From an uncultured Myxococcales bacterium (lineage in GTDB: Bacteria; Myxococcota_A; UBA9042): a stretch of 52,604 nucleotides of DNA. A model generated the notes under the pieces. The model did not search any database. It saw only the letters and a program-made list of their open reading frames with translations, and was not told where the DNA came from. The stretch lies in the NCBI GenBank assembly GCA_903955385.1, contig CAJBNH010000010.1, positions 1 through 52,604 on the forward strand, in the 5' to 3' direction. Numbering within the stretch: position 1 is the first letter of the stretch; the number at the start of each line of letters is the position of its first letter. Of the stretch, positions 1 through 52,604 are shown one piece after another. Made by a program: the position numbers and the translations under genes.

Positions 1-1
1 A

Positions 2-394
2 GAGGTCGCCGACGCCGCGGCCATGGGCGACCGGTCCGAGAACGCCGAGTACATCTACGGCAAGAAACGCCTGCGCGAGATCGACCGCCGCCTGCGCTTT
101 CTGCAGCAGCGCATCGACGCCGCCGTGGTGGTGGACCCGGCCGGCCAGCGCAACCCCGACCGCGTGTTCTTTGGGGCGACCGTGGTGCTGGAGGACGAGC
201 AGGGTCAGGCCAAGACGCTGCACATCGTGGGCGAGGACGAGATCGACGCCGAGGCCGGGCGCATCAGCCACCGCTCGCCGATTGGCGCGGCGCTGTTGGG
301 CAAGTACGTCAACGACGAGGTCAAGGTCGTTACACCGCAAGGCTTTCGCACGCTTGCCGTCGTGCGGGTCAGCTACGAGGCGCCGTCCACTTGA
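2..394 (+). CDS. greB: Transcription elongation factor GreB, 3' part (5' end outside window)
   Basis: The frame is already open at base 2, so the gene starts before the window; 130 C-terminal residues are visible. They contain the end of the N-terminal coiled-coil with GDRSENAEYIYGKKRLREID, a signature of GreB, followed by the FKBP-like C-terminal domain (FFGATVVL, IVGEDEIDAEAGRISHRSP). GreB enters the secondary channel of RNA polymerase and stimulates cleavage of backtracked transcripts; the acidic tip residues lie upstream or at the very edge. The ATG at 23 is internal and is not the real start. The last 22 bases overlap the end of the convergent membrane-protein gene, so the two messages are complementary at their 3' ends. 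GreB rather than GreA is favoured by the YGKKRLREIDRR stretch. Confidence 0.93.
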   Translation, partial: EVADAAAMGDRSENAEYIYGKKRLREIDRRLRFLQQRIDAAVVVDPAGQRNPDRVFFGATVVLEDEQGQAKTLHIVGEDEIDAEAGRISHRSPIGAALLGKYVNDEVKVVTPQGFRTLAVVRVSYEAPST

Positions 395-1377
395 TCCGGA
401 GTGACGGGCGTCAGCAGCCGCCGCAGCGTCTGCAAGGCTGCGGGCAGCACCAGGAACAGCACGGGCACCTGCGCCCGCACCTCACGCAAATTGCTGCCCA
501 GCGTGAGCGGTACGAACAGCACACAGCCGAGCAGTAGCGCCAGCCGGTGATAGCGGTCCAGGTGGCGCCAACCCGCAAACGCAAGGGCAATCGGCAACCC
601 GAACATCAGCAGGGGCGGAAAGGCGAAACCGCGGGTCATCAGCTCGTCCAGGGTGCGCCGCAGCAGCAGCCACGTGTGGTCGACGGCACCGGCCGATTGG
701 GCGTCGAAGCCACCGGGATAGGCGAACTGCAGCAGCTTGAGCGTTCCGATGGCCAAAGCGGCCAGACCCGCCGTCTGCAGGGCCCACGCCAACCGCCGGT
801 CAGAGCGCCACGTCCACGCGCCCCATAGCGCCACGATGGGCAAAATGTCGTACTTGACGGCCATGCCGAACACCAGCAACGCCGCGAATGGCCAAACCTT
901 TCGGTCGCGCAGACACCAAAGCGCGGCCAGCCAGACCAGCTGCGACAGGCGGTCCCAGGGATGGAAGAAGTAGAACAGGTAGGTCAGCGGCCCGACGGCA
1001 CCGTAGAACAGCAGACCGATGGCCACCCACGCAGGCTCCAGCCAACGCGCAAGGTACAGCCCCAGCAACACCAGCGAGGCGAACAGGAACAGCGTGTCAA
1101 AGGCGAAATACGCCTCCTTCAGCGGCACGCCGGTCGCCCGGTGCAGGGCCTCTACCAACTCCACATTGACGCGGCGCACGTTGGTGCCGTTGCAGCCCAA
1201 GCCCTCCCACGAGTTTCCCGGCGGCGGTCGGTTGTCCAAGATCGCCTGGTGCACCAGCGCGGCCTTCTGTGGCGCGGCCGAGTACACCAGCGGGCGGCCC
1301 AGCCACACCTGCCACGTCATCGTGATCAGATAGGCCAGCACAACCAGCAGGAGCAGTTGGGAAGTGCGGGGCGTCAT
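373..1377 (-). CDS. Polytopic membrane protein, possible GT-C type glycosyltransferase
   Basis: This is a 334-residue hydrophobic protein with about eight predicted membrane segments, the first at residues 7-25. A non-cytoplasmic-looking loop follows (residues 30-75, with GNSWEGLGCNGTNVRR), then closely spaced helices rich in Trp, Leu and Phe. The ATG at 1377 has a good ribosome site (AGGAGA). It lies 24 bases after the flippase gene on the same strand, so the two are probably cotranscribed. The general build resembles DUF2029/GT87-like mannosyltransferases and other GT-C enzymes that use polyprenyl-linked sugars, but I see no decisive catalytic motif. Its position beside a flippase and a GT4 enzyme supports a role in surface glycan assembly. 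The function is inferred from context only. Confidence 0.6.
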   Translation of the reverse strand: MTPRTSQLLLLVVLAYLITMTWQVWLGRPLVYSAAPQKAALVHQAILDNRPPPGNSWEGLGCNGTNVRRVNVELVEALHRATGVPLKEAYFAFDTLFLFASLVLLGLYLARWLEPAWVAIGLLFYGAVGPLTYLFYFFHPWDRLSQLVWLAALWCLRDRKVWPFAALLVFGMAVKYDILPIVALWGAWTWRSDRRLAWALQTAGLAALAIGTLKLLQFAYPGGFDAQSAGAVDHTWLLLRRTLDELMTRGFAFPPLLMFGLPIALAFAGWRHLDRYHRLALLLGCVLFVPLTLGSNLREVRAQVPVLFLVLPAALQTLRRLLTPVTPDQVDGAS

Positions 1378-1401
1378 CGGCGGTCTCCTGTTCTGCCGGA
1401 G

Positions 1402-3039
1402 CTAGGCGTTGCGACGCCACAGGGGTTCGAGCTTCAGCCAGGCCCAGACGTAGCGGCGGTCGTCGGCGGTCAGCAGGTCGAACGCGTGCGCCAGTCCCAG
1501 ATAGGTCGCGGCGTAGAGCACCAGTCGAACCACCAGCCCCACGGCCATGCCCGACACGCCGTCGCCCACGTCAGGGACCGGCCAACCCAGCGCCACCGCC
1601 CACGTCGTCCACGGCAGCAGCACCACGCCTGCCAGCACGGCGGCGAGGAAGCGTCGGCGGTAGGGGACCCAAGGAAACACGCGCGCCATGGAGAGTTGCG
1701 AGACCGTCGCGATTTGCCGCAGCAGCACGACGATGATGACGACCTGCGCCGCCACCGACCCAAACGCCGCCCAGCCCAGCCCAAGATGGTCGTAGGTCCC
1801 GGCCGGCGCGTGGCGACCGACCGTCAACACAAACGCCACCAGCGCGAAGTTGATCGCGGTGTTCACGATCACCCCTGCCAGCTGCGACCGCAGGATTGCG
1901 CGGGGGTGTCCCAGCGCCATCAGCATCGTCCCATAGGCCGTCACCCGCAGGGGCAGCAGGCACAGAAACATGCGAAAGGGCAGCGCGGCGGCAGCGTAAT
2001 TCTTGCCGTACAGCAGCACGATGACTGGCTCGGCCTGCGCCATGGCGAACACGAAGATCGGCAGGATGATCAACGCGACCTTCTCGATGCCGGTGTGCCA
2101 CAGGCCGATGGCATCCCGTGCGGCGGCGGTGCGGTCGTCGCCCTCTGAAGCGATGGCCGACATGCGCGGCAGCATCGCGACGGCGACGGAATACGAGAGG
2201 ATGCCGATGAACGGCAGCTCTTGTGCACCCACCGTGTAGTCGGCAAACACTACGGATGTGAAGATGAATCCGACGACGTAGGTCGAGAAGTACTTGTTGA
2301 CCTGACCGGCCACCGAGTTCAGCCAGAGCGGCACCGCGAACGCCAGCTGAGCGCGCATGCCGCCCGGAAATGGCTCCGGCATCACGCCGCGGTACACCGA
2401 CTGCCACACCCCGATGGTCGCTGCCAGCCGCGCGATGGCGACCAACAAGTAGACGGCAAGCAGGGTCTCCAGGTCGGCTCCCAACGCCGCTGGCACCAGC
2501 AGGGACAGGTTGGACGCCAGCGAAACGGCCATCGTCCACAGCGACGAGACCTGGTGGCGCTCGACCCCCAGAAGAAAGGAAGTCAGCGCGCTGCTTGGGA
2601 ATTCGAACACGACCGTGACGGCGATCACCAGCAGCGGCACCGTCAGCCCGACATGACTGGAAGGCTGCAGCCCGGGCACCAGCGCCAGCGCGGCGATGAC
2701 CAGCGCGGACACCAGCCCCAGACCGGTCAGCAGCTGCAGCGACTGGCGCACCAGCGTCCGCTGGCGAGCGGGAGACAGACGCGGCAGGAAGAACAGCTGC
2801 GAGTCGGGGATGGCCAGCAGACCAAGCCCAGTCGCGGTCGCAAGCACGGTCAGGGTGAAGGCGAGGGAGCCGTACGCCTCCTTGTCCATCAGCCGGACGA
2901 TGGCAAAGGCCTTCAGACCGTCGAAGATCGAGACGATCAAGCGTCCGAACACGACGGCGCCCACCTGGACCGACAGCTTCGTCCCCACTTTCGGAGGGGT
3001 TTGACGGGGCTGGGCAGGGGCTGGGACGGTCATGCGCAT
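1402..3039 (-). CDS. Polysaccharide flippase (Wzx/MATE-like, MOP superfamily)
   Basis: This is an integral membrane protein of about 545 residues with roughly 12-14 hydrophobic helices. The N-terminal segment (VGAVVFGRLIVSIFDGLKAF, then VRLMDKEAYGSLAF) has the usual shape of O-antigen/exopolysaccharide exporters of the MOP superfamily, which flip undecaprenyl-linked oligosaccharides across the inner membrane. The frame stays open to 3141, but the first 34 codons are low in hydrophobicity and look non-coding. I place the start at 3039 or 3033 (MRMTVPAP), although no strong ribosome site is visible there. The gene is divergent from the GT4 glycosyltransferase and is followed 24 bases later by the membrane glycosyltransferase candidate, so it belongs to a small glycan-assembly group. 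The substrate cannot be read from sequence. Confidence 0.8.
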   Translation of the reverse strand: MRMTVPAPAQPRQTPPKVGTKLSVQVGAVVFGRLIVSIFDGLKAFAIVRLMDKEAYGSLAFTLTVLATATGLGLLAIPDSQLFFLPRLSPARQRTLVRQSLQLLTGLGLVSALVIAALALVPGLQPSSHVGLTVPLLVIAVTVVFEFPSSALTSFLLGVERHQVSSLWTMAVSLASNLSLLVPAALGADLETLLAVYLLVAIARLAATIGVWQSVYRGVMPEPFPGGMRAQLAFAVPLWLNSVAGQVNKYFSTYVVGFIFTSVVFADYTVGAQELPFIGILSYSVAVAMLPRMSAIASEGDDRTAAARDAIGLWHTGIEKVALIILPIFVFAMAQAEPVIVLLYGKNYAAAALPFRMFLCLLPLRVTAYGTMLMALGHPRAILRSQLAGVIVNTAINFALVAFVLTVGRHAPAGTYDHLGLGWAAFGSVAAQVVIIVVLLRQIATVSQLSMARVFPWVPYRRRFLAAVLAGVVLLPWTTWAVALGWPVPDVGDGVSGMAVGLVVRLVLYAATYLGLAHAFDLLTADDRRYVWAWLKLEPLWRRNA

Positions 3040-3161
3040 CCAAGGGCGGCGACGTGCGGCCGTCGGCGGGTGTACCACGAGAGGCCCCGGCTGGCGAAGG
3101 ATCGCGACGGGTTCTATGCTCCCGCCCTCGGCGCCCCCCAAAGCGGGGGCAGGAGTCGTGC

Positions 3162-4442
3162 GTGGCCAAGACCAAGCGCCTGTTGATGCTCGCCTATTTC
3201 TGGCCGCCGATGGGCGGTGCCGGCGTTCAACGCGCGCTCAAGCTTGCCAAGGCCGCCCCGGACTTCGGCTGGGAGGTCTCGGTCGTGGCGGGTCAGGCCC
3301 GTCCCGGCGACCTGCAGGACGCGTCGATGCTGGCTGAAGTGCCCGCCGAGATGACGGTGCAGCGTCGCGACCACCTGCGGGTGCACACGCGCCTGCTGAC
3401 GCGCTGGACGCCGCCAGACCCCTACGTCGCGTGGTACGGTCCGGCGCTGAACGCGGCGCGCGAGCTGGCGCTGGTGCAGCCGTTCGACGCCCTGCTCTCG
3501 ACCTCGATGCCCTACACGACGCACTTGGTTGCGCGCACGCTGAAGCACGAGCTGCGGTTGCCGTGGCTGGCCGACCTGCGCGACCCTTGGACCGACAACC
3601 GCTTTCTGGCCGCGTATCAGGGCAACGGCCTGCGCTCGCGCTTCCGCCGCGCCGTCGACGGGCGCATGGAACGCGGCGTGTACGACGACGCGGACCTGGT
3701 GTCGGTGACGGCGGGACCGCTGCGCGACCTCCTGATCGACCGATGGCATCTGTTGCCGGAGCGCGTGTTGCTGGCGCGAAACGGCTTTGACGAGGCGGAC
3801 TTCGACGGGGTGCTGCCCCTGCCCTCGCCGCGGCCGCCGGTCGATCCGGCCGAGCGACAGGACCGGGCACTGGAAGTGCTGTTCGCGGGAAGCCTTTACG
3901 AGGGCTACACCATCGAGCCGTTTCTGGCGGCGTGGGAGGCGTTGCTTGCGCGCCGACCGGACGTGCGCATCCGGCTGGTGGCCCACACGCAGGCCAAGGG
4001 GCTGCTGCAACGGCTGGTCGAGCGTTTTCCGGTCGCCGGTCCGTTGGTCGAGATCGGCCCGCGGGTGCCGCACCGCGAGATCGTCGCTCGCTATGGTCGA
4101 GCCGACATGCTGGTGCTGTCGACTCTGGACGCCCTGTCGATCCCCGGAAAACTGTTCGAGTACATCCGCTCGGGCACTCCCGTGTTCGCCTGTTCGGTGC
4201 CCGACGCCGAGTCGCACGCCCTGCTGGGCGACACGCAGACCGGGGTCGCCGTCCCGCACGACGACCCGATGGCAGCGGCCGCGCAGCTGGAGCGGTGGTA
4301 CGACGCGTGGCGCCAAGGACAGCCCCTGACTCAACCCGACGGCCACGCGGTCGAGCTGCTGGAGCGGCGCGTGTCGTATCGCAAGATGTTCGCGGCACTG
4401 GATGACCTGACCGAGCAATTCGGGGCGGAATCGCCGCACTAG
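3162..4442 (+). CDS. Glycosyltransferase family 4 (GT-B fold)
   Basis: The chosen start is the GTG at 3162, which follows AGGAG with six bases between; in-frame codons upstream overlap non-coding-looking sequence. The product has 426 residues. The N-terminal Rossmann domain begins LLMLAYFWPPMGGAGVQRAL, the acceptor-side glycine loop of GT4 enzymes. The C-terminal domain carries PGKLFEYIRSGTPVFA near residue 325, the usual nucleotide-sugar binding segment, with its Glu at the expected place. The C-terminal part is related to WbuB/RfaB-like enzymes. It probably adds a sugar to a lipid-linked surface glycan together with the flippase encoded divergently next to it. Donor and acceptor are unknown. 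Confidence 0.88.
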   Translation: MAKTKRLLMLAYFWPPMGGAGVQRALKLAKAAPDFGWEVSVVAGQARPGDLQDASMLAEVPAEMTVQRRDHLRVHTRLLTRWTPPDPYVAWYGPALNAARELALVQPFDALLSTSMPYTTHLVARTLKHELRLPWLADLRDPWTDNRFLAAYQGNGLRSRFRRAVDGRMERGVYDDADLVSVTAGPLRDLLIDRWHLLPERVLLARNGFDEADFDGVLPLPSPRPPVDPAERQDRALEVLFAGSLYEGYTIEPFLAAWEALLARRPDVRIRLVAHTQAKGLLQRLVERFPVAGPLVEIGPRVPHREIVARYGRADMLVLSTLDALSIPGKLFEYIRSGTPVFACSVPDAESHALLGDTQTGVAVPHDDPMAAAAQLERWYDAWRQGQPLTQPDGHAVELLERRVSYRKMFAALDDLTEQFGAESPH

Positions 4443-4540
4443 GCGCACCGCCTTGACGCGGACAGGCTCCAACTCCACGCTGCCCGCTCATCCCCGATGG
4501 ACGGCCCCGAGGCCCCCCGCCCAGACGGGAACGGAAGGAC

Positions 4541-5902
4541 ATGAAACAGCGCGTCAACTGGTACGTCTTGGGCTTGGCCGCGTTCGTGCTCGCGAGCATG
4601 GGCGTCGTCTGGCTGGCGTGGAGCTTCGGTGCGCCGGACCCCGTCGCCGCGGAAGAATCCGTTGCGGTTGAGGAAGAGCCCGAGCCCGCGCCGGAACCCC
4701 CGCCCACCGCCCCAGAGCCGCCGATCCGGGTCCAAGCGGCGGCGCCGGCCCCGACTCCGGCGGCCGTGGCCGGCGAGCAGCCCGAAATCTTCACCGGCGT
4801 GTCCGGCAAGGTCGTCAACTCTCGCGCCCTGCCAGTGGCCGACGCCTACGTCCGCTTCATGGTAGCCGGGGAAGAGCAGTGGATCCGCACCGATGGCCAG
4901 GGGATCTTCAACTGGCAGCAGCCCAACGGCACCGATCTGCGCAACATGACGGCACAGGCGGCGGCCCCGGCCTACGCGCCCTCGCCTGCACTGCCGATCC
5001 AACCCGGGGTCGAGGCGCTGCTGCGACTGGGCGACGGCGGCAGGATGCGAGGTCGGGTCATCGACGCATCCGGTACGCCCATCAAGGGTTACCTGCTCGC
5101 GGTGGACGAGGCCCGGGTCGAGCTGCCCCTGCCCGGCGGCGCGCGCGTGTACCCACCACAGCCATTCTCCAGCGACGACGGCACGTTCGAGCTGGGACCG
5201 CTGCAGCCCGGACGCTTCGACCTGCGCGCACAGGCGCCGGACCTCGCGCCCGGGTTCTCGCGCGACGTGGTCGTGGCGGCGGGGCAGACGACCGACGGCA
5301 TCGTGATCGTCGTCTCGGCCGGGGCAAAGGTCCGCGGGCGGGTGACGTCGGCGACGGACGGCAGGCCGGTCGAGCGCGCGCGGGTAATGGTGTTCGACCC
5401 GAATTCGGCCATGCCCTCCAAGGTCGCCGTGACGGACGCCAATGGTTCGTACGAAGTGACGGGCGTGCCCCAAGGTCGCCGAAGCCTGCGGGTGCAATCC
5501 GAGGGCTTTCTCGCAGAGATGGCGAGCGGCATCGAGGTGCCGGCAGCGGGCGAGGTCGTCCGAGACGTGCAGCTGCGGCAGGGAGCGCCGGGTGAGCGGC
5601 TCTCGTTTCAGGGCATCGGCGCAACGCTGGGCAAGGACGAGCGCGGCATCGTGATCGCCAACTTGATGGACGACTCACCGGGTGCGAAGGCGGGGCTGCA
5701 GGCCGGCGACGTGATCGTTTCGGTGGATCGCGTCGCGGCCAGCGGGATGCAGGTCGGCCAGGTCGTCGAGCTGATCCGCGGCGAGGCCGGCGTGCCCGTG
5801 ACCCTGGAGGTCGAGCGCGGCGGCGTGCGCCAGACGGTGACCATCGAGCGCGGGCGGGTTGTCGTCAAATCGCCGCACGGTCCCCAGGGCCCAGGCGAGT
5901 GA
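4541..5902 (+). CDS. Membrane-anchored protein with carboxypeptidase-regulatory-like repeats and a C-terminal PDZ domain
   Basis: This 453-residue protein starts at ATG 4541 after GGAAGGAC. Residues 8-28 form one membrane segment or uncleaved signal anchor, followed by a Glu/Pro-rich linker (about 35-75, many EP and PEP steps). Then come beta-rich modules of the carboxypeptidase-regulatory/TonB-plug type: GVSGKVVNSRALPVADAYV (about 87), GRMRGRVIDASGTPIKGYL (about 167) and GAKVRGRVTSATDGRPVERA (about 265). The last 100 residues form a PDZ domain (GIVIANLMDDSPGAKAGLQA, then GDVIVSVDRV). No protease catalytic domain is fused. PDZ domains usually bind protein C-termini, so this looks like a periplasmic scaffold or regulator of envelope proteins; that role is inference. 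It stands alone between the glycosyltransferase and the helical-repeat gene. Confidence 0.8.
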   Translation: MKQRVNWYVLGLAAFVLASMGVVWLAWSFGAPDPVAAEESVAVEEEPEPAPEPPPTAPEPPIRVQAAAPAPTPAAVAGEQPEIFTGVSGKVVNSRALPVADAYVRFMVAGEEQWIRTDGQGIFNWQQPNGTDLRNMTAQAAAPAYAPSPALPIQPGVEALLRLGDGGRMRGRVIDASGTPIKGYLLAVDEARVELPLPGGARVYPPQPFSSDDGTFELGPLQPGRFDLRAQAPDLAPGFSRDVVVAAGQTTDGIVIVVSAGAKVRGRVTSATDGRPVERARVMVFDPNSAMPSKVAVTDANGSYEVTGVPQGRRSLRVQSEGFLAEMASGIEVPAAGEVVRDVQLRQGAPGERLSFQGIGATLGKDERGIVIANLMDDSPGAKAGLQAGDVIVSVDRVAASGMQVGQVVELIRGEAGVPVTLEVERGGVRQTVTIERGRVVVKSPHGPQGPGE

Positions 5903-5947
5903 GTTCGTGGGGTGGCAGAACACCCCAAGTAATACAAGGAGTTCGGA

Positions 5948-7027
5948 ATGCCCACGGTCCAAGAGACGCGCGAGGGAATTGCGCAAAACGACGCGCTCTA
6001 CGCGATGCACTTCTCAGGTCACTCGCGCCTGACGCGGGACTTGGCGCTGCTGGACGGGATGCTGGCGTCGGCGCGGCAGCTGCTGCAGGACGCTCGCGAG
6101 GCGAAGGGGGAGGCGCGCAAAGAGCTGCTGGCCACCGTGCAGAAGCAGATCGAGCTGTACGGCAGCGAGCGAACGGCGATTGCAGAGGCCAAGCGTGCCG
6201 TTGGACCCGCGGGAGTTGCCGTAGCGCAAGTGATCGAACGGTCCAGCTATGCCGCACACCGCTACACCCGCCACTTCGCCAATCAGGAGCGCGGCAGCCG
6301 GGACGCCGGGATGCTGCTGGACGTGATCACTGAGCTGCAGGCGATGAAGGATGAGGTCGACGTGCACCGTCAGACCCTGAGCGACGACGGGTTTGCCGAC
6401 GACGTGGAAGTGCTGGAGCGGCGGATCGACCTGTTCCTGAAGGAGCGCCGCGCCATCGCCGAGGCGCGCACCGAGGACACCCGCGACGCCCAGTCCGGGG
6501 TGCTCGCGCGCGCCGCCAACACCATGTTCGCGTTGTACCGCGAGGGCTTTGCCGGGCAGAAGCGGGTCTCACGCCGCCCGGAGCTGTTGGCGCGCATGAT
6601 CGAGAGTCTCGAAGACATCCGCGACCGCATGGAAGCCCTTGTCGCCCAGGGATTTCACGACGATCAACACGACAGGAATCACGAGATCGTTCTGGGGCGC
6701 ATCGAGGCGTGGCAGACGGAGGTGGACGCGATTCGCGAGGCCCGCCGCGCCGCCGCCCTGCCCGACCTGGTCGATGAGCTCTGGACGGCCGCGCAAGCAG
6801 AGCTGGCCACCTACGGCGAGCACTTCGCCGGAATGACGCGCAAGACCCGCGACCTGGACAAGCTGCGCGGCATTTGCGACCGACTGGACGAGATCGAGCG
6901 GCAGCTGACCGCCCTGGCCCAAGTACAGGCCTGGACAGAGCTCGACCGGCACCTGTCGACCACCCGCGACGCCCTGTCGCTGTACCAACGCGAATACGAC
7001 GAGATCGTGAAGGCCCAAGCCAGCTAA
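5948..7027 (+). CDS. Unknown protein built of four tandem helical repeats
   Basis: This 359-residue, charged, Cys-poor, almost entirely helical protein has no signal peptide or membrane segment. ATG 5948 follows AAGGAG. Four copies of one unit of about 90 residues are visible. Each begins Y-x-x-H/G-F-A/S-x-x-x-R-x-(T/S)-R-D/R (residues 18-31, 106-119, 197-210, 290-303), then a long Leu-rich helix, and ends with an E-R-x-A-I-A-E-A-like segment (YGSERTAIAEAKRA, FLKERRAIAEARTE, WQTEVDAIREARRA, YQREYDEIVKAQAS). The repeats diverge strongly between copies but share pattern and spacing, which points to old internal duplication. I do not recognise a named family. Helical bundles of this sort often mediate protein contacts; no enzymatic residue pattern is seen. 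Confidence 0.78.
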   Translation: MPTVQETREGIAQNDALYAMHFSGHSRLTRDLALLDGMLASARQLLQDAREAKGEARKELLATVQKQIELYGSERTAIAEAKRAVGPAGVAVAQVIERSSYAAHRYTRHFANQERGSRDAGMLLDVITELQAMKDEVDVHRQTLSDDGFADDVEVLERRIDLFLKERRAIAEARTEDTRDAQSGVLARAANTMFALYREGFAGQKRVSRRPELLARMIESLEDIRDRMEALVAQGFHDDQHDRNHEIVLGRIEAWQTEVDAIREARRAAALPDLVDELWTAAQAELATYGEHFAGMTRKTRDLDKLRGICDRLDEIERQLTALAQVQAWTELDRHLSTTRDALSLYQREYDEIVKAQAS

Positions 7028-7144
7028 GCTGCTGTACGCCCTGACGAACGGTCGTTCCTGCCGCGCCTTTCAGTGGACACTGTCGGCGCGCGTCTGCTAT
7101 GTCCGCATCACGTCGACGATCTTCCGTCCCGCTGAACCCAAGCC

Positions 7145-8383
7145 ATGACGCTGCACCCCCCCGAACCTCTGCACCACCGCGCCACCCAGGACGACGTCGA
7201 GTTCGTGCTGGAGCTGGCCCGCGGTCTGCATGAGGCCGGCACGCCGTCGCACCGTCTCGAGGGGGCCATCGAGCGCATCGGCATCCAGCTGGGCCTGGAG
7301 ATGCACATCTCGTCCACACCCACCGCATTCTTCATCGGTTTTGGCCACCCGGCGCGTCAACGCCTGACGCTGTCGCGGGTGCAGCCGGGGTCGGTGGGCC
7401 TGGAGCGGTTGGAGAAGCTGGACCAAGTGGTGTCGCGCGTCGGTCGTGGCGAGCTGACGCCCAAGGACGGTGCCGCTGCGGTCCAAACGATCACCTCGGC
7501 CCCGGAGCGCTACGGCACTTTCCTGACGCTGCTGGCCTACACACTGTCGTCCACCGCCGCCGGGCGCATCTTCGACGGCGGGTGGCGAGAGATGGCCGCC
7601 GCCTCAGTCATCGGTCTGCTGATCGGCGTGCTGACCGTGGCCAGTCGACACTCGCGGCGCGTGGTGGACGTGGTCGAGCCGGTCGGTGCCCTCACCGCCT
7701 CCCTGGTCGCCGCCGCCGCCGGCTTGGTACTGGGCCGCGTGTCGCCGATGGTCGTCACGCTGGCAGGCGTCATCACGCTGCTGCCCGGCCTGACGCTGAC
7801 CACCGCGATGAGCGAGCTGGCCACTCGCAACCTGACTTCTGGCACCGCGCGGCTGTTCGGCGCAGGTGCGACGTTCATGACGTTGGGTCTGGGCGTGGGC
7901 TTGGGAAGCGAGCTGGCCGACCTGCTGCCGCACGTCGACATCCCCAGGCGCGTCCAACAGTTGCCGGAGTGGACCGAGTGGGCGGCGCTTGTGGTGTTGC
8001 CGCTTGCGTCTGTCGTTCACTTGCGAGCGATGCCGCGACAGATCCCGGCCATGATGGGCGCCGGCATTCTGGCTTACACCGGTGCACGGCTGGGGGCGCA
8101 CGTGCTGGGTCCCGAGTTTGGCGCGTTCGCCGCGGCGCTGCTGCTGGGAACCGCCAGCAACGCCTATGCGCGCATCCTCGACCGCCCCGCGTCGGTGTTG
8201 GCGACGTCCGGCATCCTGATGCTCGTGCCCGGCAGCATCGGCTTTCGCAGCATGTCGTCGATGATGCAGAACGACGTTGTGCACGGGATGCAGACCGCGA
8301 TGTCGATGCTGCTGGTCGCCGTCTCTCTGGCGGGTGGCCTGCTGTTCGCCAACGTGGTCGTGCCACCGCGGCGGGCCGTGTAG
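7145..8383 (+). CDS. Threonine/serine exporter family protein (ThrE-type, fused YjjP/YjjB halves)
   Basis: This protein has 412 residues. The N-terminal part (about 10-130: VEFVLELARGLHEAGTPSHR, then IERIGIQLGLEMHISSTPTA) is the soluble-plus-first-helices DUF1212 section. It is followed by about ten membrane helices spanning the YjjP-like and YjjB-like (DUF3815) halves, including FRSMSSMM near the C-terminus, a typical feature of the second half. The family, with Corynebacterium ThrE as model, exports threonine and serine (succinate for YjjPB). The fused arrangement matches ThrE. The ribosome site before ATG 7145 is weak. The 117-base gap upstream has no gene; I see no clear promoter in it. 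Confidence 0.85.
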   Translation: MTLHPPEPLHHRATQDDVEFVLELARGLHEAGTPSHRLEGAIERIGIQLGLEMHISSTPTAFFIGFGHPARQRLTLSRVQPGSVGLERLEKLDQVVSRVGRGELTPKDGAAAVQTITSAPERYGTFLTLLAYTLSSTAAGRIFDGGWREMAAASVIGLLIGVLTVASRHSRRVVDVVEPVGALTASLVAAAAGLVLGRVSPMVVTLAGVITLLPGLTLTTAMSELATRNLTSGTARLFGAGATFMTLGLGVGLGSELADLLPHVDIPRRVQQLPEWTEWAALVVLPLASVVHLRAMPRQIPAMMGAGILAYTGARLGAHVLGPEFGAFAAALLLGTASNAYARILDRPASVLATSGILMLVPGSIGFRSMSSMMQNDVVHGMQTAMSMLLVAVSLAGGLLFANVVVPPRRAV

Positions 8384-8464
8384 CCCTCCGACACCTGCAT
8401 TCCTTGACCGCATCCGCACCTCAACGACCTCGAGGCGCATCCTACCCGCCGTGGAGGTCACACG

Positions 8465-9058
8465 ATGCCCAAGTTCCTCACGCTCTTCGCCTTTCTTGTT
8501 TTGCCGGCAGCCCTGACGACGGGCTGCTGGAAGGAGGTCAAGGTGGTTCCCGCCGATAGCGCGGCCGTTCAGGCGGCCCCCATCCTAGACCACAAGGTCA
8601 AGACCCTTTCCGGTGAGGAAACCTCGCTCGCGGCCTACCGCGGCAAGGTCATGCTGGTCGTCAACACGGCCAGCGCGTGCGGATTGACTCCGCAGTACCA
8701 GGGCTTGCAGGAGTTGTGGGAGAAATACCGCGACAGAGGCCTCGTGGTCCTTGGCTTTCCCTGCAACGACTTTGCGGGCCAGGAACCCGGAACCGCCGAA
8801 GAGATCAAGAGTTTCTGCACAGCCAAATTCAACGTCACCTTCCCCCTGTTCGAGAAGGTGCGCGCCAAGGGCGACAAAAGCCCACTGTACAAGACGCTGA
8901 CGGAGGAGGTCGATCCCGCGCTGAGGGGCGAGATCCAGTGGAACTTCACCAAGTTCCTGGCCGACCGTGAGGGTCGCGTCGTCGCCCGCTTCGAGCCTCG
9001 CGTCACCCCCGATGACCCCAAGCTCATCGCAGAAATCGAGCGGTTGTTGGGGCCCTAG
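8465..9058 (+). CDS. Glutathione peroxidase family protein, predicted lipoprotein
   Basis: This protein has 197 residues; ATG 8465 follows GGAGG at good spacing. The N-terminus is a lipoprotein signal with lipobox LTTGC (Cys 21), so the enzyme should be anchored in the envelope, unlike cytosolic relatives. The thioredoxin-fold domain contains the catalytic NTASACGLTPQY (peroxidatic Cys 72, encoded by TGC, not selenocysteine), GFPCNDFAGQEPG with the conserved Gln, and WNFTKFL with the Trp/Asn pair. It thus keeps the full catalytic tetrad. Bacterial Cys-type members usually use thioredoxin instead of glutathione to reduce hydrogen peroxide and lipid hydroperoxides. A likely job is protection of envelope lipids; the natural reductant outside the cytoplasm is unknown. 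Confidence 0.92.
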   Translation: MPKFLTLFAFLVLPAALTTGCWKEVKVVPADSAAVQAAPILDHKVKTLSGEETSLAAYRGKVMLVVNTASACGLTPQYQGLQELWEKYRDRGLVVLGFPCNDFAGQEPGTAEEIKSFCTAKFNVTFPLFEKVRAKGDKSPLYKTLTEEVDPALRGEIQWNFTKFLADREGRVVARFEPRVTPDDPKLIAEIERLLGP

Positions 9059-9153
9059 GGAGGGTCTATCCTGCGGCAGGCCCCCATACACCGGCAGCAC
9101 CGCCCCGACCGGGAATGCGGCGCCATCCGACGCGGGCGGCGATGGAGGGTGCC

Positions 9154-9417
9154 ATGGCGTTTTCGGACGAACAGACCCTGATCGGCGTAGACAATGCGAT
9201 GGTGGCGAGGCCGCTGATCGACTGGCTGCGACAGAACGGCATCCATGCGTCGCTGGCAGAGTCGGACGACATGGGTGGCACCCTGCCCTCGCTCGCCTTT
9301 GTGCACGGCACCTACATCCAGGTCCCGCCACAGGAGCACGAGGACGCCAAGCACCTGATCGACAAATACCTTTCGGCCAAGACCGCACCCACCGACGAGC
9401 TGGACGGCGACCAGTAG
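9154..9417 (+). CDS. Small protein of the DUF2007 (putative signal transducing protein) type
   Basis: Start is at ATG 9154 after GGAGGG (9144-9149); the open frame begins at 9115 but lacks a ribosome site there. The product has 87 residues, beginning MAFSDEQTLIGVDN, with an alpha/beta pattern typical of DUF2007-like domains: a region about where a residue changes locus (ARPLIDWLRQNGIHASLAES), a short beta strand with VHGTYIQVPP, and a last helix with EDAKHLIDKYL. The family is small and cytosolic; its function is not established. It follows the peroxidase gene by 95 bases and ends four bases before the end of the convergent exported-protein gene. Confidence 0.6.
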   Translation: MAFSDEQTLIGVDNAMVARPLIDWLRQNGIHASLAESDDMGGTLPSLAFVHGTYIQVPPQEHEDAKHLIDKYLSAKTAPTDELDGDQ

Positions 9418-9421
9418 AACG

Positions 9422-11236
9422 CTACGGCGCGATCACCTCAGGCATCGGCTCCACTACGTCGGGCATGGCGGGCGTCGAGTTGCGCAGTCCTTGCAGCATC
9501 GGCACAACCACACCGATCAAGCTGCTTGCCGAGTACAGCGACATCCAGCTGCTGGGCGCATAGAGCTCGTCGTGGGCCCGCTTGCCCCAGTAAGTGTCCG
9601 CACCTGTGGTCAGCACCTTGGCGAGTGCCTCACCGTAAGCCACCGAATCTCCAGCAAAAACGGCACGCACTGCCTCGCGATAGGCCTCGGGCACGTCGCT
9701 GGCCGTCAGCGGGGCCGACTCGATGTCGCTGCGGTAGGCCGCGTGACCGGGCTGTAGCGTCAGGTTCGTGCGGCTGCTGCGCACCTCCGCCACCATCAGC
9801 GATGCGGCCTCACCCCAAGACATGGCCTCGCGCAACCCGCCCCGCGTGAAGGGCAAGGCCTCTGCCAACAGCGCGGCCAAGCTCGCGAACTCGAACTTCA
9901 TCGGCCCCTCTGCGTGCAGCACGGAGGTGACGGGCGGAGGCGTCAGCGGCTTGGGCGAGGCCTCCGGGCGTGCCACGTCGACCAACCGCAGCACCATGCG
10001 GTCCGGCTCGATCACGATGCCAACAGGCAGCACGGCAAGCTGCAGGTCGGGGTCCTTGGCCATGATCTCGAGCACGAACTCGACGCGCGGCGCCTTGCCC
10101 TTGCGGGTCAACTGCACCGCAACCTCCATGGTCTTCAGGGTCTTGACCAGCTCTTCGACGAACTTGACCGCCTTGGCCGTGTCGCGCAGCGGCAGGATCA
10201 ACCGCGTGTCGGTCGCGCGCTGCGGCAGCACCAGGGCAAAGCTGCCGCGCAGACCGCCCACGCCCTCGCGCACCAGCGGCGGCATCGAGGCCAGCGGGTC
10301 ACCGTCGGCCGAAAGCAGCGCGATCAGCCGCTCGAGCCCCAGCGACGCGAACACCACCTGCGACGCGGCCGGCACATACGGCTCCACGGCCTTGGCCAGC
10401 GCCGCTTGGTCGGCCTCGTCCGGTGCCAGCGCCTGCGCAAACGGCGTCACCGCCATCGGCAACCCGCCACGCAACAACGTGGTCCAGCCAGTCGAGGTCG
10501 CAAACCAAGCCATGCCGACCGGAACCTGCATGTCCTCACTGCCCGCCAGAAACGCCGCGCGCCCCCGCCGTTCACCAGTCGAGGTCGGCAGCATCGCGCC
10601 CCACGTCGCCGCCGCGTCGGGGTTGGGCTTGGCGTCCAGGGCCTCGCGCTTGTCGGACAGCATCAACAGGCCGTCGCGAATCACGATCCAGTTGCCGCCA
10701 TTCTCGGGCCCCACGCGCAGCACGGCGTTGGGGGCGCCGGCCGGCAGCTTGGCCGGGGCCGCCTTCTTCTTCGCGTCGGCGTTGGCCATGCCCACGTCGT
10801 CGGGCGCGATCAGCACCGCCAGGCGGCGGCCGATGTCCCAGGCCTTGGCCACGTCGACCACCGGCCACACGAGCGTCACGGCGGTGGTGGCGCCCTCGCC
10901 GGTGACCCAGATGCACACGTCGCTGTTCGGGTCCAGTCCGGCCTTCTCGAGGCCCTTGGAATCCAGCGAAGTCAGCAGGTTGGCCTTTGCGGCCCGCACG
11001 GCAAGGCCCTTCCAGCCTTCATCCGATCCCCCCATGTCGCGCAGACGAGCGAACAGGCCTGCCGTTTCCGTCAGCAGGACGCCGGGACGCTCCAGACAGA
11101 AGTAGCCCTTGGCGTCGACGGGAAGACGCGCGTCCAGCGAGCCTGGGGCGTACCGCGCGGGGCCGGCAAACGCACTGAACGAGAGGGCGAATACAGCGAC
11201 GGCACCCGACAGGGCGACCGGAAGGCGTAGCGACAT
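9422..11236 (-). CDS. Secreted protein of unknown function
   Basis: Start is placed at ATG 11236 (MSLRLPVALSGAVAVFALSF), which follows GAGG; an earlier in-frame codon at 11272 would add 12 residues before the signal peptide. The product has 604 residues. Residues 1-24 are a type I signal peptide with cleavage expected after SAFA. The mature part alternates beta strands and amphipathic helices, with one Cys pair early (YFCLERPG and SDVCIWVTGEG) and no membrane segment. I recognise no catalytic motif. The general look (substrate-type strands such as WFATSTGWTTLLRGG, several FAQAL-like helices) resembles DUF3352-like exported proteins, but I would not assign it. It may be cotranscribed with the C45-type gene, which ends 104 bases upstream. 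Confidence 0.7.
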   Translation of the reverse strand: MSLRLPVALSGAVAVFALSFSAFAGPARYAPGSLDARLPVDAKGYFCLERPGVLLTETAGLFARLRDMGGSDEGWKGLAVRAAKANLLTSLDSKGLEKAGLDPNSDVCIWVTGEGATTAVTLVWPVVDVAKAWDIGRRLAVLIAPDDVGMANADAKKKAAPAKLPAGAPNAVLRVGPENGGNWIVIRDGLLMLSDKREALDAKPNPDAAATWGAMLPTSTGERRGRAAFLAGSEDMQVPVGMAWFATSTGWTTLLRGGLPMAVTPFAQALAPDEADQAALAKAVEPYVPAASQVVFASLGLERLIALLSADGDPLASMPPLVREGVGGLRGSFALVLPQRATDTRLILPLRDTAKAVKFVEELVKTLKTMEVAVQLTRKGKAPRVEFVLEIMAKDPDLQLAVLPVGIVIEPDRMVLRLVDVARPEASPKPLTPPPVTSVLHAEGPMKFEFASLAALLAEALPFTRGGLREAMSWGEAASLMVAEVRSSRTNLTLQPGHAAYRSDIESAPLTASDVPEAYREAVRAVFAGDSVAYGEALAKVLTTGADTYWGKRAHDELYAPSSWMSLYSASSLIGVVVPMLQGLRNSTPAMPDVVEPMPEVIAP

Positions 11237-11340
11237 GGCAAGCGACCTCGTGACGGTGATAGGGGAGCGCAAAGGTACAGGATCGCCAGTCGCTCGCCAA
11301 CCGATTCAGGACTGTGGAGCACCTGAACGGCGCAGGACGC

Positions 11341-12429
11341 CTACTCGAAACCCAAGCGAATCCAGCGACCTTGGTCGGCGGACCCTTTGCACGCCAGCAG
11401 CTCGCGCCGTCCCGGAATGGCGATCACGACACTGTTGGTGGCGGTGCCCTGCTCGTCCTGCGCCAGGCGGTTGATGCTGTCGACCCCGTCGCTGCGATCT
11501 GCGAACAACGTCCGCAGCGAGTCGGCGTCCTGCCGTCCGTTGGCGACAGCGGCCTGCAGGCGGTGCAGGCGGGCGCGGCTGCTGGAGCTGGGCGCTTCCC
11601 CTTCCTGCACAGTGTGTTCCGCAATCAGGCAGTGGTTGGTGCGGGTCAGCGGAGCGTCGGTGGCGTCGCGGCGAACCGCGCTCCAGGCGGTGGTTTCCCA
11701 CTCGGTCAGTCGCTGGGCGTCCGCAAGCCAGTAGGTGTGGGCCGCGGCGCGCGGAGCGGTCTCGCACAGGCGGGCGGCGGTGGCGAAGTCGGGCGCATTC
11801 AGCATGGCGTGCAGGATGTTCGTGTAGCCGACGCCTGCCTTGGAGCCCCAAGTCTTGATGTTGGTCGTTCCCAACGCCAGACCGGTCGAGTTCATGCCGA
11901 CCAGCGCCAGGCAGCCGGTGCAGGTCACGGTCCACGTCTGCGGCCCCCGGTCGGGGATGCGGCGGATCGCCACGACGTAGTCGATGTCCTGCGGATTCAG
12001 GTCCCAGGTCTGCGCCGCCATGGCAAGCCCGTCGACCGTGTGCGTGTGGGGCAGCAGCACGGCGGAACACCCCTCAGCGTCGGCAGGAAGCCCGGTCTTT
12101 TCCAAGCCATAGGTCAGCACATCGCGCACATCCGTCATGTTGGCGGCGGTGTAGAGTTCGACCGGGTCGACGCCTGCGGCTTGGCTCAGGGCGAGGTGCT
12201 CGTCGTGGCCCGCCGGATGCCAATTCCGCATCACGTCCATGCACTGGCGCCCCACCGCCAGCAACGGCGCAAGGTCGCGAAAGCCGAACGGCGCCAAGTG
12301 CTCCAGCGTCGCGTCGAAGCGCATCTGGACAAACGCCTGAATCTCGGCACGCAGGGCGGCGCCATGCGCCTGACCCAGCTGGGTCGGGGTGCCGTGGAAG
12401 GTGTACTGGGGCAGCTCGAGGAGGGACAT
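11341..12429 (-). CDS. C45 family acyltransferase/peptidase-like Ntn hydrolase
   Basis: This 362-residue protein has no signal peptide. The segment EGCSAVLLPHT (Cys 121) matches the position and context of the autoproteolytically released nucleophile Cys of acyl-CoA:6-aminopenicillanate acyltransferase-like (C45) proteins. Downstream sequence fits the family core: MAAQTWDLNPQ, then GCLALVGMNSTGLALGTTNI, and RTNHCLIAEH, the region usually written TNHF. Family members cleave or transfer acyl groups on amide bonds and are formed as self-cleaving precursors. The substrate here cannot be inferred. It is followed by a secreted protein on the same strand and lies 51 bases after the giant Cys-repeat lipoprotein gene. 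Start ATG 12429 follows GGGGGCAGG. Confidence 0.82.
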   Translation of the reverse strand: MSLLELPQYTFHGTPTQLGQAHGAALRAEIQAFVQMRFDATLEHLAPFGFRDLAPLLAVGRQCMDVMRNWHPAGHDEHLALSQAAGVDPVELYTAANMTDVRDVLTYGLEKTGLPADAEGCSAVLLPHTHTVDGLAMAAQTWDLNPQDIDYVVAIRRIPDRGPQTWTVTCTGCLALVGMNSTGLALGTTNIKTWGSKAGVGYTNILHAMLNAPDFATAARLCETAPRAAAHTYWLADAQRLTEWETTAWSAVRRDATDAPLTRTNHCLIAEHTVQEGEAPSSSSRARLHRLQAAVANGRQDADSLRTLFADRSDGVDSINRLAQDEQGTATNSVVIAIPGRRELLACKGSADQGRWIRLGFE

Positions 12430-12480
12430 GCGCGCCTGCCCCCGGGGGATCAGCGGCCCGGGAAGCGCGGAGTATAGAGG

Positions 12481-15400
12481 CTACCGCACGAAGATGTAGC
12501 CCCAGTCGGCCTTGACGCTCTTGTCGCCGGCGTCGCCGCCGCAACCCGCCGCTGCGCCCGCCGGCATCGCCGGGTCGATGCCGCAAACGTTGCCAGCGCC
12601 GCCGAAACCGATGCGCGAGTCGGGCGAGCCGCAGTCGTTCTGCTCGTTGCCGAGAATGCCGATGCGGACCTTGGCCCAGCCTTCCTGGGTCCAGTTGTTC
12701 AGGCCCTCACGGTTGCAGTTGACCTGCATGGTCGAGCCTGCGACCAGGTTCTTCCACGCGCCGCGCCCGATCGCCGTCGTGGGCTTGAACACGCCGTCCA
12801 GCAGAGCCGCTCGCAGCGACGTGGCGACGTGGGCCATCACGACCCAGTTCGTCGTGCCGGCCAGCTTCATGCCCAACCGCAGCTCGGTGTAGCCAACGGT
12901 CCAGAAGCTCTCCAGCTTGGCCTCGGAGTCCTCGAAGCCGGGCGCGGTGGCATTGAGGCCGACGGTGTTCGTCCAGTACGGCGCGTCGTACACAAAGGTG
13001 GCCGCCTTGCCGTTCATGCGCATCACCAACGTCCAGCCGCCGCCGTCCGAGGTCATGTCGCAGTACGCTTGGAACATCTTGCCTGCCCCCGCCTTGCCGT
13101 CCGGGTCCAGGTAGTACACGCCGTCCTTGGCCGCGGGCAGGGTCTCGAGAATCGCCTTGCACGAGGTCGCGGGGTTCAGGTCGCTGCCGATCGAGCACTG
13201 GCCCGAGAAGCACATGCCCGCCTTGCCGCACACGCTGCCGTCCACGACCGCCGGGTGCAGGCACCCTTGGACCTTGTCGCAGCTGTCGGCCGTGCAGGGG
13301 TTGCCGTCGTCGCAGCTGATGTCGCTGCCGCCGCACTTGCCCACCGTGCAAATGTCCTTGTCGGTGCAGGCAGATCCGTCATCACACGCGATCGAGACGT
13401 TGATGGCCTGGCAGCCCTTGACGCTGTCGCAGTAGTCGACGGTGCAGAAGTTGCCGTCGTCGCACTTCAGCTCCGGTCCGGCGCACTTGCCGGCGCCGCA
13501 AATGTCCTTGCCCGTGCACGCGTTGCCGTCGTCGCAGGCCGCGGTGTTGGCCTTGTAGACGCAGCCGGCGACCTTGTCGCACGAGTCGTCGGTGCAGCCG
13601 TTGCCGTCGTTGCACACGGTCAGCTTGCCGGGTACGCACGAGCCGTTCACGCAACCGTCCCCCACCGTGCACACGCTGCCGTCGTCGCACGGCAGGGCCC
13701 AGTTGATCGAGACGCAGCCCTTCTGCGAGTCGCACTGGTCGATGGTGCAAGGGTTGCTGTCGTTGCAGTCCTTGGTGCCGGTGGTGGCGCACTTGCCGTC
13801 CTTGCACGCGTCGCCAAGGGTGCAGACGTCGTTGTCGGTGCACGCGGCGCTGTTGGGAGCAAACACGCAGCCGGTGGCCTTGTCGCACGAGTCGTCGGTG
13901 CAGCCGTTGCCATCGACGCAGGTCTTGGCCGCGCCGGACTGGCACGCGCCGCCAGCGCAGGTATCGCCCACCGTGCACGCGTTGCCGTCCTCGCACGACT
14001 GCGTGTTGGGCTCTGAGGCACAACCCATGATGGGATCGCAGGAATCCGTGGTGCACAGGTTGCTGTCATCGCAGCTCTTGGCGGCGCCAGAGATGCACGA
14101 TCCGCCCGCACACGCATCGGACTGCGTGCACGCGTTGCCGTCATCGCAAGGCGTGGTGTTCTGCGTAAACGTGCAGCCCTTGAGCTTGTCACACGCATCG
14201 TCGGTGCAGCTGTTGCCGTCCGCGCAGACCGTCGGCTGGCCTGAGGTGCACGCGCCAGCAGAGCAGACGTCGCCGGTGGTGCAGGCGTCGCCGTCGGTGC
14301 ACGGCTCGGTATTGATCACGTTCTTGCAGCCCTCGGCGGGGTCGCAGGTCTCGGTGGTGCACGGGTTGTTGTCGTCGCAAGCGGGTGGGATGCCCGGCAC
14401 GCAGGCGCCGTCCTTGCAGATGTCTGCCTGGGTGCACGCGTTGTTGTCGTTGCACTCCGAGGTGTTGGGCGTGAAGGTGCAGCCGGTGGCCGGGGTGCAG
14501 CCGTCGTCGGTGCAGCTGTTGCCGTCGTCGCACTTGGCCGCCGCGCCGGACTTGCACGCGCCATCCGCGCAGCCATCGCCGGTGGTGCAGGCGTCGCCGT
14601 CGTCGCAGGGCTGGGTGTTGGGCGTATTCTCGCAACCCAACGTAGGATCGCAGGAATCCGTCGTGCAGGCATTCTTGTCGTTGCAGTCCTTGGCCGCACC
14701 GGGCTTGCAGAAACCGCCGCCGCACGCGTCGCCTTCGGTGCAGACGTTGTCGTCGGTGCACAGGCCTGCATTCGCGACGTTGGTGCAACCGGTGGCCTTG
14801 TCGCAGCTGTCGTCGGTGCAAGGATTGCCGTCGTTGCAGTTGGCGGGCGCGCCGGGGGCGCAAGCGCCGTTGGCGCAGATGTCTCCGGTGGTGCAAGCGT
14901 CGCCGTCGCTGCAGGGAAGGGCCGCCGCCGCGTTCTGGCACCCCTTGAGGGCATCACAGTTGTCGCTGGTGCAGGGGTTGTCGTCGTCGCACGTCTTCTG
15001 CGCGCCGCCGACGCACGCGCCGTCCTTGCACGCATCGCCGTCGGTGCACACGCTGCCGTCGTCACAGGGGTCGGTCAGGTTCTGCGTGACGCAGCCCGCC
15101 GTCTGGTCGCAGCTGTCCTTGGTGCAAACCTTGCCGTCGTCGCACGCCTTGGCCGCGCCCGCCTGGCAGGTGCCGTCCTTGCACGCGTCGCCGGTGGTGC
15201 AGGCGTTGCCGTCCTCGCAGGGAGCCGAATTCGCCGCCGTGGTGCAGCCCTTGACCGGATCGCAGCCGTCATTGGTGCACGGATTGCCGTCGTCGCAGCC
15301 CTTGGCCTTGCCCGGCACGCACGAGCCCTCTGCGCAGGCATCGCCGACGGTGCAGACACTGCCGTCGTCGCAGGGATCGTTGGTGGCGACATTCACGCAA

Positions 15401-16413
15401 CCGGTCTTGGAATCGCAGGCGTCCTTGGTGCACAAGTTGTTGTCGTCGCAGACCTTGGGCGTGCCGGTCGTGCAGACGCCGTCCTTGCACGCATCGTTGC
15501 TGTTGCAAACGTCGCCGTCATCGCACGCACCCGCGGTGGGGGCATGGGCGCAACCGGTTTGGGGGTCGCAGGTGTCCGAGGTGCAAACGTTGGCGTCGTC
15601 GCACGCGTTGACCGCGGCCGCCTTGCAAGTGCCCGACTGGCAAGTGGTCGCGTCGGTGCACGCGTTCGAGTCGTCGCAGGGTACGCCGTCCAGCTTGGCT
15701 TGCGTCTCGCAGGCACCGGCCACGCAGGCCACGACCTTGCAGACGTCGGCGTTGGGAGCGCAATCGGCGTCGACCACGCACTCAGGGGAAACATCTGGAG
15801 TCGAAGTATCTGGATCCACAACGGTATCCGGATTGATCACGGTGTCGGGTGCGACGTCGGGAACCACTGCATCGGGGACGACCGCATCCGGGTCCACCGT
15901 GCCGTCAGGGGCAACGTCAGGGACCACCGCATCCGGGTCCACCGTGCCGTCAGGGGCAACGTCCGGGATCACTGCGTCGGGGTCCACGACGCCATCGGGA
16001 ACGGTCGCGTCCGGGTCCACCACCGCGTCGGCGGACGAGTCCGTGTCGGCATCGGGCGCACTGTCGACAAGCGCGTCGGTCGCTGCATCCGGGTCCGTCG
16101 TCGTGTCGGTCGCCGCATCGGGGTCGGCATCCGGGTCGGCGTCAGGCCCCACTTCGGGAAGCGCATCTACGGTGGACGTCACGTCCTCTGGGGCATCGCC
16201 CACACCATCCTCAGCGTCGGGGGCATCGGTCAGCACGGTGTCCAGCGAGTCCAGGTCAACCGCGTCGGAGATCACAAGGTCGGCCGTGGCGTCGACTGAG
16301 GGCTCGTCAGATGGCCCGACGACGGTCGAGTCGCCACCGCAGGCGGTGAGCCACAAGGCTGCCACAACCGCGAAGGGTGCGAATCGACAGGGGAGAATGG
16401 ACGTGTTGCGCAT
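12481..16413 (-). CDS. Giant Cys-repeat lipoprotein with Asp-rich stalk and fibrinogen-like C-terminal domain
   Basis: This protein has 1310 residues; ATG 16413 follows AGGAG. The signal ends in lipobox LTAC (Cys 25). Residues about 30-208 are a highly acidic low-complexity linker rich in DPDA, PDV and TDPD steps. From about residue 210 to 1070 comes a Cys-rich array in which two 18-residue-core units alternate: type B (CDDGxACTxGDxCxxGxC) and type A (CDDGNxCTxDxCDxxxGC). I count 16 B and 16 A units, six Cys in each pair-half pattern, resembling Dictyostelium CTDC-type repeats seen in other surface proteins. The last 230 residues contain YCDMTSDGGGWTLVMR and later GFGGAGNVCG, a fibrinogen-related domain that usually binds sugars or acetylated ligands. 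It is probably an outer-surface adhesin on a stalk; export to the outer leaflet is inferred. Confidence 0.88.
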   Translation of the reverse strand: MRNTSILPCRFAPFAVVAALWLTACGGDSTVVGPSDEPSVDATADLVISDAVDLDSLDTVLTDAPDAEDGVGDAPEDVTSTVDALPEVGPDADPDADPDAATDTTTDPDAATDALVDSAPDADTDSSADAVVDPDATVPDGVVDPDAVIPDVAPDGTVDPDAVVPDVAPDGTVDPDAVVPDAVVPDVAPDTVINPDTVVDPDTSTPDVSPECVVDADCAPNADVCKVVACVAGACETQAKLDGVPCDDSNACTDATTCQSGTCKAAAVNACDDANVCTSDTCDPQTGCAHAPTAGACDDGDVCNSNDACKDGVCTTGTPKVCDDNNLCTKDACDSKTGCVNVATNDPCDDGSVCTVGDACAEGSCVPGKAKGCDDGNPCTNDGCDPVKGCTTAANSAPCEDGNACTTGDACKDGTCQAGAAKACDDGKVCTKDSCDQTAGCVTQNLTDPCDDGSVCTDGDACKDGACVGGAQKTCDDDNPCTSDNCDALKGCQNAAAALPCSDGDACTTGDICANGACAPGAPANCNDGNPCTDDSCDKATGCTNVANAGLCTDDNVCTEGDACGGGFCKPGAAKDCNDKNACTTDSCDPTLGCENTPNTQPCDDGDACTTGDGCADGACKSGAAAKCDDGNSCTDDGCTPATGCTFTPNTSECNDNNACTQADICKDGACVPGIPPACDDNNPCTTETCDPAEGCKNVINTEPCTDGDACTTGDVCSAGACTSGQPTVCADGNSCTDDACDKLKGCTFTQNTTPCDDGNACTQSDACAGGSCISGAAKSCDDSNLCTTDSCDPIMGCASEPNTQSCEDGNACTVGDTCAGGACQSGAAKTCVDGNGCTDDSCDKATGCVFAPNSAACTDNDVCTLGDACKDGKCATTGTKDCNDSNPCTIDQCDSQKGCVSINWALPCDDGSVCTVGDGCVNGSCVPGKLTVCNDGNGCTDDSCDKVAGCVYKANTAACDDGNACTGKDICGAGKCAGPELKCDDGNFCTVDYCDSVKGCQAINVSIACDDGSACTDKDICTVGKCGGSDISCDDGNPCTADSCDKVQGCLHPAVVDGSVCGKAGMCFSGQCSIGSDLNPATSCKAILETLPAAKDGVYYLDPDGKAGAGKMFQAYCDMTSDGGGWTLVMRMNGKAATFVYDAPYWTNTVGLNATAPGFEDSEAKLESFWTVGYTELRLGMKLAGTTNWVVMAHVATSLRAALLDGVFKPTTAIGRGAWKNLVAGSTMQVNCNREGLNNWTQEGWAKVRIGILGNEQNDCGSPDSRIGFGGAGNVCGIDPAMPAGAAAGCGGDAGDKSVKADWGYIFVR

Positions 16414-16450
16414 AGTTGGACTCCTGTGCTGCGGAACGCGGTCCGTGCGT

Positions 16451-16470
16451 CATGGACCGTTATGGACCGT
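16451..16470 (+). repeat. Tandem direct decamer repeat in a divergent promoter region
   Basis: The ten-base words CATGGACCGT and TATGGACCGT lie back to back, 38-57 bases upstream of the giant lipoprotein start and about 140 bases upstream of the VanZ start. The nine bases after the first position are identical. Placement one helical turn apart between divergent genes fits a regulator binding site, but no regulator is known and chance similarity cannot be excluded. Confidence 0.3.
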
Positions 16471-16610
16471 CATCGTTCCGAACCGAAACAGGATACCGCT
16501 TTCCCCCCGTGCGTGTCGAATCCGCCGAATCGCAACCCAGCCTTGACCCCCCAGCCCGCGTGAAGCACGTTGAGGTGGTCCGGGCACTTTCTGGCCCTTG
16601 CGGAGCTCGT

Positions 16611-17042
16611 GTGTCGCCCCAAGCTCGCGATTCTGCAGCATCCCCAACGCCAAGCACGGGGTCCAGACAGCGGTTGGCGCTGCCGCTGGGACTGATGGCG
16701 GCGATTTGGTGGCAGTCGTCGAACGTCTGGCCCGGGGCCGGTCGATTCGCGCTGCTGCTGGCCACCTGGCTGCCGGAGTGGCTGCCCGTCGACAAGGTCG
16801 TCCACGCGGCGATGTACGCGCTTCTGTGTGGCGCGTGGGTGTTTGCCCTGCGCCCGTGGCGGCAACAATGGCATCTGGCGGCTTGGGCGTGGACCCTCAC
16901 TGCGGCATACGGAGCCCTCGACGAGGTGCACCAGAGCTTTGTCCCCGGCCGGACTGCCGACCCGCTGGACGCGCTGGCAGACGCAGCGGGGGCGCTGATC
17001 ATCGCGCTGGCCGTGTGGCTGGTAGGGCGCAGAGGGAGGTGA
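16611..17042 (+). CDS. VanZ family membrane protein
   Basis: Start chosen is the GTG at 16611, five bases after GGAG; the open frame reaches back to 16416, but that part is non-hydrophobic and lies in the divergent promoter region. The product has 143 residues with four membrane helices, the usual VanZ layout. Family signatures are clear: VDKVVHAAMYALLCGAW with the conserved His and Tyr, then GALDEVHQSFVPGRTADPLD with the DE-HQ-F-PGR motif. VanZ proteins were named from teicoplanin resistance, but most members, like this one, have no known role. Its stop codon overlaps the ribosome site of the next gene, whose GTG begins one base after the stop, so the two are probably translationally coupled. 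Confidence 0.85.
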   Translation: MSPQARDSAASPTPSTGSRQRLALPLGLMAAIWWQSSNVWPGAGRFALLLATWLPEWLPVDKVVHAAMYALLCGAWVFALRPWRQQWHLAAWAWTLTAAYGALDEVHQSFVPGRTADPLDALADAAGALIIALAVWLVGRRGR

Positions 17043-17043
17043 G

Positions 17044-19854
17044 GTGCCACACGCCCGCATCCGACTCGCCGTCATCCTGCTGTTCCTGACCTCAGGAGCC
17101 GCGGGCGTCGCCTACGAGGTTGTCTGGGCGCGTCTGCTGCCGCGGATGCTGGGCCAGACTGCCACCGGCCATGCGATGGTGCTCGCCGCATTCATGGGCG
17201 GGCTGGGCCTGGGCTATGCGTGGCTCGGACGCCGCGCCGACCGGGTTGCGCGTCCGCTGTCCTTCTATGCTGGGCTGGAGGCCTTCATCGCACTGTGGGC
17301 ATTGGCCTCGCCGTGGCTGGCGCAGCTGGCGGAGGTGCACCTGACGCGCGCGCTGGTCGCCGCCCGTCTGGATCCCGAAGCATCCCCTTGGGTTCTGGGA
17401 CCCGCGGCCCTTGCCCTCGTGCTGCCACCGACCGTCGCGATGGGCGGCACCCTACCCGCCTTGGCCCGCTGGCTGGCGCCCGATCCGCACGATGCGGGCA
17501 TTGGTGTGGCGCGGCTGTATGCGTGGAACAGTGCGGGGGGCGTCGTGGGCGCGCTGGGCGCCGGCGTCGGGCTGGTGCCGCTGCTGGGCGTCAAAGCAAC
17601 GGTCGCTTGGGTCGCGGGCGTGAACCTGATGGTCGCGGCGTTGGCGGCGTGGCTCGACACCGCGAAGGGCCCGGCGGTCACTGGCACTGACGCCACGGCC
17701 GCCGACACTGCGTCTTCCGACACTGCCGCTGCTGCCGCGGCGCTTGCCGTTGCTTCCGCCGGGGCACACGAGTCCCTCGCCAAGGCGCCTCGCGTCCAAG
17801 GGTTGGTCGCGGCCGCATTCCTCTCCGGCTTCCTGTCGCTGGGGCTGCAGACCCTGTGGATCCGCTATGCCGGGGTGACGTTGGGTTCGTCGGTGTGGTC
17901 GTTCAGCGTGGTGGTCGCCCTCTGCATCGGCGCCGTCGCCTTGGGCAGTGCGGCGCTGCGGGTCTGGCTGTCCCGTCGCCCCGGGACGCGCCCCCGCGTG
18001 CGGCTGGGGGTCGCGTGGCTGGGGACGGCCGTGGCTTTGGCCGTCAGCGTGCCCGCGTGGGAGCGCTTGCCGTGGCTGGCGGCCCGGATGCGCCACGCGC
18101 TTGCGAATCAGCCGTGGGGCTTCGAAGTCTTTGTGGTCGGCGAGGCGCTGCTGCTGGCCGTGCTGATCGTGCCTGCGACAGCCTTTCTGGCAACCGTGTT
18201 GCCCCTGACGGCGGGCGTTGCTGCGCGGCGGGTGGGGCGAACCGCATCGGGAACTGCTGCAGTTTTCGCGTCCAATACAGCGGGTTGCGTGCTTGGTGCA
18301 GCGACGGGAGCCACACTGTGGCTGCCGGCGTTCGGTTTGGACGGGCTGCTGCGGGGGGCGATTGCACTTCCCGCGTTGGCAGGAGCGGCAGTCCTGTCGC
18401 GGGAGCGCGGTCGGCGTTGGGCGGCGATCCTGGGCGCGGCGCTTGCGTTGGCCGTGATGCTGGCGCCGGCGCCGTGGGACGCGAGGGTGCTGTCCTCGGG
18501 TGCCTTTCGCGACCACCGTGCGCCGCCGGCCGATTTTGCCGAGTACCGGCGGCGCGTGACACAAGAGAAGCTCGTGTATCTGCGCGACGACCCCGACGCC
18601 ACCGTTGCGGTGTTGGAGCGCGACGGCCACCGCGTGCTGCGCTTGAACGGCAAGCCCGATGCCAGCACCCGCGGCGACATGGTGACGCAGGTGACGAGCG
18701 GGCATCTGCCGCTACTGCTGGCGCGCAACCGCACACGCACGCTGGTGATCGGCTTCGGCAGCGGCGTCACGGCCGGCTCGGCGGCGCTGCACGGCGGTGA
18801 GGTCGATACCATCGAGATCTCGCAAGCCGTGCTGGACGCCGGCAGTTGGTTCGGTGGCGTCAATGGCCAGGTGCTGCACAACCCGCGGGTGCACGTCCAC
18901 CGCGCCGACGCCCGGGCCTGGCTGGCCGCAAGTCCGCATCGTTACGACGCGATCCTGTCGGAACCGTCGAACCCTTGGGTCGCCGGCAACGCCGCCCTGT
19001 TCTCGACCGAGTTCTTCCAGCTGGCGCGCGACCGACTGGCCCCGGGCGGCGTGTTGGCGCAGTGGTTCCACGCCTATGAGATGGACGATGCGACCTGGAC
19101 CAACCTGATCCGAACCGTGGGCGGGGTCTTTCCTCACGTGACGCTGTGGGAGCTGTTTCCAGACGACTTGCTGCTGGTGGCGTCCATGGCGCCGCACGAT
19201 CAGGCCCCGCAGACCGTGGCGGACCGGCTGCAGGAACCGCGCATACGAACGGATCTCGACAGGGTGGGGCTGGGCAGTCCGTGGCGCGTGCTCTCGCTGC
19301 AGGTAGCGGGCCCCGCGACGATCCGAAGGTTGGCCGACTCCCCCGGCGACGTGCAGCGAGACGACCGGCCGAGGCTGGAGTTCACTGCGCCCCGCCTGCT
19401 GTTCCTGGCGGCCCGTGCCGGTCTGACCGACCGCATCGACGCCCGCGTGGTGCCGGTCGGCAGAGGTGAACGCATGGTCGACCGGTGGCAGCCCTCGCAC
19501 CCGCCCTCGCCCGCTGAGGTGGAGCAACTGTTCGTCTGGCACAGCCGCTTTCCCGGCGCGCCCGCTGCCCTTCGTCGCCCGTGGATTCCAACGTTCTTGG
19601 CCCACAGCACCCTGGAATTCCTGACGGATTTGGCTTTGACCATCGCCCGTCTGCCCTGGGAGTCCGAGCGGCGGCAGGTGGCCGACCGACTCGAAACGCT
19701 GGGGCCGGACAACGCTCGCGCGCTGTACGCCGCGGCGCGGCTACTGACGGGTCTGGACGATGCTCGCGCCCATCGACTCGCCCTGCGGTGCTTGCGATTG
19801 GGAGATGAACCGCAGGGACGATGTCGAGGGTTTGCATCGGGCGTGGGGCGCTGA
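17044..19854 (+). CDS. Fused MFS-type membrane / spermidine synthase-like protein with C-terminal extension
   Basis: This 936-residue protein has start GTG 17044, preceded by GGGAGG. Residues 1 to about 480 hold roughly 12-14 membrane helices, opening with FLTSGAAGVAYEVVWARLL, the hallmark of fused MFS/spermidine synthases. Residues about 515-720 form a SAM-type methyltransferase fold: LVIGFGSGVTAGSAALHGG binds the nucleoside, DTIEISQAVLDAG supplies the acidic residue, then DAILSEPSNPWVAGNAALFS and PGGVLAQWFHAYEMD. The aminopropyl-transfer Asp motif is not in its usual form, so the reaction is uncertain. The last 190 residues are a helical extension with no known domain. Proteins of this class are common in Myxococcota and planctomycetes, and their substrate is unknown. 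A sequence like TTTTCG...CGAAAA follows the stop. Confidence 0.85.
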   Translation: MPHARIRLAVILLFLTSGAAGVAYEVVWARLLPRMLGQTATGHAMVLAAFMGGLGLGYAWLGRRADRVARPLSFYAGLEAFIALWALASPWLAQLAEVHLTRALVAARLDPEASPWVLGPAALALVLPPTVAMGGTLPALARWLAPDPHDAGIGVARLYAWNSAGGVVGALGAGVGLVPLLGVKATVAWVAGVNLMVAALAAWLDTAKGPAVTGTDATAADTASSDTAAAAAALAVASAGAHESLAKAPRVQGLVAAAFLSGFLSLGLQTLWIRYAGVTLGSSVWSFSVVVALCIGAVALGSAALRVWLSRRPGTRPRVRLGVAWLGTAVALAVSVPAWERLPWLAARMRHALANQPWGFEVFVVGEALLLAVLIVPATAFLATVLPLTAGVAARRVGRTASGTAAVFASNTAGCVLGAATGATLWLPAFGLDGLLRGAIALPALAGAAVLSRERGRRWAAILGAALALAVMLAPAPWDARVLSSGAFRDHRAPPADFAEYRRRVTQEKLVYLRDDPDATVAVLERDGHRVLRLNGKPDASTRGDMVTQVTSGHLPLLLARNRTRTLVIGFGSGVTAGSAALHGGEVDTIEISQAVLDAGSWFGGVNGQVLHNPRVHVHRADARAWLAASPHRYDAILSEPSNPWVAGNAALFSTEFFQLARDRLAPGGVLAQWFHAYEMDDATWTNLIRTVGGVFPHVTLWELFPDDLLLVASMAPHDQAPQTVADRLQEPRIRTDLDRVGLGSPWRVLSLQVAGPATIRRLADSPGDVQRDDRPRLEFTAPRLLFLAARAGLTDRIDARVVPVGRGERMVDRWQPSHPPSPAEVEQLFVWHSRFPGAPAALRRPWIPTFLAHSTLEFLTDLALTIARLPWESERRQVADRLETLGPDNARALYAAARLLTGLDDARAHRLALRCLRLGDEPQGRCRGFASGVGR

Positions 19855-19859
19855 CCCCC

Positions 19860-19879
19860 TTTTCGCAACATTTCGAAAA
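19860..19879 (+). promoter_or_regulatory. Inverted repeat just after the spermidine synthase-like gene
   Basis: TTTTCG at 19860-19865 and CGAAAA at 19874-19879 are perfectly complementary with an eight-base gap, starting six bases after the stop codon. It is AT-richer than the surroundings. It could be a protein-binding site ahead of the HAD gene or part of a weak transcription end; there is no T tract. Confidence 0.25.
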
Positions 19880-20022
19880 CGCATGTCCCAATGCCTACCG
19901 ATGCGTTTCGGGGGTGGGCGCAGGCGAAGGGACGTCAACTTCTGCGCGGTGGCGTGGTGCCCCAAGCGCGACTAGACTCCGCGCCCCCGGCCGCCCCGGC
20001 GGTCCTGCGGAGCCCTCGAACG

Positions 20023-20685
20023 ATGCACGGCGTGATTTTCGACATGGACGGCGTCCTGGCGGACTCGAACGAGACGCACTTCCAGGCGTTCATCCGCATG
20101 GGCGAGGAGTTGGGCGTGCCGTTTCCGCGGACCATGCTCGAGCGGTCGTTCGGGATGCACAACAACCAGATCTTTCCGATGTGGCTGGGCGCCGACCTGA
20201 CACAGCCGCGCATCGACGCGCTGGCCGATCGGAAGGAGGCGCTGTACCGCGAACTCGCCCGCGACACCCTGCAACCCATTGCCGGCGCTGTAGATTTGTT
20301 CAACGCCTTGCACCGTGCCGGGTGGCGGCTGGCCGTCGCGTCGTCAGGTCCGGGCGCCAACGTGCGCCTCGCGCTGGACGTTCTGGGTTTGGCGGGTCGG
20401 CTGGATGCGGTCGTCACCGGCGATGACGTCACGTATGGCAAGCCGGCCCCGGACGTGTTCCTGTTGGCGCTGAAAGGGTTGGGGCTGCCCGCGACCCGTT
20501 GCGTGGTCGTCGAAGACGCGCCGAACGGAGTCGAGGCCGCCCGTGCCGCTGGCATCGCCGTCGTGGCGGTGACCACGTCCAAGCCCGCGCACGCTCTGTC
20601 GAATGCCGATCTGGTCGTCGAGACCCTGGCCGAGCTGGGACCGCAAGTGTTGCTGGATGTGATGCAACTTCGTCGCCGACCCTGA
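20023..20685 (+). CDS. HAD superfamily hydrolase, beta-phosphoglucomutase-like
   Basis: Start is placed at ATG 20023 (MHGVIFDMDGVLADSNETH), after CGGAG; the frame is open from 19891, but upstream codons are not typical. The product has 220 residues. The four HAD motifs are present: I DMDGVLADS (nucleophile and acid Asp), II ASSGPG (Ser), III GKPAPDVFLLA (Lys), IV VVVEDAPNGVEAA (Asp). A helical cap sits between motifs I and II (about residues 18-85), as in phosphoglycolate phosphatase and beta-phosphoglucomutase types. It removes or moves a phosphate on a small metabolite; the substrate is not determined. It sits between unrelated genes and has its own upstream gap of 168 bases. Confidence 0.88.
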   Translation: MHGVIFDMDGVLADSNETHFQAFIRMGEELGVPFPRTMLERSFGMHNNQIFPMWLGADLTQPRIDALADRKEALYRELARDTLQPIAGAVDLFNALHRAGWRLAVASSGPGANVRLALDVLGLAGRLDAVVTGDDVTYGKPAPDVFLLALKGLGLPATRCVVVEDAPNGVEAARAAGIAVVAVTTSKPAHALSNADLVVETLAELGPQVLLDVMQLRRRP

Positions 20686-20730
20686 CGCCAGGCCCCGAAG
20701 ACCGCGCCGCCGTGCCACGATGGGGTCTGC

Positions 20731-20742
20731 AACCGGCCGGTT
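20731..20742 (+). repeat. Perfect 12-base palindrome between the HAD and P-domain genes
   Basis: AACCGGCCGGTT is a perfect palindrome, immediately followed by GGGGCCGCCCC-type sequence that can also fold back. The 218 bases between the HAD stop and the P-domain start have no gene. The site may be a binding site or part of a transcription end; the high GC content makes such palindromes fairly common. Confidence 0.25.
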
Positions 20743-20903
20743 CGAGGGGCCGCCCCCCGGCCACACCATCGCGCGCAAATGCGATTGACTCGCCGACCGC
20801 AATCGGCAAACCTTCCCTGCGGATCCGCGCAGATCCCCCGTCGACCGGGACCGTTCCCCGGCTTCCTTTCCGCAGCCCTCCAAGCACGCTGAAGAGGACG
20901 TCC

Positions 20904-22940
20904 ATGCATCGTCGCTCCGCTGGCCTGAACGCATCGGTGTCGGTTCTGGTTGCGCTGGTCGCCGTGCTGTGGTCGCAGCCTTCGCGCGCGGTCACGACGT
21001 CCACGGTCCCCCCAACGGTGCTGGTGGAGGGCTCTGTCCAGTCCTCGTCCGGCGGGCCGGCCACCGATGGCTCCTACGGTCTGACGTTCGCAATCTACGC
21101 CGACGAGCTGGGCGGCACTGCCACTTGGTTTGAGGGCCCCGTCACCCGAACGGTCAAGGGCGGCGCCTTCGACCACGTGTTGGGCTCGGTCAAGCCGCTG
21201 ACGGCGCAAGTGCTCGGTTCGCTTGGCAAGAACGTCTGGCTGGGCGTCAAGGTGGGTACGGAGCCCGAGATGCCCCGCCGCCCGCTGCACGCCGTCCTTT
21301 ACGCACGCAAGGCCGGCAGCGCGGACGCGATCGGGTGTTCGGGCTGTATCGGCGCAACCCAGCTGGCCGCTAGCGTGCTGCAGCCGTACGCCAAGTCGGC
21401 CTCGTTGGCCAAGGTCGCAACCACCGGCAAGTACGAGGACCTGGCGGCCGCCATCGACCTCAGCACGTACGTCAAGGCGGCCAATGTGGCCAAGGTCGCG
21501 ACGACGGGAGACTACGCAGACCTCGTCGACGAGCCCGACCTCTCCGCTTACATCAAGGCTGCGGCGCTGAAGAAGGTCGCCACCACCGGAGCGATCGAGG
21601 ACCTCAGCGGAGCGCCGACCCTTGCCACCGTCGCGACCTCGGGGGCCTACGCCGACGTCACCAAGGCCCCGGCCGTGCCAAAGGTCGGGCAAGTCTGCGG
21701 CACTGGTCTCATCCTCAGGGGGTTGATGGCCGACGGTACCTACGACTGCATCCGCGCGACGGACGAGTCGCTGCTGCCGCCAGATGGACTGGACGAGATC
21801 TCCAACGGCTTCATTTCCAACGAGTTTCTGGACTCGATTCCGGGTCCAGCCGGTGTCGCGATCTTGGACAACAATCCGATCGGCAAGGCCATCGAGCTGG
21901 TTGTCAACGACATCGGTGTGGCCAAGGACCTCGCGGTCAAGGTCGACCTGACCAACACCAAGATCAACACGCTGCAGGTCTTCCTGTACGACCCTGAGAA
22001 CAACGAGTACCTGCTGCACGACAAGTCCGGCAGCGGCACGGTCCTGAAGACCTCGTGGCCCGCGCCCACCAAGACCGTCAGCGGGGATCTGGGGTCCTGG
22101 GTCGGCAAGAACCCCAAGGGCAAGTGGATCCTCAAGACCATCGACTCCGACTTCTTGAACAACGGCAACGACGGTCAGGTCAACAGCTGGTCGATCGAGC
22201 TGACGACCGCATCCAACAAGAAGGCGCGCGTGACCTCTTGGTTGACCGCCACGGGCACCGTGACGGCAAAGAACATGACGTCGTTCCCGCCGCAGATGCC
22301 CGAGAAGGCGATGTACCGCTGGAACGTGTGGAGCACCTACGACTTTGCCCAAAGCTGGATGGCGGGCAACGACGCGACCCTGTTCGGCGGCATCAACCCC
22401 AGCACCTGGGGCGACGGCCAGATCTACGCGGGCAGCCTCTCGTCCGACAAGGCCGTGTTGCGGGCCCTGTTCAGCCAGAAGACGTATCAAGCGCCCAACT
22501 CCGTGGTGCACATGGGCACCTACCGCGACCACTTCTCACCGACCGGCGGCCGCTTTGCTGGCGCCCTGTTCCGCATCAAGAACACGACCGCCAGCGCCAT
22601 CAGCTGGACGCCCCGCTTCTACTTCTCATCGAATCACTACATCGCCGCCTACGGCTACTTCTACGAATACGCCAGCGCCGCGCTGAACGGCTCGACCGTC
22701 TGGACGTACACCGCCAACTGCTGGTCATGCGACGGGTCGGTGACGATGACGATCCCTGCCAACCGCACCAGCACCGCCGTCTTCATTTCCGCGGGCGGCC
22801 CCGTGTTCCTCAACGGCAGCGCGAACTACGGCATCCTGCGACCGCTGGTCCTTGCCTTCCACAGCAACAGTCTGACGTTGCCGGCAGGACTGGAGTACGT
22901 GGACGACCTGCACAAGGCAGCGAATGGATGGACCGAATAG
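20904..22940 (+). CDS. Secreted protein with tail-fibre-like short repeats and a proprotein-convertase P domain
   Basis: ATG 20904 follows AGAGGA; the product has 678 residues with a type I signal peptide (residues 1-29, cut after PSRA). Residues about 30-145 are beta-rich, ending in CSGCIGATQLA. Next come three to four short units of the form KVATTGxYxDLxxxxDLSxY (about residues 168-250), a pattern common in phage tail fibres and some surface proteins. Residues about 327-437 match a P/Homo B domain: IGVAKDLAVKVDLTNTKI, LYDPENNEYLLHDKSGSG, GKWILKTIDSDFLNNGNDG and VNSWSIEL. These domains normally follow subtilisin-type proteases, but no protease is fused. The final 240 residues are beta-rich with YFSSNHYIAAYGYFYEYAS. 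Likely a cell-surface or matrix protein; partner unknown. Confidence 0.82.
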   Translation: MHRRSAGLNASVSVLVALVAVLWSQPSRAVTTSTVPPTVLVEGSVQSSSGGPATDGSYGLTFAIYADELGGTATWFEGPVTRTVKGGAFDHVLGSVKPLTAQVLGSLGKNVWLGVKVGTEPEMPRRPLHAVLYARKAGSADAIGCSGCIGATQLAASVLQPYAKSASLAKVATTGKYEDLAAAIDLSTYVKAANVAKVATTGDYADLVDEPDLSAYIKAAALKKVATTGAIEDLSGAPTLATVATSGAYADVTKAPAVPKVGQVCGTGLILRGLMADGTYDCIRATDESLLPPDGLDEISNGFISNEFLDSIPGPAGVAILDNNPIGKAIELVVNDIGVAKDLAVKVDLTNTKINTLQVFLYDPENNEYLLHDKSGSGTVLKTSWPAPTKTVSGDLGSWVGKNPKGKWILKTIDSDFLNNGNDGQVNSWSIELTTASNKKARVTSWLTATGTVTAKNMTSFPPQMPEKAMYRWNVWSTYDFAQSWMAGNDATLFGGINPSTWGDGQIYAGSLSSDKAVLRALFSQKTYQAPNSVVHMGTYRDHFSPTGGRFAGALFRIKNTTASAISWTPRFYFSSNHYIAAYGYFYEYASAALNGSTVWTYTANCWSCDGSVTMTIPANRTSTAVFISAGGPVFLNGSANYGILRPLVLAFHSNSLTLPAGLEYVDDLHKAANGWTE

Positions 22941-23005
22941 GCCCGACCCTCGGCCACGCCCTGCGCCTCCGACAACCTCGTCTGCACGAAGCCAACGGCT
23001 GACCG

Positions 23006-23278
23006 TCAAGTCGGGGGCAGTTCCGTCTTTGTGCGCGCGTGCTCGAGGTCTACCGGCTCACCGCCGTCGGCCATGGTGACACCCAACCCTTCGCTTTCGA
23101 AGCGCTTGGGGTCGAGCACAGCATCCCGACGTACGCGACGGTGGCGGAAGAGCTCGACGACGATTCCCGCCAACACCGTGAGCACCGCCCCGAGTGCCAG
23201 CAGCCCGAACACCGCGTTCGTGATGTTCAGTTGAAGCGATTCCGGCTGCCGCCAGGCGCGGAGCAAACTGTCCCACAT
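23006..23278 (-). CDS. Small single-span membrane protein divergent from rex
   Basis: The frame is open up to 23521, but a start at ATG 23278 after GGGAGAAGG gives a sensible 90-residue protein. Residues 18-43 (ITNAVFGLLALGAVLTVLAG region) are one membrane helix, followed by basic HRRVRR and an acidic, probably cytosolic tail (FESEGLGVTMADGGEPVDLE). No family recognised. It shares the 280-base upstream region, including the Rex operator, with rex, so it might respond to the same redox signal; this is inference. The position beside a hydrogenase operon makes a membrane link or electron-transport accessory conceivable, but no cofactor-binding residue (Cys or His pair) is present. Confidence 0.55.
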   Translation of the reverse strand: MWDSLLRAWRQPESLQLNITNAVFGLLALGAVLTVLAGIVVELFRHRRVRRDAVLDPKRFESEGLGVTMADGGEPVDLEHARTKTELPPT

Positions 23279-23457
23279 GGCCTTCTCCCGTTCGCCGGGC
23301 ATTTGGCCACCGGTGTGAGATCCAGTTATCCCGGCCGGTGCGTTCACGCAAGGGCACTTCGGTCGATTCACATTGTGTCGGTTTTGCCAGTGGTCTTCGA
23401 TGGCACGGCTGGCCAGGGCGTGTGGCACCTTCGATGGCTCACAGGCTGGCAGACCGC

Positions 23458-23486
23458 TTGACAAGCCGGTCTGGAGGGTGCATCTT
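23458..23486 (+). promoter_or_regulatory. Candidate sigma-70-like promoter of the rex-hyd operon
   Basis: TTGACA at 23458-23463 is a perfect -35 hexamer. Seventeen bases later CATCTT (23481-23486) matches the -10 consensus at three of six positions, including the second A and last T. Transcription would begin near 23493, just ahead of the Rex operator. This is read by eye and not tested. Confidence 0.55.
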
Positions 23487-23496
23487 CCAAATCGCA

Positions 23497-23514
23497 CTGT
23501 GAACCACTTCACAA
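23497..23514 (+). promoter_or_regulatory. Rex operator (ROP)
   Basis: CTGTGAACCACTTCACAA differs at one base from the established Rex consensus TTGTGAANNNNTTCACAA. It is an inverted repeat centred 53 bases before the rex start and about 12 bases after the predicted transcription start, a position where binding should block transcription. Rex of many bacteria binds such sites when NADH is low and lets go when NADH is high. Self-regulation of rex and control of the hyd genes follow from this position. Confidence 0.85.
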
Positions 23515-23558
23515 TGCACACGGCTTCACAGCTTTCTGCTCACAGCCCGGAGGTTCCC

Positions 23559-24188
23559 TTGGTCGCCCACCGCACCATCGAACGCCTGAGCGTGTATCGC
23601 CGAATCGGGACCCTGATGCACGGCAAGGGGACGATGCACGTCTTCTCGCACGAGCTCGCGGCCCGCTCAGGCTCCACCGCTGCCCAAGTCAGGCGCGACC
23701 TGATGCTCGCAGGCATCACCGGCAGTCCGGCCAAGGGCTATCTGGTGTCCGCGTTGATTGCGCGCGTCAACGCCGTCCTGGACCACCCGGAGGGCTTGCA
23801 GGTCGCACTCATCGGCGTCGGCAATCTGGGGCGAGCCTTTCTTGCCTACTTCCTGGGGCGCAAAGCCAACTTGAACATCGTCGCCGCCTTCGACGCCGAC
23901 CCGGCCAAGGTGGGGCGGGTCATTCAGGGTTGCCGGTGCCTGCCCATGCAGGACCTGGTGCCCACTTGCCGCAGCCTTGGCGTGCACGTCGGCCTCGTCA
24001 CGGTTCCGGCCGACCAGGCACAGGCGGTGACCGATGCGCTGCTTGAGGCAGGCGTCCGCGGCATCCTCAACTTCGCGCCGGCCAAGATCCGCGTCCCGGA
24101 AGGCGTGTTCGTCGAGCACGTGGACATCACAGCGCTGGTCGAGAAGGTCGGGTACTTCGCTGCCCGCCAGAACAAGGAGACCCCATGA
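23559..24188 (+). CDS. rex: Redox-sensing transcriptional repressor Rex
   Basis: Best start is TTG 23559, five bases after GGAGG, giving 209 residues, the normal Rex length; an ATG at 23514 would overlap the operator and adds no homologous sequence. Residues about 5-75 are the winged helix (TIERLSVYRRIG, then ARSGSTAAQVRRDLMLAG). The Rossmann domain starts VALIGVGNLGRAFLAYFLG, the GxGxxG nucleotide loop of Rex, followed by AAFDADPAKVGRVIQG and VPADQAQAVTDALLEAGVRGILNFAP. Rex dimers sense the NADH/NAD+ ratio and repress fermentation and respiration genes. Its stop overlaps the start of hydC (ATGA), so rex is the first gene of the hydrogenase operon and very likely regulates it. Confidence 0.94.
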   Translation: MVAHRTIERLSVYRRIGTLMHGKGTMHVFSHELAARSGSTAAQVRRDLMLAGITGSPAKGYLVSALIARVNAVLDHPEGLQVALIGVGNLGRAFLAYFLGRKANLNIVAAFDADPAKVGRVIQGCRCLPMQDLVPTCRSLGVHVGLVTVPADQAQAVTDALLEAGVRGILNFAPAKIRVPEGVFVEHVDITALVEKVGYFAARQNKETP

Positions 24189-24649
24189 GCGCGGTCGAGC
24201 AAGTCGTCGCCCAGTACCCCGGTGCGGCGCGTGACAGCCTGATCCCGATCCTGCAGGCCGTGCAGGAGGTTGACGGCTACCTGTCGCGCGAGGCCGTCAG
24301 CGTCATCGCCCGGCACCTGCAGCTGGCGCCCAGCAAGGTGTACGGCGTCGCGACGTTCTACAACCAGTTCCGCTTCCAGCCGAAAGGCCGCTTCCACGTT
24401 CAGGTCTGTCGGGGCACGGCCTGCCACGTCAAGGGCTCGGCGGCGGTGCTGGAGTCGCTGAAGCGGACGCTGAAGCTGGAGCCGGGTCAGACGGCGAGGG
24501 ATGGGTCGTTCAGCCTCGAGGTCGTGGCGTGCATCGGCGCGTGCGGCTTGGCGCCGGTGCTGAGCGTGAACGGCGAGATCCACGCCGGTGTCGCACCGGA
24601 CAAGGTCAACGGCATCCTGGGCGTGTACCGGAAGCGGGTCGCAGATTAG
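24185..24649 (+). CDS. hydC: NuoE-like [2Fe-2S] subunit of trimeric [FeFe]-hydrogenase
   Basis: This 154-residue protein has start ATG 24185 within the rex stop, after AAGGAG. The helical N-terminus (LIPILQAVQEVDGYLSREAV, then YGVATFYNQFRFQPKGRFHV) precedes a thioredoxin-like ferredoxin fold. Its [2Fe-2S] ligands are visible as CRGTAC (C-x4-C) and CIGAC (C-x3-C), the NuoE pattern. In HydABC enzymes this subunit passes electrons between HydB and the solution-exposed edge of the complex. No membrane subunits of complex I are nearby, which supports hydrogenase over NADH dehydrogenase. It is followed after 13 bases by hydB. Confidence 0.92.
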   Translation: MSAVEQVVAQYPGAARDSLIPILQAVQEVDGYLSREAVSVIARHLQLAPSKVYGVATFYNQFRFQPKGRFHVQVCRGTACHVKGSAAVLESLKRTLKLEPGQTARDGSFSLEVVACIGACGLAPVLSVNGEIHAGVAPDKVNGILGVYRKRVAD

Positions 24650-24662
24650 CGAGGTGGATGGA

Positions 24663-26651
24663 ATGATTCCCGAATGCAAGGATCTGGCGTGTGATGCCTG
24701 CCACCCTGAGGGTGAGCTGCCCTGCCCGCGTCTGGCGGACCACGTGCTCGCGGCAACTCGTGCGGAATCGGCCCCCGACGCCGGAACCGTCGCGCTGCTG
24801 GCGGCCCTGAGACGTGAGAATGTGCTGCGGCCGACCGTGTACGTCGGCACCGGCACGTGCGGCTTGGGTGCGGGCGCCGACAGGACGGTCGCAGCGGCAA
24901 AGGCCTGGCTGACCGAGCACGGCGTCGAGGCCGACCTGGTCGAGGTCGGGTGCATCGGCTACTGCTCGGCAGAGCCCCTGCTGGACGTGCAGCTGCCCGG
25001 TCGTCCGCGCCTGTCGTTTACCCACGTGACGCAGGACAAGGTCGCCGAAGTCCTTGCCGGCACGCTGGCAGGTACGCCGCCCACCCACGACGTGCTGGGG
25101 CAGTTTCGCGCGCCCGCCCACGAGCCTTGGGCCGACCTGCCGTGGATGGACGAGCACCCGTTCTTCGCGCCGCAGATGCGTTGGGTGCTGGCCGGCTGCG
25201 GCAACATGGACCCCAAGCGCATCGAGGAGGCCATCGCCCACGGCGCCTGGCGGTCGATGGCGGCCATGCTGCACCGGCAGACACCGGCAGAGGTCTGCGA
25301 CACGGTCGACCAAGCCGGGCTGCGCGGACGAGGCGGCGGCGGCTTTCGCACCGGCGTGAAGTGGAAGATGGCGTTGGCGGCCGAGGCTGACCGCAAGTAC
25401 CTGATCTGCAACGCGGATGAGGGAGACCCGGGTGCCTTCATGGACCGCGCCGTCATCGAGGGCGACCCGCACCGGCTGCTCGAAGGCATCGCCATCGCGT
25501 CGTACGGCATCGGCGCCTCCAAGGCGTACGTCTACATTCGCGCAGAATACCCGTTGGCGATTCGGCATCTGGAGATCGCCATCGCCCAGGCCAAGACCTA
25601 CGGGCTGCTGGGCCACGACATTCTCGGCAGCGGCTTCAACCTGGACGTGGTGATCAAGAAGGGCGCCGGCGCGTTCGTCTGCGGCGAGGAAACCGCCCTG
25701 ATCCACAGCATCGAGGGCAAGCGCGGCATGCCCCGGCCACGACCGCCCTACCCCACAGAGCGCGGTCTGTTCGGCAAGCCGACGGTCATCAACAACGTCG
25801 AGACACTGGCCAACCTGCCGTCGCTGTTGACGATGGGCTGGCAGGCGTTTGCGGCGGTCGGCACGGCCAACTCCAAGGGCACCAAGGTCTTCGCGCTCTC
25901 CGGCAAGGTCGAGCGCACCGGCTTGGTGGAAGTGGCGATGGGCACCCCGTTGCGCGACATCGTGTTCGGCGTGGGCGGCGGTTGCCCCAACGAAAAGAAG
26001 TTCAAGGCCGTGCAGATCGGCGGCCCGTCCGGCGGCTGCATCCCCGACCAGCACATGGGCATCCTGGTCGACTACGACGAGCTGAAGACCGTAGGCGCGA
26101 TGATGGGTTCGGGCGGCCTGGTGGTGATGGACGAGAACACCTGCATGGTCGACGTGGCCAAGTTCTTCATGGACTTCATCCAGCGCGAGTCGTGCGGCAA
26201 GTGCATCCCGTGCCGCGAGGGCACACGACGGATGCTCGAGACGCTCGAGCGCATCACGCGAGGCCGTCAGGGTGAGACAGGCACCGACGCCCTCGAGCGT
26301 TTTCAAGGCGTGCTGTACCTGGAACGGCTGGGCGGCGTGATCAAGGACACCAGCCTGTGCGGTTTGGGGCAATCGGCGCCGAACCCGGTGCTGTCGACGC
26401 TGCGGTGGTTCAAGGAAGAGTACGAGGAGCACGTGTTCGACCGGCACTGCCGCGCCGGCGCGTGTACGGACTTGCTGACCTTCTCGATCGATCCCGACCT
26501 GTGCAACGGCTGCACCCTGTGCGCCCGCCGCTGCCCATCCGGCGCGATTCTGGGGACCGCCAAGAGCCCCCACTACATCGTCCCCGAAAAGTGCGTGCGC
26601 TGCGGCACCTGCCTGACCGACTGCAGGCGGCACGCGGTGATTGCGGCCTAG
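24663..26651 (+). CDS. hydB: NuoF-like NAD(H)/FMN subunit of trimeric [FeFe]-hydrogenase
   Basis: Start at ATG 24663 after GAGGTGGA gives 662 residues; the frame upstream overlaps hydC. An N-terminal Cys-rich leader (CKDLACDACH) precedes a thioredoxin-like [2Fe-2S] domain with TCGLGAG and VGCIGYCSAEP; the first pair has only one Cys, as in many NuoF-like proteins. Then come the FMN/NADH domain with GRGGGGFRTGVKW and CNADEGDPGAFMDR, KKGAGAFVCGEETALIHS, and a [4Fe-4S] site (ESCGKCIPCREGT plus TSLCGLGQ). The C-terminus has two more [4Fe-4S] motifs (CNGCTLCARRC and CVRCGTCLTDC). This is the HydB plan of electron-bifurcating or NAD-linked hydrogenases: it couples NAD(H), ferredoxin and the hydrogenase subunit. 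Confidence 0.95.
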   Translation: MIPECKDLACDACHPEGELPCPRLADHVLAATRAESAPDAGTVALLAALRRENVLRPTVYVGTGTCGLGAGADRTVAAAKAWLTEHGVEADLVEVGCIGYCSAEPLLDVQLPGRPRLSFTHVTQDKVAEVLAGTLAGTPPTHDVLGQFRAPAHEPWADLPWMDEHPFFAPQMRWVLAGCGNMDPKRIEEAIAHGAWRSMAAMLHRQTPAEVCDTVDQAGLRGRGGGGFRTGVKWKMALAAEADRKYLICNADEGDPGAFMDRAVIEGDPHRLLEGIAIASYGIGASKAYVYIRAEYPLAIRHLEIAIAQAKTYGLLGHDILGSGFNLDVVIKKGAGAFVCGEETALIHSIEGKRGMPRPRPPYPTERGLFGKPTVINNVETLANLPSLLTMGWQAFAAVGTANSKGTKVFALSGKVERTGLVEVAMGTPLRDIVFGVGGGCPNEKKFKAVQIGGPSGGCIPDQHMGILVDYDELKTVGAMMGSGGLVVMDENTCMVDVAKFFMDFIQRESCGKCIPCREGTRRMLETLERITRGRQGETGTDALERFQGVLYLERLGGVIKDTSLCGLGQSAPNPVLSTLRWFKEEYEEHVFDRHCRAGACTDLLTFSIDPDLCNGCTLCARRCPSGAILGTAKSPHYIVPEKCVRCGTCLTDCRRHAVIAA

Positions 26652-26696
26652 CGAGACAGTCGCCGGCACGCCGGCCAGAGGAACCAGGAGGCGAAC

Positions 26697-28418
26697 GTGA
26701 TCCGCATCGAAGCCAACGACAAGGTCATCGAGGGCAAGGACGGCGAGACCTTGCTGACGACACTGCGCAGGGGCGGCATCCACATCCCCACGCTGTGCCA
26801 TCTGGAAGGCCTGCTGCCCAGCGGCGCGTGCCGGATGTGCGTGGTCGAGGTCGAGGGTCAGAACGGCCTCGTCCCCAGCTGCGCCTTTCCCGTGCGCGAC
26901 GGCATGAAGGTCCACACGCACACGCGACGCGCGACACGCGCCCGCAAGACCATCATCGAGCTGCTGCTGGCCAACCACCCCGACGACTGCCTGTACTGTT
27001 CCCGCAACAAGGACTGCCAGCTGCAGGACATGGCGGCCGAGCTGGGCGTGCGGCAGCGGCGATATTCGGGCGGCCGCTGCATCGCGCGCCCGGACATTTC
27101 GAGCCTGTCGGTGGTGCGCGAGCCCGCCAAGTGCATCCTGTGCGGCAAGTGCGTGCGGGTGTGCGAGGAAGTGCAGAGCGTGTCGGCCATCGACTTCATC
27201 GGCCGTGGCTCGCACACCAAGGTCGGCCCTGCGTTCGACACCGGACTGCACGTGTCCAGCTGCGTCGACTGCGGCCAGTGCATCCTCGCCTGCCCTACCG
27301 GCGCACTGTCAGAGCGCAGCAGCTTCAAGAACATCCTGTCCGCCATCGACGACCCCAAGAAGCACGTGCTGGTGCAACACGCGCCGGCCGTATCGGTGAC
27401 GCTGGGCGAGCTGTTCGGCGCCAAGCCGGGCGTGGACGTCGCCGGGCTGATGACGGCGGCACTGCGGCGGCTGGGCTTCGACCGCGTGTTCGACACCAGC
27501 TTCGCGGCCGACCTGACGATCATGGAAGAGGCGAGCGAGCTGGTGCAGCGCATCACGCAGAACCAGCCGCTGCCGATGTTCACGAGTTGCTGCCCGGCGT
27601 GGGTCGACTTCGCCGAGCAGAACTTCGCCGACCTGCTGCCCAACCTGTCTACCTGCAAGAGCCCGCAGCAGATGCTGGGCGCGGTGCTGAAGTCGTGGTA
27701 CGCCAAGCGCGAAGGGATTGACCCCAAAGACATTTTCACCGTAGCGGTCATGCCATGCACGGCCAAGAAGACCGAGGCCCGCACGCACGGCATGGACCAC
27801 GACGGAGTGCCCGACGTCGACGCGGTGCTGACCACTCGCGAGCTGGCGCGCATCATCCGGATGCGCAACATCGATCTGGCGTCGCTGGAGCCCGAAGCCG
27901 CCGACACGCCGTTCGGGGGCCGGTCGACGGCCGGCAAGCTGTTCGGCGCCTCGGGCGGTGTGATGGAAGCCGCGATTCGCACAGCCCATGTCATGGTCAC
28001 CGGCAAGGAGATGGACAACCTGAAGGTTCAGGCGGTGCGCGGGATGCAGGGCGTGAAGGAAGGCCGGGTGAAGATGGGCGATCTCGAGGTCGGCGTCGCC
28101 GTCGTCAGCGGCCTGGCCAACGCCCGCAAGCTGGCCAACGAGGTGCGCGCAGGCCGCAAGGACATCCAGTTCATCGAGGTGATGGCGTGTCCCGGCGGTT
28201 GCATCAACGGCGGCGGGCAGCCCATCGGCGCGGACATCGAGGCGGTCAAGGCGCGCGCCCAAGCGCTGTACCTGATCGACCGCGACGGCGACATCCGCAC
28301 CTCGCACGCCAACCGCGACGTCCAGAGGCTGTACGACGAGTTCCTGGGCAAGCCGCTGGGCCACGAAAGCCATCGGCTGCTGCATACCGAGTTCAAGGCG
28401 AGGAACGCCGGGGAGTAA
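26697..28418 (+). CDS. hydA: Catalytic [FeFe]-hydrogenase subunit
   Basis: This 573-residue protein starts at GTG 26697 after CCAGGAGG. Clusters in order: N-terminal [2Fe-2S] (Cys 34, 45, 48, 62); His-ligated [4Fe-4S] (His 94, Cys 98, 101, 107); two [4Fe-4S] (Cys 146/149/152/156 and 189/192/195/199). The H-cluster domain has all three loops intact: FTSCCPAWV (Cys 298 for proton transfer, 299 ligand), VMPCTAKKTEA (Cys 354) and EVMACPGGCINGGG (Cys 498, 502). The end carries the small-subunit segment (VQRLYDEFLGKPLG, then LLHTEF). It should reduce protons or oxidise H2 in the cytoplasm with HydB and HydC. The maturases HydEFG needed to build the H-cluster are not in the window. Confidence 0.97.
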   Translation: MIRIEANDKVIEGKDGETLLTTLRRGGIHIPTLCHLEGLLPSGACRMCVVEVEGQNGLVPSCAFPVRDGMKVHTHTRRATRARKTIIELLLANHPDDCLYCSRNKDCQLQDMAAELGVRQRRYSGGRCIARPDISSLSVVREPAKCILCGKCVRVCEEVQSVSAIDFIGRGSHTKVGPAFDTGLHVSSCVDCGQCILACPTGALSERSSFKNILSAIDDPKKHVLVQHAPAVSVTLGELFGAKPGVDVAGLMTAALRRLGFDRVFDTSFAADLTIMEEASELVQRITQNQPLPMFTSCCPAWVDFAEQNFADLLPNLSTCKSPQQMLGAVLKSWYAKREGIDPKDIFTVAVMPCTAKKTEARTHGMDHDGVPDVDAVLTTRELARIIRMRNIDLASLEPEAADTPFGGRSTAGKLFGASGGVMEAAIRTAHVMVTGKEMDNLKVQAVRGMQGVKEGRVKMGDLEVGVAVVSGLANARKLANEVRAGRKDIQFIEVMACPGGCINGGGQPIGADIEAVKARAQALYLIDRDGDIRTSHANRDVQRLYDEFLGKPLGHESHRLLHTEFKARNAGE

Positions 28419-28422
28419 GGCC

Positions 28423-30414
28423 GTGCCGATCGTCCCGCTCATCAGAACCCTGCGCGAGCGCTGCCGCGTTTGCTACACCTGCGTGCGCGAGTGCCCGGCC
28501 AAGGCCATCCGCATCTCGGGCGGTCAGGCGCAGGTGATCTACGAGCGCTGCATCGGCTGCGGCAACTGCGTGCGGGTGTGTTCGCAGGGGGCCAAGACCA
28601 TCCTGTCGGACGTGGCGCGGGTCGAGCAGCTGCTGGGGTCGGGCCATCGGGTGGCGGCGCTGGTCGCTCCCAGTTTTCCTGCCGAATTCACCGATGTTGC
28701 CCCAGCTCGCGTCATCGGCATGTTGCGGTCGGCGGGGTTCGAGCTGGTGGCGGAAGTGGCGTTCGGTGCGGACCTGGTGGCCGACCGCTACCGCCAGCTG
28801 CTGGAGACGTCGCGCGGCCGACGGCACATCGCCACGACCTGTCCCGCCGTGGTCGGCTATGTCGAGCGGTACGCGCCCACGCTGGTGCCCTACCTGGCCC
28901 CCATCGTATCGCCCATGATCGCCATGGCCCGGGTGCTGCGGCAGAAGTACGGCGAGGACTTGCAGATCGTGTTTCTGGGTCCCTGCATCGCCAAGCGGGC
29001 TGAGGCGACCGCGTTTGGCGGTGAGGTGGCATCCGTCCTGACGTTTCCGGAGCTGAGGACCCTGCTGCAGAACCGCGGCGTGACCGGCGACAGCGCGACC
29101 GACAGCGAATTCGACCCGCCGCACGCTCGGCTGGGCGGCCTGTTTGCCGTCAGCGGCGGGCTGCTGGAGACGGCGGGCGTGCAGGACGACCTGATCACGG
29201 GTCGCGGCGCAGTGGTGGACGGGCGCAGCGTGTTCGTCGACGCGATCCACGAGTTCGAGGCAGGCGCCATCGACGCGCGACTGCTGGAGATCCTTGCGTG
29301 CAGCGGCTGCATCATGGGCCCGGGGCTGAGCAACCGGGCGCCGCTGTTCAGCCGCAAAAGTCGGGTCAGCGGCTATGTGCGGGAACGGCTGAAGCGCTTC
29401 GACATCACCAAGTGGTTCGAGGACATGGACGCCTTTGCCGACCTGAATCTGGCGCGGTCTTACGAGGAGAACGACCACCGACTGGCAAGCCCATCGCCGG
29501 ACGAGCTGACCGATCTGCTGGCCAAGATGGGCAAGCGCGCCCCGTCGGACGAGCTGAACTGCGGCGCGTGCGGCTATGACACCTGCGTCGAGCACGCCAT
29601 CGCCATCCATCAGGGTCTGGCCGAGAGCGAGATGTGCCTTCCCTACACCATTGACCAGCTGCGGCGGGCGGTGGGCGAGCTGCACGAGTCCAATCAACAG
29701 CTGGCGACGACGCAAGAGGCGCTGCTGCAGGCCGAAAAGCTGGCGAGTCTGGGGCAGCTGGCGGCCGGCATCGCGCACGAGGTCAACAACCCGCTGGGGA
29801 TCGTGTTGATGTACGCGCACTTGCTGCAGGAAGAGTGCGGTCCCGATTCGCCGATGGCCGAGGACCTGACGCTGATTGCAGAGCAGGCGGACCGGTGCAA
29901 GAACATCGTCGCCGGGCTGTTGAACTTTGCGCGGCAACGGCAGGTGCTGCTGCAGCCCGTCGATGTGCGCGACCTGGTCCAGCGCAGCTTGCGCGCCGTT
30001 CCAGCGCCGCAGAACGTGGCGCTGCAGGTCGAGACAAGTGGCGACGACCCTGCGGCCGAGCTGGACCGCGACCAGCTGATTCAGGTGTTGACCAACCTGA
30101 TCCACAACGCCTATGACGCGATGCCGCAGGGCGGGACGCTGACGCTGAAGACGGCGGGGGACATGCAGTCCGTTTGGTTCGTGGTGCAGGACTCGGGCGT
30201 CGGCATTCCCCCTGCCAACATGCCCAGAATCTTCACGCCCTTCTTCACGACCAAGCCCATGAGCCGGGGCACCGGTCTCGGCCTTGCCGTCACCTATGGC
30301 ATCGTCAAGATGCACCGCGGCGACCTCCAAGTGGAGTCGAACGCCGACCCCGCGAAGGGTCCAACGGGCACGACTTTCCGCATCACACTGCCGCGACACG
30401 GCAAGGTGGACTGA
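28423..30414 (+). CDS. hydS: Sensory [FeFe]-hydrogenase fused to histidine kinase (HydS-type)
   Basis: This 663-residue protein starts at GTG 28423, four bases after hydA. Two [4Fe-4S] motifs (Cys 14/17/20/24 and 43/46/49/53) precede a [FeFe]-hydrogenase large-subunit domain (about 60-350) with altered H-cluster loops: ATTCPAVVG (Cys 140, the proton-shuttle Cys replaced by Thr), LGPCIAKRAE (Cys 188) and EILACSGCIMGPG (Cys 293 and 296, one residue closer than in HydA). A further four-Cys FeS domain (CGACGYDTC ... EMC, 380-405), a coiled linker and a histidine kinase follow: IAHEVNNPLG (His 452), LTNLIHNAYDA, DSGVGIPP and GTGLGLAV. Group C/D sensory hydrogenases have such domains. It probably signals H2 or redox state to the regulators encoded next. 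Confidence 0.92.
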   Translation: MPIVPLIRTLRERCRVCYTCVRECPAKAIRISGGQAQVIYERCIGCGNCVRVCSQGAKTILSDVARVEQLLGSGHRVAALVAPSFPAEFTDVAPARVIGMLRSAGFELVAEVAFGADLVADRYRQLLETSRGRRHIATTCPAVVGYVERYAPTLVPYLAPIVSPMIAMARVLRQKYGEDLQIVFLGPCIAKRAEATAFGGEVASVLTFPELRTLLQNRGVTGDSATDSEFDPPHARLGGLFAVSGGLLETAGVQDDLITGRGAVVDGRSVFVDAIHEFEAGAIDARLLEILACSGCIMGPGLSNRAPLFSRKSRVSGYVRERLKRFDITKWFEDMDAFADLNLARSYEENDHRLASPSPDELTDLLAKMGKRAPSDELNCGACGYDTCVEHAIAIHQGLAESEMCLPYTIDQLRRAVGELHESNQQLATTQEALLQAEKLASLGQLAAGIAHEVNNPLGIVLMYAHLLQEECGPDSPMAEDLTLIAEQADRCKNIVAGLLNFARQRQVLLQPVDVRDLVQRSLRAVPAPQNVALQVETSGDDPAAELDRDQLIQVLTNLIHNAYDAMPQGGTLTLKTAGDMQSVWFVVQDSGVGIPPANMPRIFTPFFTTKPMSRGTGLGLAVTYGIVKMHRGDLQVESNADPAKGPTGTTFRITLPRHGKVD

Positions 30415-30415
30415 G

Positions 30416-30838
30416 ATGAACCAGACAAGCCAAGACAAACTCTCCGGAACCGGCTGCACGGTGCTGCTGGTGGACGACGACGAGGACTTCCTGTTCCAGG
30501 CCTCGACCCGGCTGCGTCACGACGGCTACACGGTCCTCGAGGCCCAAGGTCAGGCCGCGGCAGAGGAGCTGCTGCCCACCGCGCAGTTCGACGTCGCCGT
30601 GCTGGACCTGATGATGGAGCACATGGACAGCGGCTTCGTCCTTTGCCACCGCATCAAGCGCAAGCACCCGAAAGTGCCCGTGCTTTTGGTGACGGGGGTG
30701 GTGGGCGAGACCGGGCTCGAGTTCGACGCGTCCACCGCGGAAGAGCGGCGCTGGATTCGGGCCGACGTGCTGTTGGCCAAGCCGGTGCGCTACGAGCAGC
30801 TCAAGGGCGAGATCGAGCGACTGCGGGCCCTGTCCTGA
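30416..30838 (+). CDS. Single-domain response regulator (receiver only)
   Basis: Start ATG 30416 is one base after the kinase stop (TGAGATG), giving 140 residues; the longer in-frame reading overlaps the kinase and has no ribosome site. The receiver fold is complete: VLLVDDDED acidic pocket, phosphoacceptor Asp in AVLDLMMEHM, Thr in LLVTGV, Lys in LLAKPV. No output domain follows, so it must act by phosphate transfer or protein binding, as in CheY or Spo0F. A loop insertion (GETGLEFDASTAEERRWIRA) lies between the Thr and Lys segments. It is the likely first acceptor for the sensory hydrogenase kinase. Confidence 0.88.
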   Translation: MNQTSQDKLSGTGCTVLLVDDDEDFLFQASTRLRHDGYTVLEAQGQAAAEELLPTAQFDVAVLDLMMEHMDSGFVLCHRIKRKHPKVPVLLVTGVVGETGLEFDASTAEERRWIRADVLLAKPVRYEQLKGEIERLRALS

Positions 30839-30861
30839 CACTCCCTTGCGCCAAGGACGGC

Positions 30862-31974
30862 ATGGACACGCTCCGCATCCTCATCGTCGACGACGAACCC
30901 GGCATCCGCACCGCCATCGCTCGCGCGCTGCGCCACTACCGCGTCACGCTTCCGGAATTCCACGCCGACTTCGCCGTCACCCTCGACCAGGCGGCCACCG
31001 GTGAAGAAGCGCTGGAGAAGATCGCCGCCGACCCGCCCGACTTGATGCTGCTGGACCACAAGCTGCCCGGCATGTCAGGCGTGGACGTGCTGGAGCGGTT
31101 GGCCGAGCAGAAGGCGCAGGTCCTGACGCTGATGATCACGGCTTATGCGTCGCTGGAGACGGCGGTCAACGCAACCCGGCGCGGGGCCTACAACTTTCTG
31201 GCCAAGCCGTTCACCCCAGACGAGCTGAAGGCCGCCATCTTCGAGGCGGTCAAGCACCTTGCCGTCCAGCGGCAGGCCCGGCGGCTGGCCGACGAGCGAC
31301 GGCGTGTGCGGTTCGAGTTCCTGTCGGTCGTTGCCCACGAGCTGAAGGCGCCCACCTCTGCCATCGAGGGCTATCTGCAAATGCTGCAGGACCGCACGCT
31401 GGGCAACGACCTGTCGGCCTATGGCATGGTGTTGGACCGCGCGCTGTTCCGGCTGGACTCGATGCGCAAGCTGTTGGCCGACTTGCTGGACCTGACACGC
31501 ATCGAGTCGGGGCAGAAGCGACGCGAGCTGCAAGAGGTCGACGTGCAGGACGTAGCGCGTGGCGCAGTCGAGCTGGCGGCGGAGCAAGGTGCGCCACGAG
31601 GCATCACGGTCACGCTGACGGACGGCGAACCCGTGTCGATGCAGGCCGACAGGGGAGAGATCGAGCTGATCCTCGCCAACCTGCTGTCGAATGCCCTGAA
31701 GTACAACCGCGACGGCGGCCGCATCGACGTCACGATACGACGGCTGGTGGACAAGGTGGAGCTGCGCGTCGCCGACACCGGCATCGGCTTGTCGGACGAG
31801 GACAAGGCCAGACTGTTCGGCGAGTTCGTGCGGGTGAAGAACGAGCAGACCCGACACATCGAGGGCAGCGGTCTGGGGCTGTCGATCGTGCGCAAGCTGG
31901 CCAACCTGTACGGCGGTGAGACCGGGGTTCAGAGTGAGTTGGGCGTCGGCAGCTGCTTTTGGGTGCGGGTCTGA
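30862..31974 (+). CDS. Hybrid receiver-histidine kinase
   Basis: Start at ATG 30862 after AAGGACGG gives 370 residues; it lies 23 bases after the receiver-only gene. Residues 1-130 are a receiver (ILIVDDEPG, LMLLDHKLPG with the acceptor Asp, ITAYAS, LAKPFTPDE). A short helix joins it to a histidine kinase: VVAHELKAPTSAIEGYL (phosphorylated His), LANLLSNALKYN, DTGIGLSDEDK and GSGLGLSIVRKL. There is no sensor, membrane helix or DNA-binding domain. The receiver-first order suggests that phosphorylation of the receiver controls the kinase. As last gene of the operon it may pass the signal to a partner encoded elsewhere. The stop is followed two bases later by a dispersed 39-base repeat. Confidence 0.88.
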   Translation: MDTLRILIVDDEPGIRTAIARALRHYRVTLPEFHADFAVTLDQAATGEEALEKIAADPPDLMLLDHKLPGMSGVDVLERLAEQKAQVLTLMITAYASLETAVNATRRGAYNFLAKPFTPDELKAAIFEAVKHLAVQRQARRLADERRRVRFEFLSVVAHELKAPTSAIEGYLQMLQDRTLGNDLSAYGMVLDRALFRLDSMRKLLADLLDLTRIESGQKRRELQEVDVQDVARGAVELAAEQGAPRGITVTLTDGEPVSMQADRGEIELILANLLSNALKYNRDGGRIDVTIRRLVDKVELRVADTGIGLSDEDKARLFGEFVRVKNEQTRHIEGSGLGLSIVRKLANLYGGETGVQSELGVGSCFWVRV

Positions 31975-31976
31975 AA

Positions 31977-32015
31977 GGGGGGGGTCAGGTATTACCATTT
32001 CGCAGTTTCCGACCG
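31977..32015 (+). repeat. Dispersed 39-base repeat, copy 1
   Basis: Eight G bases followed by 31 bases beginning TCAGGTATTACCATTTCGCA and ending TTTCCGACCG. The identical 39 bases recur at 45011-45049. It starts two bases after a stop codon. GGTATTACC inside it can form a short hairpin. Such sequence, read from the opposite strand as GGTAATACCTGACCCC, looks like repeats spread by REP-associated or IS200-like tyrosine transposases, but no such transposase is in the window. Confidence 0.85.
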
Positions 32016-32127
32016 ACCTGTCTTCGTCACCACCGGTCGTCGCCCCTGCATTCCCGCTTGACCCACGCCCCTGCCCCCGGCAAGGTCCAACCCCGCAGGC
32101 TGGCAGATCGGCCGTGAGGAGAGGACC

Positions 32128-33114
32128 GTGCAATACCGACGTCTGGGCCGCAGCGGCCTGCAAGTCAGCGTCCTTTCGCTGGGTTCGTGGGTCACCTACC
32201 ACAACCAGGTCGACACCCACGCAGCCCGCGAGCTGATGGCCGTCGCCCGAGACGCCGGCGTGAACTTCTTCGACAACGCCGAGGTCTATGCCGGGGGCAA
32301 GAGCGAAGAGGTGATGGGAGAGGCGATTCGCGCATTGGGCTGGCCGCGCCTGAGCTACGTCATCTCGACCAAGTTCTTCTGGGGCCTGAACCCGGGCGAG
32401 TACCCCGTAAACGCCCGCAACACCCTGAACCGCAAGTACTTGATGCAGGCCATCGACGGCTCGCTGCGGCGCCTGGGGCTGGACTTCGTCGACCTGGTCT
32501 ACTGCCACCGCCCCGACCCGAACACGCCGATCGAAGAGACGGTTTGGGCGATGCACGACATGATTACGCAGGGCAAGGCGCTGTACTGGGGCACCAGCGA
32601 GTGGTCTGCGGGCGAGATCCGCAAGGCCTGGAACGTCGCCGACCGCCACCACCTGCACAAGCCCGTCGTCGAGCAACCGGAGTACCACCTGTTCCACCGC
32701 CACCGGGTCGAGGAGGAATACGCCCCCCTGTACGACGCCATCGGCACCGGCCTGACCACCTGGAGCCCGCTGGCCAGCGGTCTGCTGACGGGCAAGTACA
32801 AGGCTGGCATCCCGAAGGACAGTCGCGGCGCGATGGCGAACCTCTCGTTCCTGCTGCCCGGCCTGACCGACCCGAAGCGACACGAGGCCGTCGCACACCT
32901 GGAGGTTCTGGCGGCCGAGTTGGGCGTGCCCTTGGCGCAGCTGGCGATCGCGTGGGTCGCGCGCAACCCACGGGTCAGCACGGTGATCACCGGCGCGTCG
33001 AACCTCTCACAGCTACAACAGAATCTCGGATCCGTTGCCGTGGTAGACCTGCTGACGCCTGAGGTGCTGGCGCGCATCGACACGATCTGTGCAGGACTGA
33101 CGGGGCTGGACTGA
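32128..33114 (+). CDS. Aldo/keto reductase, potassium-channel beta-subunit type
   Basis: This 328-residue protein starts at GTG 32128 after GAGGAGAGGACC. It is a TIM-barrel aldo/keto reductase with the full catalytic set: Asp and Tyr in [14 protein letters not shown], Lys in STKFFWG, His in [14 protein letters not shown]-binding residues lie in [13 protein letters not shown] and [12 protein letters not shown]. The sequence is closest in pattern to the KCNAB/YghZ subfamily, which often reduces methylglyoxal or other carbonyls. It may protect against reactive aldehydes. It ends nine bases before the convergent cytochrome-like gene ends, and it is not part of the hydrogenase operon, from which a 153-base gap with the dispersed repeat separates it. 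Confidence 0.93.
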
Positions 33115-33123
33115 CCGCCCCGC

Positions 33124-35157
33124 CTATCTGCCGGCCAGCGCCCGCGCCAACGCCGCCTGAATCGGCTCGGACGCCGGGTCCGCCTCTGCAGCTTTGCGAA
33201 GGGGGGCCACGGCCTCTGCAAACCGCTGCCGCGCCATCAGCGCCTGCCCCAGATTGAACAGCAGCGTCGCGTCGCCCGGGGCGGCCTGTACGGCCAGCTG
33301 CAGGTGCTGGATGGCCCGCTCGTGGTCGCCCAGCGTCGCCAGCACGATAGCCAGATTGCCGTGTACTTCCGGGTCGTTCGGCCGTGCGACCAGCACCGCA
33401 CGAAAGTGCTCGATGGCCGCTTGTGGCTGACCTTGACGGGCAAGCGCGATGCCGAGCAGACGGTGCGCCTCGATGTTGTTCGGATTGCGCTGCAACGCCT
33501 TGCGGAACTTCGCCTCGGCCCCAGCCAAGTCGCCGGCCTGGAAGTGCAGGGTCGCCGCGCGCACCCAGGACGTATCGTCGACGAAGGCGTCGCGGATGCT
33601 GCGCAGCCCTTCGGGCGGAAGATTGACGAATTCCGGGATGTTGGCGGCGCGATCCGGCGTCGTGAAGTTGTCCAGCACGACTGGAGGCGAGTCAAGCCCG
33701 GCAGCGTCGATGTGCGTCAGGAACAGCTGTGTGTACGGCCCGTGAGCTTTGGACGAGAACACCAACCAGCGCCCATTCGGCGACCAGCTGTGCCACGAAT
33801 TCATGCGCGGCGTGTTGCAGGCCATGCGACGGGCAACGCCCCCCTGCGCGGGCAGGATCCACAGGGTGCTGTCCGGCTGCAACAGCATGAAGTTCTTGGC
33901 CTGTGTAAAGACGATCCACTTGCCGTCGGGCGAGTAACGGGCGAAGAAATGGCTCATGCCGCCGCCCGTCGCCCCAGCGATCGGCTCAGGCACGCCGCCT
34001 GCGCCGTCATTGAAGGGAATGCGATACAGATCGAACTTGAACTCCCTTCCGCCACTCAGGAATTCTGCAACCTCCGTCGGCTCCAGCAGGGCCTTGTCGT
34101 GCTTCAGGCCCAAGTCGTAGGCGGCGGCGCGGGCGAACACGATGAACTTGCCGTCGGGGCTCCAGGACGGATTGCTCTGCACAAAGCGCGGGTCATCGGC
34201 GCCGGGCAGCGCAGCGAACGTGCGGGTGTCGCGGCGATAAACCGCCAGCACGCCCTTGACCGGGAAGAACAGCTGACTGAACTCCAGATCCTTGGTCGCT
34301 ACGAACACCGAGCGGTCCTTCACCGTCGAGACCACGAACCGGCCGTCCGGCGACACCGACGACAGCAGTCCGAAGGTCTGGGTGCCGTCCTCACGGCGGA
34401 AGTCGCTCCAAGTGATGACCTTGTCGCGCGACAGCACCGTCTCCGTCGCCGTGTCCGCAAGTGCGTAAGATCCCTTGTCGTTCGAGTAGTCGACGTCCAT
34501 GCCCAGCGTCTTGCCGTCGGCGGAGAACGAGTGGCAGTTGCCGCACACCGGCAGCCCCGTCAGGACGACGGGCGGTGGCGTCCGCGACGACACCGGGCCG
34601 AAGCGCCAACGGATCTGGCTGGGATCCTTCACCGCATCGATGAAAGGCAGGTTGACCTCGCGGTAGAACAGCGGAGCGCCCACCGGGTCCGCAGACGTCG
34701 TGAACGCTGCCCCGCCGCTTGCCAGCGGCTTGCCCGCTGCCTGCCGGACGACCGCCACCACGGTCACCTGTGCCGCCGCGTTGCGCGATCGGTCGCGCAT
34801 GACCTGCCACTGCGCGTCGGTGGGCGTCCACTCGCGCCCCGACACCGCCGCCACAAGCGGCTCGCGGCCATCGGCAAACGCCACGCGGACCGCCCAACCG
34901 TCGGCCGGGGTCGCGTCCTGCCAGCGCCAGGTGGGAGGCGCAAGGTCGGGCGGAAACACTGTATCGGCAAGAGGTTGTGTCAGCCGCAGGCCCGCTGGTC
35001 CGGCACCCTGCCCCAGCGCGGCCACTGCGGTGTGCTCGAACGCCGGAACGGTCGCCTCGGCTGCGGACGACGGTGCAGCGGGGGCAGGCCCCCGACACGC
35101 GACAAGCACAGCCAGCGTCGACAGGATCCGCCACAGACGGCGAGAACGCCTCGTCAT
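33124..35157 (-). CDS. Beta-propeller/TPR lipoprotein with a c-type heme motif
   Basis: This 677-residue protein starts at ATG 35157, four bases overlapping the stop of the P-loop NTPase gene, after GGAAG. Lipobox LVAC (Cys 21). Residues about 50-175 are beta-rich. CGNCH near residue 205, in PVCGNCHSFSADGKTLGMDV, is a CxxCH heme-attachment motif. Then several PD40/TolB-like propeller strands occur (SVSPDGRFVVS, NPSWSPDGKFIVFA, RYSPDGKWIVFTQ, SWSPNGRWLVFSSK). The last 150 residues hold four or five TPR units (AEAKFRKALQRNPNNIEAHR, AIEHFRAVLVARPNDPEVHG, AIQHLQLAVQAAPGDATLLF). The protein probably binds heme in the periplasm or at the surface and docks partners by TPR. Substrate and electron partner unknown. 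Confidence 0.82.
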   Translation of the reverse strand: MTRRSRRLWRILSTLAVLVACRGPAPAAPSSAAEATVPAFEHTAVAALGQGAGPAGLRLTQPLADTVFPPDLAPPTWRWQDATPADGWAVRVAFADGREPLVAAVSGREWTPTDAQWQVMRDRSRNAAAQVTVVAVVRQAAGKPLASGGAAFTTSADPVGAPLFYREVNLPFIDAVKDPSQIRWRFGPVSSRTPPPVVLTGLPVCGNCHSFSADGKTLGMDVDYSNDKGSYALADTATETVLSRDKVITWSDFRREDGTQTFGLLSSVSPDGRFVVSTVKDRSVFVATKDLEFSQLFFPVKGVLAVYRRDTRTFAALPGADDPRFVQSNPSWSPDGKFIVFARAAAYDLGLKHDKALLEPTEVAEFLSGGREFKFDLYRIPFNDGAGGVPEPIAGATGGGMSHFFARYSPDGKWIVFTQAKNFMLLQPDSTLWILPAQGGVARRMACNTPRMNSWHSWSPNGRWLVFSSKAHGPYTQLFLTHIDAAGLDSPPVVLDNFTTPDRAANIPEFVNLPPEGLRSIRDAFVDDTSWVRAATLHFQAGDLAGAEAKFRKALQRNPNNIEAHRLLGIALARQGQPQAAIEHFRAVLVARPNDPEVHGNLAIVLATLGDHERAIQHLQLAVQAAPGDATLLFNLGQALMARQRFAEAVAPLRKAAEADPASEPIQAALARALAGR

Positions 35158-35738
35158 GGCTCGACTTCCTGCGTCGGCTCAGCCGCGGGGGGCGGGGCAA
35201 ATCGGGCCAGATGGCGGTCGAACCAAGGGCCGATGTCCTCACTGAACGCATACGGCGCCTCGACGACCGGCAGGTTCCACAGCGCCAGCAGTCCGCGCTT
35301 GTGGGCGGCGACCTTCAGGTTGTGCGTGGGGTCCTGGTTGCGGCCGACGGCGAAGTCGACCTGCTCGCGGTAGGGCAGAAACACCAGCGCGTCATAGCGC
35401 GCGGCCGCGGCGCGACACTGGTCGACGAACGCCTGATTGTTGTGGCGCTCCTCATGCTCGCTCTGGTTTTGCAGCCAGTAGGCCAGATAGTCGATCACGG
35501 TCTTGTCCGAGACGAAGGCGTCATGCTCGGTCTCGGCAGAGATCTTGCGCTTCAGGGCCTCTTCGCGGATTCGCCGGCGCTGCACCACGTCGTTGACGCC
35601 GCGCCACGAGTCGCGCCCGTTCTCGCGCAACACCCCCAGCACGTGGTCCTGGATGTACGGAACCTGCAAGTGCGAAGCGAGGTTGTGAGCCAACGTGGTC
35701 TTGCCGCAACCCGCCGATCCAACGATGCCGATGCGCAT
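35154..35738 (-). CDS. P-loop NTPase of the AAA_28/NadR-like type
   Basis: The start at ATG 35738 follows a near-perfect AGGAGGTG; the upstream in-frame ATG at 35795 lacks this. The product has 194 residues. The Walker A motif GSAGCGKTTLAHNLA is at residues 7-21. A segment VSDKTVIDYLAYW lies where NadR-like and thymidylate-kinase-like proteins place the substrate-binding part, and DALVFLPYR fits a Walker B strand. This family includes nucleoside and ribosylnicotinamide kinases as well as small uncharacterised ATPases. Its stop overlaps the start of the heme-motif lipoprotein (ATGA), so translation is coupled. The link between an ATPase in the cytoplasm and a secreted propeller protein is unexplained. 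Confidence 0.8.
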   Translation of the reverse strand: MRIGIVGSAGCGKTTLAHNLASHLQVPYIQDHVLGVLRENGRDSWRGVNDVVQRRRIREEALKRKISAETEHDAFVSDKTVIDYLAYWLQNQSEHEERHNNQAFVDQCRAAAARYDALVFLPYREQVDFAVGRNQDPTHNLKVAAHKRGLLALWNLPVVEAPYAFSEDIGPWFDRHLARFAPPPAAEPTQEVEP

Positions 35739-35823
35739 GGGACACCTCCTGCCTGAGAACGAGAGCCTAGGCCAGCACACCTTTGCCAGCAACACGCAAC
35801 CGCGCCGCTCGGCCGGGTCGAGC

Positions 35824-35838
35824 TGATCCGTCGGATCA
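35824..35838 (+). promoter_or_regulatory. 15-base inverted repeat in divergent promoter region
   Basis: TGATCCG and CGGATCA flank a single T. The site lies between the divergent P-loop NTPase (start at 35738) and Asp-box lipoprotein (start at 35923), 85 bases before the latter. It has the form of a dimeric regulator operator; nothing identifies the regulator. The rest of this 184-base region shows no other clear signal. Confidence 0.4.
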
Positions 35839-35922
35839 TGGCTTTGCTTCGCCCCGGAATCAGCCTATCCTCGCCAAGTCACCGATACCGTTGACGCCCC
35901 CTACGTCCTTGCGAGGCTTCCC

Positions 35923-37509
35923 ATGGCGAATGCGAGTTGGTCCATTTCCGTCTGGCTGCGTCTTTTGACCGTCGCTGCCTTGGCCGCGCTGACCGTCGCG
36001 TGCAGCGACAGCGGCTCTGGGGGCGAGACCATCACGCTGCCCGACACGACCCAGTCGGACCTGACGGGTCAGGACCTGACCGCGGACACCGTGCAGCCCG
36101 ACACCGTCGCGGACGCCCAGACCGACGACACCGCGGTGCCGGATGTGACCCCCGACGTGGAACCGGATGTGGAACCCGATGTTGCGGGCGAAGTGACCCC
36201 GGACGTGCAGCCGGACGTGGTCCCCGACGTCGAACCCGAAGTGGTCGAAGACATCGTCGACGTGCCGGATACGGTCGAAGTGGTCGAGGACGTGCAACCC
36301 GACATCCAGCCCGACGTGCAGCCCGACGTGCAGCCCGACATCGTCGACACGGCCGACACCCAAGAGCCGACGTGGGGCACGTTTACGCCGTCTGGCTGCA
36401 CCAAATTCGTCAACACCAACGGCGACGGCACCGTCAACCCCTTCATCAGCCCCGCGCGCGACGGCCAGTTCTACGTCAGCTACGTGGCCAAGGGCGGCAA
36501 CCTGATGCTCGCTTGGGAGGACCCGACGACGTGCAAGACGGTCGTTGCGCCGATGCAGGTCAACAAGACCGCGGGCGCCGTGTACTACTGGGGCGCCGTG
36601 GCGGTCGTCTCGGACAAGGCCGGCAACTTCTATGCCGTCTGGGAGGGCGCGTTCGGCACCGACGCCGAGATCTCGTTCGCGTGGTCCAAGACGGGCAAGG
36701 ACTTCAGCGCGCCCATCGAGCTCGTGTCGACCAGCACCAACGGCCAGGACCCCGCCCTGTGGGTGCCCGCGTCGGGCGAAGTGCATGCGGCCTGGCGCGG
36801 CCACCACGCGTTCGAGCCGTGGTACGACCCCTACTACGCGTTCAACGGCAGCGTGTTCAGCGGCGGTAGCTTCTCGCCGGGCGTGCTGGTCCACGCCGAC
36901 GCCGAGCAGGACGACCAGGTGGCGATCGGCGGCGACTCGATGGGCAACCTGTATCTGGCCTGGCAGACCTTCGACGGCGACATCTTCATCGCCCGCTCGA
37001 CCGACGAGGGCAAGACGTGGAGCGCCCCCAAGAAGGTCAACGACGAGACCGGCAAGGCCAACGTCGGCAAGGCCAGCTTCATGGTCATCACCCCCGACGA
37101 CCGCGTGGTGCTGATGTGGTCCGACTCGCGCACCGACAGCGAGGGCGATGTGTACGCCGACTCGAGCGCCGACGGCCTGACCTGGGGCGTGGACGTCATG
37201 GTCAACGACAACACCGCGCGGTACCAAGAGGATCCGTCGATGGTGGTGGCGACGGCGACGGCCTGCAAGGGCGCGATTTACGCGGTCTGGCAGGACATGC
37301 GCAACAAGTCGAGCTACGACATCTACGCCGCCCGGTCGACCGACGGCGGCAAGACGTGGTCCGCGAACGAGGCCATCGCCAAGGACGTGGAAGGCGACGA
37401 GATGAACCCTGCCATCGCCGTTGACCAGTCCTGCAAGGTCGGCGTGGCGTGGCGCGATGCGACGAAGAACGACTCGTTCGACATCGGCTCGACCTACTTC
37501 ACCTGGTGA
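35923..37509 (+). CDS. Asp-box (BNR/sialidase-like) lipoprotein with acidic PDV linker
   Basis: This 528-residue protein starts at ATG 35923 after GCGAGG. Lipobox TVAC (Cys 27). Residues about 40-148 are an acidic low-complexity stalk of D-x-x-PDV steps. The remainder is a six-blade-like beta-propeller with Asp-box motifs: RSTDEGKTWSAP (about 365), SSADGLTWGVDV (about 420) and RSTDGGKTWSAN (about 470), plus partial ones such as WSKTGKDFSAP. Asp-box proteins include sialidases and other glycosidases, but the Arg triad of sialidases is not obvious, so I call only the fold. Probably a surface protein on a stalk. Three large lipoproteins follow one another here on the same strand. Confidence 0.82.
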   Translation: MANASWSISVWLRLLTVAALAALTVACSDSGSGGETITLPDTTQSDLTGQDLTADTVQPDTVADAQTDDTAVPDVTPDVEPDVEPDVAGEVTPDVQPDVVPDVEPEVVEDIVDVPDTVEVVEDVQPDIQPDVQPDVQPDIVDTADTQEPTWGTFTPSGCTKFVNTNGDGTVNPFISPARDGQFYVSYVAKGGNLMLAWEDPTTCKTVVAPMQVNKTAGAVYYWGAVAVVSDKAGNFYAVWEGAFGTDAEISFAWSKTGKDFSAPIELVSTSTNGQDPALWVPASGEVHAAWRGHHAFEPWYDPYYAFNGSVFSGGSFSPGVLVHADAEQDDQVAIGGDSMGNLYLAWQTFDGDIFIARSTDEGKTWSAPKKVNDETGKANVGKASFMVITPDDRVVLMWSDSRTDSEGDVYADSSADGLTWGVDVMVNDNTARYQEDPSMVVATATACKGAIYAVWQDMRNKSSYDIYAARSTDGGKTWSANEAIAKDVEGDEMNPAIAVDQSCKVGVAWRDATKNDSFDIGSTYFTW

Positions 37510-37702
37510 CGCGCCCGGCCAACGCCGACCATGCCCCCCGTCAGGCCCGGGGAATTCGCCCCGCCGTCGCCCTCGGCCCATCGACACAAACGGGCCAGTG
37601 TGGCAGCGTCTCTCGCGGCCTGAGAACCTGACGGTTTCTCTCTTGGCCACCCACTCTTCCCTGCGCCGCCCCTCGATCGGCAGGGGCACCGGCGAGGTCC
37701 TG

Positions 37703-40612
37703 ATGCGACTCCAATTCCTTGTGCCTGCCCTGTTTGTCCTGCCGCTCGCGCTGACTGCCGTCGGCTGCGGAGACACCAAGGCGAGCGACGCTGTCACCGG
37801 TTGTCCGTCCGGCGAGCAGGACCTCGACGGCGACGGCGCCTGCCTTCCCGACTGTGCCACCGCCAACCTGACCTGCCAGCATGGCGCCTGCTCTGACGTC
37901 AGCGGCCGCGCCCTGTGCACTTGCGACTCGGGCTACGCGGGGACCACGTGCTCCGTCTGCGCCCCCACGTGGCAGGACAAGGACGGCAACGGCACCTGCA
38001 AGCCCGGCTGCGAGATTGCCAAGGTCTCGTGCACGCACGGCTTCTGCTCGGACAAGACCGGCACCGCCCAGTGCGCGTGCAGCGAAGGCTACGCAGGCAC
38101 GATCTGCGACCGCTGCGACAGCGGCTGGCAGGACGCGGACGGCGACGGCATTTGTAAGCGCGCGTGCAGCACGGCGGGGTTGCAGTGCGGTCAGGGCTAC
38201 TGCTCATCCGAGACCGGCGTGGTCCACTGCAACTGCGCCGCCGGCTACACTGGCGATTCGTGTGAGAAGTGCGCGACCGGCTTCCAGGACAAGAACCTCG
38301 ACGGCATCTGCAAGCCCACGTGCGCCAAGGCCAAGTTGAAGTGCACCACCAACGGCGCCTGCTCCGACGAGTCCGGTACCGCCCAGTGCGAGTGCAAGAA
38401 CGGCTACGCCGGAGTCACGTGCACCAGCTGCGCGACCGGCTACCAGGACAAGAACAGCGACGGCGTCTGCGAGCCCGCGTGCGTGGTGGGCCAGTGCGGT
38501 CATGGCTCGTGTATGGACACGACGGGGGAAGCTGTCTGCTCATGCGCCAAGGGCTATCAGGGCGCGAAGTGCCTGGTCTGCGCGGCCGGCTACCAGGACA
38601 AGGATGGCAACGGCGAGTGTCTACCCGACTGCTCGCAGGCCAACCTCGGGTGCCTGAACGGCGCGTGCAGCGACCTGTCCGGCACGGCGAAGTGCGCGTG
38701 CGACCTGGGGTATGCCGGCAACGCCTGCATGGGCTGCGCGGTCGGCTATCAGGACAAGGACGGCAACGGCGTGTGCCAGCCCGGTTGCACCGAGACGACG
38801 TGCACCAAGGGCTTGTGCTCGGACGCAAGCGGCATCGTGGTCTGCACCTGCCCCGTCGGCTACACCGGCCCCAACTGCTCGACTTGCGCCGTCGGCTATC
38901 AGGACGTGGACGGCGACGGCGTATGCAACGCCGGATGCACCCTTGCGAATCTGGGGTGCAAGCACGGCGCGTGCAGTGAGCAATCCGGCACGGCCGTCTG
39001 CCAGTGCCCCACGGAGTACGTCGGCGCCAAGTGCGAGACCTGTGCCCCCGGAAACCAGGACGCGGACGGCAACGGCACGTGCGCGCCCACCTGCGACACG
39101 GCCAAGCTCGCCTGCGTCAAGGGTGCCTGCTCCGACGCGTCGGGCAAGGCAACGTGCGAGTGCGACGAAGGCTACGGCGGCGACCTTTGCGAGACATGTG
39201 CCCAAGGCTGGCAGGACAACGACCAGAACGGCGCGTGCCTGCCCGCGTGCTCGACCGCCGGCCTGGACTGCGGCCACGGTCAGTGCGCAGACACCACCGG
39301 CAAGGCCGCTTGCGGGTGCGAGACGGGCTACGAGGGCAATACCTGCAAGGCCTGCGTCGCCGGCTACCAGGATCTGGACGAGGACGGCACCTGCTCGCCC
39401 ACCTGCGACACCGCCAACCTCGCCTGCGTCTTCGGCAAGTGCTCGGATTCCGATGGCACCGCCGACTGCTTCTGCGACGACACCCACGCGGGCACGCTGT
39501 GCGCCGAGTGCAAGGCCGGACTGCAGGACAAGGACTCGAACGGCTCGTGCACGGCAGACTGCAGCACCGCAAACCTGACTTGCAACAAGGGCATGTGCGC
39601 GGACACGACCGGCACTGCGCTTTGCGTGTGCGACGCCGGCTACAAGGGCGAGACGTGCACCGCGTGCAACACCGGCTGGCAGGACAACGACGACGACGGC
39701 ATCTGCGAGTTCGACTGCGCATCCGCGGCCTTGGACTGCGGCGAGGGCGCCTGCTCGGACGCCACCGGCCAGGCGCTGTGCGTGTGCAACCAGGGCTACC
39801 AGGACAACGACAAGAACGGCAAGTGCACGGCGGGATGCGGCGTGGCCCAGCTCAGCTGCCCCGAGGGCGAGACGTGCAACGACGCGTCGGGCGTCGCCGG
39901 TTGCCACAACCCGTGGCCGAACACCTGCGCCACCGTCAAGGGCGTGACCCCCAACCCGCAAGACGCCGAATACACGCTGTTCTTTGCCAACGACCCCACG
40001 CGTCCCTGGCAGGCCTGGTGCGACGACGTCGCGGGAACACCGACGGAGTACCTGTCCGTCGCGCCTGAGAGCAACTTCAGCACCTGCGAAGGCGGCGGCG
40101 GTTATCCTGCCGGCAAGGTGGTGACGACGTGGAGTCGCGTGCGCATCGACCCCGTGACGCTGGTCGTGACGGTGTCCGACTACGCCTTTGCCACCTCGAC
40201 CGGCGCCATCGCCGCCACCCCGCCCATCGCCAAGGTGCCGTACGCGTCGGCCTGCAACTGCACGTTGGACAAGGGCGCGGCCGCGCGCATCGATCTGTCC
40301 GGCACGCCGTTCGAGCTGGCCGACACGTTCTGCTCCATCGGCTTCCTCGCCTTTGGCGGCATCACCCCGGCCAACGGCCAAGGCCAGACGCTAGACCTGA
40401 CGGGTGGCGGCTTCTGCGGCACGATGGGCCCCTGCACCCAGGGCGTGACGCCGAACCTGCAGCTCTCGATCCTGCCGTGCCCCAACCACACGCAAGGCGC
40501 GGACTGCGGCACCTGCACCCCCGACGCCACGGCGTGCGGCGGAGCGTGCGTGGTCTGCCCGGACCAGTTGCCCTTGGACCCGCAGACTTGCGAGTGCCAG
40601 TACTCCACCTGA
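37703..40612 (+). CDS. EGF-repeat lipoprotein with a GON-like C-terminal domain
   Basis: Start at ATG 37703 after GGCGAGG gives 969 residues; the open frame begins at 37421 but overlaps the previous gene. Lipobox AVGC (Cys 22). Twelve complete copies of a unit of about 48 residues follow: an EGF-like module ending CxxGYxGxxC, then CxxGYQDxDxNGxCxPxC, in which the D-x-D-x-N-G part looks calcium-binding. A thirteenth, incomplete copy ends the array. Residues about 742-916 resemble the GON domain of animal ADAMTS proteins: PWQAWCDDVAGTPTEYLSV, NFSTCEGGG, VPYASACNCTLDKGAAARID and LSGTPFELAD. A last Cys-rich tail ends the protein. It is likely a rigid surface adhesin. The GON assignment is by pattern, not by search. 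Confidence 0.83.
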   Translation: MRLQFLVPALFVLPLALTAVGCGDTKASDAVTGCPSGEQDLDGDGACLPDCATANLTCQHGACSDVSGRALCTCDSGYAGTTCSVCAPTWQDKDGNGTCKPGCEIAKVSCTHGFCSDKTGTAQCACSEGYAGTICDRCDSGWQDADGDGICKRACSTAGLQCGQGYCSSETGVVHCNCAAGYTGDSCEKCATGFQDKNLDGICKPTCAKAKLKCTTNGACSDESGTAQCECKNGYAGVTCTSCATGYQDKNSDGVCEPACVVGQCGHGSCMDTTGEAVCSCAKGYQGAKCLVCAAGYQDKDGNGECLPDCSQANLGCLNGACSDLSGTAKCACDLGYAGNACMGCAVGYQDKDGNGVCQPGCTETTCTKGLCSDASGIVVCTCPVGYTGPNCSTCAVGYQDVDGDGVCNAGCTLANLGCKHGACSEQSGTAVCQCPTEYVGAKCETCAPGNQDADGNGTCAPTCDTAKLACVKGACSDASGKATCECDEGYGGDLCETCAQGWQDNDQNGACLPACSTAGLDCGHGQCADTTGKAACGCETGYEGNTCKACVAGYQDLDEDGTCSPTCDTANLACVFGKCSDSDGTADCFCDDTHAGTLCAECKAGLQDKDSNGSCTADCSTANLTCNKGMCADTTGTALCVCDAGYKGETCTACNTGWQDNDDDGICEFDCASAALDCGEGACSDATGQALCVCNQGYQDNDKNGKCTAGCGVAQLSCPEGETCNDASGVAGCHNPWPNTCATVKGVTPNPQDAEYTLFFANDPTRPWQAWCDDVAGTPTEYLSVAPESNFSTCEGGGGYPAGKVVTTWSRVRIDPVTLVVTVSDYAFATSTGAIAATPPIAKVPYASACNCTLDKGAAARIDLSGTPFELADTFCSIGFLAFGGITPANGQGQTLDLTGGGFCGTMGPCTQGVTPNLQLSILPCPNHTQGADCGTCTPDATACGGACVVCPDQLPLDPQTCECQYST

Positions 40613-40638
40613 TCCGGCAACACGGCGTGGAGGTCGCG

Positions 40639-40920
40639 ATGGTCCAACGGCGCACCCAGATGCACGTGGTGGTCAAGGGGCAAGTCCAAGGCGTGGGCTA
40701 TCGCTTCAGCACGCAGCAACAAGCCAAGCGCTGGGGTCTGCTGGGCTGGGTGCGCAACGCGGCAGACGGAGGCGTCGAGGCCGTGTTTCAGGGCCCTGAG
40801 GACGTCGTGGCATCGATGGTCGCCTGGTGCGAGCGCGGCCCCCTGCACGCGTCGGTCGAGAGCGTTCTGGCCACCCGGCAAGCGCTCGAGGCATTTCAGG
40901 GTTTTGACGTCAGGCACTGA
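40639..40920 (+). CDS. acyP: Acylphosphatase
   Basis: The product has 93 residues; ATG 40639 follows GGAGG. It matches the family in length and motifs: KGQVQGVGYRFSTQQQAK contains the phosphate-binding loop and catalytic Arg, GLLGWVRNAADGGVEAV the catalytic Asn, and the C-terminal half the expected beta strand (VEAVFQGPEDVV). The enzyme hydrolyses acyl phosphates such as acetyl or carbamoyl phosphate in the cytoplasm. It lies 26 bases after the EGF/GON gene but is unlikely to be related in function; a readthrough transcript is possible. Confidence 0.93.
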   Translation: MVQRRTQMHVVVKGQVQGVGYRFSTQQQAKRWGLLGWVRNAADGGVEAVFQGPEDVVASMVAWCERGPLHASVESVLATRQALEAFQGFDVRH

Positions 40921-41241
40921 CTGATTCGCGATGGACCACTGACAGGGGACACCGCTGGCCGCCGTGCTCGATTTCAGAGCGCTGAGGACTGGGACAGCGC
41001 ACCGACGAGGTTCGGGTCGCCCTCCCCTATTGCCGCGGATTTGCGCCTCTTCCGTCCGTAGGAAAAACGTTCTAGTATCCCAAGAACCACAAAACGTGCA
41101 GCGAGGGACCCACGTCCTGCAGCGCGCAATTTGGGTCACACGACGCCGTTCGCTCCTTCGAATCGGGGGGCCACGGGGCTCTCCCTTTCGGGTGGGAGAA
41201 TAGCGAACGGCAAATCAGGGGATTTCCTATTGGGGGGTTTC
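40921..41241. other. 321-base gene-free stretch before the twin jelly-roll lipoprotein
   Basis: There is no credible gene here. Toward its middle, GTTCT and AGAAC near 41069-41087 form an imperfect spaced inverted repeat, and the region is locally A-rich (AGGAAAAACG), unlike the coding DNA. The start of the next gene is preceded only by a run of G bases. A promoter is expected somewhere here; I could not identify convincing -35 and -10 boxes. Confidence 0.5.
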
Positions 41242-43959
41242 ATGGCAGCGATCCGCGTCAGGTGGCCGCGACCGGCCGTCTCGGCATTTGCCGTTTGCAT
41301 CGCGATGTTGGCAGGTTGCGAGTCGGCAACCGGCGGTTCCGGTGCGGTCGTGCAAGACACGACTGCAGCTCCGGACACCGTGGACGCAACCGACACGCCC
41401 GAACCGACCGACACGGTTGCAGACACCGCGCCCTGCCAGGGTCTGGACTGTCCGTGTACCGACGTGACGACATGCGGAACGGCCGCGCCTTGCGAAAAGC
41501 GCGCTTGCGAGCAGGGCAAGTGCACGGTGGTTCCCAAGCTGTGCGACGACGGCGACGAATGCACGGCCGACCAGTGCGACCCCGTGACGGGCGAGTGCAC
41601 GGCCAAGGCGATTCCGCAGTGCGGCCCCAAGCCGGTGTACGCCACGACCTTCAGTTGCAAGACCGGCGACGCCAAGGATTGGAAGCTCGACGCGGCCGTC
41701 GGCAAGGGACCCGGCTGGGCCATCGACGCTTCGCCCGCGCTGCCCGGCGCGTTCTCGCCCGACTGCTCGCTGAACTTCAACAACGGCACGGACTTTCAGT
41801 GCGTCGGCGAGACGCCCGGTCCCAAGATGCGCGCGGTGTCGCCGCTGATCGACGCGTCGGCGCTGCCCGCCAAGGCGCCGCTTTCGCTGACGTTCCGCCT
41901 GGCCGGCAAGTGGGAGGCGGGGCAGTACGACGAGCTCGTGGTCGAGATCGGTCCCGACCCGACGCAGACGGCACCGATCGCCAGCCTGGACCCGCCGGGC
42001 GGCGATTGGGAGAAAGTTACGCTCGACCTCGCGAAATATGCGGGCACCAAGTTCCACGTCGCCTTCGTGTTCTTCTCAGAGGACTGTCAGGTCAACAACG
42101 GCGCCGGCCCCTTCATCGACGATCTGGCCGTGGTCGACACGACGTGCAAGTCAGACGCCGCGTGCGACGACGGCAACGACTGCACCATCGACTCGTGCCA
42201 CAAGGCGTCGGGCAAGTGCATCAAGGCCTTGCTGCCCGCGGGCACCGAATGCGCCACGAACAACAAGTGCCTGTCTGCGGCCACCTGCAGCGCCGACGGC
42301 AAGTGCATCGGCGTCGCCAAGGTGTGCGCGCTGACCAGCCTGGCCCCCTGCGAGGCGGCCGCATGCAACACCACGACGGGCAATTGCGAGGCCGCGCCGG
42401 CGCCCGACGGGGCCCAGTGTCTCGACGGCAACCCGTGCACCGGGGTGGGCACGTGCGACAAGGGCAAGTGCACCACCACGCCCATCGGCAACGGCCTGCC
42501 CTGCGACGACCCGGTCAAGTGCCTGTTCCTGGGCGCCTGCAAGGACTCCGTGTGCGTGGGCGGCAAGCAGGCTCCCGACGGCATGCCCTGCCAGGACGGC
42601 GACGCCTGCACCGAGCTGTCGAAGTGCAAGAGCGGCAAGTGCGAGGCCGGACCGGCCGGCTGTGACGACGGCAACGCCTGCACGCAAGACGCCTGCCTGC
42701 CTGGCAAGGGCTGCAGCCACGCCGCGACGAACGACGATGCGGCGTGCGACGACGGCAGCGCCTGCTCGACCAAGGACCGCTGCAAGTCGGGACAATGCCT
42801 GGGCGCGCCCGTCAGTGGCACCTGCGACGATGGCAACGCATGCACCCAGCAAGACGCGTGCGGACCCGACGGCAAGTGCGCCGGATTTCCCGCGCCTGGC
42901 CTTTGCGACGACGCCAACGGCTGCACCTACGACGCCTGCGTGGTCAAGACGGGCGAATGCATCCACAACCTGCTCGACGGTGCGCCCTGCGACGACGGAT
43001 CGGCGTGCACCGTCGAGACGTGCGTGGCAGGCGCGTGCAAGGCCAAGCCCGCCGCCGACGGCGGGCCGTGCACCGACGGCGACGCGTGCTCGACCGGCGA
43101 CAAGTGCGCCCAGGGGCAGTGCAAAGGCAGCGCCACGGCCGCAGACGGACAGGCCTGCGACGACGGCAGCGGCTGCACCAGCAACGACAAGTGCATGGGC
43201 GGCAAGTGCGACGGCAGCCCGGTGGCCGGCCTTTGCGACGACGCCAACTCGTGCACCGCCGACGCCTGCCAGAAGGGCACCAACCAGTACGAGCCCTTTA
43301 CCTGCACCCACGCCGCCATCGGCGACGGCGGCGCCTGCGACGACGGCGACGCCTGCACCAGCAGCGACAAGTGCGCGGCCGGCGCGTGCAAGGGAGCGCT
43401 GACCAGCGCGTGCACGGTCCACTTTGACGACCCGTTCGCCTGCGACAAGAACCTGGGCTGGACGTTCGCGCCGGCCGCAGACGACGCCAAGGGCATCCCC
43501 GGTTGGGCCATCGACGGCACGCCCGCCAAGCCCGCCGCGTTCTCGGGTGCGTGCTCGCTGAACCTGAACAACGGCATCAACTACGACTTGAAGGGACCCG
43601 GCGGCGCGTCGCAAGCGGTCGCGGCGGGCACGGTGGGTCCTGCGATCGATGTTCCGGCGGGGGTGGCAGAGGCGCAGTTGGTCTTCCAGAGCTGGTACGA
43701 CGTCGAGGACTATCAGAACTTCGACATCCGCTATGTCGACTTCTCGGTCGACGGCTTCAAGACCGTGGACTCGGCGACGTTGTCCAACGGGGCGGCCAAC
43801 GCCAAGTCATGGAAGAAGGTGACGCTGCCGGTGACCAAGTACGCCGGCAAGAAGCTGCAGATCCGCTTCCGCTTCGAGTCGATGGACGCCCTGAACAACG
43901 CGGGTGCCGGCTGGTTCGTCGACGACGTGCAGGTGCGGTCGTCCAAGGCGTCCAACTAG
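41242..43959 (+). CDS. Cys-repeat lipoprotein flanked by two related jelly-roll domains
   Basis: ATG 41242 follows a G-rich tract; 905 residues. Lipobox LAGC (Cys 26), then an acidic Thr/Asp-Pro linker (about 30-65). A domain at about 133-296 (PGWAIDASPALPGAFSPDCS, LNFNNGTDF, FIDDLAVVDT) is repeated at about 726-905 (PGWAIDGTPAKPAAFSGACS, LNLNNGINY, WFVDDVQVRS). Both look like MAM- or immune-inhibitor-type beta sandwiches. Between them about 15 units of CDDGxACTxxxxC type occur, one such unit preceding the first domain, akin to those in the 1310-residue lipoprotein. The twin domains are clearly duplicates. Likely a surface binding protein; the ligand is unknown. Confidence 0.84.
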   Translation: MAAIRVRWPRPAVSAFAVCIAMLAGCESATGGSGAVVQDTTAAPDTVDATDTPEPTDTVADTAPCQGLDCPCTDVTTCGTAAPCEKRACEQGKCTVVPKLCDDGDECTADQCDPVTGECTAKAIPQCGPKPVYATTFSCKTGDAKDWKLDAAVGKGPGWAIDASPALPGAFSPDCSLNFNNGTDFQCVGETPGPKMRAVSPLIDASALPAKAPLSLTFRLAGKWEAGQYDELVVEIGPDPTQTAPIASLDPPGGDWEKVTLDLAKYAGTKFHVAFVFFSEDCQVNNGAGPFIDDLAVVDTTCKSDAACDDGNDCTIDSCHKASGKCIKALLPAGTECATNNKCLSAATCSADGKCIGVAKVCALTSLAPCEAAACNTTTGNCEAAPAPDGAQCLDGNPCTGVGTCDKGKCTTTPIGNGLPCDDPVKCLFLGACKDSVCVGGKQAPDGMPCQDGDACTELSKCKSGKCEAGPAGCDDGNACTQDACLPGKGCSHAATNDDAACDDGSACSTKDRCKSGQCLGAPVSGTCDDGNACTQQDACGPDGKCAGFPAPGLCDDANGCTYDACVVKTGECIHNLLDGAPCDDGSACTVETCVAGACKAKPAADGGPCTDGDACSTGDKCAQGQCKGSATAADGQACDDGSGCTSNDKCMGGKCDGSPVAGLCDDANSCTADACQKGTNQYEPFTCTHAAIGDGGACDDGDACTSSDKCAAGACKGALTSACTVHFDDPFACDKNLGWTFAPAADDAKGIPGWAIDGTPAKPAAFSGACSLNLNNGINYDLKGPGGASQAVAAGTVGPAIDVPAGVAEAQLVFQSWYDVEDYQNFDIRYVDFSVDGFKTVDSATLSNGAANAKSWKKVTLPVTKYAGKKLQIRFRFESMDALNNAGAGWFVDDVQVRSSKASN

Positions 43960-43995
43960 GCAAGAGCGACTTCGTGCACCGGGTTGCGGCTGAAG

Positions 43996-44012
43996 GTGCG
44001 TAGCGAACGCAC
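43996..44012. terminator. Short hairpin between convergent genes
   Basis: GTGCGT and ACGCAC, separated by AGCGA, can form a six-pair stem. It lies between the end of the twin jelly-roll gene and the end of the convergent RIO kinase gene, where a bidirectional transcription end is expected. It lacks a T tract, so termination is uncertain. Confidence 0.3.
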
Positions 44013-44088
44013 TCGCGAGCGCCTGGTGGCGTGTTCTTGGTGGCGGGCATCGGTGCGCGGCAGGCCATTCCCTCCCGCACTTCCCGGG

Positions 44089-44925
44089 TTACAGCGTCCC
44101 ACGCCGCCGCAGCTCGTCGCGCTCGTCCGCCGCCAGCTCGGCCAGCAGCCCGCGCAAATCGACCTCGTTTTCCGTCGCCGCGTGACGCCCCGTCAGCTCG
44201 GAGTCGGGCAGCAGGTCGCCACGCGCATACAGGTCCCACATCTCGGCCGCGTGGAACAGCGGCGCCTGGGTGGGCGTGTGGTCCAGCAGAAAGTGGTTCA
44301 GGTTGGCGACGTCGCGCAGCAGGATCTCGCGCGCGCTCTGGTTCTGCGCGGCGTCGAACGACTGTGGGAAGTCGATCAGCACGGGGCCATCGGCCGACAG
44401 CAGGACGTTGAAGTCCGACAGGTCGCCGTGGACGACACCCGCACACAGCATCTTGACCACTTCGCGGATCAGCTGGTCGAAGATGGCTTGTGCGACCTCA
44501 GGCTGCAGCTCGACGTCGCCCAGTCTGGGTGCGGGGCGGCCGTCGGCGTCCTTGACCAGCTCCATCACCAGCACGCCGTCTTCGAAGTGGTGTGGGGTCG
44601 GCACACGCACGCCCGCGTCGCGCAAGCGGTAGATCATGTCGACTTCGGCCGACCGCCACGCCGCTTCTTCCTGCGCCTTGCCGTGCCGACTGCCCTTGGC
44701 CATGGCGCGGGCATCGCGCGAGCTGCGGGACCGGCGCCCCTCCGTGTAGGCAGCACGGTGCTTGAATGACCGGTGCTCAGCTTCCTTGTAGACCTTGGCG
44801 ACGCGCTCTTCGCCCTCCGACATCACGAGATAGACTTGGGCTTCCTTGCCGCTCATCAGAGGTCGCAGAACTTCGTCGACGATGCCCTGGTCCATCAGCG
44901 ATTGCAGGCCGGTCGGTGTACGCAA
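44089..44925 (-). CDS. RIO-type atypical serine/threonine protein kinase
   Basis: This 278-residue protein starts at TTG 44925, preceded by GAAGGA. The RIO core is clear: PLMSGKEAQVYLVMSEGEE is the nucleotide loop, VAKVYK supplies the ATP-binding Lys, VVHGDLSDFNVLLS holds the catalytic Asp and Asn, and VLIDFPQSFD the metal-binding Asp. The protein is of RIO1 type, first known from ribosome maturation in eukaryotes and archaea; bacterial members exist in many phyla, and their targets are mostly unknown. It is divergent from the CPBP protease, with the dispersed repeat in the gap, and has no obvious operon partner. Confidence 0.9.
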   Translation of the reverse strand: MRTPTGLQSLMDQGIVDEVLRPLMSGKEAQVYLVMSEGEERVAKVYKEAEHRSFKHRAAYTEGRRSRSSRDARAMAKGSRHGKAQEEAAWRSAEVDMIYRLRDAGVRVPTPHHFEDGVLVMELVKDADGRPAPRLGDVELQPEVAQAIFDQLIREVVKMLCAGVVHGDLSDFNVLLSADGPVLIDFPQSFDAAQNQSAREILLRDVANLNHFLLDHTPTQAPLFHAAEMWDLYARGDLLPDSELTGRHAATENEVDLRGLLAELAADERDELRRRGTL

Positions 44926-45007
44926 GAAATTCCTTCGGTTCGGGGGCGGTGGACAAGGGCCGTAGACGGGGCGCGGATGGTGCGCCTCAGCAAGCGGCGG
45001 CGCAAGT

Positions 45008-45049
45008 GGGGGGGGGGGTCAGGTATTACCATTTCGCAGTTTCCGACCG
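45008..45049 (+). repeat. Dispersed 39-base repeat, copy 2
   Basis: From 45011 this copy is identical to 31977-32015; three extra G bases (45008-45010) precede it, making an 11-G run. It lies in the 216-base gap between the divergent RIO kinase and CPBP protease genes, 90 bases from each. The flanks of the two copies differ, so the unit itself was copied and not a longer block. Confidence 0.85.
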
Positions 45050-45141
45050 GCACCCGGAAATGCTGGGGGTTGGCGCGCTTGGCTGCGCCACAAGACACGG
45101 GCAACATGGCGCGTCCACGACGCCCGCCCCGGGGTTCCGCT

Positions 45142-45909
45142 ATGTCCAAGTCCTCAGGCCTCTTGCTCTTCTTCGTCCTGGCGTGCGGCCTGACGTGGGG
45201 CCTCGACGTGCCCTGGGTGCTCGCGGTCCTGCAGGGCCAGCCGCCGCCTCCCTATGCCATGAACCTGACCGGGCTGGGGGCACTGGGACCGACCTTGGCC
45301 GCCTTGCTCGTCGCTTGGCCGCGCGGCGAGTCGCGTCAGGTCTTTGGCCGCTGGCGCACCCACCCGTTGTGGATCGTCGTCGCGCTGTTCGCCCCGGGCA
45401 CGCTGCATCTGGTCGCGACGCTGCTGGAGGTCGCGCTGGGCGGCCACCCGGCGCAGTGGTTCTATCCTCCCGTCGAACCAGAGCGCATCGCCGCCCTGCT
45501 GATGTTCCCCATCGGCGAGGAGTTCGGCTGGCGCGGCTTTGCCCATCCCCGTATCACGGCGCGCTTTGGCATGGTCACGGGGTCGCTGCTGCTGGGTCTG
45601 GTCTGGGGCGTGTGGCACGTGGGCATGATGTTCCAGCCGGGGTCGGGCGTAGCGCACGCCCTGACGGCGACGGGCCTTGCAGCGCTGGAGCTGGCGCTGT
45701 GGAGCGTGTGTTTCGCCTGGTTCTTCGAGAGGAGCGGCCGCAGCATGGCCGTCGCGATTGCCCTGCACGCCGGCGCCCATCTGGACAACGTGAACCGCGC
45801 GCCGGAAGGCGAGATCCGCTTGCGGGTGCTGCGGTTGGCAGTGGTCGCAGTGGCTGCAGGGCTGGCGGCCTGGGCGTTGACGCGCAAGCGGAAGGCAGAG
45901 GTGGTGTAA
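45142..45909 (+). CDS. CPBP family intramembrane metalloprotease
   Basis: Start is placed at ATG 45142 (MSKSSGLLLFFVLACGLTW); the frame is open from 44773, but earlier codons cross the dispersed repeat. The product has 255 residues with about seven membrane helices. The three CPBP motifs are present: EEFGWRGF (EExxxR), LVWGVWHVGMMF with the metal His, and ALHAGAHLDN with the second His and Asn/Asp. Family members (CAAX protease and bacteriocin-processing, Abi) cleave prenylated or other membrane peptides. The substrate is unknown. Its 3' end is 33 bases from that of the convergent methyltransferase gene. Confidence 0.88.
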   Translation: MSKSSGLLLFFVLACGLTWGLDVPWVLAVLQGQPPPPYAMNLTGLGALGPTLAALLVAWPRGESRQVFGRWRTHPLWIVVALFAPGTLHLVATLLEVALGGHPAQWFYPPVEPERIAALLMFPIGEEFGWRGFAHPRITARFGMVTGSLLLGLVWGVWHVGMMFQPGSGVAHALTATGLAALELALWSVCFAWFFERSGRSMAVAIALHAGAHLDNVNRAPEGEIRLRVLRLAVVAVAAGLAAWALTRKRKAEVV

Positions 45910-45942
45910 GGGGAGCGGAACGGGCGCCTGACGATCGCACCG

Positions 45943-46593
45943 CTAGTCCGGAGAGGCCAGCAACAGTCGATTCTTGGGAGAGATCTCGGCCGGAATCGCC
46001 TGGGTGTGGATCTGATACCCCGCCGCCCGCAGACGCACCGCCCGTTCGACGTCCACGGCCAGCGCCTTGTCCAGCCAGCCGTCCAGATCGCCATGCGTCC
46101 GGAGGACTTGGCAGCAAGGCAGGACAGCCACCCGCGCCCCCACCTCGATGGCACGCGTCAGGATCGTGTCCGTCAGGTCGCCACACGCGTGAGCGGACAC
46201 AATCAGGTCGTCCGGAAACAGCTCGACGTCCTCCAGCCGCGCTTGACGGAACGCCACACGCCCCTGCAGCCGAGGCCACGCCGCGGCCACCGCGTCTGCC
46301 AGCAGCAAGTGGTTGTCGGTCAGCCGGGTGTCGACCGCGAGCGCGCCCGTCGCCGTCTCGTCCAGCAGCAGCAGAACCTGAGCCAACAGGCCGTGGCCAC
46401 AGCACAAGTCGACGACGCGACCGCCGCGCAGGCGCCGGTGGACGCGCCGGGCGACCTCCCACGCTTCGTAGAGCTCCTTGCGCGGCAACACACCGGCACC
46501 GCACACCGCGCGCGCCAGCCGGGCAAACAGCGTGTCGCCGGGAAAGAGGTCGACCTGCTGCGGAGTCAGTCGGTTGCGCGATCCCGTGTGCAT
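45943..46593 (-). CDS. SAM-dependent methyltransferase (Methyltransf_32-like)
   Basis: This 216-residue protein starts at ATG 46593 after GGGGGA. The SAM-binding motif I is VVDLCCGHGLLAQVLLL (about 60-76), with TGALAVDTRLT as motif II. Further on, DDLIVSAHACGDLTD and ARVAVLPCCQVL are signatures of the METTL25/GSTCD-like group, in which HACG and PCC lie near the active site. The target of methylation is not known for bacterial members. A 309-base gap with no gene separates its start from the divergent diguanylate cyclase. Confidence 0.82.
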   Translation of the reverse strand: MHTGSRNRLTPQQVDLFPGDTLFARLARAVCGAGVLPRKELYEAWEVARRVHRRLRGGRVVDLCCGHGLLAQVLLLLDETATGALAVDTRLTDNHLLLADAVAAAWPRLQGRVAFRQARLEDVELFPDDLIVSAHACGDLTDTILTRAIEVGARVAVLPCCQVLRTHGDLDGWLDKALAVDVERAVRLRAAGYQIHTQAIPAEISPKNRLLLASPD

Positions 46594-46902
46594 GGGTCCC
46601 CCAGAGCGCCACGGGAAGGACGTGCAGTCCGCGACGGGTCAAGGCTTATAGCACGCCGTTGTCGCAAGTTGCCGCAATCGAAGGCGACCAACGTGGTCCT
46701 GACATCTTCGGAGACTTGTGGTGCGCAAGTGTATCCGGCGAGTGGTTGCCGTCGCATTTCCACATGGACGACCTGTGTCAGGAGGACTAGGATTCTCTAC
46801 CAGCCATTGAGATGCCCCCGTGATCACGCCTGCCCGATGCGATTGTTTTCGCGCAGGAGTGGCTCGGGGAAAGCGCTTTTGCTCGCAAGGCAGGAGTCGG
46901 TC
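46594..46902. other. 309-base gene-free divergent region
   Basis: It separates the methyltransferase start from the diguanylate cyclase start. Weak features: TATAG near 46650, an AGGAGG at about 46781 that is not followed by a start codon in any long frame, and the ATG at 46837 in frame with the cyclase. Nothing matching a known riboswitch or small RNA was recognised. Confidence 0.45.
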
Positions 46903-47790
46903 ATGAAGCGACTCAAGTCGGTCCCCCCGCCCCGGCACTTGGCAGCAGTCTTTCCGTTCGACACTGCAGACGGGGCGCTGCCGCCGGGGCCCTCTGCGCC
47001 CATGCCGCTGGGCTACGACCACGTCCAGCATCTGATGTCGGTGACGCCCGGTACCCTGTACGAGTACATGGACGAGACAGAGGGCGCCCGCCGCTATCTG
47101 TTCGTGGGGTCCGGGCACGACCGGGTCGTCGAGTGGAACGCCCGCGATTTCGAGACCGATGCGAGTCTGCCCTGGTCCTCGATCGACCCGGAATACGCGA
47201 TCCTTGCCCTGCTGGAGCGCGAGCAGGACCTGGCGCGGTTGAACCGTAAGCTTCAGGCAGAGGCCGATGCGCTGGCCCAAGCCAACGAGACCATCCGACG
47301 CATCGCCGCGACCGATCCGTTGACCAACCTTGCGAACCGACGGCACTTTCGCGAATCGCTGGAGAAGGCCTGCGCCTATGCACGACGGCACGGGGGCGCG
47401 GTGACGATCGTCAGCTTCGACCTCGACGGCTTGAAGCTCGTCAACGACACCAAGGGGCACGCGGCGGGCGACAGCGTGCTGACCAGCTTCGCGGCCATCC
47501 TGACGGAGGAGGCAAGGACGGAAGACGTCCTGGGTCGGCTGGGCGGCGACGAGTTCACGGTGCTGCTGGTGGGTGCCGACGAGCGAGGCGGCTGGCAGTT
47601 CGCCAAGCGGGTCCAGCAAGCGGTGCGGGCCTGTCGCAAGCTCAGCGCGGCGGGCATCACGGTCAGCAGTGGCGTCGCGGGGTGGAAGGCGGGGCACGAC
47701 GGCGAAGAGCTCCTTCGGCGCGCGGACGAGGCCCTGTACCACGCCAAACACCGGGGCGGAGACGCGGTCGAGGTCCACGGCGCAGCGTGA
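46903..47790 (+). CDS. Diguanylate cyclase (GGDEF domain)
   Basis: Start at ATG 46903 after GGCAGGAG gives 295 residues; ATG 46837 would add 22 residues without a ribosome site. Residues 1-125 are a soluble N-terminal part that I do not recognise (PLGYDHVQHLMSVTPGTLYE, then FVGSGHDRVVEWNARDF), followed by a short coil. The GGDEF domain starts ATDPLTNLANRRHFRESLE and has the intact LGRLGGDEFTVLL active site, so it should make cyclic di-GMP from two GTP. An RTED (RxxD) inhibitory site lies five residues before GGDEF, so product inhibition is likely. No transmembrane helix, so the signal is probably cytosolic. It may steer biofilm or surface traits. Confidence 0.92.
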   Translation: MKRLKSVPPPRHLAAVFPFDTADGALPPGPSAPMPLGYDHVQHLMSVTPGTLYEYMDETEGARRYLFVGSGHDRVVEWNARDFETDASLPWSSIDPEYAILALLEREQDLARLNRKLQAEADALAQANETIRRIAATDPLTNLANRRHFRESLEKACAYARRHGGAVTIVSFDLDGLKLVNDTKGHAAGDSVLTSFAAILTEEARTEDVLGRLGGDEFTVLLVGADERGGWQFAKRVQQAVRACRKLSAAGITVSSGVAGWKAGHDGEELLRRADEALYHAKHRGGDAVEVHGAA

Positions 47791-48006
47791 CACGCACTGG
47801 CTTGCTTCGGTGGGCGGGCCGCTTGGTCCCCGACCGCTTGAGCCCGGGGGGCGTTGGGCGTACTGTCGCGCGGCGCTTCCCCTCGGCGTGCCCCCCTGCG
47901 TTCGGGCACCGACCCCGGGTTGCGGAACAGGACGTGGCGACCGGTGGCACCCTGCAGTGCAGCCCCAGCCGGCTCTTCTCGAACGCGGGTCGGACAAAAG
48001 CTCCCC

Positions 48007-49125
48007 ATGATCGCTCGCTTGCAGTGGTTGCTGATTCTCGTCGTGCCGCTGATCGGCGCCGGTTGCCAGGCTCCGGTGGTGCCGCCTCCGGTCAAGCTGC
48101 CGGTACCGGTGACGGTGACAGCGGTCGTGCAGCGCGACGTGCCGGTGCAGGTCAGGGCCATCGGTACGGTCGAGGCGTTTGCCTCCGTCGCCCTCCAACC
48201 GCAGGTGACGGCGCGCATTGCCAAGGTGCACTTTCAAGAGGGCAGCGAGGTCAAGGCCGGCGACCTGTTGATCGAGCTGGATCCGCAGCCGTTTCTCGCC
48301 GCGCTGAACCAGGCCAAGGCGTCGCTGGCCAAGAACCAGGCGCAGGCCCGCTTTGCCCGCCAGCAGGCGAGCCGCTACGAGGGCTTGCTGGCTCAGGAAA
48401 TCGTTACCCGCGACCAGGTCGACCAGCTGCGGTCGAATGCCGAGTCGCTGGCCGCCGCCGTGGCCGCCGACCGCGCCGCCATCGAGAGCGCGCAGATCCA
48501 GCTGGGCTACTGCACCCTGCGCGCGCCGATCTCTGGCCGCACCGGATTGCTCGCCCTGAAAGAGGGCAACCTGGTCAAGGCCAACGACATTGCGCTGGTG
48601 ACGCTGAACCAAATCGCCCCCGTCTACGTCACCTTCAGCGTGTCTGAGCGGATGCTGGCCGACGTGCGGCGCGGCATGGCCGACGGCGCGCTGCAGGTCA
48701 CGGCCGCGGTGCCAAACGAGGTGGGCAGCGTAGAGACGGGCACGATTCGCTTTCTGGACAACGCGGTGAACGCAACGACCGGCACGATTCGGCTGCGCGG
48801 GCAGTTTGCCAACGAATCCCGCAAGCTCTGGCCGGGTCAGTTCGTCGAGGTGGTGTTGACCCTGGGGCAGCGGCAGCAGGCCCTGCTGGTGCCCACGCAA
48901 GCCGTCCAGACCAGCCAGCAAGGCACCTTCGTGTACGTGGTCAAGGCCGACCAGACGGTGGAGATGCGGCCGGTCACGGTCGACTTCGCCAGCGGGCAGG
49001 ACACCCTGCTGACCCAGGGGGTTGCGGCGGGCGAGACCATCGTCGTCGACGGCCAGTTGCGCCTGACGCCGGGGGCCAAGGTCAAGACGGGGGCCAAAGC
49101 GCCCGCCGCGGACAAGCGCCCATGA
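48007..49125 (+). CDS. RND efflux periplasmic adaptor (membrane fusion protein), lipoprotein
   Basis: This 372-residue protein starts at ATG 48007. The lipobox IGAGC (Cys 20) anchors it. The chain shows the adaptor plan of the MdtA/AcrA family: lipoyl half GTVEAFASVALQPQVTARIA, alpha hairpin with AKASLAKNQAQARFARQQAS, second lipoyl half LGYCTLRAPISGRTG, then beta-barrel and membrane-proximal parts (GTIRLRGQFANESRKLWPGQ, QALLVPTQAV). It links the RND pump to an outer membrane channel and stabilises the complex. Its stop overlaps the RND start (ATGA). No outer membrane factor (TolC-like) is in the window, so one must be supplied from elsewhere. Confidence 0.93.
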   Translation: MIARLQWLLILVVPLIGAGCQAPVVPPPVKLPVPVTVTAVVQRDVPVQVRAIGTVEAFASVALQPQVTARIAKVHFQEGSEVKAGDLLIELDPQPFLAALNQAKASLAKNQAQARFARQQASRYEGLLAQEIVTRDQVDQLRSNAESLAAAVAADRAAIESAQIQLGYCTLRAPISGRTGLLALKEGNLVKANDIALVTLNQIAPVYVTFSVSERMLADVRRGMADGALQVTAAVPNEVGSVETGTIRFLDNAVNATTGTIRLRGQFANESRKLWPGQFVEVVLTLGQRQQALLVPTQAVQTSQQGTFVYVVKADQTVEMRPVTVDFASGQDTLLTQGVAAGETIVVDGQLRLTPGAKVKTGAKAPAADKRP

Positions 49126-52100
49126 ACATCGCCGACCTGTTCATCCGCCGGCCAATCATGACCTCGCTGGTCATGGTCGCGATCCTCGTGGCCGGCGCGG
49201 CGTCGTATCGCCTGCTGCCCGTCAACGACCTGCCCAACGTCGACTTTCCCACCATCCAGGTCAACGCCGACCTGCCGGGCGCCAACCCGCAGACGATGGC
49301 GTCGGCCGTCGCAACCCCGCTCGAGAACCAGCTTTCGACCATCGCAGGCGTCGACTCGATGACGTCCAGCAACGGCATCGGCTCGACCCGCATCACCATC
49401 CAGTTCAACCTGGACCGCGACATCGACGCCGCTGCCCAAGACGTGCAGGCGGCCATCTCTGCGGCGTCGCGCTCGCTGCCCAAGGACATGAAGGCGCCGC
49501 CGTCGCTGCGCAAGGTCAATCCCGCCGACCAGCCGGTGCTGTATCTGGCGCTCAGCTCGCCCACGCTGCCGCTGTCGGTCGTGAACGAGTACGCCGAGAC
49601 CCTGATTGCGCAACGCATTTCGTCGGTCAGCGGCGTGGCGCAGGTCAGCGTGCACGGGTCGCAGACGTTCGCCGTACGCGCCCAGCTGGACCCCAAGGCG
49701 CTGGCGTCCCGTCAGCTCGGCATCGACGAGGTCGCCAACGCCATCGCGGAGGCAAACGTCAACCTGCCCGTCGGCACGTTGGATGGCCCGCAGCAGGCCT
49801 TCACCATCGAAGCCAGCGGTCAGATGTTCAAGGCGGCGGCATACCGGCAGGTCGTGGCGGCGTATCGCGACGGCGCGCCGGTGCGGCTGGAAGACCTGGG
49901 CACGGTGCTCGACGGGGTGGAAAACCCAAGGGCCGCGGCCTGGTACAACAACACCCGCGCGATCATGCTGACGGTACAACGCCAGCCCGGCACCAACACC
50001 GTCGAGGTGGTCAACAACGTCAAGAACCTGCTGCCGGGGTTTCGCAGCCAGATGCCCGCGTCTGTCGAACTGAACGTCGTTTACGACCGCTCGCAGCTGA
50101 TTCGCGAGTCGATGCGCGATGTCGAGTTTACGCTGCTGCTGACGATCGGCCTTGTGATCCTCGTGATCTTCCTGTTCTTGCGCAACGTGTCGGCCACGGT
50201 GATTCCCTCGCTGGCCGTGCCCATGTCGATCATCGGCACCTTTTCGGTCATGCAGTTGCTCGGCTATTCGATCAACAACATCTCGATGATGGCGTTGACG
50301 CTGGCGGTCGGGTTCGTGGTCGACGATGCCATCGTGATGCTCGAGAACATCGTGCGGCACATGGAAAAGGGCGACAGCGCCATGGTGGCGGCGTTCAAGG
50401 GGTCCAAGGAGATCGGCTTCACCATCCTGTCGATGAGCATCTCGCTCGCCGCCGTCTTCATCCCCGTGCTGTTCATGGGCGGCATCCTGGGGCGCCTGCT
50501 CAACGAGTTCGCGGTCGTGATCACCGTCGCCATCGTGATCTCGTGCTTCGTGTCGCTGACGCTGACGCCGATGCTGTGCAGCCGCTTTCTCAAGCCGCCG
50601 AACCGCAACGCCCACGGGCGGTTGTTCCTGCTCGCCGAGCGTTTTCTCGACGGCATGCTCGACGTGTACCAGCGCTCGCTGAAGCAGGTGCTGCGCTTTC
50701 GCCGCACGACGCTGGTGGCCACGCTGCTGCTCACGGTGGCGACCGGGTGGCTCTTTACCGTGATTCCGATGGGTTTCTTGCCCAACGAGGACACCGGACG
50801 GCTCAATGCCGACACCGAGGCCGCCCAAGGCACGTCGTTCGCGGCGATGAAGGCGCATCAGGAGGCGCTGGCGGCCATCGTCGCCAAGGACCCGAGCATC
50901 GAGGGCTTCATGTCCTCCATCGGCGGCGGACAGAGCGGTGGCGCCAGCAACACCGGTCGCCTGTTCATGCGCCTGAAGCCCCGCAGCCAGCGCGCGCTTT
51001 CGGCCGACGAAATCATCCAAGAGCTGCGTCCCAAGCTCGCCAAGGTGCCGGGCGTGCGCGTGTTCTTGAAGAACGTGCCCTCGATCCAGATCGGCGGCAG
51101 CATGACCAAGAGCATGTATCAGTTCACGTTGCAGGGGCAGGACACCGACGTGCTGTACCGGGCCGCCGCGGCGTTCGAGGCCCGGCTGCGCGACACGCCC
51201 GAGCTGATCGACGTGACGAGCGACCTGCAGATCACGAATCCCCAGGTCCGCGTGGACATCAACCGCGACAAGGTGGCCAGTCTCGGCTTGTCGGTGCGGC
51301 AGGTCGAGGACGCGCTGGCGTACGCATACGGAAGTCGGCAGGTCACCTCGATCTTTGCGTCGACGGCGCAGTACCAGGTGATCCTCGAGCTGCTGCCGCG
51401 CTATCAGGGCGACCCCGCGGCGCTGGGGATGCTCTATGTACACGCCGGGTCGGGCAAGCTCGTGCCGCTCGACACCATCGCCACCGTCACCAAGTCGACC
51501 GGCCCGCTGACGGTCAACCACCTGGGCCAGCTGCCCGCCGTTACCGTCTCGTTCAACCTGCGCGAGGGCGTGGCCCTGGGCGACGGCATGAAGGTGGTCG
51601 ACGACCTGGCCCAGAAGACGCTGCCGGCGACCATCAGCACCAGCTTCCAGGGCACTGCCCAGGCGTTTCAGTCGTCGTTCAGCGGTCTGTGGTTGCTTCT
51701 GGTCATGGCCATTTTCGTCATCTATGTCGTGCTGGGGGTTCTTTACGAGAGCTACATCCACCCCATCACCATTTTGTCGGGGCTTCCTGCGGCGGGTTTT
51801 GGGGCACTTGTGACGTTGATGGTGTTTGACTGCGACCTGAATATCTATGGGTTCGTCGGCATCATCATGCTGCTGGGCATCGTGAAGAAGAACGCCATCA
51901 TGATGATCGACTTTGCCTTGGAGGCCGAGCGGACCGAGGGTAAGTCGCCGTTGGATGCGATTTTCGAGGGCGCCGTGGTGCGGTTTCGACCCATCATGAT
52001 GACGACCATGGCGGCGCTGATGGGGACGCTGCCGATTGCCCTGGGGTTGGGTGCCGGCGGCGAGTCGCGGCAGCCGCTTGGGCTTGCGGTTGTCGGTGGG

Positions 52101-52217
52101 TTGTTGACTTCGCAGTTGCTTACGCTCTACATCACTCCTGTCGTTTATTACTATATGGATCGGTTGCTTCGGTGGGTTCGGCCGAATCGGACACCTGCGG
52201 TTGCCAGGGTGGCGTGA
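49122..52217 (+). CDS. RND multidrug efflux transporter (AcrB/MdtB-MdtC type)
   Basis: This is a complete 1031-residue inner-membrane pump with 12 helices and two large periplasmic loops, the normal length. It begins NIADLFIRRPIMTSLVMVAI. The proton-relay residues are present: the Asp pair in TLAVGFVVDDAIVMLENI and the Lys in GIVKKNAIMMIDFALEAER. The porter-domain pattern TRITIQFNLDRDIDAAAQD and the ending GGLLTSQLLTLYITPVVYYY fit the HAE-1 branch, closest in style to MdtB/MdtC. It pumps lipophilic drugs, bile-like compounds or dyes by proton exchange, together with the overlapping upstream adaptor. The gene is not interrupted. Substrates cannot be inferred. Confidence 0.95.
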   Translation: MNIADLFIRRPIMTSLVMVAILVAGAASYRLLPVNDLPNVDFPTIQVNADLPGANPQTMASAVATPLENQLSTIAGVDSMTSSNGIGSTRITIQFNLDRDIDAAAQDVQAAISAASRSLPKDMKAPPSLRKVNPADQPVLYLALSSPTLPLSVVNEYAETLIAQRISSVSGVAQVSVHGSQTFAVRAQLDPKALASRQLGIDEVANAIAEANVNLPVGTLDGPQQAFTIEASGQMFKAAAYRQVVAAYRDGAPVRLEDLGTVLDGVENPRAAAWYNNTRAIMLTVQRQPGTNTVEVVNNVKNLLPGFRSQMPASVELNVVYDRSQLIRESMRDVEFTLLLTIGLVILVIFLFLRNVSATVIPSLAVPMSIIGTFSVMQLLGYSINNISMMALTLAVGFVVDDAIVMLENIVRHMEKGDSAMVAAFKGSKEIGFTILSMSISLAAVFIPVLFMGGILGRLLNEFAVVITVAIVISCFVSLTLTPMLCSRFLKPPNRNAHGRLFLLAERFLDGMLDVYQRSLKQVLRFRRTTLVATLLLTVATGWLFTVIPMGFLPNEDTGRLNADTEAAQGTSFAAMKAHQEALAAIVAKDPSIEGFMSSIGGGQSGGASNTGRLFMRLKPRSQRALSADEIIQELRPKLAKVPGVRVFLKNVPSIQIGGSMTKSMYQFTLQGQDTDVLYRAAAAFEARLRDTPELIDVTSDLQITNPQVRVDINRDKVASLGLSVRQVEDALAYAYGSRQVTSIFASTAQYQVILELLPRYQGDPAALGMLYVHAGSGKLVPLDTIATVTKSTGPLTVNHLGQLPAVTVSFNLREGVALGDGMKVVDDLAQKTLPATISTSFQGTAQAFQSSFSGLWLLLVMAIFVIYVVLGVLYESYIHPITILSGLPAAGFGALVTLMVFDCDLNIYGFVGIIMLLGIVKKNAIMMIDFALEAERTEGKSPLDAIFEGAVVRFRPIMMTTMAALMGTLPIALGLGAGGESRQPLGLAVVGGLLTSQLLTLYITPVVYYYMDRLLRWVRPNRTPAVARVA

Positions 52218-52253
52218 CGGCGCGGGTGCGGGGCGTTTCGGGTGCCGTGGGCC

Positions 52254-52276
52254 GTCCCCGGACTGAAGTCCGTGGG
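52254..52276 (+). terminator. Hairpin downstream of the RND genes
   Basis: CGGACT (52259-52264) and AGTCCG (52267-52272) with a two-base loop, extended by CCC and GGG across one mismatch, form a stable stem 37 bases after the pump stop. No T tract follows, so it may end transcription only weakly. The CGGACT-GA-AGTCCG form also resembles REP-type palindromes found in many copies in some genomes; no second copy is in this window. Confidence 0.45.
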
Positions 52277-52427
52277 CTACCGTTCAAGAAGTCTACGTCG
52301 ATGACTCCGCAGACTGGTGGCGTGTCCTACGTGGCTCAGGAGGTCGAACGCCGCACCAGTACGGTATTCTTGCTGCCGCGCCGCCCTGATTCCGCCTCCA
52401 TGTATTCGGCGGCGGGCAGCTTGCCGG

Positions 52428-52604
52428 TCACAGGCCCTGCGCGCGGCATTCGCCATCGACATCGAAAAGTGCACCGTTTGTAGCGGCCGGCGCGAGGTGA
52501 TCGCCGCGATCCCGCCCGGTCCCATCGTGCGCAAGATCCTGACCCACCTCCATTTGCCGACGACCGTGGTGACCCGGCGACCGTGCGACGTGTGGCAAGT
52601 GCGC
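52428..52604 (+). pseudogene. C-terminal fragment of an IS91-like Y2 transposase, cut by the window end
   Basis: In the frame beginning at 52428 the translation includes AFAIDIEKCTVCSGRREVIA, then GPIVRKILTHLHLP. This matches the C-terminal segment of IS91/IS801-family transposases (FxIDxxxCxxCGGxxxxIAxI, then ILxHLGLP), in which the two Cys form a zinc-like site. Here CGG is changed to CSG. Nothing upstream in this frame looks like the rest of the transposase: it becomes Arg/Pro-rich nonsense just before, so the element is probably a decayed remnant. It is still open at the window end, so its true 3' end is unknown. Confidence 0.6.

Follow-up and report, generated by a model that had tools for sequence, protein, structure and literature searches.

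The open reading frame at positions 28423-30414 (+) of the window, the 52,604-nucleotide stretch of DNA analysed here, encodes a 663-amino-acid fusion of a sensory [FeFe] hydrogenase with a histidine kinase, designated HydS, whose shortened third H-cluster loop is a trait inherited by a whole branch of kinase-fused sensors and not a device peculiar to this protein. HydS itself is probably a cytoplasmic histidine kinase that senses H2, a member of the kinase-fused branch of group C (BfuT, sub-type V), acting by the mechanism proposed below.

The hydS frame is unbroken, has a GTG start and begins 4 bases past the hydA stop. Pfam matches establish the domain order Fer4-H-FeS-HisKA-HATPase, with two N-terminal [4Fe-4S] motifs (residues 11-57, 28453-28593; Fer4_10, Fer4), the H-domain (residues 76-300, 28648-29322; PF02906, E 1.6e-40), a C-terminal FeS domain with Cys380, 383, 388 and 405 in a Cx2Cx4Cx16C arrangement (residues 378-407, 29554-29643; PF04060), a HisKA dimerisation and phospho-acceptor domain carrying His452 within HEVNNPLG (residues 443-506, 29749-29940; PF00512) and a HATPase_c kinase domain (residues 548-658, 30064-30396; PF02518), all on the + strand. 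In an alignment of 56 sequences, the cysteines of the C-terminal FeS domain and His452 are invariant and the N, G1, F and G2 box residues of HATPase_c are conserved. No PAS domain was detected in HydS by Pfam at E 0.001, its place being taken by HisKA and HATPase_c. The initial annotation had called the protein a sensor, a function predicted here from this architecture, from homology and from gene context.

The loops were assigned by aligning HydS with the catalytic HydA encoded in the same operon. In loop 1 (28837-28842, +), HydS ATTCPAV aligns with HydA TSCCPAW, which places Thr139 on the proton-shuttle Cys (the Cys299 position of CpI) and Cys140 on the ligand. In loop 2 (28978-28995, +), GPCIAK with ligand Cys188 and Lys191 stands opposite MPCTAK, and in loop 3 (29293-29310, +) ACS-GC stands opposite ACPGGC, so that Leu291 and Ala292 are followed by Cys293-Ser-Gly-Cys296, a CxxxC motif minus one residue. 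Gly186 and Leu291 occupy the Met353 and Met497 positions and thus replace the two methionines framing the [2Fe] site. As for the proton path of group A, Ala159 takes the place of Ser319, and the stretch equivalent to Glu279/Glu282 is deleted or replaced, with approximate gap placement. These alignments bear out the initial annotation in its reading of Thr for the proton-shuttle Cys, of a retained PCIAK, of CSGC with one residue less than the CPGGC of the neighbouring HydA and of all four ligand cysteines (140, 188, 293 and 296) as present and correctly numbered.

Several features define the class to which HydS belongs. PF02906 together with four aligned and conserved Cys ligands places it in the [FeFe] hydrogenase superfamily. 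With ATTCP, GPC and CxxC instead of TSCCP, MPC and CxxxC, it lacks the motifs of group A catalytic enzymes, and it scores 96.8 bits with the NCBIfam group A model, far below the cut-off of 405.95. According to the definitions of group C and group D (M2e) in PMC8163306, HydS exhibits the group C architecture of two N-terminal [4Fe-4S] motifs and a C-terminal Cx2Cx4Cx16C domain flanking the H-domain, as well as the group C replacements of the Cys299, Met353 and Met497 equivalents (Thr139, Gly186 and Leu291). It is distinct from M2f, in which PAS follows the FeS domain, and from group D, where Met353 is replaced by a residue with a hydroxyl group and no output domain is fused, since HydS has Gly186 there and a fused kinase. 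A C-terminal histidine kinase fusion and a gene located downstream of that for subunit A are features of the sub-type V BfuT.

Relatives were gathered from the phylum of the window, from named genomes (the best 80 of 586 confirmed relatives) and from further genomes, and after duplicate removal 104 kinase-fused H-domain proteins, including HydS, were compared by alignment column. This set covers at least 15 phyla, as given in the sequence records, and is biased to the window's own branch because the window protein served as query. Loop 3 is CxxC in 103 of the 104 proteins. Cys188, Cys293 and Cys296 are present in all 104 and Cys140 in 103, the remaining sequence being incomplete there; taken with Lys191 of loop 2, these ligands are conserved in 102-104 of the 104. 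Conservation in the relatives, along with the alignment to HydA, supports the retention of an H-cluster site predicted in the initial annotation. Likewise, Gly stands at the Met353 position in 102/104 proteins and Leu at the Met497 position in 100/104. Position 139 is more variable (T36, D29, S18, P9, A8, F2, C1 and one gap), with Thr as the commonest residue. Judged by these counts over 104 proteins, Thr139 together with a short loop 3 is therefore a common state of kinase-fused proteins, and the loop combination that the initial annotation took as special to HydS is the ordinary state of a branch found in at least 15 phyla.

Outside this branch the longer spacing prevails. CxxxC was found in 14/14 complete sensors with other C-terminal parts (PAS, PAS-like or sigma54 activator, assigned by Pfam on a sample, with partly weak PAS matches) and CxxC in 0/14, and CxxxC is also present in three clostridial PAS-type references, the HydS proteins of Ruminococcus albus, Monoglobus and Acetoanaerobium, as well as in 150 of the 151 group A/B-like proteins having both cysteines. 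The short loop thus marks the kinase branch and not HydS alone, since nearly all kinase-fused proteins have CxxC and PAS-fused sensors CxxxC, in line with the suggestion of the initial annotation that it may mark a subgroup, and loop-3 spacing can serve as a quick sequence marker of kinase-fused members. The related question of whether CSGC spacing is ordinary for group C/D receives a divided answer: it is ordinary for the kinase-fused branch but not throughout group C, because PAS-type, sigma54-fused and the three clostridial sensors carry CxxxC, and a norm for the entire group is ruled out.

When 64 H-domains were placed in a quick maximum-likelihood tree, only 3 changes of loop spacing were required, and HydS clusters with its class-mates with 98% SH-aLRT. 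Most simply, the loop became shorter once, where the kinase branch begins, and CxxxC was regained in the sigma54-fused proteins and in one kinase-fused member, although the tree does not fix the direction. This sole kinase-fused protein with CxxxC in loop 3 (CCDGGC), encoded at L079:6045-8075 (+), offers a natural comparison for the effect of loop-3 shortening. An extra Cys292 directly before the loop-3 ligand (CCxGC) occurs in 66 of the 104 kinase-fused proteins. In these, ligation in a CxxxC manner by Cys292 is imaginable, and this residue is possibly an alternative ligand or a thiol near the cluster; HydS and 37 others lack Cys292, so that the ligand shared by all is Cys293. In the kinase-fused branch, the last loop, which leads from a [4Fe-4S] ligand to the [2Fe]-bridging Cys, has one residue less than its counterpart in the catalytic and PAS-type proteins checked. 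That the H-cluster of the branch is thereby held in a setting of its own, adapted to signalling, spread over at least 15 phyla and apparently unexamined spectroscopically, is a tentative proposal to which we assign a rather low probability.

Bacteroidales sensors exhibit additional variation. In 29/104 proteins, Asp is naturally found at the Cys299 position (SSDCP), as in kinase-fused HydS of Bacteroidales (e.g. L112:5983-7971, L147 and L113). In group A, Asp at this position is the only exchange avoiding severe loss of activity, and among sensory enzymes the position is Ala in ~43%, Cys in 17%, and Pro and Ser in ~10% each (PMC10055695). Since the Asp exchange keeps group A activity, the Asp-bearing Bacteroidales sensors may turn over faster. 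Bacteroidales also carry a second, divergently placed sensor gene, whose product has the short loop-3 spacing too and nests in the kinase branch of the tree. Eight of these second sensors (L159, L146, L161, L141, L128, L140, L137 and L131), encoded by minus-strand open reading frames upstream of hydC, have Asp, Asn or His in place of the first loop-3 ligand Cys, while other copies retain it; because of this loss, a normal [4Fe-4S] part of the H-cluster is unlikely in the eight.

The gene neighbourhood of hydS, all on the + strand, comprises a hydrogenase operon and a signalling cassette. At the operon head lies a probable Rex operator, CTGTGAACCACTTCACAA (23497-23514), with one mismatch to TTGTGAAN4TTCACAA; it is the window's only match at up to 3 mismatches, with 0.46 expected at that threshold, and comparable sites lie upstream of rex or hydC in many relatives. 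It is followed by rex (23514-24188), encoding a redox-sensing transcriptional repressor that is over the cut-off of the NCBIfam Rex PRK05472 subfamily; ATG 23514 is the proposed start, the frame being open further upstream and the conserved part beginning near 23562. Next are hydC (24185-24649), encoding a NuoE-like thioredoxin-like [2Fe-2S] subunit (PF01257; nuoE_fam over cut-off), hydB (24663-26651), encoding a NuoF-like FMN/NADH and Fe-S subunit (PF01512, PF10589, Fer4), and hydA (26697-28418), encoding the catalytic [FeFe] hydrogenase subunit, which carries the motifs TSCCP, MPCTAK and ACPGGC and is over the cut-off of the group A6 model NF040763, that of the NADH-dependent type. HydS probably regulates this group A6-type hydrogenase, whose operon is probably under Rex control too. 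A sigma-54 promoter was considered for the operon and rejected, as sites were fewer than expected by chance and none was at the operon head. Downstream of hydS are genes for a single-domain response regulator (30416-30838; PF00072 only) and for a protein with receiver, HisKA and HATPase_c parts and no sensor or DNA-binding domain (30862-31974; Pfam); Pfam revealed no DNA-binding output domain in either of the two. Farther along the window, positions 37421-40612 hold a 1063-amino-acid open reading frame whose many Cys-rich units, arranged in tandem, look similar to EGF-like repeats and contain a DxDGDGxC element.

This arrangement is conserved: among 72 kinase-fused loci with enough flanking sequence, the sensor gene is adjoined by hydA in 67, by the receiver gene in 66, by the receiver-kinase gene in 63 and by all three in 59, and rex is present at 31 of the 54 loci with wide flanks. 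In a more distant branch (L071-L074, L077 and L078) the downstream kinase is less similar. Two distant kinase-fused sensors are accompanied by receiver and receiver-kinase away from hydABC (L255:7971-12103 and L256:5434-9399), which suggests that the three signalling genes are inherited together. The next gene at these two loci encodes a protein of 734-752 amino acids that by eye resembles the NfnB/ferredoxin-NADP reductase type.

On another contig of the same genome (C146, L201:5505-12662), HydG, HydF and HydE, all over their cut-offs, are encoded in a row with a second NuoF/HydA pair, and no sensor gene was seen beside them. Of the genomes sampled from the same family (f1), only one (G006) besides that of the window (G000) has an H-domain protein, a different HydA, and the nearest relatives of the operon belong to another family of that class, f5; the rarity of H-domains in f1 and the position of these relatives suggest transfer of the operon or repeated loss. 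A different kind of sensor is encoded at L207:451-2727 (-), L209:1336-3792 (+) and L211:436-2751 (-), where an H-domain and an FeS domain like that of HydS are joined to a sigma54-activator AAA domain, and in L207 to a Fis-type HTH as well. In these proteins loop 2 has SSC or STC, the loop-1 ligand is preceded by His and loop 3 is CxxxC. They are encoded away from hydABC and, by their domain content, apparently combine H2 sensor and transcription activator in one protein; no description of a sigma54-fused [FeFe] sensor was found in the literature searched.

An AlphaFold2 model of HydS, built with 56 sequences, has a mean pLDDT of 89, with H-domain blocks mostly >90, and a pTM of 0.69, a value that leaves the placement of domains uncertain. 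Among solved structures, those of [FeFe] hydrogenases come nearest in fold, and for the kinase part that of ZraS. A continuous helix is predicted for residues 406-472 (29638-29838, +), starting just past Cys405 and running through His452, with pLDDT of about 52-71 at residues 421-460 and higher values outside. This helix may plausibly connect the FeS domain physically with the kinase, and since Cys405, the last FeS ligand, is located at its start, the state of the FeS domain could set kinase activity.

In the following scheme, H2 binding and slow turnover are inferred, as are the response of the kinase, phosphotransfer and the final output. The H-domain most likely binds a complete H-cluster through Cys140, 188, 293 and 296, with assembly presumably by the HydE, HydF and HydG seen in the genome, and this cluster would be reduced by H2. 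Turnover is plausibly slow by analogy with TmHydS and TamHydS (PMC10055695, PMC8163306), the probable reason being that the group A proton path is dismantled. The change of state would be relayed to the C-terminal FeS domain as a conformational change, not necessarily as electrons, and phosphate would pass from the kinase to the lone receiver and/or the adjoining receiver-kinase, as their conserved neighbourhood suggests. Because these two lack a DNA-binding domain, the final step would occur elsewhere or by protein-protein contact. Rex would add NADH/NAD+ control through the site at the operon head, and HydS and Rex together would adjust the HydABC hydrogenase to the redox state and to H2.

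Other explanations were weighed against an H2-sensing kinase. HydS could be an iron-sulfur redox (or O2/CO) sensor kinase, with an H-domain holding [4Fe-4S] only or an H-cluster whose H2 chemistry is no signal, so that the kinase tracks the general redox state. The several [4Fe-4S] sites besides the H-cluster, the link of the operon to Rex and the persistence of some Bacteroidales paralogues without the first loop-3 ligand are consistent with such a role; we nevertheless regard it as unlikely, since kinase-fused proteins keep the four H-cluster ligands and Lys191 and HydEFG are present, neither of which a plain Fe-S sensor needs, and the sensor gene nearly always adjoins hydA.

Less probable still is that HydS works as a slow hydrogenase, docking on HydABC or Fd and contributing to catalysis, with a kinase part that regulates assembly or is vestigial. 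Intact ligands and the measurable activity of TmHydS and TamHydS (PMC10055695, PMC8163306) would fit it, but the proton-path residues are replaced, the kinase motifs are intact and the receiver and receiver-kinase co-occur with such sensors even away from hydABC. That the short loop arose by sequencing error or early decay of hydS alone might be entertained for a draft assembly of 201 contigs, yet the frame is open and the near-universal conservation of CxxC across many phyla and assemblies refutes it, leaving it a negligible probability. H2 sensing by a kinase-fused protein is the preferred reading.

Compared with known systems, TmHydS and R. albus HydS share with the window protein the two N-terminal [4Fe-4S] motifs, the H-domain, the C-terminal Cx2Cx4Cx16C domain, the GPC loop 2 and a gene near hydrogenase operons, but carry PAS instead of a kinase. 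TmHydS further has Ala at the Cys299 and Ser at the Met497 position (PMC10055695). TamHydS (group D, M2e) resembles HydS in its H-domain and C-terminal FeS domain, loss of Cys299, Leu at the Met497 position and location near hydABC (PMC8163306, PMC11803613), but is without fused kinase or PAS and has Ser at the Met353 position, where HydS has Gly. Both TmHydS and TamHydS have lost the Cys299, Met353 and Met497 equivalents and combine low activity with reduced states that are stabilised (PMC8163306, PMC10055695, PMC10407848, PMC11803613). These two characterised models of how [FeFe] sensors signal H2 lack a kinase of their own; in the kinase-fused branch sensor and kinase share one chain, and H2 dependence could thus be read directly as autophosphorylation. 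R. albus HydS differs in having CxxxC in loop 3, Cys at the Cys299 position and a SpoIIE phosphatase gene next door. In group 2b regulatory [NiFe] hydrogenases, the metal site and fold differ from those of [FeFe] enzymes, and the components are separate polypeptides and not one chain. In principle HydS would work like these enzymes, in which a hydrogenase module feeds a histidine kinase (histidine kinase-linked in HydDB Table 1). Closest is BfuT, for which the consulted part of a 2024 study (PMC11406978) describes a kinase-fused group C3 protein encoded downstream of bfuA in sub-type V BfuABC clusters, next to bifurcating hydrogenase genes, in Hydrogenedentota, Calditrichota and Bacteroidota, proposes hydrogen sensing and files HATPase_c proteins also under C1; in that part of its text, loop-3 spacing, the receiver pair and the Rex site find no mention. 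Members of these three phyla are among the relatives compared here. Kinase-fused group C3 sensors beside bifurcating hydrogenases are thus already known from that part of the study, and HydS, which shares with BfuT the fusion of H-domain and histidine kinase and the location downstream of a bifurcating-type subunit A but comes from another phylum (the Myxococcota group), is a further member.

What the first reader, a model, noticed from the sequence alone, without database searches (positions are those of the whole stretch)
37703..40612. EGF/calcium-site repeats capped by an animal-like GON domain in a bacterial lipoprotein
Twelve complete EGF-like modules alternate with a D-x-D-x-N-G-C linker that could bind calcium. 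The C-terminal segment matches the GON layout known from ADAMTS9/20 of animals (Cys-rich, EYLSV, VPY-A-C-C, DLSGTPFEL). Such a domain on a bacterial stalk suggests either ancient sharing or transfer, and a role in adhesion or prey contact.
Basis: partly seen in the sequence, partly recalled or inferred. Interest (0 to 1): 0.55.

Follow-up and report, generated by a model that had tools for sequence, protein, structure and literature searches.

The report
Bacterial EGF-stalk lipoprotein with GON cap
This bacterial surface protein has a long EGF-type stalk ending in a GON domain, a module best known from animal matrix enzymes that turns out to be carried by a scattered set of bacteria as well.

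Summary
The gene (37703-40612, 969 aa, lipoprotein-like start) has 12 complete plus 2 partial EGF-like modules, 14 D-x-[DN]-x-[DN]-G-x-C loops (shuffle mean 0.02) and a C-terminal segment that passes Pfam's GON cut-off when scanned alone (7.2e-9, 36.3 bits vs 22.6). A whole-protein scan missed it. The segment models confidently (pLDDT 93.4).

It is not a one-off import from animals. PF08685 matches 22 of 377 genomes of this phylum (Myxococcota); in three other phyla sampled, only the genome chosen as centre matched. Sixty-nine distinct bacterial GON domains form a deep tree. Stalk-plus-GON recurs in three other genomes. NCBI already names a Deinococcus gene 'GON domain-containing protein'.

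One extra result: the first ~40 residues of GON match the N-terminal cap of fibrinogen-type domains (HHalign 96%, score 62 vs at most 15 in 60 shuffles); the rest does not.

Most likely a surface binding protein: lipid anchor, disulphide stalk, GON tip. Ligand and prey role are unproven; direction of any animal-bacterial transfer could not be tested.

The parts
37703..40612 (+). whole gene, 969 aa
   Evidence: open frame with ATG and GAGG at 37694-37697
37703..37768 (+). export signal and lipobox, residues 1-22 (LTAVGC), lipid-anchor cysteine at residue 22
   Evidence: read from the translation; fits the relaxed lipobox pattern recalled from PROSITE; no signal predictor was run on it
37802..39904 (+). 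stalk, residues 34-734: 12 complete and 2 partial eight-cysteine EGF-like modules, period 50-53 aa
   Evidence: model pLDDT 91.0 for three modules; Foldseek hits to Notch EGF and laminin LE modules
37820..39826 (+). span of the 14 D-x-[DN]-x-[DN]-G-x-C loops, residues 40-708
39923..40480 (+). GON domain, residues 741-926
   Evidence: PF08685 7.2e-9; alignment A1; model pLDDT 93.4, pTM 0.88
39923..40051 (+). N-terminal cap of GON, residues 741-783, homologous to the N-terminal cap of fibrinogen-type domains
   Evidence: HHalign of the bacterial families; weak tenascin match
40481..40609 (+). cysteine-rich tail after GON, residues 927-969
   Evidence: read from the translation

Best explanation
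It is an outer-surface binding protein. A lipid-modified cysteine anchors the N-terminus to a membrane; twelve-plus laminin/Notch-type EGF modules, each carrying an acidic loop that may take up calcium, form a stiff disulphide-rich rod; the rod holds a GON domain away from the cell, where it binds an extracellular partner (glycan, matrix or another cell). Shown here: the domain layout, the statistical GON match, the confident model of cap and stalk, and the recurrence of the layout. Inferred: lipid anchoring, outward display, calcium uptake, and that GON binds something. The partner is unknown.
For: Lipobox-like start and a lipobox by one pattern in 20 of 35 uncut Myxococcota-side GON proteins against 42 of 666 other open frames of the same loci. 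GON within 60 residues of the C-terminus in 36 of 42 such proteins. Stalk modules match Notch EGF and laminin LE structures (41 PDB matches at E<=0.001). The same kind of stalk bears other tips in relatives: a LamG-like one in L099 and a propeller-like one in L101 (read by eye; not scanned). Other GON proteins join GON to surface parts: SLH, fn3 and Ig in Paenibacillus, Laminin_G_3 and Ig in Hyalangium. No enzyme family was found in the protein.
Against: No ligand, localisation or expression data. Actinomycetota GON proteins are small and lack the lipobox pattern (0 of 10), so GON need not be a tip on an anchor. 15 of 35 Myxococcota-side proteins lack the lipobox pattern. No conserved neighbouring gene gives a functional hint. 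In C. elegans the GON domain alone acts in secretion from ER to Golgi (PMC4517882, abstract and passages), not in adhesion.
Confidence: 0.6

Rival explanations
1. Recent horizontal transfer: the GON domain was taken from an animal and fused to an EGF stalk, itself animal-derived.
For: GON is filed as a domain found only in ECM proteins of the human proteome (PMC4224354, section 17 read); EGF modules resemble Notch and laminin.
Against: 22 of 377 phylum genomes carry GON, and the bacterial tree is deep, with a 10-row actinomycete clade at 100/97 support. Rows of A1 share 25-44% identity with the window. GON sits in many bacterial architectures. GC of the gene region matches the window (0.68).
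Confidence: 0.07
2. Convergence: the C-terminal segment only resembles GON because of cysteines and short motifs.
For: Modest score (36.3 bits), partial best stretch, missed in the whole-protein scan.
Against: Over the curated cut-off in two separate searches; relatives aligned to it score far higher, e.g. 98.4 bits for L083 and 70.5 for L024; conserved positions run along the whole domain.
Confidence: 0.03
3. The GON tip is not a binder of outside partners but a structural or assembly part, for example helping export or folding of partner proteins, as GON-1 is proposed to do in worm secretion.
For: GON alone rescues secretion defects in C. elegans gon-1 mutants (PMC4517882, abstract and passages).
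Against: The worm role is at the ER, which bacteria lack; the bacterial proteins have export signals and surface modules; no conserved partner gene was seen beside GON genes.
Confidence: 0.15
4. A prey-contact adhesin of a predatory lifestyle.
For: The phylum includes predators (PMC11509652, abstract seen in the listing); GON is enriched there against three other phyla sampled.
Against: Also in Actinomycetota, Anaerolineae and Paenibacillus; within the own family it is absent from all 21 other genomes searched; lifestyle of this organism unknown.
Confidence: 0.15

Closest known systems
GON domain, PF08685 (animal ADAMTS9, ADAMTS20 and GON-1)
   Same: passes the Pfam cut-off; C-terminal place in a secreted multidomain protein
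   Different: no metalloprotease or thrombospondin repeats were found in this protein; preceded by EGF modules; lipoprotein-like; bacterial
Bacterial GON proteins of Myxococcota, e.g. L096 (G161), L097 and L098 (G089), L095 (G062)
   Same: export signal, EGF-like modules with QDNDxDGxC loops, C-terminal GON
   Different: those have fewer loops (1-3 against 14) and three of the four loci have tandem GON
Bacterial fibrinogen-like YCDxxxxGGGW domains, NF040941
   Same: N-terminal cap homologous (HHalign 96-98%)
   Different: no GGGW motif in GON; the remainder shows no similarity (0.3%, score 13.3 against a shuffle maximum of 14.7)
Laminin-type EGF (LE) modules, PF00053, and Notch EGF
   Same: eight cysteines per module, EGF_laminin over the cut-off, Foldseek hits to 1klo, 1npe and Notch EGF
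   Different: the loop between the last two cysteines carries D-x-[DN]-x-[DN]-G; TM-scores are low over several modules because module angles differ

Membership tests
GON, PF08685 | score over the curated cut-off of 22.6 bits | tested here: met
   36.3 bits for the segment alone, 25 bits in the genome search; missed in the whole-protein scan
GON, PF08685 | domain complete along the profile | tested here: inconclusive
   best stretch 87-189 of 199, a second stretch counted but not located; relatives that align over the whole domain (A1) reach 3-187 (L003)
GON, PF08685 | same fold as an animal GON domain | not testable with these tools
   no GON chain turned up among solved structures by sequence and Foldseek gave no match at E<=0.001
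ADAMTS9/20-type protease | metalloprotease and thrombospondin type 1 repeats | tested here: not met
   Pfam scan lists only EGF-type families and one sub-threshold Ig-like hit
Fibrinogen-related domain | N-terminal cap | tested here: met
   HHalign 97.8% over 37 columns for cap against cap; shuffled controls max score 15.1 in 60
Fibrinogen-related domain | remaining domain with GGGW motif | tested here: not met
   HHalign 0.3% for the rest, within shuffles; no GGGW in the sequence
EGF-like, laminin type | EGF cysteine pattern with eight cysteines | tested here: met
   PF07974, PF00008 and PF00053 over cut-off; modules listed
DxDxDG calcium loop (EF-hand type) | acidic ligands at 1, 3, 5 and glycine at 6 | tested here: met
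   14 of 14 loops by the search pattern
DxDxDG calcium loop (EF-hand type) | acidic ligand at position 12 | tested here: not met
   position 12 is cysteine in 12 of the 14 loops listed; in the other cases the following residue frame also gives no D/E at 12 (read)
Bacterial lipoprotein | lipobox with cysteine after a hydrophobic signal | tested here: met
   LTAVGC at residues 17-22, read; lipidation itself not testable

The most novel reading that the evidence does not exclude
GON is a module of bacterial origin, built by fusing a fibrinogen-type N-terminal cap to a separate beta domain and spread as the tip of stalked lipoproteins, from which the animal ADAMTS9/20/GON-1 domain descends by transfer into early animals.
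Probability: 0.25. Interest if true: 0.65.

Novelty: new variant of a known kind. Interest (0 to 1): 0.42.

Why it matters
GON is treated in print as an animal extracellular-matrix domain of obscure function. A spread, diverse bacterial family offers small natural versions for structure and binding work and a comparison set for where the animal domain came from. The fibrinogen-cap link gives the first hint here of how the domain is put together. The window gene shows a modular design, one stalk with exchangeable tips, that could be tested for surface binding in a group rich in predators.

Tried and rejected
Single-sequence search of solved structures with the GON segment: nothing at E<=1. NCBIfam: no family. 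Foldseek against PDB for GON: best 8fna, a tenascin fibrinogen domain, E 0.34, so not evidence by itself; VIA-align best Z 3.2 (GH98), judged noise; viral structures: nothing at E<=0.001. Viral contigs: 59 stretches matched a pattern, none confirmed. Phages: no match. Neighbour genes of 44 GON loci: shared clusters did not point to a conserved partner; the largest is mostly the GON gene itself and the groups of proteins built by single linkage were not annotated. Mesorhizobium locus L094 matched the query by tblastn but its genome gave no Pfam GON match, so I do not count it as GON. Stalk alignment A4 came out of register and was dropped for A5. The idea that all stalk-GON proteins share one origin is unsettled: the own row is unresolved in the tree. 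Literature on bacterial GON: searches 'GON domain'+bacteria (2 papers, neither bacterial by title and abstract), 'GON domain' (23, listing), 'PF08685' (1), 'GON domain'+fibrinogen (0); two searches on myxobacterial EGF or fibrinogen-like domains gave nothing on point. The lipobox background uses six-frame open frames, some not genes, so the contrast is rough. In one search proteins cut at the 3' end or with a short GON match were dropped, and N-terminally cut ones left out of the lipobox count.

Full report
What is there. The gene at 37703-40612 (+) codes for 969 residues. It starts with a hydrophobic segment ending LTAVGC, which reads as a lipobox. Then come 12 complete modules of 50-53 residues and two partial ones, marked by 14 loops D-x-[DN]-x-[DN]-G-x-C (2000 shuffles: mean 0.023, maximum 2). 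Modules share 38-62% identity as protein and at most 75% as DNA, so they are old duplicates rather than a fresh expansion. Pfam EGF_2 (9.6e-13), EGF (1.3e-9) and EGF_laminin (4.8e-6) pass their cut-offs. Each complete module has eight cysteines, and the acidic loop lies between the last two, as loop d does in laminin EGF modules (loop naming recalled). A three-module model built from the window's own modules has pLDDT 91.0 and pTM 0.57; two of the five models were much poorer than the best two or three (means 91.0, 90.5, 78.8, 76.0, 72.3). Its Foldseek matches are Notch EGF arrays, nidogen-bound laminin and laminin LE modules, 41 at E<=0.001.

The GON domain. Residues 741-926 alone match PF08685 at 7.2e-9, 36.3 bits against a cut-off of 22.6. 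The whole-protein scan missed it, as it did for other cysteine-rich GON proteins such as L004 and L017, so annotation pipelines may overlook this class; the likely reason, HMMER's composition filter, is an inference. AlphaFold2 with 20 bacterial relatives gives pLDDT 93.4 and pTM 0.88. No solved structure matches it clearly.

Where GON occurs in bacteria. It was found in 3 of 52 genomes of the class, the window's own included, and in 22 of 377 of the phylum. The phylum is Myxococcota: the hit in G230 has the same contig number and coordinates as that in Plesiocystis pacifica SIR-1. None of 14 control genomes rang. Samples of three other phyla gave 1 of 296, 1 of 201 and 1 of 299, the one being the genome used as centre each time. 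A scan of genome contigs with alignment A3 returned 44 loci out of 80 pattern matches: mostly Myxococcota, also Actinokineospora, Actinoallomurus, Umezawaea, Nonomuraea, Actinomadura and Actinophytocola, Thioploca, two Anaerolineae and one Paenibacillus. The scan used two short patterns, so it is a lower bound. Of ten of these genomes searched with PF08685, nine matched; the Mesorhizobium one did not.

Tree and architectures. From 85 long domain rows, 69 distinct ones were kept for the tree. Ten of 11 actinomycete rows form one branch (100/97), the two Anaerolineae another (100/100). Deeper forks are weak (17 of 66 inner branches open) and the window's row is unresolved. The family has been in bacteria long enough to diversify; how long relative to animals is not shown. 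Stalk-like EGF modules with one to three acidic loops and a C-terminal GON also occur in G062, G161 and G089. Other architectures: three GON in tandem (L005, L023), GON with Laminin_G_3 and Ig (Hyalangium) and with SLH, fn3 and Ig (Paenibacillus). In the counted set GON lies within 60 residues of the C-terminus in 36 of 42 Myxococcota-side proteins, 7 of 11 actinomycete and 3 of 5 others; the lipobox pattern is in 20 of 35, 0 of 10 and 0 of 5, against 42 of 666 background frames.

Exchangeable tips. Ten of 44 relatives searched, the own genome included, have sequence similar to the first six modules. In G028 (L099) and G035 (L101) the same kind of module array is followed by a LamG-like and a propeller-like region (by eye). 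So within the class the stalk seems to be a general carrier and GON one of its tips. In the own genome the stalk query hits only this gene.

Fibrinogen link. A profile of bacterial GON domains hits tenascin fibrinogen domains weakly (best 0.0075). I therefore collected bacterial fibrinogen-like domains with NF040941: 44 of 77 phylum genomes carry it and the own genome has 35 matches. My motif filter kept 19 domains from 17 of the 25 loci returned; eight loci were dropped. HHalign of GON against these gives 96.0%, E 4.2e-9, score 62.3 over 41 columns; 60 column shuffles reached at most 15.1. Cap against cap gives 97.8%; the rest against the rest gives 0.3%, score 13.3, against a maximum of 14.7 in 40 shuffles; the stalk alignment used as a negative control gives 0.1%. 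So GON shares the N-terminal cap of fibrinogen-type domains and nothing detectable beyond it. By sequence alone this could be descent of the cap or exchange of a cap between domains.

How it most likely works. Lipid anchor, stiff rod, binding tip, as set out under Best explanation. Length of the rod (some 30 nm if modules span 2.5-3 nm each, as recalled for laminin) is an estimate. The acidic loops could bind calcium at the junctions and stiffen the rod, but they lack the twelfth-position acid of EF-hand loops, so the site, if real, is completed otherwise.

What is known. One paper lists GON among domains found only in ECM proteins of the human proteome and examined only eukaryotes (PMC4224354, section 17 read). 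In C. [quoted passage not shown]). None of the searches named under Tried and rejected turned up a paper on bacterial GON, but NCBI annotation uses 'GON domain-containing protein' for a gene on a Deinococcus plasmid. So the occurrence in bacteria is known to databases; the survey and the cap link appear not to be in the papers searched.

Verdict. A real, well-read feature; a new architectural variant of an under-described bacterial branch of the GON family. Surprise is moderate.

Noticed in passing
window 12484-16449 (-), match at 13024-13164: Another lipoprotein-like frame of 1322 codons with a fibrinogen-like YCDxxxxGGGW domain; the own genome has 35 such matches.
   Followed up: partly
window 41245-43956 (+): Cysteine-rich protein with Dicty_CTDC repeats and an InhA-type MAM domain, next but one to the GON gene.
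   Followed up: no
window 35923-37509 (+): Lipoprotein-like start, a V-x-P-D-rich spacer and BNR repeats (PF13088 over cut-off), just upstream of the GON gene; an acylphosphatase lies downstream at 40630-40917.
   Followed up: no
L099 (G028:C421) and L101 (G035:C6): Similar EGF stalks followed by LamG-like and propeller-like regions in place of GON, suggesting a stalk with exchangeable tips.
   Followed up: partly
L004 and L017 proteins: Cysteine-rich GON proteins in which a whole-protein hmmscan reports no GON although the six-frame search does, as for the window protein.
   Followed up: partly
L005 and L023 (G346:C16): Two neighbouring genes each with three GON domains in tandem; equivalent copies pair across the genes in the tree.
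   Followed up: partly
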